In this document: piece after piece, positions 1 to 64,000 of the stretch
How positions within the stretch are numbered: position 1 is the first letter of the stretch
Layout of the letters: each line of letters begins with the position of its first letter
Assembly: GCA_004369045.1 (NCBI GenBank)
Contig: ML213518.1
Span: forward strand, 216,257-280,256
Length of the DNA: 64,000 nt
Reading direction: 5' to 3'
From: Heliocybe sulcata
Taxonomy: Eukaryota; Basidiomycota; Agaricomycetes; Gloeophyllales; Gloeophyllaceae
Made by a program: the position numbers and the translations under genes
Notes under the pieces: generated by a model
The model's input: only the letters and a program-made list of their open reading frames with translations
The model's database searches: none
Told to the model about the DNA's origin: nothing

Positions 1-3000
1 CGCTCTCGTGCTGGTCGATGCCGTAGAAGGTGTCTGCACGCAGGTGCGCATACCCATTACCCATCCGTACACCCGTTCCTAACATGGACATAGACTATTG
101 CTGTATTGCGGCAAGCTTGGCTCGACCGCCTCAAGCCTGTCCTCGTCATCAACAAACTCGACCGCCTCATCACCGAGCTACGTCTCGCTCCGGTAGAGGC
201 CTATCATCACCTCTCTCAGCTCATCGAACAGGTCAACGCCGTCATGGGCGGCTTCTTCGCCTCCGAGCGCATGGACGACGACCTCCGCTGGCATCAGGAG
301 CGCGAGCGCCGTCTCGCCTCCAAGAAAGAAGCAAACGCCGAAGAGGCCGACGCGCTCGTGAACGAACAGGACGAGGCCTTTCAGGAAAAAGACGACGAAG
401 ACATTTATTTTGCGCCCGAGCGCGGCAACGTGATATTTGCGTCCGCAATCGATGGATGGGGCTTCCGTGTGGGCAAGTTTGCGCAGGTGTATGCGGCAAA
501 GCTCGGGATCAAGGAGGCGAATCTGCGCAGGGTGCTCTGGGGCGATTTCTACCTCGACCCGAAGACGAAAAGAGTGATCAGCCATAAACATCTGAAGGGC
601 AGAGCGCTCAAGCCTCTCTTTGTGCAGTTTGTACTGGAAAATCTGTGGTCGGTGTACGACGCCGTGCAGCTAAACCCGTAAGGCTGGGCTACTTCCTCTT
701 ATATTGTAACTGAAGGAAATCTGCAGGAACCCCGACAAGGTCAACAAAATCATCGCATCTCTCAACCTGAAAATCCCGCCCCGTGACCTCAAATCCAAAG
801 ACGCTCGCGCCCTCCTCTCCCAAATCATGTCTCAGTGGCTCCCGCTCTCCACCAGCACGATCCAAGCCGTCATTGACATCGTCCCGCCACCCTCCGTTTC
901 CCAGCGCGAGCGCATCCCAAAAATGCTCTACCCCGACCTGCACGAGTCCACCATCAGCCCCAAAAATAAACTGGAAGAGGGACTGTACGCGTGCGATAGC
1001 AGCGAGGACGCTGAGGTGATTGCGTATGTGAGCAAGATGTTCGTGGTGCCGAGTAGGGAGATGCCGGAAAGGAAGGAGAGGAAGCTTGGTGCAGAGGAGA
1101 TGAGGACCAGAGCGAGAGAGGTGCGGGAGAGGAGGGAGAGGGAGGCTAATGGGGCTGTTGCTGATACCTCCAAGGAAGAGAAAGTAGAGAGAGAGACGCC
1201 TAAGGAGGAGCAGGAGGAACCCAAGGCACCCGAGGATGCAGACGAAGACGCGGAGACCATCCTCGGCTTCGCGCGCCTTTTCTCCGGGACCCTGCGTATT
1301 GGCGGCTCCCTGCGCTGCGTGCTACCAAAGTACAACAACGCCCTCCCGGCGTCGCACCCGCGCAATCGGAAGCAGGTGGTGGAGGCGAGCGTGGAGGGGC
1401 TGTACCTGATTATGGGGAGGGAGCTGGTGCCCGTTGAGAGCGTGCAGGCCGGGAACGTGTTTGCTGTAAGGGGCCTGCAGGGGAGGGTGGTGAGGAGTGC
1501 GACGCTGTGTGCTCCGGGACAAGGGCAGGCAGACGAGGGCCTAGTGAATCTGGGCGGGGTGTACCAGAACGCAAGTCGATGTCCCTTTGTACCAACTATA
1601 GACTTGACTTGGTTTTTCGTTACAGGCGGCGCCGATTGTTAGGATAGCGGTGGAGCCTGTCTCACCTGCAGACATGCCGAAGCTGGTTCGCGGGCTGAAG
1701 CTGCTGAACCAGGCGGACCCGTGTGTGGAGACGTTCCAGCAGCAGACGGGGGAGCATGTTATCCTCGGCGCGGGAGAACTGCATCTGGAGGTGCGTGACT
1801 CTGGGCTCTGGGATTAGGGTGCTCATCGTACTATAGAGATGCCTGCGCGACCTTCGTGATCGTTTCGCAGGCGTGGCGATTCACGGGTCGGCGCCTATCG
1901 TGCCCTTCCGAGAGACTGCTGTTAAAGGAACAGGTGGGCCTAGTGTACCAGCATCAAACGATGGAAGACTAACTACCCCAGATATGCCCCCGCCAAAATT
2001 CGCGCCCGCACGGCGAGGGACGATCAAAGCCGCGAGCATCCACAATCTCGTCAAATTCACCATCCGCGCTGCTCCACTTCCAAAACCACTGCACGACTTT
2101 ATCCTGGATAACCTGTCAATTCTGAAGCGCATCCAGCGCGAGCGGAAGTCGGATACGGACGGTGATGACGAGGAGGACGAGGAGGTGGGGCTGCAGGACG
2201 AGATCTACAGGACGCCGACTGTGAAGCCTGAGAGGTTCTGGGAGGGCATGCGGGAGGTGTGCGAGGAGGTAGGTGGGGAGTGGAGAGGGATGGATGAGTG
2301 GATATGGGCGTTTGGGCCGCAAGGGGCCGGAGGGTGTGTATTGGTGGATGTCAGAAAGGCAGCCAGTGCGAACGCGAATTCGTGTGTCCTCGTTTAATCT
2401 CTCGTTCTTGATTTGGGCTGATGGATATTTGGAGGTTACGGAGGCGGATGGAGAGGTTGAACGCCGGAGAGGAGAAGGAGGCGCAGAGTGCGCAGGAGCA
2501 GGCGTTGAGGGATTTGGAGGGGCACGTCGAGACTGGATTCCAGCTGGCGACGTTCCAGGGCCCGCTGTGTGCGGAGCCTGTGGAAGGCCTTGCGTACTTC
2601 CTCGAGAGCTTCGAGGTGGATGAGAATGGGATTGAAGAGGAGAAACGTGAGTAGCTGTTCATATGCTCTGTAACTTAGTCTGATGTGTTTCGTGTTTGCA
2701 GAGCGCAATACCATCGCGCAAGTGACTGGTTCGCTCATATCGTCTGTGAGAGAAGCGTGCAGGAATGGGCTGCTGGACTGGTCGCCGCGATTGATGCTGG
2801 CTATGTATACTTGTGACATTCAAGCCTCTAGTGCGTTTCAAATTACTTCTACATTGACGCAATCAATTGATGATGATCCGCAGCGGAGGTTTTGGGAAAA
2901 GTGTATGGCGTGGTGGCGCGCCGACGAGGTCGGATTGTTTCGGAGGAGATGAAGGAGGGCACTACGTTCTTTAGTATCAGAGCGTTGTTACCGGTCGTTG

Positions 3001-3372
3001 AGAGTTTTGGATTTGCTGATGGTGCGCAATTTGGCCTCGAAATCTCCCTGTGACGGACAGATACTAATACAATTTTCAGATATTCGGAAGCGCACTTCGG
3101 GAGCGGCCAGTCCGCAGCTAATCTTCAGCGGGTGAGTCGCTATTCGTCGCACCGGTCGAATTGAGTGCTGATAGCGTCAAAGGTACGAATTGCTGGATCA
3201 GGATCCATTCTGGGTGCCAACCACGGAAGAAGAATTAGAGGACCTCGGTGACAAGGCTGATCGATCGAATGTTGCAAAGGCGTATATGGATGCGGTGCGG
3301 GAACGCAAGGGGATGTTCGTCGACCGTAAGATTGTCGAGTTCGCGGAGAAACAAAGGACTCTGAAGCGGTAA
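1..3372 (+). CDS. EFL1: EFL1/Ria1-type GTPase of 60S ribosome maturation (5' end missing)
   Basis: Elongation-factor-2-like GTPase that acts with Sdo1/SBDS to release the anti-association factor Tif6/eIF6 from pre-60S subunits in the cytoplasm. The window opens inside the G domain: the first bases read [13 protein letters not shown]. After an intron come TIAVLRQAW and the NKLDRL motif (the G4 NKxD element). An acidic insert typical of EFL1 and absent from EF2 follows, then the EF2-like domains II-V. The C terminus, [16 protein letters not shown] followed by a basic helix ending AEKQRTLKR, is the EFL1 family signature. Several short introns are visible, for example the one closed at the CTGCAG before position 743, which restores LNPNPDKVNK. 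The G1-G3 motifs lie upstream of the window. The identification rests on the G4 context and the C-terminal signature, and plain EF2 is excluded by the acidic insert. Confidence 0.93.
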
Positions 3373-3636
3373 CAACGTTGTATTCGCTGGTCTAACCTTG
3401 TATTGTATGTTCCTTATTTGCAATAGTGTCTAAGTAGCCGTGCCGAATAGCAGCTATAGAGCGAGTGGCAGCCGGAGGCATTTCATTTGCGTCTCGACTG
3501 TTGATTATGTAAGCAGATTGTAGCGAAGGATAGGCGGACGCTTCCTCCATCATCAAACTCGGCTTCCCGCCGCTGCTGTCCCTCTTCTTCGATATCGACC
3601 TCGTCGCCGCCCCATCAAACCACAGCCAGCACATTC

Positions 3637-6600
3637 ATGGCGGCGCTGGCAACTGCAGCCTACTCTGGCGGTCTGCCTCCTCACATCTCCGGCTCGGCTG
3701 CTAGCAATGTCGCTCGCCGCTCTCAGCAGCCCTCTGCGGAGGAAGAATCGTTTATCACGACATTCTTCTGTAGGGCGCTGTACGACTACGAGGCGCAGGA
3801 TGCGTCAGCTCTCTCTTTTCGCCGCAACGACATCATTGAGGTCCTCACAAGACTCGACTCTGGCTGGTGGGATGGGCTGCTTGGCGAAGAACGGGGCTGG
3901 TTTCCTTCAAACTATGTGACTATTATCACCGATCAAGAGGCTGAAGCAGCGCTGGGTACTTCAGAGGCACCTCGTTCTCAGACTGGCCCCATGTCCGATG
4001 AGGCTCCCGACTCTGTCCTGGATATGGCAAGCAGCCTTTCCAGGGGGCAGCCAGAGTCCGAAAGCGAATGGCTGGAGGGGGATATGGACTTTTCGAGTGG
4101 TCGGGACGCTATGAACGAGCTTGCATCTTCGGCTATGGAGGGAGGTACGCAGTCGAGCGATTTCTGGGTGCCGGAAGTTACTCCTGATGGTCAAGTGCGT
4201 ATTCGCCTATGGTGACGGCAAGTAATTACCTCACGCTTTGGATTGACCAGATCTACTATGTGAACACTCAAACAGGTGAACATTCGCGAGATTTGCCTCC
4301 TGAACATGGCGAGAGCGCGCCTTCTGCGGGTGTGACGACCCTTGCGTCTCCTTCCAGCTCGCGCTCGGGAACAAGCAACGGGCCTACACACCCTGTAGCC
4401 GCAGGCGCCGTTCCACGCACTATTAGCAAAGGTCAGGCTGAGCCCGCTCGTCCGGCCGGGTTTGGGTTGGCGAAGCGGACTGGGACGCCAGAACCATGGG
4501 TGAGGCGACTGGCCGACGATGGTTTGTCATATTATTATTACAACAAACAGACCGGTCAGTGGCAGTGGACCCTTCCCAACTCGGACTCTGGCGCGAGCGA
4601 CGATGAATTGGCCCGCGAACTGGGCTACGACGACACTCCGGGGAACCGAGACACCATCGTAGCCTCCACCCGGATCAGGTCAGAGTCTGCTGTATCGCGA
4701 CCGCGGGGTCGTGGTGATCGTGCAAGTATATATTCGGATGACTCGGATGTGCAGCCACGGGAGCGCGAACGGTCACTGACATCCAGCACGCAGCGGTCAG
4801 TATCTACCAATGGTTACTCGAGTACGAACGGTCACAATGCACGTTCTCTGGAACATAAAAGTATAGCGGAGTTGACTTCCGCGGAGCGGCTTGCTCAAGA
4901 CCTGCAGCAGGCGCTCGAACCATACCCTCCAGAATCTGTCACGGACCTATCTACCATTGCGCGCGAGGCGATTGCCGCTGTAACAGACAGCATACGGCCA
5001 GACGGCATGACACGCCGTCGAGAACAGGATGATGTCCTGGATCGACGCATCCTCAATGTTGTCCTCGCCATCCGCAACCTCCTCTATATCTCATCACCTC
5101 CATCCAGTCACATCCCTGCTACCGCCCTGCCGCCTCATGCTCGTGACTACAAGTTCAATCCCACTGCTCAGGGCTTGCAGGGCCATCTAAAGCCTGCGCA
5201 ACGCAAGGTCACAGCCACTCTCTCGAAGCTCGTCCTTTCTGCTCGTGCGATGCAGTACGACTCTGGTTCATCGAACAGTGAGACGCCTAACCGTATTGAA
5301 GCGGATGCTGCCGAGTTGGAACGCGCCATCGTCTCCTTTGTGCTGGAGGTACAGAAGTATCATAACCAAATGACTCCTGAAGAGCGTCGAGCGAAACTTC
5401 CATCCAAGCGGCTGCATGGTGTTTACTCGACGTCGAACATAGGCCTTGGGTTGCCCGGTGCTGGTGCAGGCGGTCATTGGAAAGGCTTCGGATTCGTGCA
5501 ATCTGGTGGCAATGAGAGGGCTCCATCGAAGGTGCTCTCGTCAGACGTCGTCGCCGATGCTCAGGAACTCCAGTTGCGAGTTAATGAGCAAATCAGACAC
5601 CTGATGGTCAGTGTCAGCCAATTCGCGACCTCTCCTGGTAAGCAATCTTTTCAGGAGCGTTCGCTTTTGTACCATGGTATTGATTCGTCGCAGCAGCAGT
5701 AGACGCGATTGCATCCGGAAGTCAGGCTGTTGTGACGGATTTGACAGGCTTCCTAACTCATGTTGGCGATATCTCCATAAAGCGTCATGTAGACGTGTAT
5801 GGCATTTTCCGTAGCTCTGCTATCCCTCCACAAGAGGATGCGTACCTGCAGGCTGCTGATAAAGGTCGTCTACTTCTTCGTACGCTCGAGGCAGCGGCTC
5901 AGGCGCTTCATGACGATGGCGCCATGCTCTTTGCGTCGTCACAGGGCATGTCTCTACAGCTGAACTCACTGGACCTGGATGAGCTTGCCAGCTTGGCGAC
6001 ATCTCTCAAGTCTAACTCGGTCATAGTCACGGAGTCTCTTGAAACACTGTTGGTTGTTGGTCAGGATCAAGCGGAGCTCGCTGGTCCTGACTATCATCAA
6101 ACTATCGATGCCGGTATACCTCGCCTCGGTACCGTAGAATCTGCATACAGCAGTGACATCAACTCCCTGTCCGACTCCTTCCTCGACTCTGAGGCGGACG
6201 ACATTGTAGACACTGAGCTTGCATTCAGTAAACCTCGAGCTCGTCTCAACACAAATCCGGATTCGATGTACAGTAAAGCGTCTTCTGCTTCTGGGCGGAC
6301 TTTGGGCACGACGGAAAGCTACACCTCTAGCAGCAATATGTCGATCGCTCCGACATGGTCCGCTCAGGAACCTTCAATCGATACTCTGGTCGGGTCTGCT
6401 TCGCCGAGAGTATCGATGTCCGCTATGGAGGACGATACCAACTCGATATTCGATGATGATGGCGAGTCCTTCTCCTACAGTTTCTCATCGGCTACTGACG
6501 AACTTGGTTAGTCGGCATGCCAAGTAAATCTCCTGCACGTAGCAATAAGCTCGCCAAGCTCCTTGGCGATGAAGTCCCGAGAGGTGTGGCGGAGAAGATG

Positions 6601-8251
6601 AACGCAAGTGCGAAACCTTGGTACTTGCGGCCAACGTACGACGCGAACGAGATCCTGATCGAACCGGATGGCACTGTTCGTGCGGGAACGGTTCAGCAGC
6701 TTGTACAACGGCTGACTGCCCATGAGCATGGGGGTGAGTTTGTGCTGTTGCGCGATAGATGATAGACTGAAGGCACGTGGCCGTGACCTAGACCCCAACT
6801 TCAACAAAATATTCCTGTTGACGTACAAGTCTTTCACTACTTTGGATGAGCTGTTTGAGCTGCTTGTACAGCGGTTCTGGATCCAGCCTCCAGAGGAGCT
6901 GAATGCCCGTGAGCGGGAGGACTGGGTAAAGCACAAGCAGAACATCATCCGAGCACGGTAGGCAGTCTACTGTATCTGTTTTGTGACGTCACTAACGCGT
7001 ATCGTCACAGGGTACTGAATACGTTCAAATCCATGATCACTGAAGAAGGCTTCTTGGAGAAAGAAGATTTGTACATTCTCGAACGGATCAAGGCGTTTGT
7101 ATCCGACCCTCGAGTTGTCCAGTACTCTGGCGCCAAACAGCTTTTGATCAACATTGAGCGTATTGTAAGTGGCTGGCACTGCGCTTGGTGCTTGATTCTC
7201 ACTAGTGCTTGCAGCAACGGGGCGGCGAACCGGTCAAGATGATGAGCGGCTTCTCTCAGTCGCCTCCTCAGCCGATTGTGCCCAAGTCGAATAAGAAGCT
7301 CAAGTTCCTCGACATCGACGCCCTGGAGCTTGCAAGGCAGTTGACGATCCTTGAGAGCAAGATGTTTATGAAGATCAAGGCGACGGAGTGTCTTCAGCGG
7401 TCGAAGATGTCTGGGCAGCACAATGACAGTATATCCGAGTTTATTCAGACTTTTAATAGGGTAAGTGGGTGTACTTGCGGGAAATGGCCTGATTATGATG
7501 TACTGTAATCTTTCATCAGATAGCGAACTGGGTCAAGGACGCTGTACTGGCAAAGGAGGACTCTCGGAAGCGGGCTAACACAGTGAAGCATTTCATCAAT
7601 ACAGCGGATGTGAGTGAGGGTATGTCCGTTTCCTGCATGGAATCCTAACCTCCCTCCCACAGCGTTGCAGAACACTGCATAATTTCTCCAGCATGGCGGC
7701 GATCATCTCTGGGCTGAATGCGTCTCCCATTATCCGGCTCAAGCGGACGTGGGAGCAGGTTGGGCAGCGATTCATGAACCAGTTGCAGAGTTGCCATATC
7801 AATACGGATAAAAATTACGCAGCGTACCGTGCAACACTGGCGAAAGTGACTCCGCCTTGTGTGCCATTCTTTGGTGCGTCCCTTCCGTAGCTATGTCTCC
7901 ACGGTCTAATCGTGAAATTGTCCTAATCGTGAAATTGTCATAGGTATCTACCTGACCGACTTGACCTTCATCGGTGACGGCAACGCCGATATTCTCAACG
8001 GCAACCTCGTGAACTTCCGCAAGCGCCAGCGGGTGGCCGAGGTGATCCAGGAAATCAAGCGGTGGCAGTCGTTCCCGTACAACTTCCAGCCGGTGCCGGT
8101 GATCCTCGCGTTTGTGGAGGAGAATTTGAACGTGTTCAACACGCCGCTTGATTATGATGAGCAGTTCTGGCAGTTGAGTCTGGAGAGGGAGCCGAGGGAG
8201 AGGGAGGACGAGAAGATGGCGAGGTTGTTGCAGGAGAGCGGGTTCCTGTGA
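3637..8251 (+). CDS. CDC25: Cdc25-type Ras guanine-nucleotide exchange factor with SH3 and WW domains
   Basis: Activates Ras by GDP release at the plasma membrane, upstream of adenylate cyclase in fungi. Domains in order are an SH3 domain (CRALYDYEAQDASALSF to GWFPSNYV, about residues 45-100), two WW-like segments (FWVPEVTPDGQIYYVNTQTG across the intron at 4195-4250, and PWVRRLADDGLSYYYYNKQTG near 4495), a long helical middle, RasGEF_N (YLRPTYDANEILIEPDGTVR to the TYKSFTTLDELFELL box) and the catalytic RasGEF domain (LTILESKMFMKIKATECL, LNASPIIRLKRTW, PCVPFFGIYLTDLTF). Introns include 4195-4250, 5638-5702 and one that joins HEHG to DPNFNKIF near 6735. The junction around 6475-6540 is not settled: the exon ending TDELG and the one containing MPSKSPARSNK are in different frames, so a short intron must lie there. 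The N-terminal SH3 matches the fungal Cdc25 layout. Confidence 0.93.
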
Positions 8252-8573
8252 TCGCGCGACCTTTGCATGAGTGGGTGCTGGATCTTTCTGTCATTTTTAT
8301 TGGTCGTTGGGATTGGAGTGTAGTACTATTCGGTGGAGAGGTGAAGAATTCATTATAATTCATTGTATAATTAGTATGCTATGCAGGCGGACTATGCAGG
8401 ATGCATGCTGTTGTTTCACATTCTGTCGTTTACTCGGTAGTCTACTCTCGTTGTCTGCCTCGCGTCGGCTGGCCGCCCGAGGACAACCATTGCTATATGT
8501 ACGTTGGAGATACCATATAATGGATTCATTATTTTGCTCGATAAATGACGCGAGTGGTCTGTGGGTAGGCGAC
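8252..8573. other. Intergenic region between the RasGEF and HIT genes
   Basis: About 320 bases with no supported gene. It must hold the 3' end of the RasGEF transcript and the promoter of the HIT gene. An in-frame ATG at 8520 would add 18 residues to the HIT protein, but these show no similarity to the family. Confidence 0.5.
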
Positions 8574-9217
8574 ATGACGTCCTTCATCATCCGCGACCAC
8601 GTCTCGCGCCCCGCGCCGCCCTCCTGGCAGCCCGACGCCCACTCGGACTGCCCGTTCTGCCGCATTGTAGCGGGAGACTCACCCGCGTTTAGAGTGTATG
8701 AGACGGAGCGGGTGGTGGCGTTTCTGGATATATTGCCGTTGAGGCCGGGGCATACGCTGGTGGTGCCGAAGAGGCACACGGCGAGGGTGAGCGAGTTGGC
8801 GGGGGAGGATGCGGCGGCGGTGGGGGAGGCTGTGAGCAGGGTTGCGGGGGCGCTTGTGAAAGGTGAGTGTTCAATTTGTGGATTGGGAGAAGAGGGGCTG
8901 ATGAGGGGAAGCGATGGGGAATACGGCGTTGAATGTGGTGTGTAATCAGGAGTATGCGCAGGCGGTGCATCATGTTAGTTGGCCCGTCGTTGCATGCCTG
9001 ACCGTCTTTTTCTGATATGCGTACGTAGGTCCACTACCACGTCATCCCGGCGCCTACGTTTGATTCTGCGACCAAGGTGTCGCCGCCGATGAATGAGACG
9101 GGGACGGGGAGGGTGTTGAGTCAGGGGGAGATGCACAGGAAGGAGTTTGAGAATAGGAGTGAGCTCGATGAGGAGGAGGGGGAGGAGCTGGCGAGGAGGA
9201 TCCGGGCGCAGTTGTGA
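8574..9217 (+). CDS. HIT (histidine triad) family nucleotide hydrolase
   Basis: Small nucleotide-binding hydrolase or transferase of the HIT superfamily (Hint/Fhit-like), probably acting on adenosine phosphoramidates or dinucleotides. Three exons are supported: 8574-8862, a middle exon from about 8913 to 8973, and 9029-9217. Exon 1 has the CPFCRIVAGDSPAFRVYE start, FLDILPLRPGHTLVVPKRH and a following helix. Exons 2 and 3 join as HH + VHYHVIPAP, rebuilding the HxHxH catalytic triad motif exactly across the intron 8974-9028 (GTTAGT donor, GTAG acceptor). The C-terminal tail is acidic and helical (ENRSELDEEEGEELARRI). The ATG at 8574 was chosen because it sits shortly before the conserved core; an in-frame ATG at 8520 is possible. 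The exact substrate cannot be read from sequence. Confidence 0.9.
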
Positions 9218-9361
9218 GTGGAAGGGTCAATGGATGGCCGTACTCCAGCGCCATGTATACTTGACATGTACTCGTGGCTGAAAGGGCCAGACGCGTCTGT
9301 GGCGCTGCTCGATCGCGACTCGTTCTCATTTGCCGTCGACGCGTCTGCCATCCACTTCACC

Positions 9362-10146
9362 ATGAGCTCAGCAGATATCGACGAGACTCAACAGACTGTC
9401 GACGGCGTATCTCTCGACATGGAAGAAACGCAGACTCAGACGCAAGACGGAACGCTGCCGGAAGGGGAATCTGTTTCTACTACGCAGACTCCCGTGGACG
9501 GAGCAGACCAGGGGACATCAACGAAGAAGAGAGAGAAGAAAGCTCCGGCTGTGTATACTAGGACGATTGGAACGTCGCCTCTGCCTATAGCGAGGGTGCA
9601 GAAGATACTAAAGGCGGATGAGGTGTGGTCTTAATATCAGTCTCACACGGGGGCATTGAATTTAGTATGAGCGGAAACTGCAGGAGCTCATTATGGTGCA
9701 GAGGGAAGCCGTGCTGGCGATTGCGATTGCGACAGAGCAGTTTGTGAAGCGATTGATGGAGGCCGTTCAGAGGGTCGCGCAGAGGGAGCGGAGGACAACG
9801 GTGCAGCAGCGGGATATGCGTACGTCTGTTTCGCTCATCATAGTCTCCTCTTTCCAATCTCTTCTTTTAGTTTCCGTGGTCCGGAGAGCAGACGAATTTG
9901 TGTTCCTGGACGGTAGGGCATTCACGTCGCCTGCTAGCCCGACTCAACTTATGTCCTCCAGAGATCATGCAGACTGTTGTACCGAGTGAGCCACCAGCCA
10001 AACGGAAACCCAAGGCGTTGGAGAAGGCTGGTGAACAAGCGACAACGCTGCTGGATCAATTCGTGGTGAATGCGCGGCAGGACGAGGAGGGGCCAGGAGA
10101 CGTGTTTGTGAATGAAGATGGGACGATGACATTACTGGATAGTTGA
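9362..10146 (+). CDS. Histone-fold protein of the Dpb3/POLE4-CHRAC type
   Basis: CBF/NF-Y-type histone-fold subunit. In this family such proteins pair with a Dpb4-like partner in DNA polymerase epsilon or in chromatin accessibility complexes in the nucleus. A Thr/Gln-rich N-terminal tail and a basic KKREKKAPA stretch precede the fold: PLPIARVQKILKADE, then an exon with ELIMVQREAVLAIAIATEQF and RRTTVQQRDM, a short exon joined as LSVVRRADEFVFLDE, and EIMQTVVPSEPP. The joins at the introns near 9823-9869 and 9912-9961 keep frame and rebuild the usual TVQ-RD-DEFVFLDEI block. The C-terminal tail ends FVNEDGTMTLLDS. The start at 9362 has a good context (CACC before ATG). Dpb3 and CHRAC-15-like roles cannot be separated without a phylogeny. 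Confidence 0.82.
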
Positions 10147-10336
10147 CTTGACCGTACGCGGACTGTATATATCGCTGTTATTCAGAGACTTTGTGGCACG
10201 CGGGCCGGGACCGAGCGAGATCCAAGCGAGATCTGCTGATTAGGCGCTCGAGTCGCGACTTTCCTGCCACTTGCCCGCGTCCTCTCTCCTCTTCTCCACA
10301 TCATCCGTGCCACACAACACACAACCACACTTCAAA

Positions 10337-12024
10337 ATGAATACCCAGCCGACAGAGGGAATGAACGAGGACCAACTGCGCGACCTCATACAGGGCCCGG
10401 GAGACATCGAGTGGAGGTGCGTCGCCGCCATGCCACAGCTAATCGTGTGCGATTGCTCACGTACCGCGCAGATACGAGATGCGGCGCGAGTGCCAGCAGA
10501 TCCTGCCCGGCCTGCTCCTGGGGCCGTTCCAAGTCTCGAAGAACCTCGAAGTGCTGCAGTCCATGGGAGTCACGCACATGTACGCTATCCTTCATGTCCT
10601 CCGCCTTCCACTTGCTCTTCCTCCATGCCACCCCTATAAAACCTCATTCTACTCCTCTCTGCTCCTCTTCTTCTTCTCGACATACTCACGTGCCACGCAC
10701 AGTGTATGCATCCGCGACGCGAAAGAAGCCTTCTCCGTCAAGCCCCGCTTCCCAGACCACTTCCAGTACCTCACACTCGACGTCGAAGACAGCGAGGAGC
10801 AGAATCTCATTCGACTGTTTCCTGGGCACGTTCTCCCGTATCTCGTACCGTGCCACACGACTAACACCGCCCCACGCCATCCAGGGCGCGGCAATTCATC
10901 GACCAGGCAATCGCACAAGGCGGGCGCGTGCTCGTGCACTGCAACGGTGCGCCCTCTTCTCTTCCTCCCTCTTACATCTCTGATTCGGCGTCGTGGGTCG
11001 CAGGTGGCATCTCGCTCTCGCCCGCCTTCGTCGTCATGTTCGTAATGCAACACTACCGGCTCTCGTGGGAGGACGCCCTGCACTATGTCCAGAATCGGCG
11101 GTACTGCATCAGCCCGAACGGGGGTTTTCTGACACAGATCAAGGTGAGTCCCCTTGGCATGTGTGGCGCGCGAAGGAGACCACTAACCCTCGGGCAGGAG
11201 TACGAGTCGATATACAAGGCGACGCACGCGGTGGCGGCGTACCCGCAGCAGCAGCAGCAGCGCGTGGTGTCGAGACGGAAACGGGAGGACGACGAAGAGG
11301 AGGACGAGCCGAGGTGGGTGATGCGTTGTTTGGTGTTTCTCCCCTTGGCTTCCGTCTCATCTCTACGTTTCTTCTCTTTCACGGTTTTGTTTGTGCCGTG
11401 CGCTTTTTCGATTCCGATTCCGATTTCGACCCTATCGCCCTGTCGTTCCAATGATCACGTGCCACCGTCCCCTTTCAATGCCCATCTCACTCCGTACTCC
11501 CAATCTACCACATCGCTTCCAATATCTCCCGTCCCAGCGCCTCCCGCGTTCGCAGTGCCGCTCCCCCCAGCTCCCCATCCCCACCCCCTTCTACCCCCTC
11601 TCCGCTCCCCTCTCCTCCTCCCGACCTCTCTTCCCTTCGCACCCTTCCCCCCCCTCCCCCTCCCCGCCCCAGTTTTTATCGTTCTTCCCGTCGTCGCGGT
11701 TCATCCCCGGTTCACTGGTCTACTAGTTCTTCGCCTCCACCTTCCCCCACCCTCCCACCTTCCACTCCTCCTCCGTCCTCCCCCATTGATGCAGCTTCTA
11801 TTCCCCTTCCTCCTTCCCCTTCTCCCTCTACTGACAATTAACGCCTTCCCTCCTTCTCCACTCCTAATCTTTCACTTTTTCCCCCTTCTCATCCCTCCCA
11901 TTCAACAACTTCCTTCCTCTGGTTCGCTTCATCTTACGTGCTCACACGAACTTCCAGATACGAGGCCAAACGGCCGACCCTCTCGGACTCAACAGGCAAC
12001 CCGGAAGACGCCATGCAGACGTGA
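10337..12024 (+). CDS. STYX-like dual-specificity pseudophosphatase
   Basis: Member of the STYX/dual-specificity phosphatase fold family. Spliced exons read MNTQPTEGMNEDQ, then YEMRRECQQILPGLLLGPFQ, GVTHIVCIRDAKEAF, YLTLDVEDSEEQN, RQFIDQAIAQGGRVLVHCN, GGISLSPAFVVMFVMQH and VQNRRYCISPNGGFLTQIKEYE. The phosphate-binding loop, rebuilt over the intron between HCN and GGIS, is HCNGGISLS. The catalytic Cys is present but the invariant Arg of the CX5R signature is Leu, so hydrolysis is not expected. Animal STYX proteins instead lose the Cys. A polyglutamine run (QQQQQ) and an acidic-basic patch lie near the C terminus. The last exon (11958-12024, from EPR|YEAKRPTL) follows an unusually long 644-nt intron. 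Likely a phospho-binding regulator rather than an enzyme; this is inferred from the missing Arg. Confidence 0.85.
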
Positions 12025-12231
12025 ACCATGGCCTCCCGTTCCTTTCTGTTCTCTCGCGTTGTGTTCATGATGTTTTCGAAATCGTATCATATACATTTAT
12101 TTATAATCAATCATCGTGCTTGTTTAACTCGCGAAATATGGCAGTGCATGGGTGACGTTGATGTCGGTGTCTTTTGAGATTTGATCAAGGATCTAATCTC
12201 GATCGTTTGTCTAACTTTTCCTCCAACTGCC

Positions 12232-12880
12232 ATGGCCTACCAATTCACCACCACAGCCGACATCGACTCCGAATCGCCCTGGGACGAGAGCCCGTCCGAC
12301 TCGAAGCACAATGAAGACGCGCAGTGGACCAGGCTCGAGAACGAATTCACCACTGTCCGTCTCACCTACCCATCCTCCATTCGCGTCTCACCTCTCCCCA
12401 CAGGCAGGCTACCGCGAGGGCATCACCGCCGGCAAAGAGGCCGCCCTGCAACAAGGCTTCGACGCCGGCTTCGCCCACATCGTCCCCCTCGGCCGCTCCA
12501 TCGGGATGCTCCGCGGCCTCTCCTCCGCCCTCCTCGCCTTCCTCGCCGACCAGCCGGAGCTGCTCGACGAAGCCAAGGCCATCTCGACCCAGCTCGCGCG
12601 TATCAGGTTCTCGGATGTGAACCCGCGGGACGAGGAGGCGGAGCAGCATGCGTTGGAGCACCTCGCAGATGGGGAGGACGGGGTGGAGACAGAGATGCAG
12701 GGCGGGGAGGGCGGTGCGGAGAGGAGGGGGATGGAGGCGCTGGAGGATATGATGGCGGGTATGGGCGGGGGTGGAGACAGTGCTGGGAGGCCGACGGTGG
12801 AGGATGTGGCGAGGTTGAGGGAGCGGTTGGAGAGGCTGGCCAGGGGCATGGGCTTGGATGGGGCGGTGGATATGAGTTGA
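12232..12880 (+). CDS. YAE1: Yae1-type adaptor for Rli1/ABCE1 Fe-S cluster loading
   Basis: Yae1 works with Lto1 to recruit the cytosolic iron-sulfur targeting complex to the ABC protein Rli1/ABCE1. Exon 1 (12232-12354) ends WTRLENEFTT. After the intron 12355-12403 the protein continues AGYREGITAGKEAALQQGF, the repeated glycine pattern (deca-GX3 motif) that defines the family. A helical stretch (RSIGMLRGLSSALLAFL) and an acidic, glycine-rich tail follow. The donor is the less common GTCCGT, but frame and motif both require this splice. The length of about 199 residues is normal for fungal Yae1. The ATG at 12232 lies in a good context (TGCC before ATG). Confidence 0.87.
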
Positions 12881-13365
12881 TGGTGTTATTGGTGGAGGAG
12901 TGGATTTGGAGGAGATGTCCGCCGTGGTGGAATTCTTTGTGAGTCCTTTCCACTCTCCACACAAGAATTGTGTTTAATCCCAAATAGCGTATGGCTACCC
13001 GAACGCAAGGGCAAGACAGGATCAGAAGAAGCACAGCCATCAAGGCTCACACCGTTGCGTGTACGTGTTTGTTAACGTCTATACCCAGTGCGACTCATGA
13101 CGCGTCTTGTCTTAGCGTTGACAGGAGGGAAGAATAGCACAGGAGAAGACCTCCAGGGACATCGATACGGAGCAGCCGAACTATGTTGTATAATGACGAC
13201 TAGGAATGCAGCAATGTCTCCCCCGAGTCCACCGTAGCTATATCACCCGCACGGAGAGAATAGGGATATGCATTGCCTAGCGAGATATTGTACATGCACA
13301 TTATCAGCTCCATTCATCTTCTCGCAACACTCGCCTTCCTCAAGCTACGTTCCTGCCATCCCCCC
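12881..13365. other. Convergent intergenic region between YAE1 and ZNG1
   Basis: About 485 bases between two convergent genes; it should carry both 3' untranslated regions. No coding signal, repeat or RNA gene was seen. Confidence 0.5.
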
Positions 13366-14997
13366 TCACCCACCCGCAACCGCGGCCAAACTCTTCCTCA
13401 CATCCTCACCCAGCCCCTTCCCAATAAACACCAACTTGCCCACCTCGCCCTGCCCCACCCCCTCACCCTCTTCCACCTCCGCAATATCATATATACTCCG
13501 CACGCCCTGCAGCACGTACGTCTTGCCTGCCGTGGTTTTGAACATGCCTTTGCACCTGAGGACCTCCAGCGATGAGTGCGCCTGGGAGGAGGGGAGCGTG
13601 CCCTCCCAGAGCACCGTGCGTATCCACTCGTCCAGCTTCTCGAACCGCTCGGGGGACAGCGGCGGCACAGGCACCTGCAAGCTCGAGATCCCGCGCACTT
13701 CATAGTGCGTCGGGCCTGCATGGTCATGCTCGTGCTCGCACCCGTCGTCATGCTCGTGCGCGTGGTGATCAGGAGCGGACACGCGCGAGGCATACGCGTC
13801 GATGCCCACGATCTTGCCCAGGTCCACCTCGGCTCTGACGGTGCGGTGTACTGTCACAGCCGGGTTCACTTTGCGTATGAGGGCTTCGGTTTCGGAGAGG
13901 AGAGAGGGAGACGCGAGGTCGGATTTGTTGAGGAGAACGACGTCGGCCGAGGCGACTTGTCTAGTATACGACAGTCGCACTCGGGTCAAGAAGCGGGGGA
14001 GAATGGATGCAGAGGAAAACGTACCGTAGGCTTTCGCCGACACCGTCGACGGCTTCGTCTTCTAGCATTTGCTAGCGTGACATGAGTTGAAAGACAGCAG
14101 AGGGTGAGAGGTCGGCGATGTACCTTGCGACCAAACACGGCGTCCACGACACACACCACCCCATCGAGCTTGATATCCCTCCCCAACCCCGCCGCGTACT
14201 CCTCATTCTGCCAAAATATCGATGCTATCGGTCCTATTCATCTCCTCAGCCTGCAGTTCACCCAATAACCACGACATGTCCACGCACCTGGATCCGCAAG
14301 GCCAGTAGTCTCCAGCAAGATATAATCAAACGCGCCCTTCTTCTGCATGAGCTTCTCGATGGCGGCGACGCCCACGTCTTTGATGCTGCAGCAGAGACAG
14401 CCGTTCGCGAGCTCGAGGACTTCTTCGGAGCCGAGGTCTGAGGTGGAGTCGTCGGGGGAGGAGACGTTGATTGTGCGCGCTAAGAGAAGGATTGGTGTCG
14501 GTAAATGACGTAGGAGAAGAACGAGGACGGGTGGTCGTGGGCACTTACATACATTCGATGTCCTACACGAAGAGAGGGTTATTAGGAATGAAGGGGAAAC
14601 GGGGAGAGTCTGCGTACTGCAGTGTCTCCGAACTCGTTCATGATGACTGCTATACGGTACCCGTGCCGTTCTGTCAGGATACGTCTGTATGGGAGCTTAG
14701 CATGGCTGCTAGCAAGGAAACATAGAAAAGGCGGACCTAACGAGCGTGGATTTGCCCGCTCCCAAAAAGCCGCATATTATCGTCAAGGGAACGCCGCCTT
14801 TCTCGGTGGTTGGTTCTTCATTTAGGGCTGATGTCTCGACTAGGGCACTGCAGGTCATGTCAGCTGCTGCAAGAGAGGTAGCGACGGGGGACGTACGGTA
14901 CATCTTCGTCTATGTCGACGAGGACGCTGCGTTGACTGTGTTAATATCGTCGAGTCTGCTTCGGCGACATAGCTCACGGAATATCGTCTTCTTCCAT
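13366..14997 (-). CDS. ZNG1: ZNG1/CBWD-type zinc metallochaperone GTPase (CobW/COG0523)
   Basis: G3E-family GTPase that delivers zinc to methionine aminopeptidase in the ZNG1 branch. The start at 14997 gives MEEDDIP, an acidic N-terminal motif of the family. Introns follow at 14977-14936, 14896-14848 (rebuilding DEDVPALVE), 14736-14685, 14617-14563, 14552-14480 and others. Motifs in order are [16 protein letters not shown] (P-loop), [44 protein letters not shown] (CxCC metal site), [20 protein letters not shown] and LLNKSD (NKxD). A His/Asp/Glu-rich loop near 13720-13790 ([17 protein letters not shown]) can bind metal. The C-terminal CobW_C domain ends near the stop at 13366. The coding exon at 14562-14553 is only 10 nt long, and frame and family sequence both demand it. 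At least eight exons are needed. Confidence 0.92.
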
Positions 14998-15107
14998 GAC
15001 TTGGATAAAGAATGTTTCGGATAACGGTTATTGCTGTACAAACGATCGACAAGTCAAAGCAAAACAAAGCAGCTAAGCGGAATCATCCGGGCCGCTTTCC
15101 AGCTTGG

Positions 15108-15194
15108 CCACGTCGCGATCACGTGCAGCCACGTCGATCGTAAATTGGCAAGGAATTGCCACATCCACTCTCTTGCCACATCTCTCTTGCCACA
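15108..15194. promoter_or_regulatory. Divergent ZNG1/HUT1 promoter with E-box and TTGCCACA repeats
   Basis: The start codons of ZNG1 (minus, 14997) and HUT1 (plus, 15222) are 224 bases apart, so this is a shared upstream region. It has a CACGTG palindrome at 15120-15125 flanked by two CCACGTC copies (15108-15114 and 15129-15135). Three copies of TTGCCACA follow at 15156, 15173 and 15187. The repetition within 90 bases suggests factor-binding sites (E-box/bZIP type for CACGTG), but which protein binds and which gene responds is unknown. Confidence 0.4.
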
Positions 15195-15221
15195 AGTAGC
15201 CAGAATCCGTCTAGACAAACC

Positions 15222-16708
15222 ATGTCTCTAATAAGGCAGGTACCTGACAAAATTATTGTGGTTCTAATACGTTGATGATTGCAATAACTCCTGTAGGCTG
15301 GTAGTCTGCGTTTCCGGCGTGTACGCCATGTTTCTGGTGCGTCTCGCTAACGATTGGGTGATAAATTCAATTCCTCACCGTGGTTTACAATAAAAGCTAT
15401 GGGCCATAGCACAGGAACGGCGTACGTTTGCTCAGATCCATTCAAGCGAAAATACACTAATCCCGCTTGTCCGTACAACTAGTTTCCGTTCCGTTCCGCG
15501 CGACCATCCCTCCACACTCTTCCGACAAGTTTCACTTCCCCATCTTTATGGGAACATGTCAGAGCATCCTGTCGTCCCTATCTGCGCTAGTATATCTTCT
15601 TGTACGCCGACCTCCGACGTCTGCGATATCATTAAGCCAACTGCTCGGGCTCGAGCCGCCTTCGCATGGCAAGGCGAATGGAACCGCTGGACCTAGCTCC
15701 AACGGCGATAGCAAGATGAATGGAGCAGCGCCCACTCCCCACTCTGCTCCCTCCCGACCACTGCTCACCTCCCTCCTCCACCTTTCCCTCCTCTCCACCT
15801 TCGCAGCGCCCTTCGGCTTCGCCTCCCTCTCCCACATCTCCTACCCCTTCCTCGTCCTCGCAAAGTCCTGCAAGCTCGTCCCCGTCATGCTCATGAACGT
15901 CCTCGTCTACCGCCGCCGCTTTGCCCGCTACAAGTACTTCGTCGTCGCCCTCGTCACCTCCGGCATCGCTCTCTTCATGCACTTTGGCGACAAGTCCAAG
16001 TCGCATGGTAAGTCAAAGAGCGCGGACGCGGATGCCGGGAAGAAGCCTCTTCTCGGTCTCGTGTATCTCTTGATTAACCTGATCCTGGACGGATTGACGA
16101 ACTCAACGCAAGACCACATCTTCTCCCAGCACCGCCATCTGACTGGTCAACAGATGATGTTTTGGATGAACGCCTTCGGGACCTTGATATCCACCCTCTT
16201 GGCTGTCCTTCCGCTTCCGTATATACCCGTCATTCACCCCTCCCATGGCTCGCACGGCGAATTCCAGGAAGCAGTAGCATTCTTGAGGACACACGAGGGA
16301 GCCGCGAAGGCACTGCTAGGCTTTGCAATGACCGGTGCCGTCGGTCAGCTCTTTATTTTCGAAACGCTAGCGCATTTCGGCAGCCTCACGCTCGTGTACG
16401 TCTCCATGTTGATCTGTCTTCTCCTTCATCCGGTACTCATACTTCGGCTTCCTAGCACCATAACGCTTACTCGCAAGCTCTTTACGATGCTCCTCTCCGT
16501 CGTGGTCTACAATCATACCCTAACTCCAGGCCAGTGGCTCGGCGCCGCCGTGGTGTTTGCTGGCATCTGCTTAGAGGCCTACGTCAAGCGGAGAGGTGCG
16601 TACTCGATATTGATGGTTGCTAGTGTTTCCATTGACTGGGATTGCGCAGAGGTCCATGCGAAACGTATCATCCAGGAGAAGGAGAAGGCGGATATCAAGC
16701 AGCTTTAG
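15222..16708 (+). CDS. HUT1: HUT1/SLC35B1-type ER nucleotide-sugar or ATP/ADP transporter
   Basis: Multi-pass ER membrane carrier of the SLC35B family (UDP-galactose transporter homolog in yeast; SLC35B1 is an ER ATP/ADP exchanger in animals). Exons are 15222-15235 (MSLIR), 15297-15336 (LVVCVSGVYAMFL), 15397-15421 (LWAIAQER), 15483-16595, and a last exon from 16650. Family motifs are LAKSCKLVPVML, the LDGLTNSTQDHIF block, QQMMFWMNAFGTL, GQLFIFETLAHFGSL and the GQWLGAAVVFAGI block near the C terminus. The first intron (15236-15296) must use a GC donor (AAG|GCAGGT), because the nearby GT donor breaks the frame. The last intron (16596-16649) is 54 nt and in frame, so it could be retained. A hydrophilic Gly/Asn/Ser insert (about residues 90-115) is an odd loop. 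Confidence 0.88.
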
Positions 16709-16959
16709 ACCGCCAATTTCAGGATGATATCCCGTAAAGCTGTACGCCTCTGCCAACTCGGCATGTCTTTGGATATAAATACTGAGAATTGGACAACACA
16801 GACGGACGATACAAGACTGCCATATGTAACCTATTCTGCTTGGGGTAATCTTATAGAGCACGCCTCTCCTGCGAAGTCCTAGAACCCTCGCGATCTCTAA
16901 TCTCAAGTTTCAGTCTTGCATACGCAACGAGGACCAGATGCACTTACCGGTCCCACGGC

Positions 16960-19900
16960 TCACTGTGACTGATTGCGTATCTCTTCGAAGCGCTTTACAA
17001 CAGTACGGATGTTCGGGCGGAGAGCAGGGTCACGGGCCCAGCAGGTTTCCATGAAACTCCACACGTCGTTGGGGATCTTGAGTCCTCCTTGTGGTCTCGG
17101 TGGGCTTCTGCCCAAGTATACTTCCGACAAAATGTGGTCATTCAATGTTGTCCCCGTGAACGGTCGCTCGCCAGAGTAGACCTGAAGTATCGCATGCCCT
17201 AATCATCAATAGTCCATGCACCCGTACTCCATACATACCTCCAAGCAGACACGAGCAAATGAGTAGACATCAGCTAGGGCTGCGATGTCAACGCCGGACA
17301 GAACAGTTTCGTAATCGGTGAAAAGTATTTCAGGTGCCGTGTACCGGGCACTACGAGACCACTCCGGCCAGAGCCCGTGTGCACAATGGCACCTACCAAA
17401 ACCCCCGATCCTTGCGTGCCCGCTGTCATCGATCAATATGTTCGACTGCCCATGTTCGTTATGGTAGTGAAAAGCAATAGCCGGCATGCCACGTACCGGC
17501 TTTAGATTTCCATGCGCAATACCCAGCCAGTGGAGATAGGCAAGCCCTCGTGCAACTGGATACAACCCAGTCAACATGCAGTTACGTACAAGGTCAGTAG
17601 AGTGTATTCGCTAAGTTATATAACCAGGATCGCTCCAAGCCAATCAGCGGATAGAAATGGTCGAAGATTCCTTTCCTGGGCGTTCCTTAATACTGGTTAT
17701 ATAACCTAGCAAATACACTCTAGTCTGAGCATATCGCTTACCAGCCTACTGACAACCGCGCTCGAGCGGTTCGTGTCAAGATAATCGTTGATGGTGCCGT
17801 TGGCCATCCACGGCGACAGAAATACTCCGATTACAGTGGAAGTTGCTTTATCCTCAACAAGGAAGGGAATGATATTTGCATGATCTGTTTGAGACCATAA
17901 GTGCACTGCATGTGCTGCAATCTGGTTTATGTAAAGAACAAGGTCAATGCGTGAGGTTATTTCCATTCAGTCCGAATACCTTCTTGTCCCGAGGGAGGCA
18001 CTGTAGTTTCACGGCGACCTGCATCAGCTGGCCATCGTCGCAGCGCACGGTGCTCCGGTAAATAGGCCCGGTCTCGCCTTTCGTTGCATGGGCAGTAGGC
18101 AATTCATATTCGCAACGCCGTAGATCTAGAGTGCGAGAAGAGCTGTCCCTTCCTAAGTCCCCAGGTATACTGGAGAAAAATATATCAGGTGCGGGTGAGC
18201 CTGCGAGCCATCGAGCGAAGAACTATTCATGCAATGAAATGATCAGTATCATCCATCGGATACAGCGTGTCCATGGTTATACTCACACTTTTAGGCAGGA
18301 ATCTACGACGAGTTCTCAAGAGTTGGTGCAACGCACTGAAAGGCAGGTTGCAGCCACACTCGAACTCGGACGTAAACGTTTCCTGGTCAATCCTACGAAA
18401 ATCTAGGGAGAGCAAGTCCATTATATCTTCCTCGAGATTAGACGATACTGATGGTAAGTCGAATACGGTGGAAAGCCAGCCGAAGACATGTCCAGTATTG
18501 GTAATGAATTTGTCTTTCGTCTGCTGATCCACCAGCCCTTGGTTCATCCCGTATTTGATCACCAGTTCCGATAGTTTTTCGTCGACATATCTCTGCATAT
18601 CGCTAAGCTCACGCAAGGGGGCGCTGCATGGTGATACAAAACACTTTGACGGCGCAATAGCGCATAGGCCCTCATAGATACCCTCGGTCGGCCTGGCGGT
18701 CAGCAGAACCCTGAAGCCCTGACGCCCGGCCGGTTTCCGGCGGGAGCAGAGCTGTTGAAGCAGCTCGAGTCCTCCGTGGCATCCGTCTAGTGCATCCAGT
18801 ACTATGAGAACTGAATGCCTGAACTCACTGGGATTCAGGTGTCCCAGCGGTTCAGCAATCAGCTTCTCGAATTGGTTATACGGTCCAATGGGAATCTGTC
18901 CCTCGAGAGCACTTAGAAGCCGGGGGCGAAAGGCGGGAAATGTGCGAGCCAGCTCGCAGGCGATAGTGGGGAAGACATGTCGTAGGCTGTTTCGATGTGG
19001 GTCCTGCTTTGAAAAGAAGAAACACGCCACGGGTACTTCCTCTGCTGCAAGTAGGCTTGCTACAGTGTGGCAGACGGTCGTTTTCCCCGTCCACGCCGTA
19101 TCGCACATATAACCGATCACGGGATTATTGAGATCCTCGCTTTTGGCGAATGTCGTGATCTCGTCGATCAAGGCTCTGCGAGTGCCTATGAAACAGCCAC
19201 GTTCCTGGGACCATCCGTTGTCTACGATAACGCGTTCACGAAGTCTCGAGAAACCTGTCGTGACCGTGTCAAATGTCCAATCAGGGTAAGATGTAACGAT
19301 TAAAATACCTTCTGTCATAGCGTGCAAGTTGGCTCGCGGTTTGTCGCCAGATTCGGCGCTGACTTCATTCAAATCCCGTGGCGATGCAGCGCGGTTCTCC
19401 TCGCATGCACGCCTGAGGAAGAAACGCGACAATGCGGCAGTAATGACAGGGCTATGACCGGCATCCAGCGCCAAAGCAAACATGGGATCGGCCGAGGATT
19501 CCATGTAGCGAGAGAAAGAAGGATGCATCACTTCACCATTGTGAGTCAGAACCGAGCGCAGCGACTGGATAATCATGTCAACTTCCTCTTGATTTCTGTC
19601 TAGGATGACGGCTATCGCTTTGAGTCCTATCTGATAGCGCCTTCCATAGATGATGAATGCGAGGACCTCTATGAAGATGCATTGCAGACTGGGTTCTTCC
19701 AAGCTTTCGAAGGCAGAACTGAGGATAAACCTATACATATTACGGAGGCCCTTCTCCGGATCAAGGTCATTACTGCCGCTCCCAGCCAATTCAGCCAGGA
19801 GGCGCAGGTTCTTGTCAAGGTAGAAGGTCTTGGATCTCAGCAGGAACTCGCACGCGGTCGAAGCCCAGATGAAAAGACAGCCAGCATTAAGGGCGATCTG

Positions 19901-21661
19901 CATCCTGGTGTAGGAATCTGGCCAAGGTTGCTCCTTCCCATGTTGGCACGCTATTTCCAGGAACTTCCTGTCAAAATAGGTCTGAATGTCCGAGGAATCG
20001 CGCAAAATCGAGGCCTTCCCTAAGAGCGACCGGGAGATTTCAGGGTACCGAGCTAGACCAACATCGAGGCCACTGACTGGCCTTGTTGTTATCACGAATC
20101 GAAGATGCCCTCGCAACGTGGCCTCCGCATCCTGCAGTTTTTTCAATAGCTCCGGTCCCTTGTCACACTCATCGAGTGCATCGAGTAGTACCAGTGACAG
20201 CCGCTTGGCAGGCATGGAAATCGTCAGCGGCTTCAGAAGAAGCTCCTCCAACTGATTCTCCGGATGAGGGATGCCCTTCTCAAGGCATTTGCTGAGGGCT
20301 ATCCGGTAGGCAGGAAGTAAGTTCGCTAGCTGACGAGCAAGGGTCGTAAAGACGTTCTCAAGGGAGCTGCGTTTTGGATCATCACGCGAGAAGAAAAAGC
20401 ATGCTCCAAGTAGTTCTTCTTCCGACAGCCTGTTAGCGAGTGTATGCGAGACGGTGGTCTTGCCCACGCCAGCCATATCGCACAAGTAGCCGATTGGAGG
20501 AAGATCGCGGTCGGTACTGGTGGCGAACTCAAGGAGATTGTTGACCAGAACTTCGCGGGTGCCATCGAGACATGTTCGCTCCCTGGACCAGTTGGCCTCG
20601 GGGACGACATGAACAGCATCCAGCTTAGCAAGGCCTGACAGAACCGCATGGTGAGGTCAGACTACAAAGAAAGTCTATGACGCGGCATACGTTGTTCGGT
20701 AACTACGAGATTGATGTTCCTCTTCATGTCCGCCACGAGGCTCATCTCGTTGAAGACACCCAGCCTCAGTGATGCGTTATGCGATGAAGAGAGGCTGAAC
20801 ATATCCTTACCAGGAGTAGGCTCGTCACATGGTCAAGCATGTCGTCCATTGCCATCCGAAGAGTCTTGGTCGATGCATGTCGCGCGGCACGGTCGAGCAC
20901 ATTGCGCTCCTGCTCTAGCTCTACGAGCCTTTGTAGGTCCCTAAATGCCGGCTTCGCACTTAACTGACACATGACGAGCTAAGCGCTGACATAACAGACT
21001 GGCGCAAGTCGAGGTTGTCCTCATTATATATGCTTTGGAATTCCGCGTCGTACTTGTGTAGAAGGTGCAACCAGTCACGTGTTTTCGCTTTCAATCGTTC
21101 CAGCTCGTCCGCGTTGTCTCGGACATCCTGGCATCGCGGGTCGATATCTGTGAGAAGCCACTAGCTGGCGAGACGCACCTGGACTATCTCGATGCCCTTC
21201 CCCAGGAGGCCTCCTATAGTTTTGAGGTAAGGAAAGTGCTCCAGACATTCCGCCACGTCCATCAGCACCGAGACTCCCAGCCCTACAGATGATAGTAGGT
21301 TGTTCACGGCAGAGGATTCCTCCTTTGGCGCTAGACTGCACACCGAAGGACTGCCGATTCGGGTATGGGAAGATAAATCGGCGTTGTTCTGCGCATCCTT
21401 CATGCAGAAGACGTTGATCAGATAATGTTTGCGAGGCAGCATAGTAGAGCACCTCACCTTTTCCGAGCTCGGCGTTGGACCTGCAGCGTCGATAGTGGAT
21501 GAGCGACCAGGAGCGGGAGAGCGCCGCCGTAAAAATGCGGATTTGAGCCAGTTCTTGACCACAGATGACGGCTCAGGTGCAGGACACGCTGGACGCGACG
21601 AAGAAGGCGAAGCCTTGCCCTTGCCATTCGACGCTCTGGCTCTGGACTTGAATCGATGCAT
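16960..21661 (-). CDS. STAND protein with two NACHT modules and a C-terminal pseudokinase
   Basis: NLR-like signal-transducing NTPase. The N-terminal exons give a basic Ser-rich start (MHRFKSRARASNGKGK), then helical segments (VLMDVAECLEHF; DELERLKAKTRDWLHLLHKY; LEQERNVLDRAARH). NACHT 1 has CDMAGVGKTT (P-loop, about 20485), DALDECDKG (Walker B) and FVITTRP. NACHT 2, about 450 residues on, repeats the layout: RGCFIGTRRALIDEI, CDTAWTGKTT, DALDGCHGG, VLLTARP. After an intron at about 18285-18215 a kinase fold follows: GPIYRSTVRCDDG, QVAVKLQ (beta-3 Lys present), IIPFLVED, LAYLHWLGIAHGNLKPSN, IGGFGRC, YTAPEILF, ADVYSFARVCLEV, ARDPALRPN. HRD is HGN and DFG is GFG, so catalysis is not expected. No start codon precedes the kinase exons in their frame, which supports one fused gene. 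Fungal STAND proteins of this type are linked to non-self recognition; the role here is inferred. Confidence 0.78.
17598..17722. mobile_element. 125-bp MITE-like element with 30-bp terminal inverted repeats
   Basis: The ends 17598-17627 and 17693-17722 are inverted copies of each other (TAGAGTGTATT... and its complement), differing at 2 of 30 positions. Each arm contains the palindrome TTATATAA. The outermost TA on both sides would be the target duplication of a Tc1/mariner-type element; if TA is not counted the arms are 28-29 bp. There is no coding capacity. It lies inside an intron of the pseudokinase part of the STAND gene, 14 to 19 nt after a GTAAGC donor (minus strand, 17741). The assignment rests on structure only; copies elsewhere in the genome would confirm it. 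Confidence 0.65.
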
Positions 21662-23246
21662 CGTGCCCTCCGCTATTGGAGAGGAAGTGCAGTATACTGG
21701 ACAACGGGCAGCAAGGAGTAGTTGCTAGACAGCGTGTCGAGCGGAAGACTGTTGCTCCGAAAGCACTGAAGACACAGGATCGATGAGACACGAGGCTGAT
21801 GACTATACAGCCTTTCTCACCGGAACATGATCATAAAGCGGCCGGGGCGCCCACAAACACCATTCTGGGTTCACCAGCATGGGAAGGGAGCACCGGGTTG
21901 CCAGGCTTCTTGCTGACCTCGAGGCAAAGTACTCCTGGCCGAACACGCACTGAGCATGTGTTGAATTGGGGTCTTGTGGGTCGCAAGGCCAGGGTACACC
22001 GCGGAGCACATTCAGGAAGTCATACACGGCGGGCATGGTCGAAAGCTGACTGCCCTGTATCGCTGACGTGTGGCCGAGTCAGTCTCGGAACATATATAGT
22101 TGATAGCACTGACGTGTTATAGCACCTTTCCCAGCCTGGCCATCACTTTCGTGGAGCTACCTTCGCTAGCGTCGATAACGCATAAGTCATCCTGCCATAG
22201 TACACCGAGAGCTCAGGCTGGCATTCCAGTGCATGGCGAGTCTGCTGTATAGCGATACGGGGTAGTTTATCCTGCCATAGTACATTACTGACATCCTCGA
22301 GGAACGTCCGACTCACCGAGAGCTCAGGCCCGCACACCAGTGTATGGGGACCTTGAATGGAAATACATGAGTAGAGCTACGCTGCGCCTTTCTATCTTCG
22401 AGATGTGTGACCTTTGAACACGACAACTAGCCACAAACGCAGGAATGTCTGTGAGTTACTCAGATCAAGGTTTATAGAACGTAGCACTCACCCTACTGAC
22501 GTCTATCCCTATCACACACCGTTCGATGTCTCCGCCTTTACCCATCACTGAAGAGACGCAGCTGACCATCCAAGGCCCAGATCCGGCATAATACAATGCG
22601 TTTTACAGCGGACTAAGGGGCATCCAGCTTCTTGGGTGGCTGTCCAGTTTGAGTCACCCGGAAACTGCATACCTCTCAGTCCCGTGTTCGCCAACTGAGC
22701 TGAGATATCTGAGGCCGAGCTCATATTGAACACAGAGACCTTTCAGGTCATTCAGGAGCAGCGGTGTCCAAGAGCATGGCAGTGAGAAGGTTAGCAACAA
22801 GCCACCTGATAACGACGGGCACAGATCAGGAGAACGAGAGAAATGATATCTCATATGACTTGCAGAAGAACCGCAAATATGCTGGTAGCCGTCCTCTGTT
22901 CGCTCTTTATGACGGCAGAAAGAGAACGCAGCGCTAACTGATAACCAGCAAGAAGAGCGGGCGCCCCGTCCTGAACGCCAGTTAATTCTGAGGCCCAAGA
23001 TGTCCTCTATTGCGAGAAATGGGAAGTCACGGCTAAATCGCGCAGATGAAGCATGAAGCGGGCGGGCAAGATATTGCTCTGGCTGGGTGGAATAGCATTC
23101 AGAGTGGGACACTAAGACCGAGACGCGTTGTTTGTATTTATTGACGTGTCTAATCCTTTAGCGCTGGCCCAGCCACAACTCGGTCGACGCGCATAAGTAT
23201 CGGAGACGCCCTTCTCCGTTCGCGACACAGCCCAGATCAGACAGTA
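21662..23246. other. Gene-poor region upstream of the STAND gene
   Basis: About 1.6 kb without a recognisable gene. Short open frames on both strands (for example minus 23112-22654) show no family features and have no consistent codon pattern. A partial duplication is visible: ATCCTGCCATAGTACA occurs at about 22188 and 22269, and CACCGAGAGCTCAGGC at about 22203 and 22315, so an ancestral block of about 50 bases was copied and then interrupted. The promoter of the STAND gene should lie just above 21661. Confidence 0.5.
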
Positions 23247-24711
23247 ATGGCCAGGAGAAACCGGACAACCAACACAGAGGGTGAAAAAGAAGCTGTCACT
23301 ACCAAGCAGCCTCCGACGAATAATACAGGACCGAAAGCCTATACTCGAACCGCTGCTGGGACAACCCGTATACGTACGTGGTCAGTGTCCGTCTATACTC
23401 GAGTAGCAGGTCTTAATTTTCATGTAGTCTAAGTCTGGTCGTGCTGCTCACTGCTGTTACCTTTGGCATATGGAGATGGCCATGGCTGGGTATATCAAGG
23501 AGCCCTGGCGGTATTGTCGACCAGTCAGAGAGCTTGTACGATCCTGCGTTTGAAGTGGCCGATCTACCGGGGCGCGGGAAGGGACTGATCGCGATACGGG
23601 ATATTCAGGTGCGTTTATCAGGCAGTTTTGGAAAGGCCACGGGCTGATCAAGGGATGGTGCAGCAAGGGGAATTATTGATCAAGGAGAGGCCCGTACTAC
23701 GGATCCCCCAACAAAGTACGCTCCTCTTCCTCCTACCACATCCGCGATAACCAACTACTCCAGTCAACACGTCCCCAACCACCTACCTCTCCCAAATCCT
23801 CAGCACCCTCCCACCCTCCGACACGCGGTTTTACAACCTCTCCTTTGTCCACCTCCCACCACACCTGCACCACGACCCGCTCCAAGTTGCACTAGCTATC
23901 GTGCAGACGAACGCTGTGTCGGCAGGGCCAGACCATGTCGGCGTGTTTCCGACGATGGCGAGGTTGAACCATGCGTGTGCGGGGGCGTTTAACGCGGTGT
24001 ATAGTTGGCGGGAGGGTGAGGGGGTGTTGGTCGTGCATGCACTAAAGGGGATTAGCAAGGGCCAGGTGGGCAGAACATCTGGATCCTCTGGGTACAGCGA
24101 CGATTAACTGACGAAACAGGAATTACTAACTACGTACACCGACTCGAAACGGAAACGGGATGACCGAAGGTAACTACCCCACACTATCATTCCTTATGCC
24201 GTTAACATGCCGCCCTTGCTCCAGGAACTACCTTCTATCCCAATACGCGTTCAACTGCACTTGCGCTGTATGCTCCCTCCCTCCATCAGAGTCCGCGGCC
24301 TCTGACCAACGGCTGGAGACCATGGCTTCCTTGTACCAACAATTCGCCAGCTGGGGTACGGGCGCAATAGACGGCCGGGAAGCCGCGGACATTGCCAGGG
24401 CGATATGGAATCTAGGCGATGAAGAGGGCTACTGGAGCGAGCGGGGAAGACTGGCTGGGGATGTAGTGTGGGTCGCCGCGGCACACTCGGAGTGAGTCTA
24501 AAGTCCTAGGTTACCGGACCGTTTTCATTATCGGGTTATTAGCATCAGCGCGATGAGAGAATGGGCCGAGCTGGCGGTGAGGTGGTATGGATATGAGCTA
24601 GGCAGAGACAGCGAGCAGGTGAGGGAGATGGAGGAAGTGGTGAGCAGGCCGGAGAAGCACCGAGGGTGGGGTACGCGGACGGAGATGGCGATTGGGGATC
24701 GGGAGATCTGA
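23247..24711 (+). CDS. SET-domain protein with an N-terminal membrane segment
   Basis: Protein-lysine methyltransferase-like SET protein of the fungal SMYD/SET5-like kind. A hydrophilic Thr/Lys-rich N terminus (MARRNRTTNTEGEKEAV) is joined by the intron 23378-23427 to LSLVVLLTAVTFGIWRW, a likely single membrane span. The SET domain then starts at FEVADLPGRGKGLIAIRDIQ, continues through QGELLIKERPVLRIP, VFPTMARLNHACAGAFNA (the NHxC..xN substrate and cofactor signature), GISKGQ|ELLTTYTDS, and ends in FNCTCAVC, the cysteine-rich post-SET element. A helical C-terminal region ends GTRTEMAIGDREI. About six exons are needed. The NH and post-SET Cys residues are present, so activity is possible. The membrane anchor is the unusual part; the substrate is unknown. 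Confidence 0.8.
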
Positions 24712-25340
24712 GGCACGATGCTGTGCAGCCTCTTAGCGGCCGTTCCGTCGGGCGCTGGGTTCATCGACGGGCACTTGTGTACAGTGCAATGCGGAGTCCA
24801 GCTACAGGAGACTCAAGCTGCAGTCTGGAGTGTTTTGTACAGTCTTGAATATTTGAAGGTTCGAGGCCAAGTTCGGCGTTAGGAGGATGATACGGCGTAA
24901 GACACATTTGCTGAGCGGCGCCGTCTTCGGAGGGCTGAGGGAGACCCCGAGTATCCATTGAGCTTGTACTGAAGTCGGCAAGTAGGACGCCTGCTACAAA
25001 TTGCATGCGTCGTATTCATGAATTTGAACACGATGACAGGCGACCAATATTGTTGCTCTGCGTGGCGTTGTCTTTACTCGACTTGACGGTTCTCGCTAGC
25101 CTCCTAAATGCCGCAATGATTTACCAGCGTCATTTAGACATCGATGGAGTGTCCAGGGGTCTAACTACCTCGGTTTGGTGAGCGGCGCCGAGTTCGGAGA
25201 TGCTGTGGGAGTGTCCGGGCACGCCACGTCTTTTGCTATATCTCGACCCATTCCAGTAACATTTCGTTCTCTATCCCCGCATCCTCCCCTCCCCTTCTTA
25301 CCCTCGTCGTCGTCGCGGTCGCCCGCCGCCCACGCCAGGC
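24712..25340. promoter_or_regulatory. Upstream region of the P450 reductase gene with a pyrimidine-rich tract
   Basis: About 630 bases with no supported gene. The last 75 bases before the ATG at 25341 (about 25262-25330) are strongly C/T-rich on the plus strand, a common core-promoter/leader pattern of highly expressed fungal genes. No TATA box was assigned. Confidence 0.35.
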
Positions 25341-27705
25341 ATGGCCATCGCATCCACCTCGGACGTCTTCATTCTCTCCCTCGGTGTTATTCTCGCTGCA
25401 CTCTATCTATTTAAGGACCAGCTTTTTGCCCCTGCTAAACCAAAGTCTGTATCTGCACCTGTAGCCAACAAATCCTTCAATGGCTCAGGTAACCCTCGCG
25501 ACTTTATCGCGAAGATGAAGGATGGGGTAAGTGCTCATCGGTGCTCAATTTTGACATGGCCTCATCTTGAACCCCTGTACAGAAAAAACGTCTGGTCATC
25601 TTCTACGGCTCGCAAACCGGTACTGCTGAAGAATACGCTATCCGTATTGCCAAGGAGGCCAAGACCAAGTTCGGCCTGACGTCCCTCGTGTGCGATCCCG
25701 AAGAGTACGACTTTGACAACCTCGACCAGGTGCCCGAGGACTGCGCTGTCTTTTTCGTCATGGCCACCTACGGCGAGGGTGAACCCACCGATAACTCTGT
25801 CACCCTCATGGAGAACCTCAAGGACTCGTCTTTCGAGTTCAGCAATGGCGAGCACAAGCTCGAGGGCCTCAAGTACGTTATCTTCGGTCTCGGCAACAGG
25901 ACGTATGAGCACTTCAACATGATCGCGCGCGTTGTGGACAAGGAGCTCACGGATATGGGTGCCGTCCGGATCGGCGAGCGGGGTGAGGGCGATGACGACC
26001 GGAGCATGGAGGAGGACTACCTCGAGTGGAAGGACAAGATGTGGGACGAGTTTGCTCGTGTGATGGGTGTCGAGGAAGGTCAGGGCGGTGACACCCCTGA
26101 CTTTGCTGTCCAAGAGCTCGAATCGCATCCCCCTGAGAAGGTCTACCTTGGTAAGTCTTCGCTACCTCACGATTACGCGATACTTACCCTGCCCAGGTGA
26201 ACTCTCCGCCCGCGCACTCACCAAGACGAAAGGTATTCACGACGCCAAGAACCCGTACCCAGCCCCGATCACGACCGCCAAGGAACTCTTCACCGTCGAC
26301 GCCGACCGCAACTGCGTGCACCTCGAGCTCAACATCGAGGGCTCGGGCATCACCTACCAGCATGGCGACCACGTCGGCGTCTGGCCATCCAACCCCGACC
26401 TTGAAGTCGACCGCCTCCTCTGCGCACTGGGTCTCTACCACAGGAAGGATACGATCATCAACATCGAGTCGCTTGACCCCGCGCTCGCCAAGGTCCCCTT
26501 CCCCGTCCCCACGACGTACGCTACGGTCCTCCGCCACTATATCGATATCAGCGCTCTCGTTGGTCGGCAGATGCTCGGTGCTCTGTCCAAATTCGCGCCC
26601 ACACCTGAATCTAGTGAGATTCTGAAGACGTACAACACGAACAAGGAGCTGTACGCCTCGGTTGTCTCCGATGGGTGCTTGAAGCTCGGCGAAGTTCTGC
26701 AACTTGCCGCGGGTAACGACATCCACGCTGTCCCGACGCCGGAGAACACCACTGCCTGGCCTGTCCCTTTTGACATCATCGTCTCGTCCGTCCCGCGTCT
26801 GCAACCTCGGTACTACTCGATCTCGTCCTCCCCCAAGCTGCACCCGAACCATATCCACGTGACGGCCGTCGTGCTGAAGTACGAGTCTGTGCACAATGAG
26901 AAGGTCAAGCAGCGCTGGGTGTACGGTGTCGGGTCCAACTTCCTGCTCAACCTCAAGTATGCGACGGATGGCAACATGCCTGACGCACCGCTGATTGGGG
27001 AACCGGGTAAGGGCGAGCCTGCGGTTGTGTCGCAGCCCAAGTATGCGATTGAGGGCCCGAGGAATGCGTACAAGGAGGAAACTTCTTACAAGGTCCCGAT
27101 TCACGTTAGACGGTCTACTTTCCGGTTGCCTACGAACCCGAAGACACCTGTTATTATGATCGGTCCTGGCACTGTACGTGATTCATTCCAAGGCTCTTGT
27201 GGTGTATGAGCTGACGGTGTTTTTGCAGGGTGTTGCCCCTTTCCGCGGTTTTGTCCAAGAGCGTGTCGCCCTCGCCCGGCGCACGATCGAGAAGAATGGA
27301 GCCAGCGCGCTGGCCGACTGGGGCAGGCTCTCGTTGTTCTACGGCTGCCGCAAGTCGACGGAGGACTTTTTGTACAAGGACGAGTGGCCTCAGTACGCGG
27401 AGGAGCTGCAGGGCAAGTTTGTGATGCACACCGCGCTCTCGCGCGAGGTGTATAAGCCCGACGGGAGCAAGATCTACGTCCAGGACTTGATCTGGGAGGA
27501 CCGCGAGCACATTGCGGACGCGATTTTGAACGGGAAGGGGTACGTGTATGTGTGTGGTGATGCGAAGAGCATGAGTAAGGCGGTGGAGGAGTGTTTGGCG
27601 AAGATTTTGGGCGAGGCGAAGGGGGGGAGTGCGGAGGTGGAGGGTGCGGCGGAGTTGAAGCTGCTGAAGGAGAGGAGCCGGCTGATGTTGGATGTGTGGA
27701 GTTAG
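25341..27705 (+). CDS. CPR1: NADPH-cytochrome P450 reductase
   Basis: ER-anchored diflavin reductase that passes electrons from NADPH through FAD and FMN to cytochrome P450s. Four exons: 25341-25526, 25583-26150, 26197-27173, 27229-27705. An N-terminal anchor (FILSLGVILAALYLF) precedes the FMN domain (RLVIFYGSQTGTAEEYA; MATYGEGEPTDN; GLGNRTYEHFN). The FAD domain has the ferredoxin-reductase binding block PRYYSISSSP and, after the last intron, GVAPFRGF. The NADPH part includes LFYGCRKSTEDFLY and YVCGDAKSMSKAVE. The protein ends in the family-typical RLMLDVWS, with the terminal aromatic residue that stacks on FAD one position before the end. All key motifs are intact and the length of about 736 residues is normal. 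Expression is probably strong, judging from the pyrimidine-rich leader and codon bias to C/G ends. Confidence 0.97.
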
Positions 27706-27986
27706 AGGTGTGCTTTGTCTTGCTGCCTGTGTTTGCTCTCGGAATCTGCGTGCATACTGGTACATACATACATTAGAGTCGTTGCATCCACGCTCGCTGT
27801 CTCGGTTTTCCATTATCTATTTTATTCCATTAGGGCTATATAGCTTGGACGACTTGCAATATGAAAGTTGTAGATCACCCTAGGACTTGCTTGGGCCACA
27901 TTAATGAATGGTGCTCTCGATACATCGGTCTCGATACATCGGAATGGGACGTCACGCGAATATTTGTGGCTCCGAAGGCCGCCCTC

Positions 27987-29288
27987 ATGCTCTCAAGTCT
28001 GCGAGGCTCTCGGCCGCTACGTCGACCTCTTCTCCATCCTCTCTGTCGTCGACAACTGAACAAATCTGCGATATGCTTACAAGCTGAATCCAGGCCGTCT
28101 TCGGCGTCGAGTGCAGCTGAGGATGGGCTGACTTCTGCCTCCACTTCCACTCCAGTTCGGGACGAAACGGATGTGCTGGGCCAGGCAGAGTCCAGCACCC
28201 CACCTCAAAGTGTCGCTGAATCAAGTACTAGCCGAAACGTATCGACACCAATTGCTAGCGATATTGGTTTGGAGGATCAGACTACAGCGCAAGGTCGACT
28301 ACGTGTGTGGTCGGAGAACAGAGCGATCACGCTTCGAAAGCGTGCAGACGAGTTCACCGCGTCAGCGCTCTTGACTTTTGCCCAGCTGGGTGGGCACCTA
28401 AATAAAGTGACTGGCTACGACGAGATTGAAGTGCTGAAGAGGCGCGTGGCAGAGCAAGGTGCGTTCACCCCACGTCTCTCCATCCTACGCCCCATGGCAG
28501 GACAATCCTAACACGATTCAGAGGCCCGCATATTCACCGCCCGCCAGCGCGCCAGGGAAGCGAAAAAGGCGCACGAAGAAGCGGTCATCCAGCGCTCCAA
28601 ATCGCAACGCGAGGTGAACGAGCTGCTCCAGCGCAAGTCCACCTGGACGGAGCAGGACGTCACGCGCTTCACGACGCTCGTGCGCGAGGACCACTCGTAC
28701 GAGCAGAACGAGGCGCGGTGCCAGGCCGAGGCGGCGCTCGCCGAGGAGCAGGTGGAGAGGGAGTTTAGCGAGCTCATGCAGAGCATCCTCGCGCGGTATC
28801 ACGAGGAGCAGGTGTGGTCCGACAAGATCCGCAGCGCGTCGACGTACGGGTCGCTCGCCGCCCTGGGGCTCAACTTGCTCGTCTTCGTGCTGGCGATCGT
28901 GATTGTTGAGCCGTGGAAGAGGCGGCGGCTGGCGCAGACGTTCGAGAAGAAGATTGAGGAGATGTCAGTGGAGAACCGGGACATGATCGAGGGTGGGATG
29001 AGGGATCTCTCGCGGCATTTCGAGACGCAGGAGCAGTTCTTGTCGCATATTGCTGCGATGGCGGCTGCTCTGCCCCCTGCCTCCCATTCATCATCTGCTG
29101 CCGGGACGAGTGAAGAGAGTGATAAGACGATAGACGCGCTGTTGGAGCCTGTCTTGGGTAGTGCTGATGAGGATACCGCTCGGACATCTGCAGGTGCTGA
29201 CCGGAATACTGTCGTTACTGTTGCAGCGGCCACAGCCGTCGTAGCTGGTATTGCAGGCTGGGTAGCGCATAGCCTGCTCACAATGTAG
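27987..29288 (+). CDS. SHE9: She9/Mdm33-type mitochondrial inner-membrane protein
   Basis: Mitochondrial inner-membrane protein needed for normal mitochondrial shape (Mdm33 in yeast). The start at 27987 gives MLSSLRGSRPLRRPLLH, an Arg-rich, Ser-rich presequence. A low-complexity Ser/Thr linker follows, then the conserved coiled-coil domain: ASALLTFAQLGGHLNKVTGY, the heptad stretch after the intron 28459-28521 (EARIFTARQRAREAKKAHEE), RKSTWTEQDVTRFTTLVRED, and HEEQVWSDKIRSASTYGSL. The first membrane span is LAALGLNLLVFVLAIVIV with EPWKRRR after it. A Ser-rich tail ends in a second span (TVAAATAVVAGIAGWVAHSL). The two-exon structure is well supported. Confidence 0.9.
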
Positions 29289-29478
29289 AACTGAGATTCA
29301 ATGGTTGTGCTTCACAGCTCGTCATCCCTGTCACTTGTAGTCAAACATACCTGCCTTGGACGCGCGTGGGCAAGCGCGTTATGAGACGCGCTGATTATAT
29401 TTAGTCGCGCGTCGCGTCCGACACATCTTGCCTCCTCCCACTACGAGCTGGTGTTTCGGTGTGCCCCAGCCTTTAGCG

Positions 29479-29815
29479 ATGTCGACCTCTGAAGAGCCCT
29501 CATTCTTCGAGAAAGAGCGAGACCGCCTGGCTGGCGAGATCACAGCGGTAAACGACGTCCTCGAGTTTGATACGGGTCTCCATCTCACACCCTTCGCAGG
29601 GGTTCGAAGAACTGCTTTCCTCGAGCAACGTGTCCAATCGAAAGCTGGAAGAGATCATCGGGATGACGACCGAATACAAACACATCGCCGAGCTCTGGCA
29701 GTCGTTCCAGGAGCTCACGCGGCATCGGCGGGAGATGGCAGAGCAGGACCGCGAGGCGGAAGGGCCAGGACTGCCGGGCACAGGGGGTCATCGTATCAAA
29801 GAGGAAGTACAGTAA
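29479..29815 (+). CDS. DAD1: DASH/Dam1 complex subunit Dad1
   Basis: Small helical subunit of the DASH complex that couples kinetochores to spindle microtubules. Exon 1 (29479-29547) reads MSTSEEPSFFEKERDRLAGE. The intron 29548-29599 is removed, and exon 2 continues GFEELLSSSNVSNRKLEEI and GMTTEYKHIAELWQSF, the core Dad1 signature. The length of about 95 residues fits the family. A hydrophilic tail (EQDREAEGPGLPGTGGH) is longer than in yeast. Without the splice the frame runs into unrelated sequence, so the intron is firmly supported. Confidence 0.88.
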
Positions 29816-30027
29816 ATGAAATGCATTTCTCTTCATAGATAGGGAAGAGAGGGCATGAAGAAATTGTAAGTGGCCATGCATGATACAGTACAAATATCCA
29901 GCGCGCGGAAGTGTCTCGAGAGTCTTTGGAGGTGAAACAAGATAGATCTGGTATCCGGATACAGGACGGACATGCACAAGAGGAGGGGGGATGCAACCAA
30001 CTACGATACTTAATGAAATGACTATGT

Positions 30028-34124
<4,097 letters not shown>

Positions 34125-34168
34125 CCGATTCTCCTTTGCTCGCTTGGCTCTAACCTGTGACCAAGGCT

Positions 34169-36465
34169 ATGCCGACTGTTTCTTATTGCACGGTTGTCCG
34201 CCATGTTGCTGAGAGATTCACGCTCGTTTTGAATGCCTGCCACCGCCTTGTTGTGAATACTCCTTCCGACGTTATCTATGCGGTTAAAGGTCGCCTTCCC
34301 CCGGATCTGGATGTGCAACTGCCGTCATCAATGGGCTTCCAATTTTTGGGCATTGTCAACGGGTCTCGAATATCGGACGATATCGTCGGACAATCTGCTG
34401 TGGTGGCTCATTTTCACCGGTACCTTCGGATGGCACGTCGCATTGACCCCTCTCTGGAGAACTCTAATTTCTGGCTAGAATGCAGACGAACTCGGCGTCG
34501 ATAATCTGTCCGGAATACAATGTGATGAGGAAGGCGTTCTCCCGAAATGCTGGTATTGGAAACAGCAAGTACCTGCAGGCTCTGACGTACCGTGTCACTT
34601 GGCAGTTACTCTTACGACCTCACGACCTCTACCGATGAACACTCCTTCTTTTACTGTTGCACTGGATTCTATTGAGCTCGTATATAACTGGAAAATATGG
34701 GACACGAACAATGGTATGCGAGGAATGATGACTGCGGGGACAACTCTAATTCCTGCTGACTGTCAGACTACGTGCTGGACGCTCCGCCTTTCTCTCCACA
34801 GCTTCTCTTGCCATACGAAACAGCTCTGGACGACGTCATCAAGAAATTTGTCTCTCTGCATCTAGTCTGGTATGCTCCTGCTGCGGCTGTTTAGTGCCAT
34901 GAACTCAATAGTCCTAGTCGTTATCCCCTTGTCTTCGGTCCTTGGAGATCGGTCAGTAATACTCGTCTGGTTTCAGCCACCAAGATTGCATGATGGCTTC
35001 CTTGGCAGAAACTGGACTCGGAAATGTCCTTTGTACCTTCCATAGGTCGCTCTCTGTCCAACATGCTCGACCGGTCTCCGAATTCGCGCTTCCAGAGTAA
35101 ATGCCGTCGTATTCTCAAGGTGCCCAAAATGAGTCCTGAGTCTGTAGACATGCTCATAGTCTTGGCAGAAATTGCGAAGACGAGTTCAAGCCATTACAGA
35201 AGCGCGAGTGGACAATATGCGCGGACTACTAGAGGGATGCGCCTCAGACGACATTCCGGACGCACGGGCCATCGATGAATTGGCTGACGACATGGTACTC
35301 TATCGCGCTATGGAGAAGCTGTTCGCCCAATGTGTCCAACCTAGCCGTCTCAAGGTCTGAGCGAAATTATTGTCGCACATGCCAGCGCTGATTTCCTCAG
35401 ACGACAAGCCACCGCCCCTCTCCTGAGGCAGGCGACATTCTCTCACTTGTACAAGAGACAGCAGAATCTCAGGCCACCACTGTTGAGCTGGGTGCTTACG
35501 ATCTCCTCTGGGATAATGAGGACGCTACTATGCACTCCGAATCTCCTGTCGACCTCGCAGCAGGGGCACCTCACGACGTCGATAACGTCAAAAGCAGGTG
35601 GTCTGACGAAGAAGAAGTTTTCAGCTCCCAAGACAGCTTGCCCCACGAGGAGGCCATGCTTGAGGATGCGGAGCTAGAGGAGGCAAGCCAATACAATGTG
35701 GTGCACGGTGGCGACAACGAACTCTGGGAGGACGACAGCTTTGAGTCGCCAGTCTCTTCACAAGAGTCTAGTGATTCGTCGCAAGGTAGTATCCACATTC
35801 TGGACCGCATATGAAGGTCGCACTGCGTCTTAACGAGGGCGTCGTCAGGTTCTCTATCATCCGACCCGCTTCAAGGTCTCGAGCATGTCTTCGTCCTAGA
35901 AGAGACCAGTCTAAGCGACCCAACAGGCAACAAGTCTGCCTTCGTCCATACGCCTGCACTCAATATCTCGTTCATCAACGACTGGCTCCCTGGTGGAATT
36001 GCCCTGGAAGGACCTGGAAAAGAGACACCTCCGGAAGGCGTGTTGATGTGTAAAGAGGACCATCAGGAAGGCTCATTGTCGACCCTGTTCCACGTACCTT
36101 TTTCTTCGGATGAGCAGCAACGTGCGGAAATGATCGGGTTCCCTCACCTGGATCAAGGTTATGCACAAGAGGTCGCGTTTCCGGCACCCCGGTCGGGCTA
36201 TGGGGAACTCTTTGACGACATCTCTTTCGACCACGAGCCTCACGGCCATCAAGAAACGGAACTCGGAATGGCCTGCCCTGGAAATGCCAATTATGAAGGC
36301 TACACCGTCCCCGGCAGCCCTGGAATACAGTCGGCAGTGCGTCTGGCTCGGCGAAATCCAGACTTTCCTGGCAGTCCTCCCGCCTTCATTTCGTGTTTTG
36401 CACCAGGTGACCTCGCTATAGATCAGGGGCTAAACGTAGATGATGACGATGTGCTCGACTTTTGA
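34169..36465 (+). CDS. Unrecognised multi-exon acidic protein
   Basis: Not recognised. Coding stretches on the plus strand share a coherent style: MPTVSYCTVVRHVAERFTL, LPSSMGFQFLGIVNGSRI, DNLSGIQCDEEGVLPKCWYW, FTVALDSIELVYNWKIWD, then after an intron at about 34713-34766 YVLDAPPFSPQLLLPYETAL, MSFVPSIGRSLSNMLDRSP, and a Ser/Asp/Glu-rich region (DSFESPVSSQESSDSSQ). The C-terminal part reads ISFINDWLPGGIALEGPGKE, FPGSPPAFISCFAPGDLA and ends VDDDDVLDF. At least six introns are needed and most junctions are not fixed, so the start and several exons are provisional. No membrane segment or known motif was seen. The acidic Ser-rich region suggests an extended regulatory or nuclear protein, but that is only a guess. 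Confidence 0.55.
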
Positions 36466-36808
36466 CGACGAGCCCTGCGTATGTTTCAGTAGATGGAATA
36501 CATGCTGCTATCCTGTCATTCCTTTGAATTATCCTAGCCTCTATGCTTGACATTGACAAGTGATCGACTCGGAGGCAATCAGTACGCAGTCGGCGTTACG
36601 TAATACTTGTACGTCAATAGGAAATTGAAACTCCGCTGCTCCGCCTTGAAAGAGGGCGTGCTTGGTCCGTACGTTCCTAAGATACTACTACTCACCTGCG
36701 CATATTCCTCTGCAACTGGATCCCTGTCGTCGCCACCGTTCCCCCCCTCATTCCCCCTCGCGGAGTGCCTTCTCAGCTCCTCCTCCCCATCGATAAATTT
36801 GCTGCACA
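36466..36808. promoter_or_regulatory. Upstream region of the endosulfine gene
   Basis: About 340 bases without a gene. The last part before the ATG at 36809 (about 36725-36790) is C/T-rich on the plus strand, as expected for a fungal leader. Nothing else was seen. Confidence 0.35.
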
Positions 36809-37533
36809 ATGCATCCTGCTAGGGCCAAGAAGATCGACATCAGCGTGAGTGCTCTCTTTTCGCCCGTAGTCCGGCCGGTATTAGTATGCCCGACGGGTTT
36901 GGGCTGGCATATCGTTAAGCGCCTAATCTGACAACATGTATCTGTGTAGACGTTGTCGGAGGAGGAGCAGAAGCTCTTCCGGCTGTATGGGAAGCTGCCC
37001 ACTCATAAGAATGTACTCCAGAAGATGCAGAAGGTGCGCAGCATCCTGTCTTTGTGGGTCCCTAGCCTCCCTCTGACGCTGGACTCTCCTCCCTGTCCAC
37101 CCATCGCGTTCACCATCCCCAGGATCGCAAGTACTTCGACTCTGGTGACTACGCCTTGTCCAAGGCAGGTAAAGCCCCTCAGAACACCGTCGGCACCGCA
37201 ATCCCTAATCCTGAGAAGTAAGCACCCATTTCCCCTCGCCTCCGCCTCGTGTTTCTGACTAAGCGATGTAAATCGGATCCTATCAGTATCCCGCACGCGT
37301 CCCCGCCTGTCCACCCCCAGCTCTCCGTATCCCCGACCAACACCAATGGCGGCGGCGCGATCAGCCCTGTGAAAGAAAGTACGCTCGCGCAGTCAGTGGA
37401 GGACTCTGAGGTCCCGAAGGACGTGCTTGCGACGGAGGAAGCTGCCGAAGCGATGGAGGAGACGTCCGATGAGGCTCCCCCCAAACCCGAGGCCGCGGAA
37501 GAAGCGAAGCCTGTCGACGCAATGGAGGAGTAG
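36809..37533 (+). CDS. IGO1: Endosulfine/ARPP-19 family PP2A inhibitor (Igo1-like)
   Basis: Small disordered protein that, once phosphorylated by the Greatwall/Rim15 kinase, inhibits PP2A-B55 and controls entry into mitosis or quiescence. Four exons: 36809-36844 (MHPARAKKIDIS), 36950-37033 (TLSEEEQKLFRLYGKLPTHK), 37123-37217 and 37287-37533. Exon 3 contains KYFDSGDYALSKAGK, the invariant family motif whose Ser is the Greatwall target site. The C-terminal half is low-complexity and acidic (Ala/Glu/Pro-rich), which is usual in fungi. It lies downstream of the unrecognised acidic gene on the same strand. The motif is exact and the identification is firm. Confidence 0.93.
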
Positions 37534-37959
37534 ACCCCATCCACACGACGGACCCTCACCCAGTGCATAAACCTCCGTACGTATTGCCTCTCACATGACA
37601 CGGAGGAATTCGAACTTGCGGCGCGATACATTCATCGATTGCTTACAAGCCTTACTAGTCGAGACCGTGTATGTAAGATGTGTAAGTTTAATGATCGCGG
37701 TAGCTCTACGCTGGAGTTTGTATTTTATATCGTCTTGTCTTCCTGACAAGGTTTGCCATGCTCTTATGCATATAGCAAGTTGTATGTTGGAGATCAAGAA
37801 CTCAACAAGACTCTAAGGACCCTCACATGCGCAGCATTCGTCTTATGTTGACTCCGGAACATCGAGTTGGGTGCACCGCAGAAAGAGAACCCATGACCCT
37901 CGTTAAAAAACCCTAATAAATACATATATAACAATACGTTGGTAGCACTCAGCCCCGAG
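37534..37959. other. Convergent intergenic region between IGO1 and the lipase gene
   Basis: About 425 bases between convergent stop codons. It should hold both 3' untranslated regions. No coding signal or repeat was seen. Confidence 0.45.
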
Positions 37960-39203
37960 CTAAGTGCAGTAAATGGTGCCAATGTAGATTCCCTCATATG
38001 GTCCCAGGTGGTCGAGGATATCGCCGTCGAAAATGTTCGGAACAGTCTGAATTGTGCACTGATCGTCAGTCGCGTCGTCATCGCCTGGTTGGTCCTTTGT
38101 TAGCAAGTCTGCAGAGAGGGGAGCGGCGATAAGCGTACCTGGGCAGGAAACGGCGTCGCCGGGAGAGACGATATGGACCTCGCCGGCGACGTGGCTGAAG
38201 CCGAGGAAGCGCCCCGGGACGATGGGGACGATGTCTTTCTCGTTGTTGACGCGTTTGAAGTTCGTGATCTACGGCGCATACACTTATCAATAAAGGGAAA
38301 CAAGGGAGAAGGGGTGGAGATACAGACCTGTGAGTCGAAGTAAGCGGCCCAGGCGTCGTTGCCCACGCGCGGCGTGCCATAGGTGACGGCCTGGATGGCG
38401 ACGGAGGCGGGGAGGTTGAGGTGCATGTAGAGCGAGTCGAGCTCGGCGAGGGCGCCGCCGAGGGAGTGGCCGACCTGTTCGCCGGTCATGTCAGTCTGTT
38501 CACTGACTACATAATCATGGGAGACGCACGAGGGTGACGCTGCTCGCGCTGTACTGCGCGAGGAGGCGCTTCACCTCCGCGAGGATGAGGGCGGCGGTCT
38601 TGGCCTGCTCGTTTGCGAAGCCTTCGTGCACCTCGATGTCGCTTGGAAGACCGGGAAAGAGGGTTGGGTCAGGGACGATGGTGGGAATGTCGACGTCGGT
38701 GAGGACGGATACCCTGATAAAGTGCGGGTGTTGATATAATTGGAAAAGTGAGGAGAGGAAGCACGAACAGTTGAGTCGGGTCGGTGCCTTGGTGCGCGAC
38801 GACGACGGTTTTCTGGGTGGACCAGTAGCCGACGTAGTCTGGTGAGAAGTTAGCAAGATATATTGTACAAGTGAGGGTGGTGCTTACAGAATTGGGTTTC
38901 GTCGCCGTCGCCACCAGTCAAGGTGGCTGTAAAGTCTGTGACGGCATCGCATGCCTCTGCAGACGAACAAGTCAGGCTGGATAGCTATAACTACAGCGGG
39001 GCCAACGTACCACCGCATTGCCAGCCCGTGACTATGGACGGGTCGCAGTACGCCGCCCGGGCGAACTGGGTGTACGGTGCGAGGGAGGAGAGCTGGGCGG
39101 CGGTGAGGGTCGTCACGTCTGCCGCACTGCGCGCTGCTGGCGCAGGGGCAGCGAGGGCGCCGAGTGCCGGGAGGAGGACCAGGGAGGATAGGAGGGCAAG
39201 CAT
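37960..39203 (-). CDS. Secreted class-3 lipase (alpha/beta hydrolase)
   Basis: Extracellular triacylglycerol lipase or feruloyl-esterase-like enzyme of the lipase class-3 family. The start at 39203 gives a clear signal peptide (MLALLSSLVLLPALGALAAP). Next come the N-terminal motif LAPYTQFARAAYCDP, the oxyanion region VVVAHQGTD, and FPGLPSDIEVHEGFANEQ. After an intron near 38531-38474 comes VGHSLGGALAELDSL, the nucleophile elbow with the catalytic Ser. AVTYGTPRVGNDAWAAYF follows, then VNNEKDIVPIVPGRFLGF (catalytic Asp) and DHLGPYEGIYIGT (catalytic His), ending in Cys before the stop. About seven exons are needed. The triad is complete. The ATG at 39248 would add 15 residues before the signal peptide and is less likely. 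Confidence 0.92.
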
Positions 39204-39963
39204 CGTAGCAGAAGACGTGTATGCAACTACCGTTGGGTGTCCTACCACTTAGAGAGCTCAGGCCGGCGACCAGGAACGTCTCCAGCGTACAGCATCCTCA
39301 AGCAGGCCTTTTATAAGAGCTGGCAGTGACCCTGATAACGGCGCGCAGTCTAAGCGGCTCAGTTCATTGACAGAATTGACGGACATTGTGTTAATTAGGT
39401 CCCTCGGTGATTGGGTACTCATGGATTGCTGCGCCGTGATTGGGAGATGGACTGATGAGCCTCCACGGGAAGCAAGGGCTGCATGGTCGCGGGCACTCGT
39501 GACCTCGAATCATCTTCTGTGAATCTGAGAAAACGGAGATTAGTGTCGGCAAAGAAGCCCGCTTTAGAGGCGTCTCTGATCCTCGCTGATGCGGGTGATG
39601 ACAAGGCTCGCGGTTGTGCGGTTGTTTCAACGGAGTACATTGTGGACACAGGCCAAGTGACCCCAGCGTCGGCTGTCCATTCGCTTGAGTCGTATCCCCA
39701 ACAGATATGTGGGAGGGCATATGCGCGCTAGAGAGATACTGTGTGCCGTTCTCAGGCTGTCGCTGTCGCCCAGAGGTTCCATGCGAGAAGGGCAGTGCTT
39801 CAATTGTCGCGGCAGACACAGCAAAGGGCAGATCAGTCATGGTTGGGAAAGCAAGGTCCCCGCTAAATCATCGGATCTGTGCGGGGAAGTGTGACAGTGA
39901 CTGCATCTGTGACTGAGCGCGACTGATCGGGCAACGCGACGCGTCTCATTCACTGCACTCACC
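39204..39963. other. Divergent intergenic region between the lipase and POL12 genes
   Basis: About 760 bases carrying both promoters. Short open frames on both strands (for example minus 39840-39391) have no family features. No repeat or RNA gene was seen. Confidence 0.45.
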
Positions 39964-42229
39964 ATGGCCGTCGACTTGTCCTCCACCGCGCAAATACGCG
40001 AAGGGCTCCTGCAAAAGTTCGAACATAATGAACTCGCCGAAGAGCAGCTCCTGACAGAGTGTATGCTATCTGTGCTCATTGGACTACCACCAGCTATAAC
40101 GCCCTGCTCTTTCGCCAGGCATTAACCTATGCAAAAACTTCCACATCTCACCAGAGGAACTCTACTACAAATGGGAAGCAATAAAATACAACTCCAGTGG
40201 TCCCAGTATTACCATCTTCACAGCGGACTCCGTGAAGCAGATCAAAGTCAAGATCCAGCGCGATGCACTGAACGAGCAGACGAAGCAGAAGCCTCGGGCG
40301 CAGCTGAACGGGACGATGAGCAGAGGAAAAGGCCCGGTTCCGGGGCTGTCTAGTCGAGTGGGCACTCCGATGAAGAAGCATTGGTCTGGTACTGTCCCCG
40401 CCCCAAGTGCGAGTGCGGCGGTAGCAGGGCCAAGCAGGGTGAAGTTCGTCGGTCCCAGTAATGATCCTGAAGCCGTGAAGAAACGCGCATGTGAGTGCTC
40501 CAACCATGATTGCCTGATCACTTGACGAGTATATGCAGACCGGTACATGTATGAAAAGATCTCCGAACGCAGCGAAGGTACGTTTAGAGTACAACTCACT
40601 GGAACCCGGTGTCAGACCATCCCTCCTTGTTACAGTGTTAGACGACCGCATAGACGAATTCGCCGAGCTAGTCCGCGCGCACTACTCTATCCCGGAATTC
40701 GGCGACCCCGCTTCCTCCACAGACGTACGTCCCCTCCCTCCCGCCCTTCTCACATCTTCTCACCTGACCTCAGGAAGACACCACCGTCGTAGGACGCATC
40801 GTCCCCGACATCGAGTCCGCCGCGCCCAAGCTCACCGACGCCTCCGTCGCTCTCGAGTCCTCGAAATTAATGGGCTCCGGCGCGCGTGTGCCCCTTCGCT
40901 TTGACGCCTCCCTCAAACTCACCGGCGCGGGCGCGGTGGGGCTGTTCCCCGGTGCAATAGTCGCGCTCAAGGGCAAGAACGGCGGGGGAGGCTATTTCTT
41001 GGTTAACGAGATTCTAAGCGTACGTCGCCTTGATGTGAGCAGATGGGCAAGGGCTGAGTAGAAGTTGTGGGGCGGTTAGCTGCCCCCGCTGAAACCTCGG
41101 CCAGTCGTGCCTGCCGGTGGAGATTCGTCCGCGTCGGTGTGGATAGCGTGCGGGCCGTACACCTCCGACGCCGACCTGGGGTACAGACCCCTCGCGTCCC
41201 TCCTCGCCAAAGCCAAATCCACCAAACCTGCCGCGCTCGTCCTCGTACGTCCCTCCCCTCCCGCTCCTTCCCTCTATCTCTTCGTCCCTTCTCCGTCCCC
41301 TGACCTCACTCCCACACCCAGCTCGGCCCCTTCATCGACGCCACCCACCCGCTCATCAAATCCGGCCTCTCCTCTTCAACCCCCACCCAGCTCTTCCACA
41401 CCCACTTTCTCACACCTCTCACCGCCTTCCTCGCTTCCTCTCCCGACAGCCTCGTCCTCCTCGTCCCAAGCACGAAGGACATCCTCTCCTCCCACCCCGT
41501 GTTCCCGCAGCGCGAGCTGGGCGCGGAGCTCGCTTCTGACCCTGTGCGTCTCGGTCTCCTCTTGTAGGTGTCCACATGATCTGACTAGCGGTGTGTGTAG
41601 AGAATCCACCTCCTTCCCAACCCCGCGGTGTTCTCGCTCGACGGCGTCGCCTTCGGCGTGAGCACGGTCGACGTGCTCTTCCACCTCCGCAAAGAGGAGC
41701 TTGTCAAACGCGATCTTACATCCACAGCTGAATACGACTCGATGGCGAGTTTGTGCAGGCATGTGTTGCAGCAGCGCAGGTGCGTTGTGTCTCTCCTGTC
41801 CTGTCCTCTCTCCCTTCTCCTTCTCCCTGCGCTTCTCCACGTAACGAGCATTACCCGTGCCGACTAACCAATGCACGGCAGTTTCTACCCCCTCTTCCCC
41901 GTCCCTTCCGACCTCTCACACGACGTCAACCTCGACGTCTCCCACTCCGACGGGCTGCGCATATACCCCGACACTCAAGACCCCTTCTCCCCCGACGTCC
42001 TCATCTTGCCCAGCAGACTGAAGCACTTCTCAAAAGTCCGTCCCCATTCTTGTCGTGCTGGTCCCCGTCTCGCTGACTGCTGCCCGTGATGTAGGTGGTA
42101 GACGACTCCGTGGCGATCAACCCGTCCTTCCTGACAAAGGGTATATATGCCGAGGTAACGCTCCCCGCGAGGAGAACCGAGAGTTTGAAAATGGACGTTG
42201 TGGTGGAGCTCGTGAAGCTGGATTCTTAG
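39964..42229 (+). CDS. POL12: DNA polymerase alpha subunit B
   Basis: Regulatory B subunit of the DNA polymerase alpha-primase complex that starts Okazaki fragments. The N-terminal helical domain (LSSTAQIREGLLQKFEHNEL, then INLCKNFHISPEELYYKWEA) is followed by a linker rich in Pro and basic residues. The OB/calcineurin-like core reads GRIVPDIESAAPKLTDASV, LKLTGAGAVGLFPGAIVALK, VWIACGPYTSDADLGYRPL, LGPFIDATHPLIKSGL, LVPSTKDILSSHPVFPQ, AVFSLDGVAFGVSTVDVLFH and LPSRLKHFSK. The last exon has INPSFLTKGIYAEVTL and ends in VELVKLDS. About ten exons with short introns are needed. The inactive phosphatase fold and motifs match the family across the whole length. The start at 39964 sits in a good context (CACC before ATG). 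Confidence 0.92.
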
Positions 42230-42461
42230 GACTGAGTGTTTCCTTTGCTCTCTACGTATGCTACCTGCAGGTTTGCTTTGGTTTCGGAGTCGCTCTGCGA
42301 GGGGTCGGTCATGCTTCAAATGATCGGGCGTCGCAACCTCTTCCGACGAAACATTCGGAGTGATTTATTGACAGTCCAGTGCAGAGCTTACTACGCAGTA
42401 ACGCCATACGGACACACGTTCTATCCCGGATCAGCGCCCTATCTACCTCCGCTTCGTCATA

Positions 42462-44291
42462 TCATCCTGGCTCTATCATACCTTCAGTATAAAAATGAGA
42501 TTCTGGATCAGGGAAGAAAGGGGCACGCACAGATTCGTAGCCCGCCTGGTATAGCGACGGCCCGCCTTTGGAAGTATCCATGTCGAAATCCGTCATCTGG
42601 TGCGACTCGACGTGCACGACGACCTAGGAGCAGACACCATATATCAGCGGCGACTCTCCAGCGCAGCGCTGAGATTAGACGTACCCCTTGCGACCTTGCG
42701 GAGTTGAGCTTCAACACGCCCGACTGTAGACACCGCATGAGCAGCGCGAAAAATCGTAGAAAAGAAAGAACCGTACCCTCCGCGCCCGCGGCGCCTCCCG
42801 GTGCGCGGTAGTCGTCGCCGCCGAGGGGTCCTTCTCGCTCGGCTCGGACGTGGCGTGGTACCACCCCGCACGCGAGTTGAGCGTCGACATCAGGGAGTTG
42901 GTGTACAGCTTCGAGAGGGGGATGTTGAACGCGAGGTGCCTGTGCGCAGAGGTAGGTTAGCACGGTGCATGGGTCTATAGGGGGTGTGGGACGGACAGGC
43001 CGGATGTCTATGGGCGTGTGTGGTCAGTTGGGTGGGGAGGGGAAGGGGGGTGGGTGGGGTGCTTACGCTGCCGACGAAGCAGCCTACGTCGGCGATGGCT
43101 ACGACTGTTGTGAGCATGCCGGTCTGGACGGTTGCTGAGGACTGGATTTCAATAGGGAGACAGTTCCAATCGGAGGGGCGGCTTACACCGAATGATCTTG
43201 TTGACGATGTCATCAGTAGTCGGGAACCCCGTCTTGTGAGCCCTCTGGCACACAAACTCATCAGCCACGCAGCCGCCGCACGAACCTCATCATCCTCACC
43301 AGATGCCAGGTCAGTGAGATAGTGATAATGAGGTCACAGATCGCATTCGATATGAGCCACACAATCACGATCGGCTGGAATTTCTGAAACTCGGCAAAGT
43401 GAGGGACTATGGTGACGCCGATAGCTGTGCCCAGCCCGCCCACTAAGCCCCCAATACAACTCGCTGTGGGTTAGAGGATTCGGTTGCGAGGGTTGGATGG
43501 CTGGACGTACGCAAGCCACCTGATGCTGCTATCATGACGAGTATGACGAGCCACCAGCTCTGGGTAAGCACCTTGATCCGCCATGCAAAGAAGAATTGGA
43601 CAAGTGCCGCAATTATACCCTGGAGGATATGAGATGGTAAGATCAATGAGAATGTGAGAGCGGCTCAGGGACACGTACGGTCATGGCGGGATCTGACGTC
43701 GAAGTAAAAGGTTAACGCGACTTAACGGGCTGTGCAAAATAATACGCACCTGTAGCGAATACTGGAGGGCACGGCGAAAGACTATTAGCTTATGCAGCCT
43801 ACAGGGACGTATCTGGACACTCACCCCAGTCCGCTCGAGAGATGAAATCTTGATCACCTGAAAGCAGGAGCTTTGGCAGGCATGGCAACGGTCTGTCGGC
43901 GACGACTTACCAAAATGGAGGATTACAGACTCGTACATCCATAGGCAGTCGAAGATACAGTTCAACGTATCTGCCACGAACAAGACGAAGACCTGAAGAC
44001 ATCTACTAAGCACGGGGTTTAGTATGACGGTGCTGCTGGCGTACGTAGGACTTCATCCATAGTCTGTCTCTGACGGGGGTGTTAGTCTATCTATCGAGTG
44101 TAGGAGCGTGATGGACGTGCTTTCGGAAAGACCGGAAGTAGATGAATGTCTGTGTCACCATTATTCCATAGAGAAGGATGCTGAAGAAAAGGCCTATTAT
44201 GGAGGGGCCGTGTCTAGAGACAGAGGTTCAGCACCCAGATGCCTATGTCATGGAATGAAGCGACTTACACGACAGATGCTGGACTGCCCAT
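42462..44291 (-). CDS. DUF6534-type multi-pass membrane protein of mushrooms
   Basis: Member of a large Agaricomycete family of seven-span membrane proteins of unknown function. Exon 1 (from 44291) reads MGSPASVV and joins HGPSIIGLFFSILLYGIM, VTQTFIYFRSF, then DRLWMKSY. Further exons give VFVLFVADTLNCIFDCLWMY, GIIAALVQFFFAWRIKVLTQ, SWWLVILVMIAASGG, FQPIVIVWLISNAICDLIIT, HKTGFPTTDDIVNKIIR, VQTGMLTTVVAIADVGCF and SKLYTNSLMSTLNSRAGW. The last two blocks are the family's conserved cytoplasmic loop and last span. The cytoplasmic tail ends YTEGMIEPG. About nine short exons are needed. The tail contains SHQMTDFDMDTSKGG, a motif often seen in this family. No biochemical role is established. Confidence 0.82.
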
Positions 44292-45121
44292 GACTCTTCG
44301 AGGACGCTACAAGCTGAGCAAACGAAGTAGATGGTCGTGGGTGTAAAGAGAGAGCAAGGTGCGTCGCGAGCCCACAACGCCCTCCCTACCAGCAGGGGTA
44401 TACCATTTACTACCATTGGTATGAGCTCATTATTATTGCGGTAGCGTCGGAAACATGGTGAAAAGTACTAGCGCTGATGCCGAGTCTGCCAGAGCCAGAC
44501 TAGTACCGATGATTGGACGAGATCCAAGAAGCAGGACTTCTGCGGCGCGAAGCATAGAAACCGCGTCAGATAAATCGGCACATATGTACGCGATGTTGGG
44601 CATAGTTCCGATTACAGCTTATTCGACGGGGCCAAGGATGTCTAGTTTGACGGTCTACCGAGGGTGGCCAGGGACGGCCACGGATCCGATACGCCGCGTC
44701 GCGAGCAGAAGCGATGGCCAGAGAGACGTTTCAAGAGACGGTTCTGGTTGCTCGCGACGACCCACGGTCAGGGCAGACTACCGTCGAATTCATTTCAATC
44801 ACAAATCGCCGACTCCTGCTCGCCGTGCTGGATAGATTTGTGAGGATGCCTGAGTGACATGAAGAACCTCGAAGAGCAAGAAGCAGGCGCCCAGAATTGA
44901 GAAGTGAGTGAAACGGCGCATTAATGCATCACGAGTAGCGCCGCTTGCTACGATGCTTGAATATTGGCTCCCGCAAACTGCTATGTAGGTCGGGGTCTAC
45001 AGTAACTGCAACCAGGGCTGTAGCTCGCCGCGTAAAGGGCTTAATTACCCGTGAGACTTCGCTACGTCATCGATGCAGTCGAACATTCAAAGCTGGTGTA
45101 GACTGGCCATGTGCAGCCACT
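44292..45121. other. Divergent intergenic region between the DUF6534 and CWF19 genes
   Basis: About 830 bases without a supported gene. Two overlapping open frames (plus 44455-44835 and a 57-codon minus frame at about 44601-44428) lack family features and conserved splice context. Both promoters should be here. Confidence 0.45.
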
Positions 45122-47943
45122 ATGGCAGATTCTGTACGAGCGCACGCTAAACATAAGCACTCTCATGACAAAGAGCACAAGAGCAAGAAACGACATCAAG
45201 ATGAGGACGGCGCCGAGAGGAAGAAGCGCAAGCGCAAGGAGAAGGAGTCGAGCATGAAGATCGTCGACGAGGACGCGGATGACGATGATATGTGGGTAGA
45301 GAAGAACATTGATATGGACGGGGAGCTAGTGCGTAATGATGAAGCATACTGGCAAGGCGCTGAACTGATGCAGACCAGCCTTTAGCCACAGACATTCCGA
45401 CAGCAGAAAGTCTCAAGCTTACTTCGAGAGCTGTAGAAGACCCGTCGGACCCTCCTCTTCCACCTCCTATGAGAACTGAGACAACGTTAAAGCGGGATGA
45501 CTGGATGCTCATGCCGCCTACTGCCCCTACTGTCCCTCCAGTCACCTCGACTGTGCGTACGCCGAACGGTGCCGAATCCATGACAGACGAGTATGGCGAG
45601 CCGGCGCAGAATGAACGGAGACTTGATGGTGGGGTGGACTTCTTCTCAAGCCTGGGCACGGAGAGAACAAAAAAACCTCCCCCAGAGAAGCTCGATCCGG
45701 ACAAGGTACGCAGCGATCGCGAAACCGCAGTCCTTGCTCATAACGGCGGTTATACAGCCTAAGATCAGCTCACGCGAGATTAACCCAGACCTCACCGGGC
45801 GCGCGGGTACGAGCTCCTCTGCTTCCACTCCAAAAGCCATCACGCCCGGCGGTCCTGGCTCCCAATGGCGCATGATGAAGCTCCGACGTGTCTACGAGAC
45901 AGCCGAGGAGGAGGGAAAGCCAGTAGAACAAGTCGGCATAGACCGGTTTGGCTCTATCGAGGCCTGGGAGCAGGCGAAGGACGAGCGCCGCATCCTTGAC
46001 GAACGGGAAGGCAAGAGAGCCAGTCGTAAGACCGCAGACAAGGGCAAGGAGCGCGATGAGAGGCACGGGGAACGACGGTTCATGTTCACTGATATAGCAG
46101 GGAGCGGCGCGTCCAGCCGCAGCTCCTCCTTCCGTCGGCCTGGTGCACGCGACGAGGGAGGGCCATCAACACCCAGTCCCGCGGGCTCGCGCTCTGACAG
46201 GTTGAGGGACCAAGGCGGGATGGGTACAGCCCTCGCCCAAGTGCACACGCCCATACCCTCCGTGATGACGCCGTCCGTCAGTACGAGGACAGGCAAGAGT
46301 CGCGCCATGTCGCCGTCGTCCTTGAATCGGTTGCAGGCTAAGGTGCTGCGGGCCAAATTGATGGGTGCGCCGGATGCGGCGCAGCTGGAGAAGGAGTATG
46401 AGGAGGAGTCTAGGAAGGCCGCTGAAGCCGGTCCGGATGCTCAGATTGCGGTGCTGCCGACGCTAGATGCGAGGGGACGGTTGTATGATGTTGGTACAGG
46501 GTCCAGTTCCGCAGCAGAGGAACAGGCTAGTAGACCTGGGAATCGGAAGAAGAAGGAGAAGGTAAGTCGACTTGCAGGTTACAGTATACATGAGGGCGCC
46601 GGTCACTCATCTTCATGATCTTTCTAGGTTGAGACACGAGACCCGAAGACGGGCGAGGTGGTTCGGATTAATGCAGACGATGACCAGCTCACGCTGGGTG
46701 AGATCTTAAGACAGGAGAGATTCAATGCTGGGCTCGCGGACCAGAAGAATATGGATATGCAGTTCGCTAGGGCTATCGCGACAGACGGTGGCTTCCAGGT
46801 AATGACAACAGTGCTTGACCTTGGGTAAGGCGATCTCATGTTTGTGCGTGTAGGATAACATTGATTATCTGGACGAGAACGTGGAGAAACTCGCTAGGCA
46901 GAAGATGCGCTCGGATGCTATGAAGCGGCAATTCGCAATTCATGGTATGGTACATGTTACCGACCCGGGGACGGGGAGCTGATGCCATTTCTGCTTACCA
47001 GATTATAAGCGTACGCAACAAGCCCTCGCGAGTTGTTCATTCTGCTTTGGCGAGGACGACTCTCCGCCGAAGGCGCCTGTCATTGCTATGGGTACCCGTA
47101 CATACTTGTCCTGCACACTCAACGAGGAACTGGTGCCTGGGCATTGTCTCATTGTACCTATACAGCACCATCTGGCGATGTTGGAAGGCGATGACGACGT
47201 TTGGGACGAAGCGCGCGTATGTCACAGTGTCTTGCGATTATTCTGTGTACACAGCTGACGGCCTGTCGTATTGCAGAACTTTATGAAGTGTCTCATGAAG
47301 ATGTTCGCGGAAGAAGATAAAGGAGTGATATTCTGGGAGACAGTTATCTCTTTCAAGCAGCAACGGCATACCTTTATTGAATGTGTGCCCTTGAGTTGGG
47401 ATCGATACGACGAGATTCCTGGCTACTTCCGCGTGAGTTCTGCAAGAGACCCATACTCTGGACGTCCTGATGACTTTGATCCACAAGGAATCCATCCTGC
47501 AATCGGAAGTGGAATGGTCCACGCACAAAAAGCTGATAGACTTCTCCGCACGACCTGGTGGTTTCCGAAGAGCCATGGTCCCGAACTTGCCCTACTTTAT
47601 GGTGCAGTTCGACCATAAAGGCGAGAAGGGATACGGGCACGTTATCGAAGGCACCTCGGAAGCAACGGACGAGGGCGAGGAAGACGGCGCTCTGGACGAG
47701 GGCGCGAAGGGTGGCGGTGAATTCCCGAGGTATGTGTTCCATTGCCATGACCTCATGAGATGCCCGGCTTATTGCACACGCAGATACTTCGCGGCGGAGA
47801 TTGTCGGGAACCTGTTGGATTTGGAGCCTCGAAGATGGATGAAACCGAGGAGGATCGATTTCAGTCAGAATAAGCGGCGGGTGGCAGAGTATCAGAAGAA
47901 GTACAGCAAGTATGACTGGACTGCTATGATAGGAAAGTCTTGA
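45122..47943 (+). CDS. CWF19: Cwf19-like spliceosome-associated protein
   Basis: CwfJ/Cwf19 family protein, associated with the late spliceosome and lariat intron turnover in the nucleus. The N terminus is a His/Lys/Glu-rich charged region (HAKHKHSHDKEHKSKKRH). A long low-complexity middle contains KLRRVYETAEEEGKPVEQ and IDRFGSIEAWEQAKDER. The conserved C-terminal CwfJ_C1 domain reads ALASCSFCFGED, then LVPGHCLIVPIQHHLAML, and ECVPLSWDRYDEIPGYF. The CwfJ_C2 domain reads NLPYFMVQFDHKGEKGYGHV, then FAAEIVGNLLDLEPRRWMKP and ends KYDWTAMIGKS. The HxH-like motif (PIQHHL) resembles the HIT fold of the family. About nine exons are needed. The start at 45122 gives MADSVRAHAKHK. Confidence 0.92.
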
Positions 47944-48205
47944 CCAGTGTATTGCACGATAACTGTACACTCGAACACATTTATAAGTTGTAATCGCCCA
48001 ACATAGCTTTCTCCGCGTGCATCAGACCGTCTACTTACCTCAACTACACTACCACGTGAATTGATCGATGATCGCCCAGGTGGGAGTGGCAAGGAGCGTT
48101 GCGGCGCGTTGTGGCGTTCTCTCAGAACTTCTTTGGCGTCGAAGCCGTTATGCATGGTTATAAATGAATTCTCTTTGCAGCTGCTGCAGCGTACTACAAT
48201 CCGAC

Positions 48206-49810
48206 ATGGCTCTTTATACCCGGTTTTCCTTCAGATTGGCTGCTAAGACTCAGGCGACTTGTCCCAGGCTGGTCGTGGGTCCTCTATCTCATGCTAGAAG
48301 ATGCAAGTCGTCCCTTTCCAAAGCAGTGCCGGACGGCACGAGCGATGTGCAGCTGAAGCGGTCATACCTATATGGTTCGTGTCGTGGAGCTGGAAGACGG
48401 TTGAAAGCTCATGCTTGGAATATAGTACCTGCTGCATCTGACCGGATGCTGGAGAAGTCTCTGACGAACAAGTCGGATATGATCATTTATGATCTTGAGG
48501 ACAGCGTGCCACCTTCCAAGGAGGATAAAGCTGCTGCTAGGCACAGGCTGGTGTCGTTCATCCGTGTACGTGCAGTGGCCTTTATCAAGGTGTAGGTCAC
48601 GATGCTGATAGCAGCACGAGGACTGCAGCAAACATCTTGTCAGGACTTGCCTCATCCGTCAGGAGTGGGAGTCAGAGTGAATTCCGTCGGCACAGACGCG
48701 TTCGACAAAGACATAGGGCAAGTCGTTAGTGCCGCAATTGCGTCTATCCTGGCGCCGTACTCAAAAGCCTACTTTCGCGCAGCTGGAGTTGGGGCAGACC
48801 ATAAGGACCATCCTGATGCCAAAGATCCATTCCGCCGCGGACCTGGATATCGTTTCCGAGCAAATTCACCGGTCCCGGGATCAGAGACCGAGCGGATCTC
48901 TGGAGCATAATCTCAATATCATCGCCAGTATTGAGAGTGCCAAAGGCTTGTGGAACGTGGGCGAGATCGCAGGCTGGCAGTCCAAGCACGGACCCGTCCT
49001 CGGCGGAAGGGTCAATGCTCTCTTAGTATGCATACCACTGTGTCCACGCTCTTCTACTCAGCGTCTAACCTATTGTGTTAGTTCGCTGCTGAGGACTGTA
49101 TGTCACGCCGTCTCGTCTGCCGCAGCTGACTTTTCTGAACTTATGCATAGTTTGCGCGGACACGTCGATCATCCGCACGTCCTCCCGCCAAGAACTGTTA
49201 TATGCTCGATCACGGATCGTGAACGCGGCGAAAGCATTTGGATTACAAGCTATTGATATGGTGATGTGTTTTATAGCAGCACCGCCGGATACGAACAACT
49301 GACTGGAGATGTAGGTATGCGTCAATTACAAGGATCTGGACTACTTGAAGAAAGAGTGCGAAGATGGTAGACGGCTCGGGTTCAACGGCAAGGTTTGCCA
49401 AGCCGCCAGGTAGTCTGGGGATCGTCTACTGACTGGAGCCACTGCAGCAAGCGATCCACCCGACGCAGGTTGACATAATACACGAGACATACGTGCCGAC
49501 AGAGAAAGGTGAGGCCGGCATATGGTCGGATACCCATGCCATACTCGATCTGATCCGTATCACTGCCAGAGATCGAACGCGCCGCGAACATCCTTCGGCA
49601 GATGCTGCAGGCACATGTTTCAAAGAAGGGTGCGGTCGGCATTGACCTGGAAGGTGGTGGTAAGGAGATGGTGGATGCGCCTATGCTGAAGCAGGTAGGC
49701 CTCCATTCTGCGCAGCAGATCTGTCTGTCCATTGCTGACGCTCTTCCTAGGCTGCCAACACCATTGCGATGGCCAAATCGGCAGGACTGTACATCCCGAA
49801 TATTGCGTGA
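48206..49810 (+). CDS. CitE/HpcH-family lyase, CLYBL-like, mitochondrial
   Basis: HpcH/HpaI aldolase/citrate-lyase beta family enzyme, closest in layout to mitochondrial citramalyl-CoA lyase (CLYBL), which cleaves (3S)-citramalyl-CoA. The N terminus MALYTRFSFRLAAKTQA is a likely mitochondrial presequence. Core motifs are VPAASDRMLEKSLTNKSDMI, IYDLEDSVPPSKEDKAAA (Asp/Glu metal region), GVGVRVNSVGTDAFDKDI, ILMPKIHSAADLDIV, NIIASIESAKGLWNVGEI, FAAEDYCADT, VNYKDLDYLKKECEDG and GFNGKQAIHPTQVDI. The last exon is AANTIAMAKSAGLYIPNIA, after a short intron ending CCTAG. About eight exons are needed and some junctions are approximate. The metal-binding Glu of IASIES and the Asp of AAEDYCAD are present. 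CLYBL is the best guess; malyl-CoA or related substrates are not excluded. Confidence 0.85.
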
Positions 49811-52800
49811 TGGGAAGAGAGATGCAGAACCAAGCACATGTACCTTGTAAGATACCAGAGTCCGAATATAGGGATTGAGCCTGGTATCCTTGCAGAAGTC
49901 ACCGAGATAGACGCGCTCTCAAGCACCGTCTTGTATGTGAATGTAGGCAGGGATCGATACACCTAGCCTTGCGTGTGGCAGCGACACCAAGAGGCGGGCA
50001 AGAAGTAGCGCGAGAGTCTCGGGGGAACTGGAGCAACCTCAACACCTATCAGTGGGCAGAGGGCTTGCGCCAGTGTCAGATGGACGAAGCAAATGTCCGG
50101 CTCAGCCAAGTGCGAAGTGGCGTTCAATGATGTTGCAGGTGCTGGGCCGTCCGATGGCATACGGATGTAAGGAACATCCGAGGAGGCTACTATTGGGTGG
50201 GGAGAGTAACAAAGTCATAGGGATAAAAGGAGCGTCCTCGGTGATGGACGTGAAATTGTGGTACATGCGTGGCGCGTGGCTGCTATAAGAATGGCAGGCA
50301 GCACCGACTCCCAGCCAACGGAGACGTTCATAGGCTATAGCTGATCGACTTCCGCACGAATAGACGTCTGATTGATGTCGAGAGCTTGACAGCTGACTTT
50401 CGGAGGAATGGGGCGTCGCTTGCGAAGCTGCCCAGGGACCAGAATAGTAACGAGCAGATGTAGACTGTCGATTATCAGAGACCAGCAAAACGGTCGAGAT
50501 ACCGACGCTTCACTGAGGTGAGTAGGCTGGGATTCTGGAGTCGGTGATGAGTGAGCGAGGGTCCCAGCGGAATTCTTGCTGGGGTAAATGAGGTTGGCGT
50601 GCGGAAATTCGTGTTCATCCTGAGATAGTAGTGGCCGACATACGCACACTCTCCATTCTTGTGCCAGCAGCATATATAGGGCACAGAACAGCGAAGCCCT
50701 ACGGACCATGCGGCAAAACAATTGTACGCCTTCCTGGGTCGTCGTGCCCCGCGGGGCAGGCTTCGATATCCATGGTGGGTTCATCCGAGTATCGTCCGCT
50801 GTTATTGAGGAGGCTCGAGGGAAAAGCAAGAATATCGGCGCGCTGAATTTTCAGTTATGTCTGGACATGACTTGGATTCGTGCCGCATTGACTAGGCACA
50901 GACAAGGTGCAGCGACGGGTATGGCACGGTTCTCATCCAGTGGAAAGGCGTGCTTGACGAGCTGAACTGATGATTGTCTGCGAACATTCAGCTATGTCCA
51001 GCGGATATCTGGGATCGTGGTGCATCGGCCAGGCACAGACAAAGTGGGGCGATGGACACGGTGGCGTTCCCACTCAGTGAGAATATATGTGCTTGTGCTC
51101 CATAAGCCAATTCTGCATGCTCCCTTGAAAAAGCACGAGGAAGCGAGGAAGAGTCTCAGACCTTAAGGCGATACATGGGAGGAACCGTGGGTGGGTATAT
51201 CATTCGGTTATCGAGCGACCCGTATGCCGGCGTGTGGTATCCTTCACCGAGGTGTGAAGGAGCTTGGCTGCCGCATTCGGAGCCGAACTCACTGCGCAGG
51301 ACGCAGACGCAACCTAAGAAGTCCGCCGATCTCCTGAACCTAAACAACAAAGTCGATACGTTCCAAGCCCTGGGCAAACCCCAAAAGCGACCGCGGATGT
51401 ACTTGCTTTGATTGAGACTGGCGAGTATCAATGGCATGTCGCCGCTAAGTAGACGGCCTCCGCTCGTGCGGTGACATGAACCAGGGTCCGATGCTGTACG
51501 GCATAGCTCCCAATGAGCTGGAGTCTTTTGGAAGGATGCTGTGGCGTATCTGAGTGGGTGCAATCTAAAAGATGCAGCATCATGCCAAACCTTAACTCGT
51601 GAGACCTGCCACAGCTGCGAAGGTGTTGGTGCGACAAGTACGGTACCGAGGGAGCACTCACCTCGTTGCGAGAAGACGAATATGGGTCAATGGAATCCAC
51701 GGTGGCATGTTATGCAGGTAGGCGAATTTCTCGGGATTCGGAAGAGCAATTTTGCAGACAGAAAGGAACGACGTCGATATCAACAGACATTGCGCAACAA
51801 GCACCGCTCCTAGAAGGTCGGTTGCAAGTGACTCCCTAAGAATAGCCAATTATACGCCCGGGACATGGGAAGCAATGGCTATCTTCGTACCACGACATTG
51901 ATGTATCATCTCTGATAGTACGATACCGGAAGCGTTCCAAGCAGTACTATACCCTGCTTAAGAAGGCTCGGATAGATACCAGTACAGCATCGGCAGTATT
52001 AATGAATGCAAGCCACAGTAGCAATAGCGAAGAGTTCCATAGCGAGTATTTGTGTGGTACATAACATTAATAATATTATACTTCCGTTTTCGCCCGTGGC
52101 ATCGGAAGAGAGACAACATCGATCAACAACAAATCTTGGCGTTAGCGTGGCTGTGCTTTACTCTACCGCATCGCTCCTCGTCGCCGAGTACTGCTGAACT
52201 TCTTCAATCCCGACCTCCGAGTCAGGACAATATACCAACTCTGGCTGCGACGCAAAGGCGCTCTAGCATGGGAGTATCGATTGCTGTTGCTTCAAGAACA
52301 GCATCATCTTTTCGAAACCACCCGTCTATTCTTGTCTTCACCACGCTCCCATCTTCTCGCCTGATTATCGGGTCTCCATTGTAGGTTAAATAGCCTCAGA
52401 TGGTGAGTCTGCTATTTATACGTAGGAAAAGCCAATGTTGACTTGCGGCCTCGCTTTGCTCCGATGTAATGCAACTTTTGTATACGAATATCGGACGCAG
52501 TGGGAATTTCGCCAGAGCTCCCGACCCTTTTGCAAACCGCTACGGACGCAGTAGTCGACTGCCGATGCCGGAGGTGCTCCACCTGAGTTCCAGACTGGGG
52601 TCCTAGTACATGGATTGCTCCCTTCCTCCCAACTAGGGACCCTTGAGCGAAATGCGCGGATTAGATCTTTTGAAGGTCGTACATCGCATGGAAAGTGTGA
52701 AAGATCAACAGATCAGTCGGCTCGTTGCATTTTTTCCGATGGATCCATGTCCAATATCGTCCAAGGGACGGTACGTATATATGATTGACTCGTTGAGAAC

Positions 52801-53129
52801 TCTGATGCCTGGATTCACTGCATAAGGAGGGACGTGTGAGAGGACTAGCTGTTTTCAGTAAGACTTCTTCTCCAGAGACGCGCTTATCCATACCAGACTC
52901 CCACTGAGGATCTTCTCAAGGATACCCGGACTAACCCGTGTGAGCTCAGTGGGCAAGTGATAGCAGATGGAAACTGCACCATGAGCCACCATCGAGCTTC
53001 TCTCCATGACTCGGGATATAAAGAAGCACGTCTGTCTGGGATTCCTCTTGAGTGCTTCTCCCTGGGCTCATTCCCTCACTACTACCTTGCGCTCCCTCCG
53101 TTTGCCCTCCCCTTCCTCTATACAACAAA
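49811..53129. other. Gene-poor 3.3-kb region
   Basis: No gene could be supported over 3.3 kb, which is unusual for this compact window. All open frames are short (under 170 codons), lie on both strands, lack family motifs and do not join into a continuous reading. One diverged direct repeat is present (listed separately). The final 60 bases before 53130 are C/T-rich and probably belong to the acetate transporter leader. The region may hold decayed gene or transposon remnants, or a non-coding transcript, but nothing in it proves that. Confidence 0.45.
50856..51083. repeat. Diverged direct duplication of about 90 bases
   Basis: Segments at about 50856-50945 and 50994-51083 align in the same orientation. 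Both start near TATGTC, share AGGCACAGACAA, and end near CCA(C)TCAGTG. Similarity is roughly 65-70 percent by eye, so the duplication is old. No coding frame spans the copies. Confidence 0.45.
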
Positions 53130-54058
53130 ATGTCAACTCAGGAGTACAACAAGCACGAGAGCGGCAGTGTCTATACGCCGGAGCTGGCGACTCACCACGT
53201 CATGCCCGTCTCGTCTTCTCCCCCGCCGCCGCCTCCACGCCAGTACGGCAACCCCGTATGTAGATTTATTCCTAGGAGACACCCAGACCTTGACTGTTGT
53301 CGTTGAACAGACACCCTTGGGAATGCTGGCCTACGGGACTGTCTTCCTGTGCTCATCGTTGTTGACGCTTGGCACAGCTGGAGTCAAGACAGCTAACCTG
53401 GTCCTCGTCTTCGCCATGTTGTAAGTATAATGAATTGCGGAACGGCCCCCAGAGGACTCACCGGATCATTAGCTACGGTGGTATCATGCAGACACTAGTC
53501 GGCATGTGGGAGATGTTCCTCGGCAACACCTTCGCTGCGACCGTGTTCGCCACATACGGTGGCTTCAACTTCACTTACGGCGCGCTCTACCTGCCCGAGA
53601 TCGGTCTTGCGTAAGTGTATAGACAAGTATCCTGACTATCTCGTTACTAAATGCCTATCGTTGCTCAGTGCCGCGTACTCGGTAGACGGTGTAGTGACCG
53701 AGGAGTTCGAGCACGCTGTCGGCATCTTCCTCGCCATCTGGGATTTCATCACCTTCTTATTCTGGTACGTCATTGACTCGATGAAGAACACTCCGGAGGA
53801 TACTCACTTGCGTACAGCATTGGATCCTTGAAGACCACCGCGCCCACAGTCTTCACGCTGGGCGCCACTGTCTGCGCTCTGACATGTCTGTCGGCGGCCT
53901 CGTTTACCGGTAACGCTCACTTGAACACCGCAGGAGGCGCACTTGGTCTGGTCGCCACGGCCGGTGCCTACTATGGCGCGTTCTCCGGGTTCTGGTCGCA
54001 GGAGTCGACGCTCAAGATGATCCGCTTGCCACCCATCGTTCTCGCTGACCAGGCTTAA
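53130..54058 (+). CDS. Ato/GPR1-FUN34-YaaH family acetate transporter
   Basis: Six-span plasma-membrane transporter for acetate or related monocarboxylates (Ato1/Ady2 type in yeast). The N terminus has MSTQEYNKHESGSVYTPELA and a polyproline run. After an intron near 53257-53309 comes NPTPLGMLAYGTVFL, the family NPxPLGL motif with Thr at the third position and Met for the last Leu. The spans are VFLCSSLLTLGT, LVLVFAMLYGG, MWEMFLGNTFAATVFATYGG (conserved FxGNTFxxTxFxxYGxF core), FEHAVGIFLAIWDFITFLF, VFTLGATVCALTCLSAAS and GGALGLVATAGAYYGAFSGF. The protein ends LADQA. Five exons with short introns are needed. The substrate is inferred from the family. Confidence 0.9.
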
Positions 54059-54815
54059 GGTGGCGGTAGTTCATCGTTGGAATAATGGTTCTCTGATGGC
54101 ACGAGGTCACGTTATGCCCCATGACGACTTATCTCTTCAAGGACTGTAGACAAAATGTACCTTGGAGTGACTTCACGAGTGTCGCATAGCATGTATTAAC
54201 TGGTGTTTATGACGGATATTTATCGGGGTCCATGGTGGTTAAAAGCTCTAAGATTTCTGAGGAGCTGTAATATAGATACCTACATATATTCTATTGTGGC
54301 CTTCGAGGATGTCAGGCGTTGAATTGTCCCTTCAATCCCGACGTTCCTGTGTCAGACTTCTTCTGGTGCTCCAAGCGGGAGGCTTGCGGCAGAGACAGGA
54401 GAACCTAGTCATTAAAAAAGCTATATCACAGCATAGCTCACGAGTAGCTCCAGCTCCGTTCCTAGGCGCATCCGACCAAGGGTGCCCGCTCGGGGGTGCC
54501 GTCTGGGATGTGACCGACCCCGACTTTCGAGGAGGATAGGCTTCTGCTTCAGTGGCTACAGTATATGGCCTACAGCTTAGAGGCCACTACATAATGCAGA
54601 CTGTAACGTAGAAGTGAAGGAAACTGGTAGAAGAGACAAGGGTACCTTGAAGCTGGGGCAGGATGGACTCCATCCTACTCAGTTACCTTGAAAGGCAGGT
54701 GCTTCCATCCCGCTGATGTAAGCGCAATGTGGCTGTGGCCACAATGTGCAGTGGCTTGGGAGGCGCTTGCACCTTGGGCTTTTGTTGCGGACCCCCTCGT
54801 GCGGACGAACACTCC
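54059..54815. other. Intergenic region between the acetate transporter and PRP2 genes
   Basis: About 760 bases without a supported gene; it should hold the transporter 3' end and the PRP2 promoter. One open frame at 54294-54539 has no family features. Confidence 0.45.
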
Positions 54816-57800
54816 ATGTCCGACTTGCAAACCTATATTAGCGACAATGTTATTCGTGTAAGTGTTCGTGTTGCTGTTTTGACCGGCCGATTCTGACCGT
54901 GTCGACAGTTCTTCGGTCTCTCTGACAAGGCTATAGTTGACTATATTGTAGCCTCAGGTATGTACTATCCGATTCAGTATATGTCACAGATACTGAAACT
55001 GTTCTACTGTAGCCTCTTCTTCAAAAAGTCCTGAGGCCTTGTTCTCCGCCCTCAACGGTTATGGCTTACCTGACTCGGCCGCTGCGCAGACGTTCGTATC
55101 CGAAGTGTACAGCCGCGTTCCGCGAAAGTCAAAGCACAAGAAATCCGACGACTCTTCACGAAGACAGGCGGAAAAGGAGAGCCGGGCTCTTCAGTCACAG
55201 AAGTACTCTTTCGTGCTCGATGACGATGGACCGTCGCGGGATGTGGTCGACCTGAAGCCTCCGGAACGCAAGAGCAAGGACAAGCACGAGAGGCACACCC
55301 GGAAGCGTGAGTCTGATGCACGAGAATGGGAGAGCGATGAAGAGGAGACGGCTCGGAAGAGGTGGAAGGGGGACGATGACGGTGAGAGGGAAGAAGCGGG
55401 GGCAGAGGACGGGTTGGACATGGAGGACGAGCAGACGCGGAGGGAGAGGGAGAGACTGGAGGACCAGAAGGAGCGAGACGCCTTTGCCCAGCGGGTACGC
55501 GAACGCGACCGCGAGAAGACGAAGCGCGTGATCGAGGACCGATCCTCCAAGTCGGGTGATGCTGCTGAGGCCGCTCGACGACGACAACTTGCCGACGACG
55601 CTGATGCCAGGGAACGAGCCATGCCTTCGCTCCGTGAGCACTCTCGACAAGAGTACCTGTCTAAGCGAGAGATCCAGCGGCTCGAGCTGCTCCGCCAGGA
55701 AATTGCTGACGATGAGGCGTTATTCCGGGGCATGAAGGTCTCAAAACGGGAAAGGAAGGAACTGGACCGGAAGAAGGAGTTGCTGAGGATTGTCGAAGAG
55801 CGTCTGAAGATAGACGATAAGTACGAGGGATATCAGCTGCCCGAGGACTATATCACCGAGCAGGGGAAGATTGACAAGAAGAAGAAGGAGAATGTGCTGT
55901 ACAAGCGGTACGAGGAGGCGAAGCCCAAAGATGACCAGTTTGTCACTGATGTTGACCAGTGGGAGGCCAAGCAGACAACCCACAGCGCGTTCAAGGTCGG
56001 CGCTATGGATAAGCCAGAGCTGGTCGAGGAATACGACTACGTCTTTGACGAGAGTCAAACGATCAAGTTCGTCATGGATGTGACGTTGCATGGGACGCCT
56101 ATGAGCGAGAGGGATCGCCTGTTGCAAGCACAGATAGACGAGGCTGAGAAGAGAGGTGAGTAAGATAATGACCGATGCCATTCTTCGCAGCTGACATGCC
56201 GTATCGACAGCCAAGAGTATTGACGAGACGCGGAAAACTTTGCCCATTTACAAGTACCGTGAAGATCTCCTAGCTGCCATCAAGCAACACCAGGTCCTCA
56301 TTGTGGTCGCGGAGACTGGGTCCGGCAAGACAACGCAATTGCCGCAATACCTTCACGAGGCAGGCTATACCGCAGGCGGGATGAAGGTTGGCTGCACACA
56401 ACCGCGCCGCGTCGCTGCCATGTCTGTGGCTGCACGTGTGGCTGAGGAGATGGGCACGAAGGTCGGTTACGAAGTCGGCTACTCCATCCGGTTCGAGGAT
56501 TGCACAAGCGACAAGACCGTGTTGAAGTACATGACCGATGGAATGCTGCTCCGAGAGTTCTTAACCGAACCTGATTTGGCAGGCTACTCGGCACTTATTA
56601 TCGATGAGGCCCACGAGAGAACGTTGAGTACGGATATTCTCTTTGCTCTTGTCAAGGTGCGCATGGCGGTTTCTGATGATTTGGATAGGGTGTTAACAGA
56701 GACGTAAGGATATCGCGCGGTTTAGGCCTGAGCTTCGACTGCTGATTTCGAGTGCGACTATGGACGCGGAGAAGTTCAGCGAGTATTTTGACGAGGCGCC
56801 CATATTCTACGGTAAGCCCTCTGTCTGTTTTGTCTTGCGTTCCGCTAACATGATCGGATAGTTCCTGGGCGACGGTACCCTGTCGATATTCATTACACCC
56901 CTCAGCCGGAAGCAAACTACCTTCATGCCGCCATCACCACCGTCTTTCAGATCCACACAACCCAGCCGAAGGGCGATATCCTCGTCTTCTTTACTGTGAG
57001 TCTTGCTCTTTCTTCTTCTACCTTACGACATGATCTTACCATCAATTACCAGGGTCAAGATGAAATCGAAGCGGCTCAAGAGAACCTGCAGGAGACTGCC
57101 CGTGCACTTGGCAATAAGATTGCAGAACTCATAGTGTGCCCGATTTATGCCAATCTCCCAAGTGATATGCAAGCGAAGATTTTCGAGCCGACGCCAGAAG
57201 GAGCACGGAAAGTCGTCCTGGCCACTAATATCGCCGAGACGTCAATCACAATCGACGGTGTCGTTTTCGTGATCGATCCAGGCTTTGTCAAGCAGAATGC
57301 GTATAATCCTAGGACGGGCATGTCATCTCTTGTCGTTGTCCCCTGCTCGCGTGCGTCAGCGAATCAGCGAGCTGGTCGCGCAGGTCGTGTTGGACCCGGA
57401 AAGGCCTTCCGTCTGTACACGAAGTGGGCCTTCAACAACGAGCTCGAAGAGAATACTGTTCCCGAGATTCAGCGGACTAACTTGGGAATGGTGGTATTGT
57501 TATTAAAGTCCCTCGGTATCAACGATCTGATAGGCTTCGAGTTCATGGACCCTCCACCCGGCGAGACGCTGATGAGGGCGCTGGAGGTGCTCTACGCTCT
57601 TGGAGCGCTGAATGATAGAGGAGAGCTTACTAAGCTTGGACGTAGGATGGCGGAGTTCCCTGTTGACCCCATGTTGTCCAAGGCAATCATCGCCAGCGAG
57701 GACTATTCCTGTACGGACGAGGTGAGTTATGTCATTTGTTGCATGTCTGGCCCGCGCTGACGGGATGGGGTTTTTTTAAGGTGCTCACCATAATCTCCAT

Positions 57801-58538
57801 GCTGTCCGAATCCGGCTCGATATTCTATCGACCCAAGGACAAGAAACTGCATGCTGATCAAGCACGGCAGAATTTCGTTCGGGCGGGTGGTGACCACTTC
57901 ACCCTTCTAAATGTCTGGGAGCAGTGGGCGGAGACGAACTACTCGCAGCAGTTCTGCTATGAACAATTTTTACAGTTCAAGAGCCTTAGCCGGGCGCGGG
58001 ACATCCGAGATCAACTGGCGGGACTCTGCGAGCGCGTGGAGATTGTCGTCGAGACTAACCCCAACTCGAACGATATCACGCCGATCCAGAAGGCCATCAC
58101 TGCTGGGTATTTCTACAACACCGTGCGTGATCGTACTTCTTTCCACTGTTGAGGACTCCGCGAGTCTGACGTTCATGTGATCAGGCGCAACTCCAGAAGA
58201 GTGGGGATTCGTATCGGACGCTGAAGACGAATCAGACTGTATACATCCACCCTTCTTCTTCCCTTTTCCAACACCAGCCACCTGTCAAGACGCTGCTCTA
58301 CTATGAACTGGTGATGACATCCAAGTCGTACCTGCGCCAGGTGATGGAGATCAAGCCGCAGTGGCTAATGGAAGGTCAGTATATACGCTACACCTGCTCG
58401 CGGCATTGTTTGCTGATAAAGTTCGCGTTTGCAGTCGCTCCGCATTACTTCAAGGCTGCTGATCTCGAGCAATTGGCCTCGGGAGATAAGAAGATGCCGA
58501 AGACCATCGGTTCTGCAGGGGACGCCGCAAGGGCGTAG
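54816..58538 (+). CDS. PRP2: DEAH-box spliceosomal RNA helicase Prp2/DHX16
   Basis: ATP-dependent RNA helicase that remodels the activated spliceosome before the first splicing step. The first three exons are short: 54816-54857 ([14 protein letters not shown]), 54909-54957 ([14 protein letters not shown]) and from 55013. They form the conserved N-terminal helical domain. A charged Arg/Glu/Lys linker follows with repeated basic-acidic runs. Helicase motifs are [16 protein letters not shown] (I), [15 protein letters not shown] (Ia), [15 protein letters not shown] (II, DEAH), [15 protein letters not shown] (III), [14 protein letters not shown] (V) and [18 protein letters not shown] (VI). The winged-helix, ratchet and OB regions follow ([27 protein letters not shown]). 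The C terminus ends SAGDAARA. About ten exons are needed. All catalytic motifs are intact. Confidence 0.95.
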
Positions 58539-58893
58539 GATGCATGGACTTTGTATTTGTAAACCTCCCTCATTGCTGTTGTCACGCAGAGCAATAATAT
58601 GTATGCTTCCTCTGCAAGAATCCTACTCGCTCAGCTCCATGGTATCTTTCTTGCTTGGTTGCATAGTCTCCTCTTGCTTGGTTCCATAGTACGTTGCTTG
58701 GGCCAATGATCCTCAACACGCATATACCCGACGATTGTATTCCAGTGACTAAACGCTCGAGACAGGCATGTCTCGCGCGAAGGCAGTATGGGCATAAAAC
58801 TCATATATAGGCATGCGTTACACCCGGGATGGAAGTACATGTGCAGAGCGGACGATATGGAGCGAGGTACAGGAAACAATCGACAGTGACCGC

Positions 58894-59539
58894 TTAGAAC
58901 TGCGATCATATCCGGTCAGTCCTGTGTAATGGCTGCAGAAGAACGGTAGAGAAGGACGCACCCGTAATGGCTGGAAGAACCAGCGGTTCTTGCCGCTCGT
59001 GTACCTGTCCTCCAAGAGCTTTTTGATATTCTTCTTCGAGTCCTCGCGCTGCGTGGGTTCGCGGAAGGTGTCGGTGGAGACGGAGCCCTTGAGCGACTCG
59101 AGCTCGAGCGCGTACCGGGTCGGGAAGAGGTGGGAGTAGTTGACCACCTACGCACACCGCACCTCAGCATACATTCCAAGACAAGACAGAGGGAGAGGGG
59201 AACGCACCTTGATGAAAGGCTTGACCTTGCTCCGCCTCTGGAGCTTCTTGGTGCCCATACGCTTCGTGACCTTGCGGGGGTAGCGCTCGATGCCGGCGAC
59301 GACGGCGTGGGGGTAGGGCCGTTCCTTTGTGCCCTCGTCGTTCTGCTTGATCACGACGACCTTCTTGCCGGCCTGGCGGCCCTGCAGCACGATGGCGACC
59401 TGTGCGTTCCCTTCAGTCTACAGTCGTTCCTGCACACTTTCACGACGGAATGCTCACTTTTCCGGGCTTGTAGACTGCAGAGAGGGAGTGGTTAGCGCGG
59501 ATTGCATGGCGAAGATGGAGAGGACGTACTCTTGACCAT
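58894..59539 (-). CDS. RPL27: 60S ribosomal protein eL27
   Basis: Component of the large ribosomal subunit. The start at 59539 gives a 10-nt first coding exon (ATGGTCAAGA), joined to TCTACAAGCC to read MVKIYKPGK. The next exon is [20 protein letters not shown] with [18 protein letters not shown]. The next reads [20 protein letters not shown] and, in the same exon, NRWFFQPLR. The last coding exon (58899-58894) is TTC TAA only, giving the conserved terminal LRF. Without this splice the protein would end in an unconserved Asp. The length of about 136 residues is standard. Four introns, including one in the first codons, are typical for fungal ribosomal protein genes. Confidence 0.94.
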
Positions 59540-60810
59540 CTTGAGTGGAGGACGGAGGCGGCGGGTTGGGGACTTTGCGATTAGCGCGGCGCGTGGCGTG
59601 GGCTTTGAGTCGGCGAACGCCTCTCGGCAGATGCCGAATATACTATATAGTACCTCTTCTTGGCAGGCGGCCTGCTTGCTTCCGATGTGCCGCTTATGCT
59701 TCGACGTGCGCATTGTCTTGCCTTCTCTTTGGATTCGCTTTATGGAGTTGATTCTGACTAGATCCGACTAGCTAGCAAGATGGTACGGGACTCAAGGTTT
59801 GCGGACGACGTACTCGGCTCGATAGTGGAAGCGCCATCCTTGCCTGCTCGCGGACCGTTGCAGTCTCCACTTGCCATATATCTACTGTCCAGAGGAGGCT
59901 GAGCGCCGGGTGTCCTGATCTTGGTAGTTTCGCCAGGGCCTTCTCTACTCGTAAGGGGGTGTAACTAGGGGATGCTGCTTCTGCAGACGTCGACCAAGCG
60001 TGGTTTCGACCAGTGTCGCGGAGGCGCTATTGTGTCTCCTCGTCAAGCTGTTCAGGCTGTCCGGTTTGCTCACTCAGGCTTTAAGCTTTAACACTTGCAT
60101 CTTGTGTCCTCGGCCGTGTTATTACAGGGGCCGCCGTCTCTGCATCGGCTCTGTCTTTCGTCTTAAGGTACCCTATGGCAGTTGTCTTGCTCAGCCGCCT
60201 TTGCCTTCTGCCCTTCCTGCCCTCTGTTTGTGCGGCGTACGTGTGTCCTGGGGGACCCGAAGAAACTACTGTCGAAGCATTCCTTATGCGCCTGTTCTAC
60301 AATACTTCCTCCGAGACTGGCTATCAATTAGGTCCCTCTTCCAAGCCCGGTGCTCTCATATCAGCTGGTTCCGCGCTCTAATGCCACGGGGATCGTCTCC
60401 TTTAGTGCCGAAGTCCTTCGTGTTTCTATTCCTTCATTTCGCGGGTCACCTTTGTAGCTCAGCATTCCATGTTCCGTTCTTACTTTCGCTGGGTATCTCT
60501 TTGTGGTGATGACTGCCCAGAATGTAATTTTAGTCTGTAGCAATCATGTCCGTTACCCGGATCTGTACTCGTCTCAAGTCACATCCTCCGTGGAAGTGCA
60601 GTACAATTCTAACATGTCGCCCATCTTCACGAGTATCGCGGAGTTAAGTACGTATCGCAGCCCATGGGGAACGCGGAGCTTCGCGCCCTCGGGCACGTGA
60701 GAGGAACTATGGCCTCTCCTTACGCTAACTTTGGTTCGGGATATACTAATCCTCTCGCTGGTCTGCTCGATATCCTCCACCGTCTCTGCCCGTTGTAGGG
60801 GCAGAGAGAT
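59540..60810. other. Divergent intergenic region between RPL27 and the mitochondrial carrier
   Basis: About 1.3 kb without a supported gene. A plus-strand open frame at 60000-60509 (169 codons, Leu/Ser/Arg-rich) lacks family features and resembles translated C/T-rich non-coding sequence. Both promoters lie here. Further upstream exons of the carrier cannot be excluded. Confidence 0.4.
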
Positions 60811-62216
60811 ATGCCATACAATGGACCCACCAACAGCATGATTGGTGAGTCCTTGCCCGACATCATGCGTGCCGTCCAAGCCTGAGGAAGTACCTGGCCG
60901 CAGCGGGTGCGGGCGGCGGTCTTGTGGCCAGCGTAGCTACCTGTCCTTTGGATGTCATCAAGACCAAGCTGCAAGCCCAGCAGACGGCGCACGGCGCGCA
61001 CGGATATCTGGGTGTGATCGGTGCGTCGCACATCTTCTTAATCTGCCAGGGTTGCTGACCGAGGGTGCAGGGACGGTGAAGGCGATCCTGAAGCGGGACG
61101 GGCTGAAGGGTCTGTATAGGGGTTTGGGGCCGACCGTGCTTGGCTACCTCCCGACGTGGGCGATCTACTTTGCGGTGTACGATGGGATCAAGGGGTACTT
61201 TGGGGAGGGCCCGTCTGGGCAGGGGCAGCGCGGGCACTTCTACCCTGCGCCGCATCCGAAGGGGTACCAGCCTGCGATGCGGGAGCATCCGTGGACGCTG
61301 CACATACTGTCTGCCATGATTGCTGGCGCGACGAGTACGGCTGCTACGAATCCGCTGTGGGTTATCAAGACGCGCTTTATGGTGCGTGCTTCTTGCCATC
61401 TTTTGCCCTCGCTTCTCCTCCGCATCATCGATTCTCGCCCATTCCGTTCTGTTCACTGCAGTCTCTTGCTTTTCCTTAATCTGGTCCTACTCTGCTACCT
61501 CGATCCCACCCTATGTTTGCTTCTCTCCGTTCACTATCTCCGCTCATCATTTCCGTGTTTCCTGAGTCGCTCACTATGTCGACAGACTCAATCCTCGGAG
61601 GAAGTACGATACCGGCACACACTAGACGCGGCCATCCGAATATACCAGAATGAAGGCATCCGCGCCTTCTATCGTGGTCTCCTCCCCAGCCTCCTCGGCA
61701 TCATCCACGTCGCCGTCCAATTCCCGCTCTACGAGAAATGCAAAGTCTGGGCTCGTATGTGCCCTCATCTTCCTCTTGATCCCCTCCCTACTCACCCGCC
61801 TTTCATCCAGGGGGCGACTCCTCCCAGCCACTAAGCAGCAAATCCATCCTCCTCTGCTCCGCCGCATCGAAGATGACCGCATCGGTAGTAACCTACCCGC
61901 ACGAGGTCGTGCGCACGCGCCTGCAGACGCAGCGTCGGCTCCTTGCCGACCGGCACGCGGCGCTCGCGTACGCGGGGCTCGTGCAGACGACGCGGAACAT
62001 CGTGACGGAGGAGGGGTGGCGCGGGCTGTACAAGGGCTTGTCGATCAATCTGTTTAGAACTGTGCCGAATAGCGCTGTGACTATGCTAACGTGCGTCTTC
62101 GGCTTTGTCTCCCTCTCTCCCTCGTTCCATGTTATCCTTCGTGGCCGTAATTGCCGTGCTGATGCGTACTGGACAGATACGAATTACTGATGCGGTGGCT
62201 TTCGGCGCCGTCTTAA
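60811..62216 (+). CDS. Mitochondrial NAD/pyrimidine-nucleotide type carrier (Yia6-like)
   Basis: Inner-membrane solute carrier of the mitochondrial carrier family, NAD transporter (Yia6/Ndt1) branch. The start at 60811 gives MPYNGPTNSMI. The intron 60845-60904 is removed to read MIAGAGGGLVASVATCPLDV. The three signature motifs are CPLDVIKTKLQAQ, NPLWVIKTRF and YPHEVVRTRLQTQ. The Trp in the second motif (PLW instead of PxD/E) is the hallmark of the NAD/folate/pyrimidine branch. Other matches are GLKGLYRGLGPTVLGYLPTW, GIRAFYRGLLPSLLGIIHVA and WRGLYKGLSINLFRTVPNSA. The last exon (from about 62177) joins T|YELLMRWL and ends LSAPS. The second repeat is followed by an unusually long intron (about 61380-61586). 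Substrate is inferred from the branch. Confidence 0.9.
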
Positions 62217-62652
62217 TATCCCCTCGTGCACACCCGTTCTCAAGATCGATCACAGCTCACCCTGTTCTCGCTACCAGTACTGTTTCCGCGTCGTGCTCTG
62301 GTGTACAGAAGGACGATTATAGAGCTAGGGTTCGGAAGTCGGCCGTCAGTGTATAATACCTCTGCGCAATCTGTTTATTCATTGCAATACTAGTCTGTAT
62401 TACTTCGGTAGGCCGCCGGAGAGCGTGGCCGGAGTGGGTCGTGTATCAGCTTATGTGTGACTGCTAGTTGTTCGGTATAGCTACGTGTTTGTACTGTTCG
62501 AAGATACTCTGCTCTGTCACGGAGTCTTGTCTCCGAGGATGGGACACATGCTCGCACTGCTGTGTTCGCAGATGTTTGGGTACCAGCCACGAATGGTACA
62601 ATCTGGATCGCACAATTACAAGCGTACTGTTACACAGCATACACAGAAACAG
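62217..62652. other. Intergenic region downstream of the carrier gene
   Basis: About 435 bases with no supported gene. It becomes more AT-rich to the right, marking the transition to the repeat-bearing end of the window. Confidence 0.4.
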
Positions 62653-62830
62653 AATGTCTGTTGGCAATGCTCGAGATAGAGAGAAAGGTAGGCACGGGGA
62701 AGAAAATGTCTGGTTGCAATGCTCGAGATATAGAAAGGTAGACATGGTGAGCAAAATGTGTGGAGAGAGAGAAGGAGGCATAGAGGGAGAAAATGTATCG
62801 TGGCAATGCTCAAATAGAAAAGAAAGGGCA
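62653..62830. repeat. Degenerate ~50-bp tandem repeat
   Basis: About 3.5 copies of a unit of 50-52 bases that begins AATGTCTG(G)TTG(G)CAATGCTCGAGAT and goes on with an AGAAAGGTAG(G/A)CA stretch and AAAATGT. Unit starts are near 62653, 62705, 62755 and 62792; the third copy lacks the CAATGCTCGAG part. On the minus strand the units are pyrimidine-rich. They lie just beyond the last well-supported exon of the minus-strand micro-exon gene and may belong to its 3' part. Confidence 0.6.
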
Positions 62831-62843
62831 GATATCTTGCAAC

Positions 62844-64000
62844 CTGAGGATCAAAATAGGACAACTTCTCAAGTTGTTTGGGAGTCAGGATGGCTTTTCC
62901 TTCACTCCTTGCCATCTGTCTCAAGAGTGATCAGGCAAAGCTTATCAGGACAAACATGATAACTTGCCCCAGGTATATTTCAAGGCTATCCCAACAATGG
63001 CCTGAACCACCTTTTCATATTCATCCTTGTTTCTACGCCAGAGTGACTTCAAGATCTTGACCCATTCTTCTTCCTGCTCCCAAGCATCCTTGATCTCTGA
63101 ATGCATTCTATCCAGATGCCCTTTTGCTCTAAGGCACTGCAGAATATAATGTGCACGTTTCTCAAGGGCCAAGCTGGCAGTATGAGGAGCAGAGGTTCCT
63201 GCCACAATGACCTCTGATTCCAGCACATTTAGTGATTGCATACTAAAATAGGAAGCAGAAATATACCTGCAGCCATAATCACAAAGGATGGACTAGCAAT
63301 ACTAACTGTCTTATCCTATAATGCACATTGGGTCAATGGTGTAACATGCTACAACTGAGAGTTAGACTCACTTGAATAGACAGTGCTTCACAAATTGCCT
63401 GCCATGCATTGAATAGATAGATAGTTGCTAGCAATGAGTGGCAACTGAATATGAACCTACCTCAATCACAGACTACAACATGCAGTAATATTATTAGGTG
63501 ATATTGGAAGAGGCTGGAAGAGAGCAACTGGGCTCACAGGCTTGAGAAAGGGCAGATATAGTAAATGAATATAATATAGACCAGATTATCATAACTCACT
63601 TCCTATGATAGTAATGCCATATCAAGAACAAGTTTCTGTGATAGTGGTAGTCTGAGGCCACTTACGATCTAGAATTGCATATAGGCACTGATCAGCAGAG
63701 GCAGCCTCAAAGCACAGGCAGAGAGCACTCACAGCCTAGGATTGTGCAGAGGGAGCAGTCAGCAGAGGCAGCCTCAAAGCAGAGACAGAGGGCACTCACA
63801 TGCTAGGATTGCAGAGAGGGAGCAGTCAGCAGAGACAGCCTCAAAGCACAGACAGAGGGCACTCACGATCTAGAATTGCAGATAGGCACTGATCAGCAGA
63901 GGCAGCCTCAAAGCACAGGCAGAGGGCACTCACAACCTAGGATTGTGCAGAGGGAGCAGTCAGCAGAGGCAGCCTCAAAGCACAGACAGAGGGCACTCAC
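62844..64000 (-). CDS. Unrecognised gene with single-codon exons (cut by the window end)
   Basis: Not recognised. Read on the minus strand from the window edge, a chain of introns encloses these in-frame, phase-0 exons: GTT (63936), ATC (63869), CAT (63802), GCT (63735), ATC (63668), GAA (63602), CCT (63540), then 12 nt (63472-63461, SVIE), 27 nt (63398-63372, AICEALSIQ), 49 nt (63315-63267, DKTVSIASPSFVIMAA) and 246 nt (63213-62968). The last one includes EVIVAGTSAPHTASLALEK, GHLDRMHSEIKDAWEQEEEW and KDEYEKVVQAIVGIALKYTW. Introns are 53-65 nt with GTGAGT/GTAAGT-type donors and TAG/CAG/AAG acceptors. From 62967 a GC-type donor (G|GCAAGT) may lead to KAILTPKQLEKLSYFDPQ (to 62844); this part is uncertain. 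The protein is helical and charged, with no known motif. The 5' end lies outside the window. Confidence 0.55.
63666..64000 (-). repeat. Five-copy 67-bp tandem repeat; each unit is an intron plus one codon
   Basis: Exactly five units of 67 bases fill 63666-64000. On the minus strand each unit is a 64-nt intron-like sequence (GTGAGTGC at the start, TGCTGAC or TGCTGAT as branch site, CAAT(C/T)CTAG or CAATTCTAG at the end) followed by a 3-nt spacer. The spacers are GTT, ATC, CAT, GCT and ATC in transcription order. On the plus strand, copies 1 and 4 are near-identical, as are 2 and 5, which suggests a higher-order period of three units (201 bases). The array is cut by the window edge, so the total copy number is unknown. 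Confidence 0.9.

Follow-up and report, generated by a model that had tools for sequence, protein, structure and literature searches.

A minus-strand chain of intron-like units spaced by single triplets in Heliocybe sulcata

Gene context and layout of the chain

The window analyzed here is a 64,000-nt stretch of contig ML213518.1 of Heliocybe sulcata. Among the ten ORFs scanned in the window, eight scored above the cut-off for ordinary families (UAA transporter, FAD-binding, helicase parts, C1, HR1, CobW_C, and two mitochondrial carrier pieces), one fell just below it, and one had no match. A gene finder self-trained on the window, with introns of 42–130 nt allowed, produced 22 genes with 115 introns. 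These model introns have a median length of 55 nt (5–95% range, 48–73 nt; maximum, 105 nt), and their commonest donors are GTGCGT, GTACGT, and GTGAGT. An 809-aa ORF on the minus strand (18227–20656) carries two NPHP3_N/NACHT-like NTPase stretches in one frame; this NLR-like gene seems to contain an internal duplication.

The right end of the window holds, on the minus strand, eight intron-like units whose neighbors lie exactly 3 nt apart (Table 1). The original prediction had described seven phase-0 triplets with this spacing, and both their coordinates and their letters were reproduced by scripted cutting; in minus-strand order they read as the residues VIHAIEP. All five outer units have GTGAGT...CTAG ends. 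The first of them, A1, starts at the last base of the window, such that the preceding exon and the full length of the array lie beyond it. The eight units are followed by three short exons and a last open exon, with one intron between each pair of neighbors. When the chain is spliced, the frame is open throughout, as had been claimed, and runs for 125 codons to a TGA ending at 62945. Nine of the 11 visible predicted exons, the 5′ part lying beyond the window, have lengths that are multiples of three when the last one is taken as 269 nt. The same prediction gave this last exon as 246 nt, which holds for 63213–62968 if a GC donor (GCAAGT at 62967) is accepted but not when the exon is read straight on.

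After the short ORF, a second protein-like open stretch (MARSEGKAILTPKQLEKLSYFDPQ...) occupies 62772–62915 of the minus strand in another frame and matches no Pfam family; the gene could extend beyond the stop drawn at 62945. A second tandem repeat (62648–62763; 50 bp, 2.3 copies) lies 3′ of the short ORF on the same strand.

Table 1. Coordinates of the predicted introns and exons at the right end of the window, in minus-strand order. Percentiles refer to the 115 model introns of the window.
Feature	Coordinates	Strand	Length (nt)	Sequence features	Percentile	Following triplet	Remark
Repeat unit A1	63937–64000	minus	64	GTGAGT...CTGAC...CTAG	60th	GTT (63936–63934)	Upstream exon letters left unscored; touches window edge
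Repeat unit B1	63870–63933	minus	64	Branch-like CTGAT	31st	ATC (63869–63867)	
Repeat unit A2	63803–63866	minus	64		47th	CAT (63802–63800)	
Repeat unit A3	63736–63799	minus	64		61st	GCT (63735–63733)	
Repeat unit B2	63669–63732	minus	64		31st	ATC (63668–63666)	
Inner intron i1	63603–63665	minus	63	GTAAGT...ATAG	19th	GAA (63602–63600)	
Inner intron i2	63541–63599	minus	59	GTGAGT...CAAG, weak branch site	6th	CCT (63540–63538)	
Inner intron i3	63473–63537	minus	65	GTGAGC...GTAG	10th		
Exon	63461–63472	minus	12	TCTGTGATTGAG			Open solely in the frame of the chain
Intron i4	63399–63460	minus	62		36th		
Exon	63372–63398	minus	27				In the open chain frame
Intron i5	63316–63371	minus	56		40th		
Exon	63267–63315	minus	49				In the open chain frame
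Intron i6	63214–63266	minus	53	Weak GTATAT donor	3rd		
Last open exon up to TGA	62945–63213	minus	269, including stop				246 nt if ended at possible GC donor 62967

The 67-bp repeat and the inner introns

A tandem-repeat scan found that a 67-bp repeat (4.6 copies, 86% matches) underlies the five outer units. The five repeat introns have pairwise identities of 80–98% (1 to 13 differences over 64 positions) and fall into types A and B, arranged as A B A A B. Of the 15 possible trees of the intron columns, the best pairs A1 with A3 and B1 with B2 (15 changes vs. 18 for the runner-up), which suggests that an A-B pair was duplicated within the array. The copies lie head to tail and each carries a donor and an acceptor, as is the case in intron gain by tandem duplication. 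As copies of a single canonical intron with its 3 nt, the outer five units amount to one independent observation. The original statement that simple minisatellite growth does not explain the chain applies to part of it: tandem duplication explains the five outer units, whereas the three inner units need something else. In copy A2, the branch region is of type A and the 3′ end after it (CTGCAAT) is partly B-like, a combination that resembles an exchange between units. The repeat was also considered as a coding tandem repeat read through on the minus strand, and this candidate was rejected because stops occur in all three frames. A search of viral contigs with the repeat as a DNA pattern gave no match.

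On the most parsimonious tree of the copies, five changes fall in the three triplet columns, compared with 15 in the 64 intron columns. These column tests involve five related copies and are hence indicative: the permutation p for the triplet-column excess is 0.0008, or 0.010 inside the faster 3′ part, with four or fewer changes in any three-column intron window, and the 13 splice-consensus columns have no changes, compared with the 15 across all 64 intron columns (p 0.028). The fast triplet columns are suggestive: they would be expected if the introns were under constraint and the triplets between them were not, and equally if the codons were diversifying.

For the inner introns i1–i3, similarity to the repeat was ranked against 97 model introns of 50–75 nt, drawn from the 115. 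Depending on the pair and the scoring, 3 to 95 of these reference introns score at least as high. The lowest ranks with shared splice ends included are those of i3 against the B units (3/97) and of i1 against B1 or A3 (7/97); for the interiors only, these ranks are 10/97 and 6/97, respectively. By this comparison, i1, i2, and i3 are not clearly related to the repeat, in agreement with the original description of them as unlike it. The first 12 letters of i1 are the same as the repeat start at 10 positions, six of which are donor consensus positions, and the donor of i1 may be a leftover of the last partial copy of the array. Some of the inner introns may be related to one another. The mutual alignment of i2 and i6 scores better than that of i2 with any of the 97 reference introns. 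A 15-nt exact match on the minus strand (blastn E 0.009) connects the 3′ part of i2 (63559–63545) with a site downstream of the ORF (62835–62821), and both stretches read YLPFL in one frame.

Departure from chance, splice signals, and coding potential

The role of chance was assessed for the chain that starts from the donor at 63665, using dinucleotide-preserving shuffles of the sequence after it and simple consensus rules that admit AAG acceptors, which i2 requires. Three introns joined by exons of exactly 3 nt were found in one of 5000 shuffles. Four introns with exons of 3–12 nt in multiples of three were found in none of 5000, four introns with any exons of 1–12 nt in two of 3000, and five introns with exons of 3–30 nt in multiples of three in none of 5000. 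When chains were started from 638 other donor-like sites, taken from both strands of the window, the longest had 2, 3, 3, and 3 introns on these four counts, and none of the 638 sites reached the observed number. It is thus unlikely that the chain is due to chance, which upholds the original prediction on this point, although scores from a weight matrix trained on the window are less favorable. With exons of 1–12 nt, the chain scores 10.8, compared with 10.5, 10.5, and 10.4 elsewhere (best four chains per strand). With exons of any length of 3–30 nt, it ranks second (15.2 vs. 17.5), behind a chain at 43910–43620 in another predicted gene. The weight-matrix ranking for exactly 3 nt holds single introns only, because single introns outscore the three-intron chain. 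The higher-ranked minus-strand stretch (43620–43910) has well-scoring introns and exons of 12–24 nt, so the chain locus is not the only place with small exons; the gene model there contains a 0-nt exon artefact at 43749.

The array units score within the ordinary range of the model introns (31st–61st percentile). The signals of i1–i3 and of i6 are weak (Table 1) and were counted against a gene reading. As the reference introns were themselves picked by score, this percentile comparison is strict. A donor, a branch-like site, and an acceptor are present in every repeat unit, 3 nt separate it from the next, and no unit is an internal intron interrupting a splice element of an external one, as in a stwintron. 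Predicted RNA folding of five of the eight units (two repeat, three inner) is unremarkable (z -1.23 to 0.48), and an Rfam scan of 62200–64000 gave one sub-threshold match only (E 0.97).

In fungi with short introns, splice sites are paired across the intron. If any triplet were skipped, the fused intron would measure 125–131 nt, which exceeds the 105-nt maximum of the model introns, so unit-by-unit removal with every triplet kept is likelier than variable skipping. The units, if transcribed, would probably be spliced one by one, each adding a single amino acid. The idea that skipping units yields a family of proteins, put forward in the original prediction, is not supported by these lengths; failure should rather give intron retention. 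If any of the 11 introns, each tested singly, is retained, the 125-aa frame shrinks to 21–48 aa, so a long array should be costly in output.

There is little evidence that the chain frame is coding. No gene is predicted in 62191–64000 on either strand when the decoder runs at its normal intron penalty. At a first relaxation of the penalty, the chain is taken in another phase, with different acceptors for i3 and i5 and an end at 63301. At a second relaxation (4.4 units), the decoder itself picks the drawn introns from 63933 to 63214 and departs from the drawn last exon by adding introns at 63211–63161, 63156–63097, and 63010–62920. At both relaxations the decoder does not reproduce the first intron as drawn, because it cannot use the donor at the window edge. 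The native coding model gives -6.4 for the last exon and -5.8 for the ORF frame, compared with -31.1 and -32.6 for the other two frames, which hold four and six stops. Purine-N-pyrimidine values (0.26, 0.19, and 0.24 in the three frames) reveal no clear preference. Of 500 shuffles of 62401–63400, 48 contain an open run of at least 115 codons, and the longest real open run in that interval (163 codons) is on the plus strand, outside the chain frame. An unspliced alternative ORF of 98 aa starts at an ATG at 63241 on the minus strand and does not require the array.

Homologs of the downstream ORF were sought in Pfam, PDB, plasmids, viral contigs, and prokaryotes; for a fungal ORF, their absence from these collections says little. 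The ORF has no Pfam match, and the best hit of the spliced 125-aa frame (KAsynt_C_assoc, E 0.13) is far under the cut-off. The best hit among PDB sequences has an E of 0.63, no homolog is present among the plasmids, and none of the 22 pattern matches in viral contigs or the 41 in prokaryote genomes was confirmed. Single-sequence structure prediction gave a helical model of low confidence (pLDDT 56.6).

Possible origins of the chain

The exact spacing, the ordinary scores of the array units and their unchanged splice-consensus columns, the inner units on the same 3-nt spacing, and the one open frame are tentatively explained by the 3′-ward part of an intron-dense minus-strand gene, in which a 64-nt U2-type intron and the next codon would have multiplied head to tail and stepwise splicing would keep the triplets. 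In such a gene, transcription would proceed from the minus strand, and splicing would presumably act unit by unit, since every unit is of normal intron size and complete with donor, branch-like site, and acceptor, and skipping would call for introns longer than those used by the gene models of the window. Each duplication would add one intron and one residue with the frame unshifted, so copies could accumulate. Units that fail to be spliced would be retained and give a truncated protein, and a higher unit number would lower the output rather than diversify it. A variant in which the codon is the diversifying part, with intron-plus-codon units multiplying in frame and changes in copy number adding variable single residues over evolutionary time, appears improbable.

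Nearly as likely as this stepwise-spliced gene is a non-coding or decayed locus. The units, which are or once were spliced, would then belong to a 5′ leader, to a transcript that does not code, or to a gene in decay, and the triplets would not be codons; the short ORF from the ATG at 63241 would follow or itself be a relic. This is consistent with the AT-richer composition of the stretch (GC 0.42–0.46 at 62500–63499 vs. 0.51–0.60 at 56000–62499), with the negative results of gene prediction and of the homolog searches in the collections named above, with the low-confidence helical model, and with triplet columns that change fastest in the unit, as expected if they are unconstrained. The last exon has one open frame in common with the exons of 12, 27, and 49 nt before it, and the chain has short exons whose lengths are multiples of three; both points argue for codons instead. 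The original prediction also offered removal of the whole array with none of the codons kept as an alternative, which is possible.

It is rather unlikely that only the 67-bp array is real, as a minisatellite grown from one intron-bearing unit, and that the inner three introns are coincidental splice-like sites. The rarity of the exactly-3-nt continuation, both in the shuffles and among the real donors, argues against such a coincidence, even though the inner units have weak splice signals, the weight-matrix chains elsewhere come close, and the i1 donor may derive from a partial repeat copy. The insertion of introner-like mobile introns one after another is very unlikely. Similar introns with differing flanking triplets would be in line with such insertions, but blastn found no further copy inside the 64-kb window, the left and right triplets differ in all seven units with both flanks visible, which leaves no 3-bp target-site duplication, and the recurrence of the A-B pair is in keeping with tandem duplication.

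The nearest strings of tiny exons mostly in multiples of three are those of the micro-exon genes (MEGs) of schistosomes, for which exon sizes of 3–81 bp or 6–81 bp, with a majority of 15 bp, are given (PMC10526429). The introns of these genes span 0.1–5 kbp and their exons are usually 15 bp, whereas at the Heliocybe locus the predicted introns are close to 60 nt, seven triplets follow one another, and five of the introns are tandem copies. Exons of 3 nt are described in mouse Ncam and Drosophila TnT (PMC8042270), exons of 1 nt and an adjacent pair of 5 and 12 nt in plants (PMC8831610), three consecutive microexons in human RPS24 (PMC11162997), and a shortest exon of 6 bp with frequent introns of 45–55 bp in Phanerochaete P450 genes (PMC1184071). 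None of the examples compared places a series of 3-nt exons between tandem copies of an intron in the way predicted for the Heliocybe locus. In the open-licence literature, the component parts are known, and neither a row of triplet exons nor a tandem intron-plus-codon array was found. Many tandem introns in one transcript are known from SNHG14 (SNORD115/116; PMC11608373); they yield snoRNA-like RNAs, whereas the Heliocybe units have no Rfam match of note.

If spliced as drawn, the locus would be a natural stress test of the minimal length of consecutive exons when sites are paired across short introns, as well as a clear example of intron multiplication in which the accompanying codons are frame-neutral. 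It would also make intron gain by tandem duplication and the cost of intron accumulation directly measurable from copy number across strains. For this type of gain, a duplicate that brings its own splice signals along is described in a potato RdRp gene (PMC4974935), and in Zymoseptoria within-gene tandem intron duplication is among the types that make up under 1% of gains (PMC4457414). In the cases described there, one event affected one gene, compared with a complete intron plus triplet present in five or more head-to-tail copies at the Heliocybe locus.
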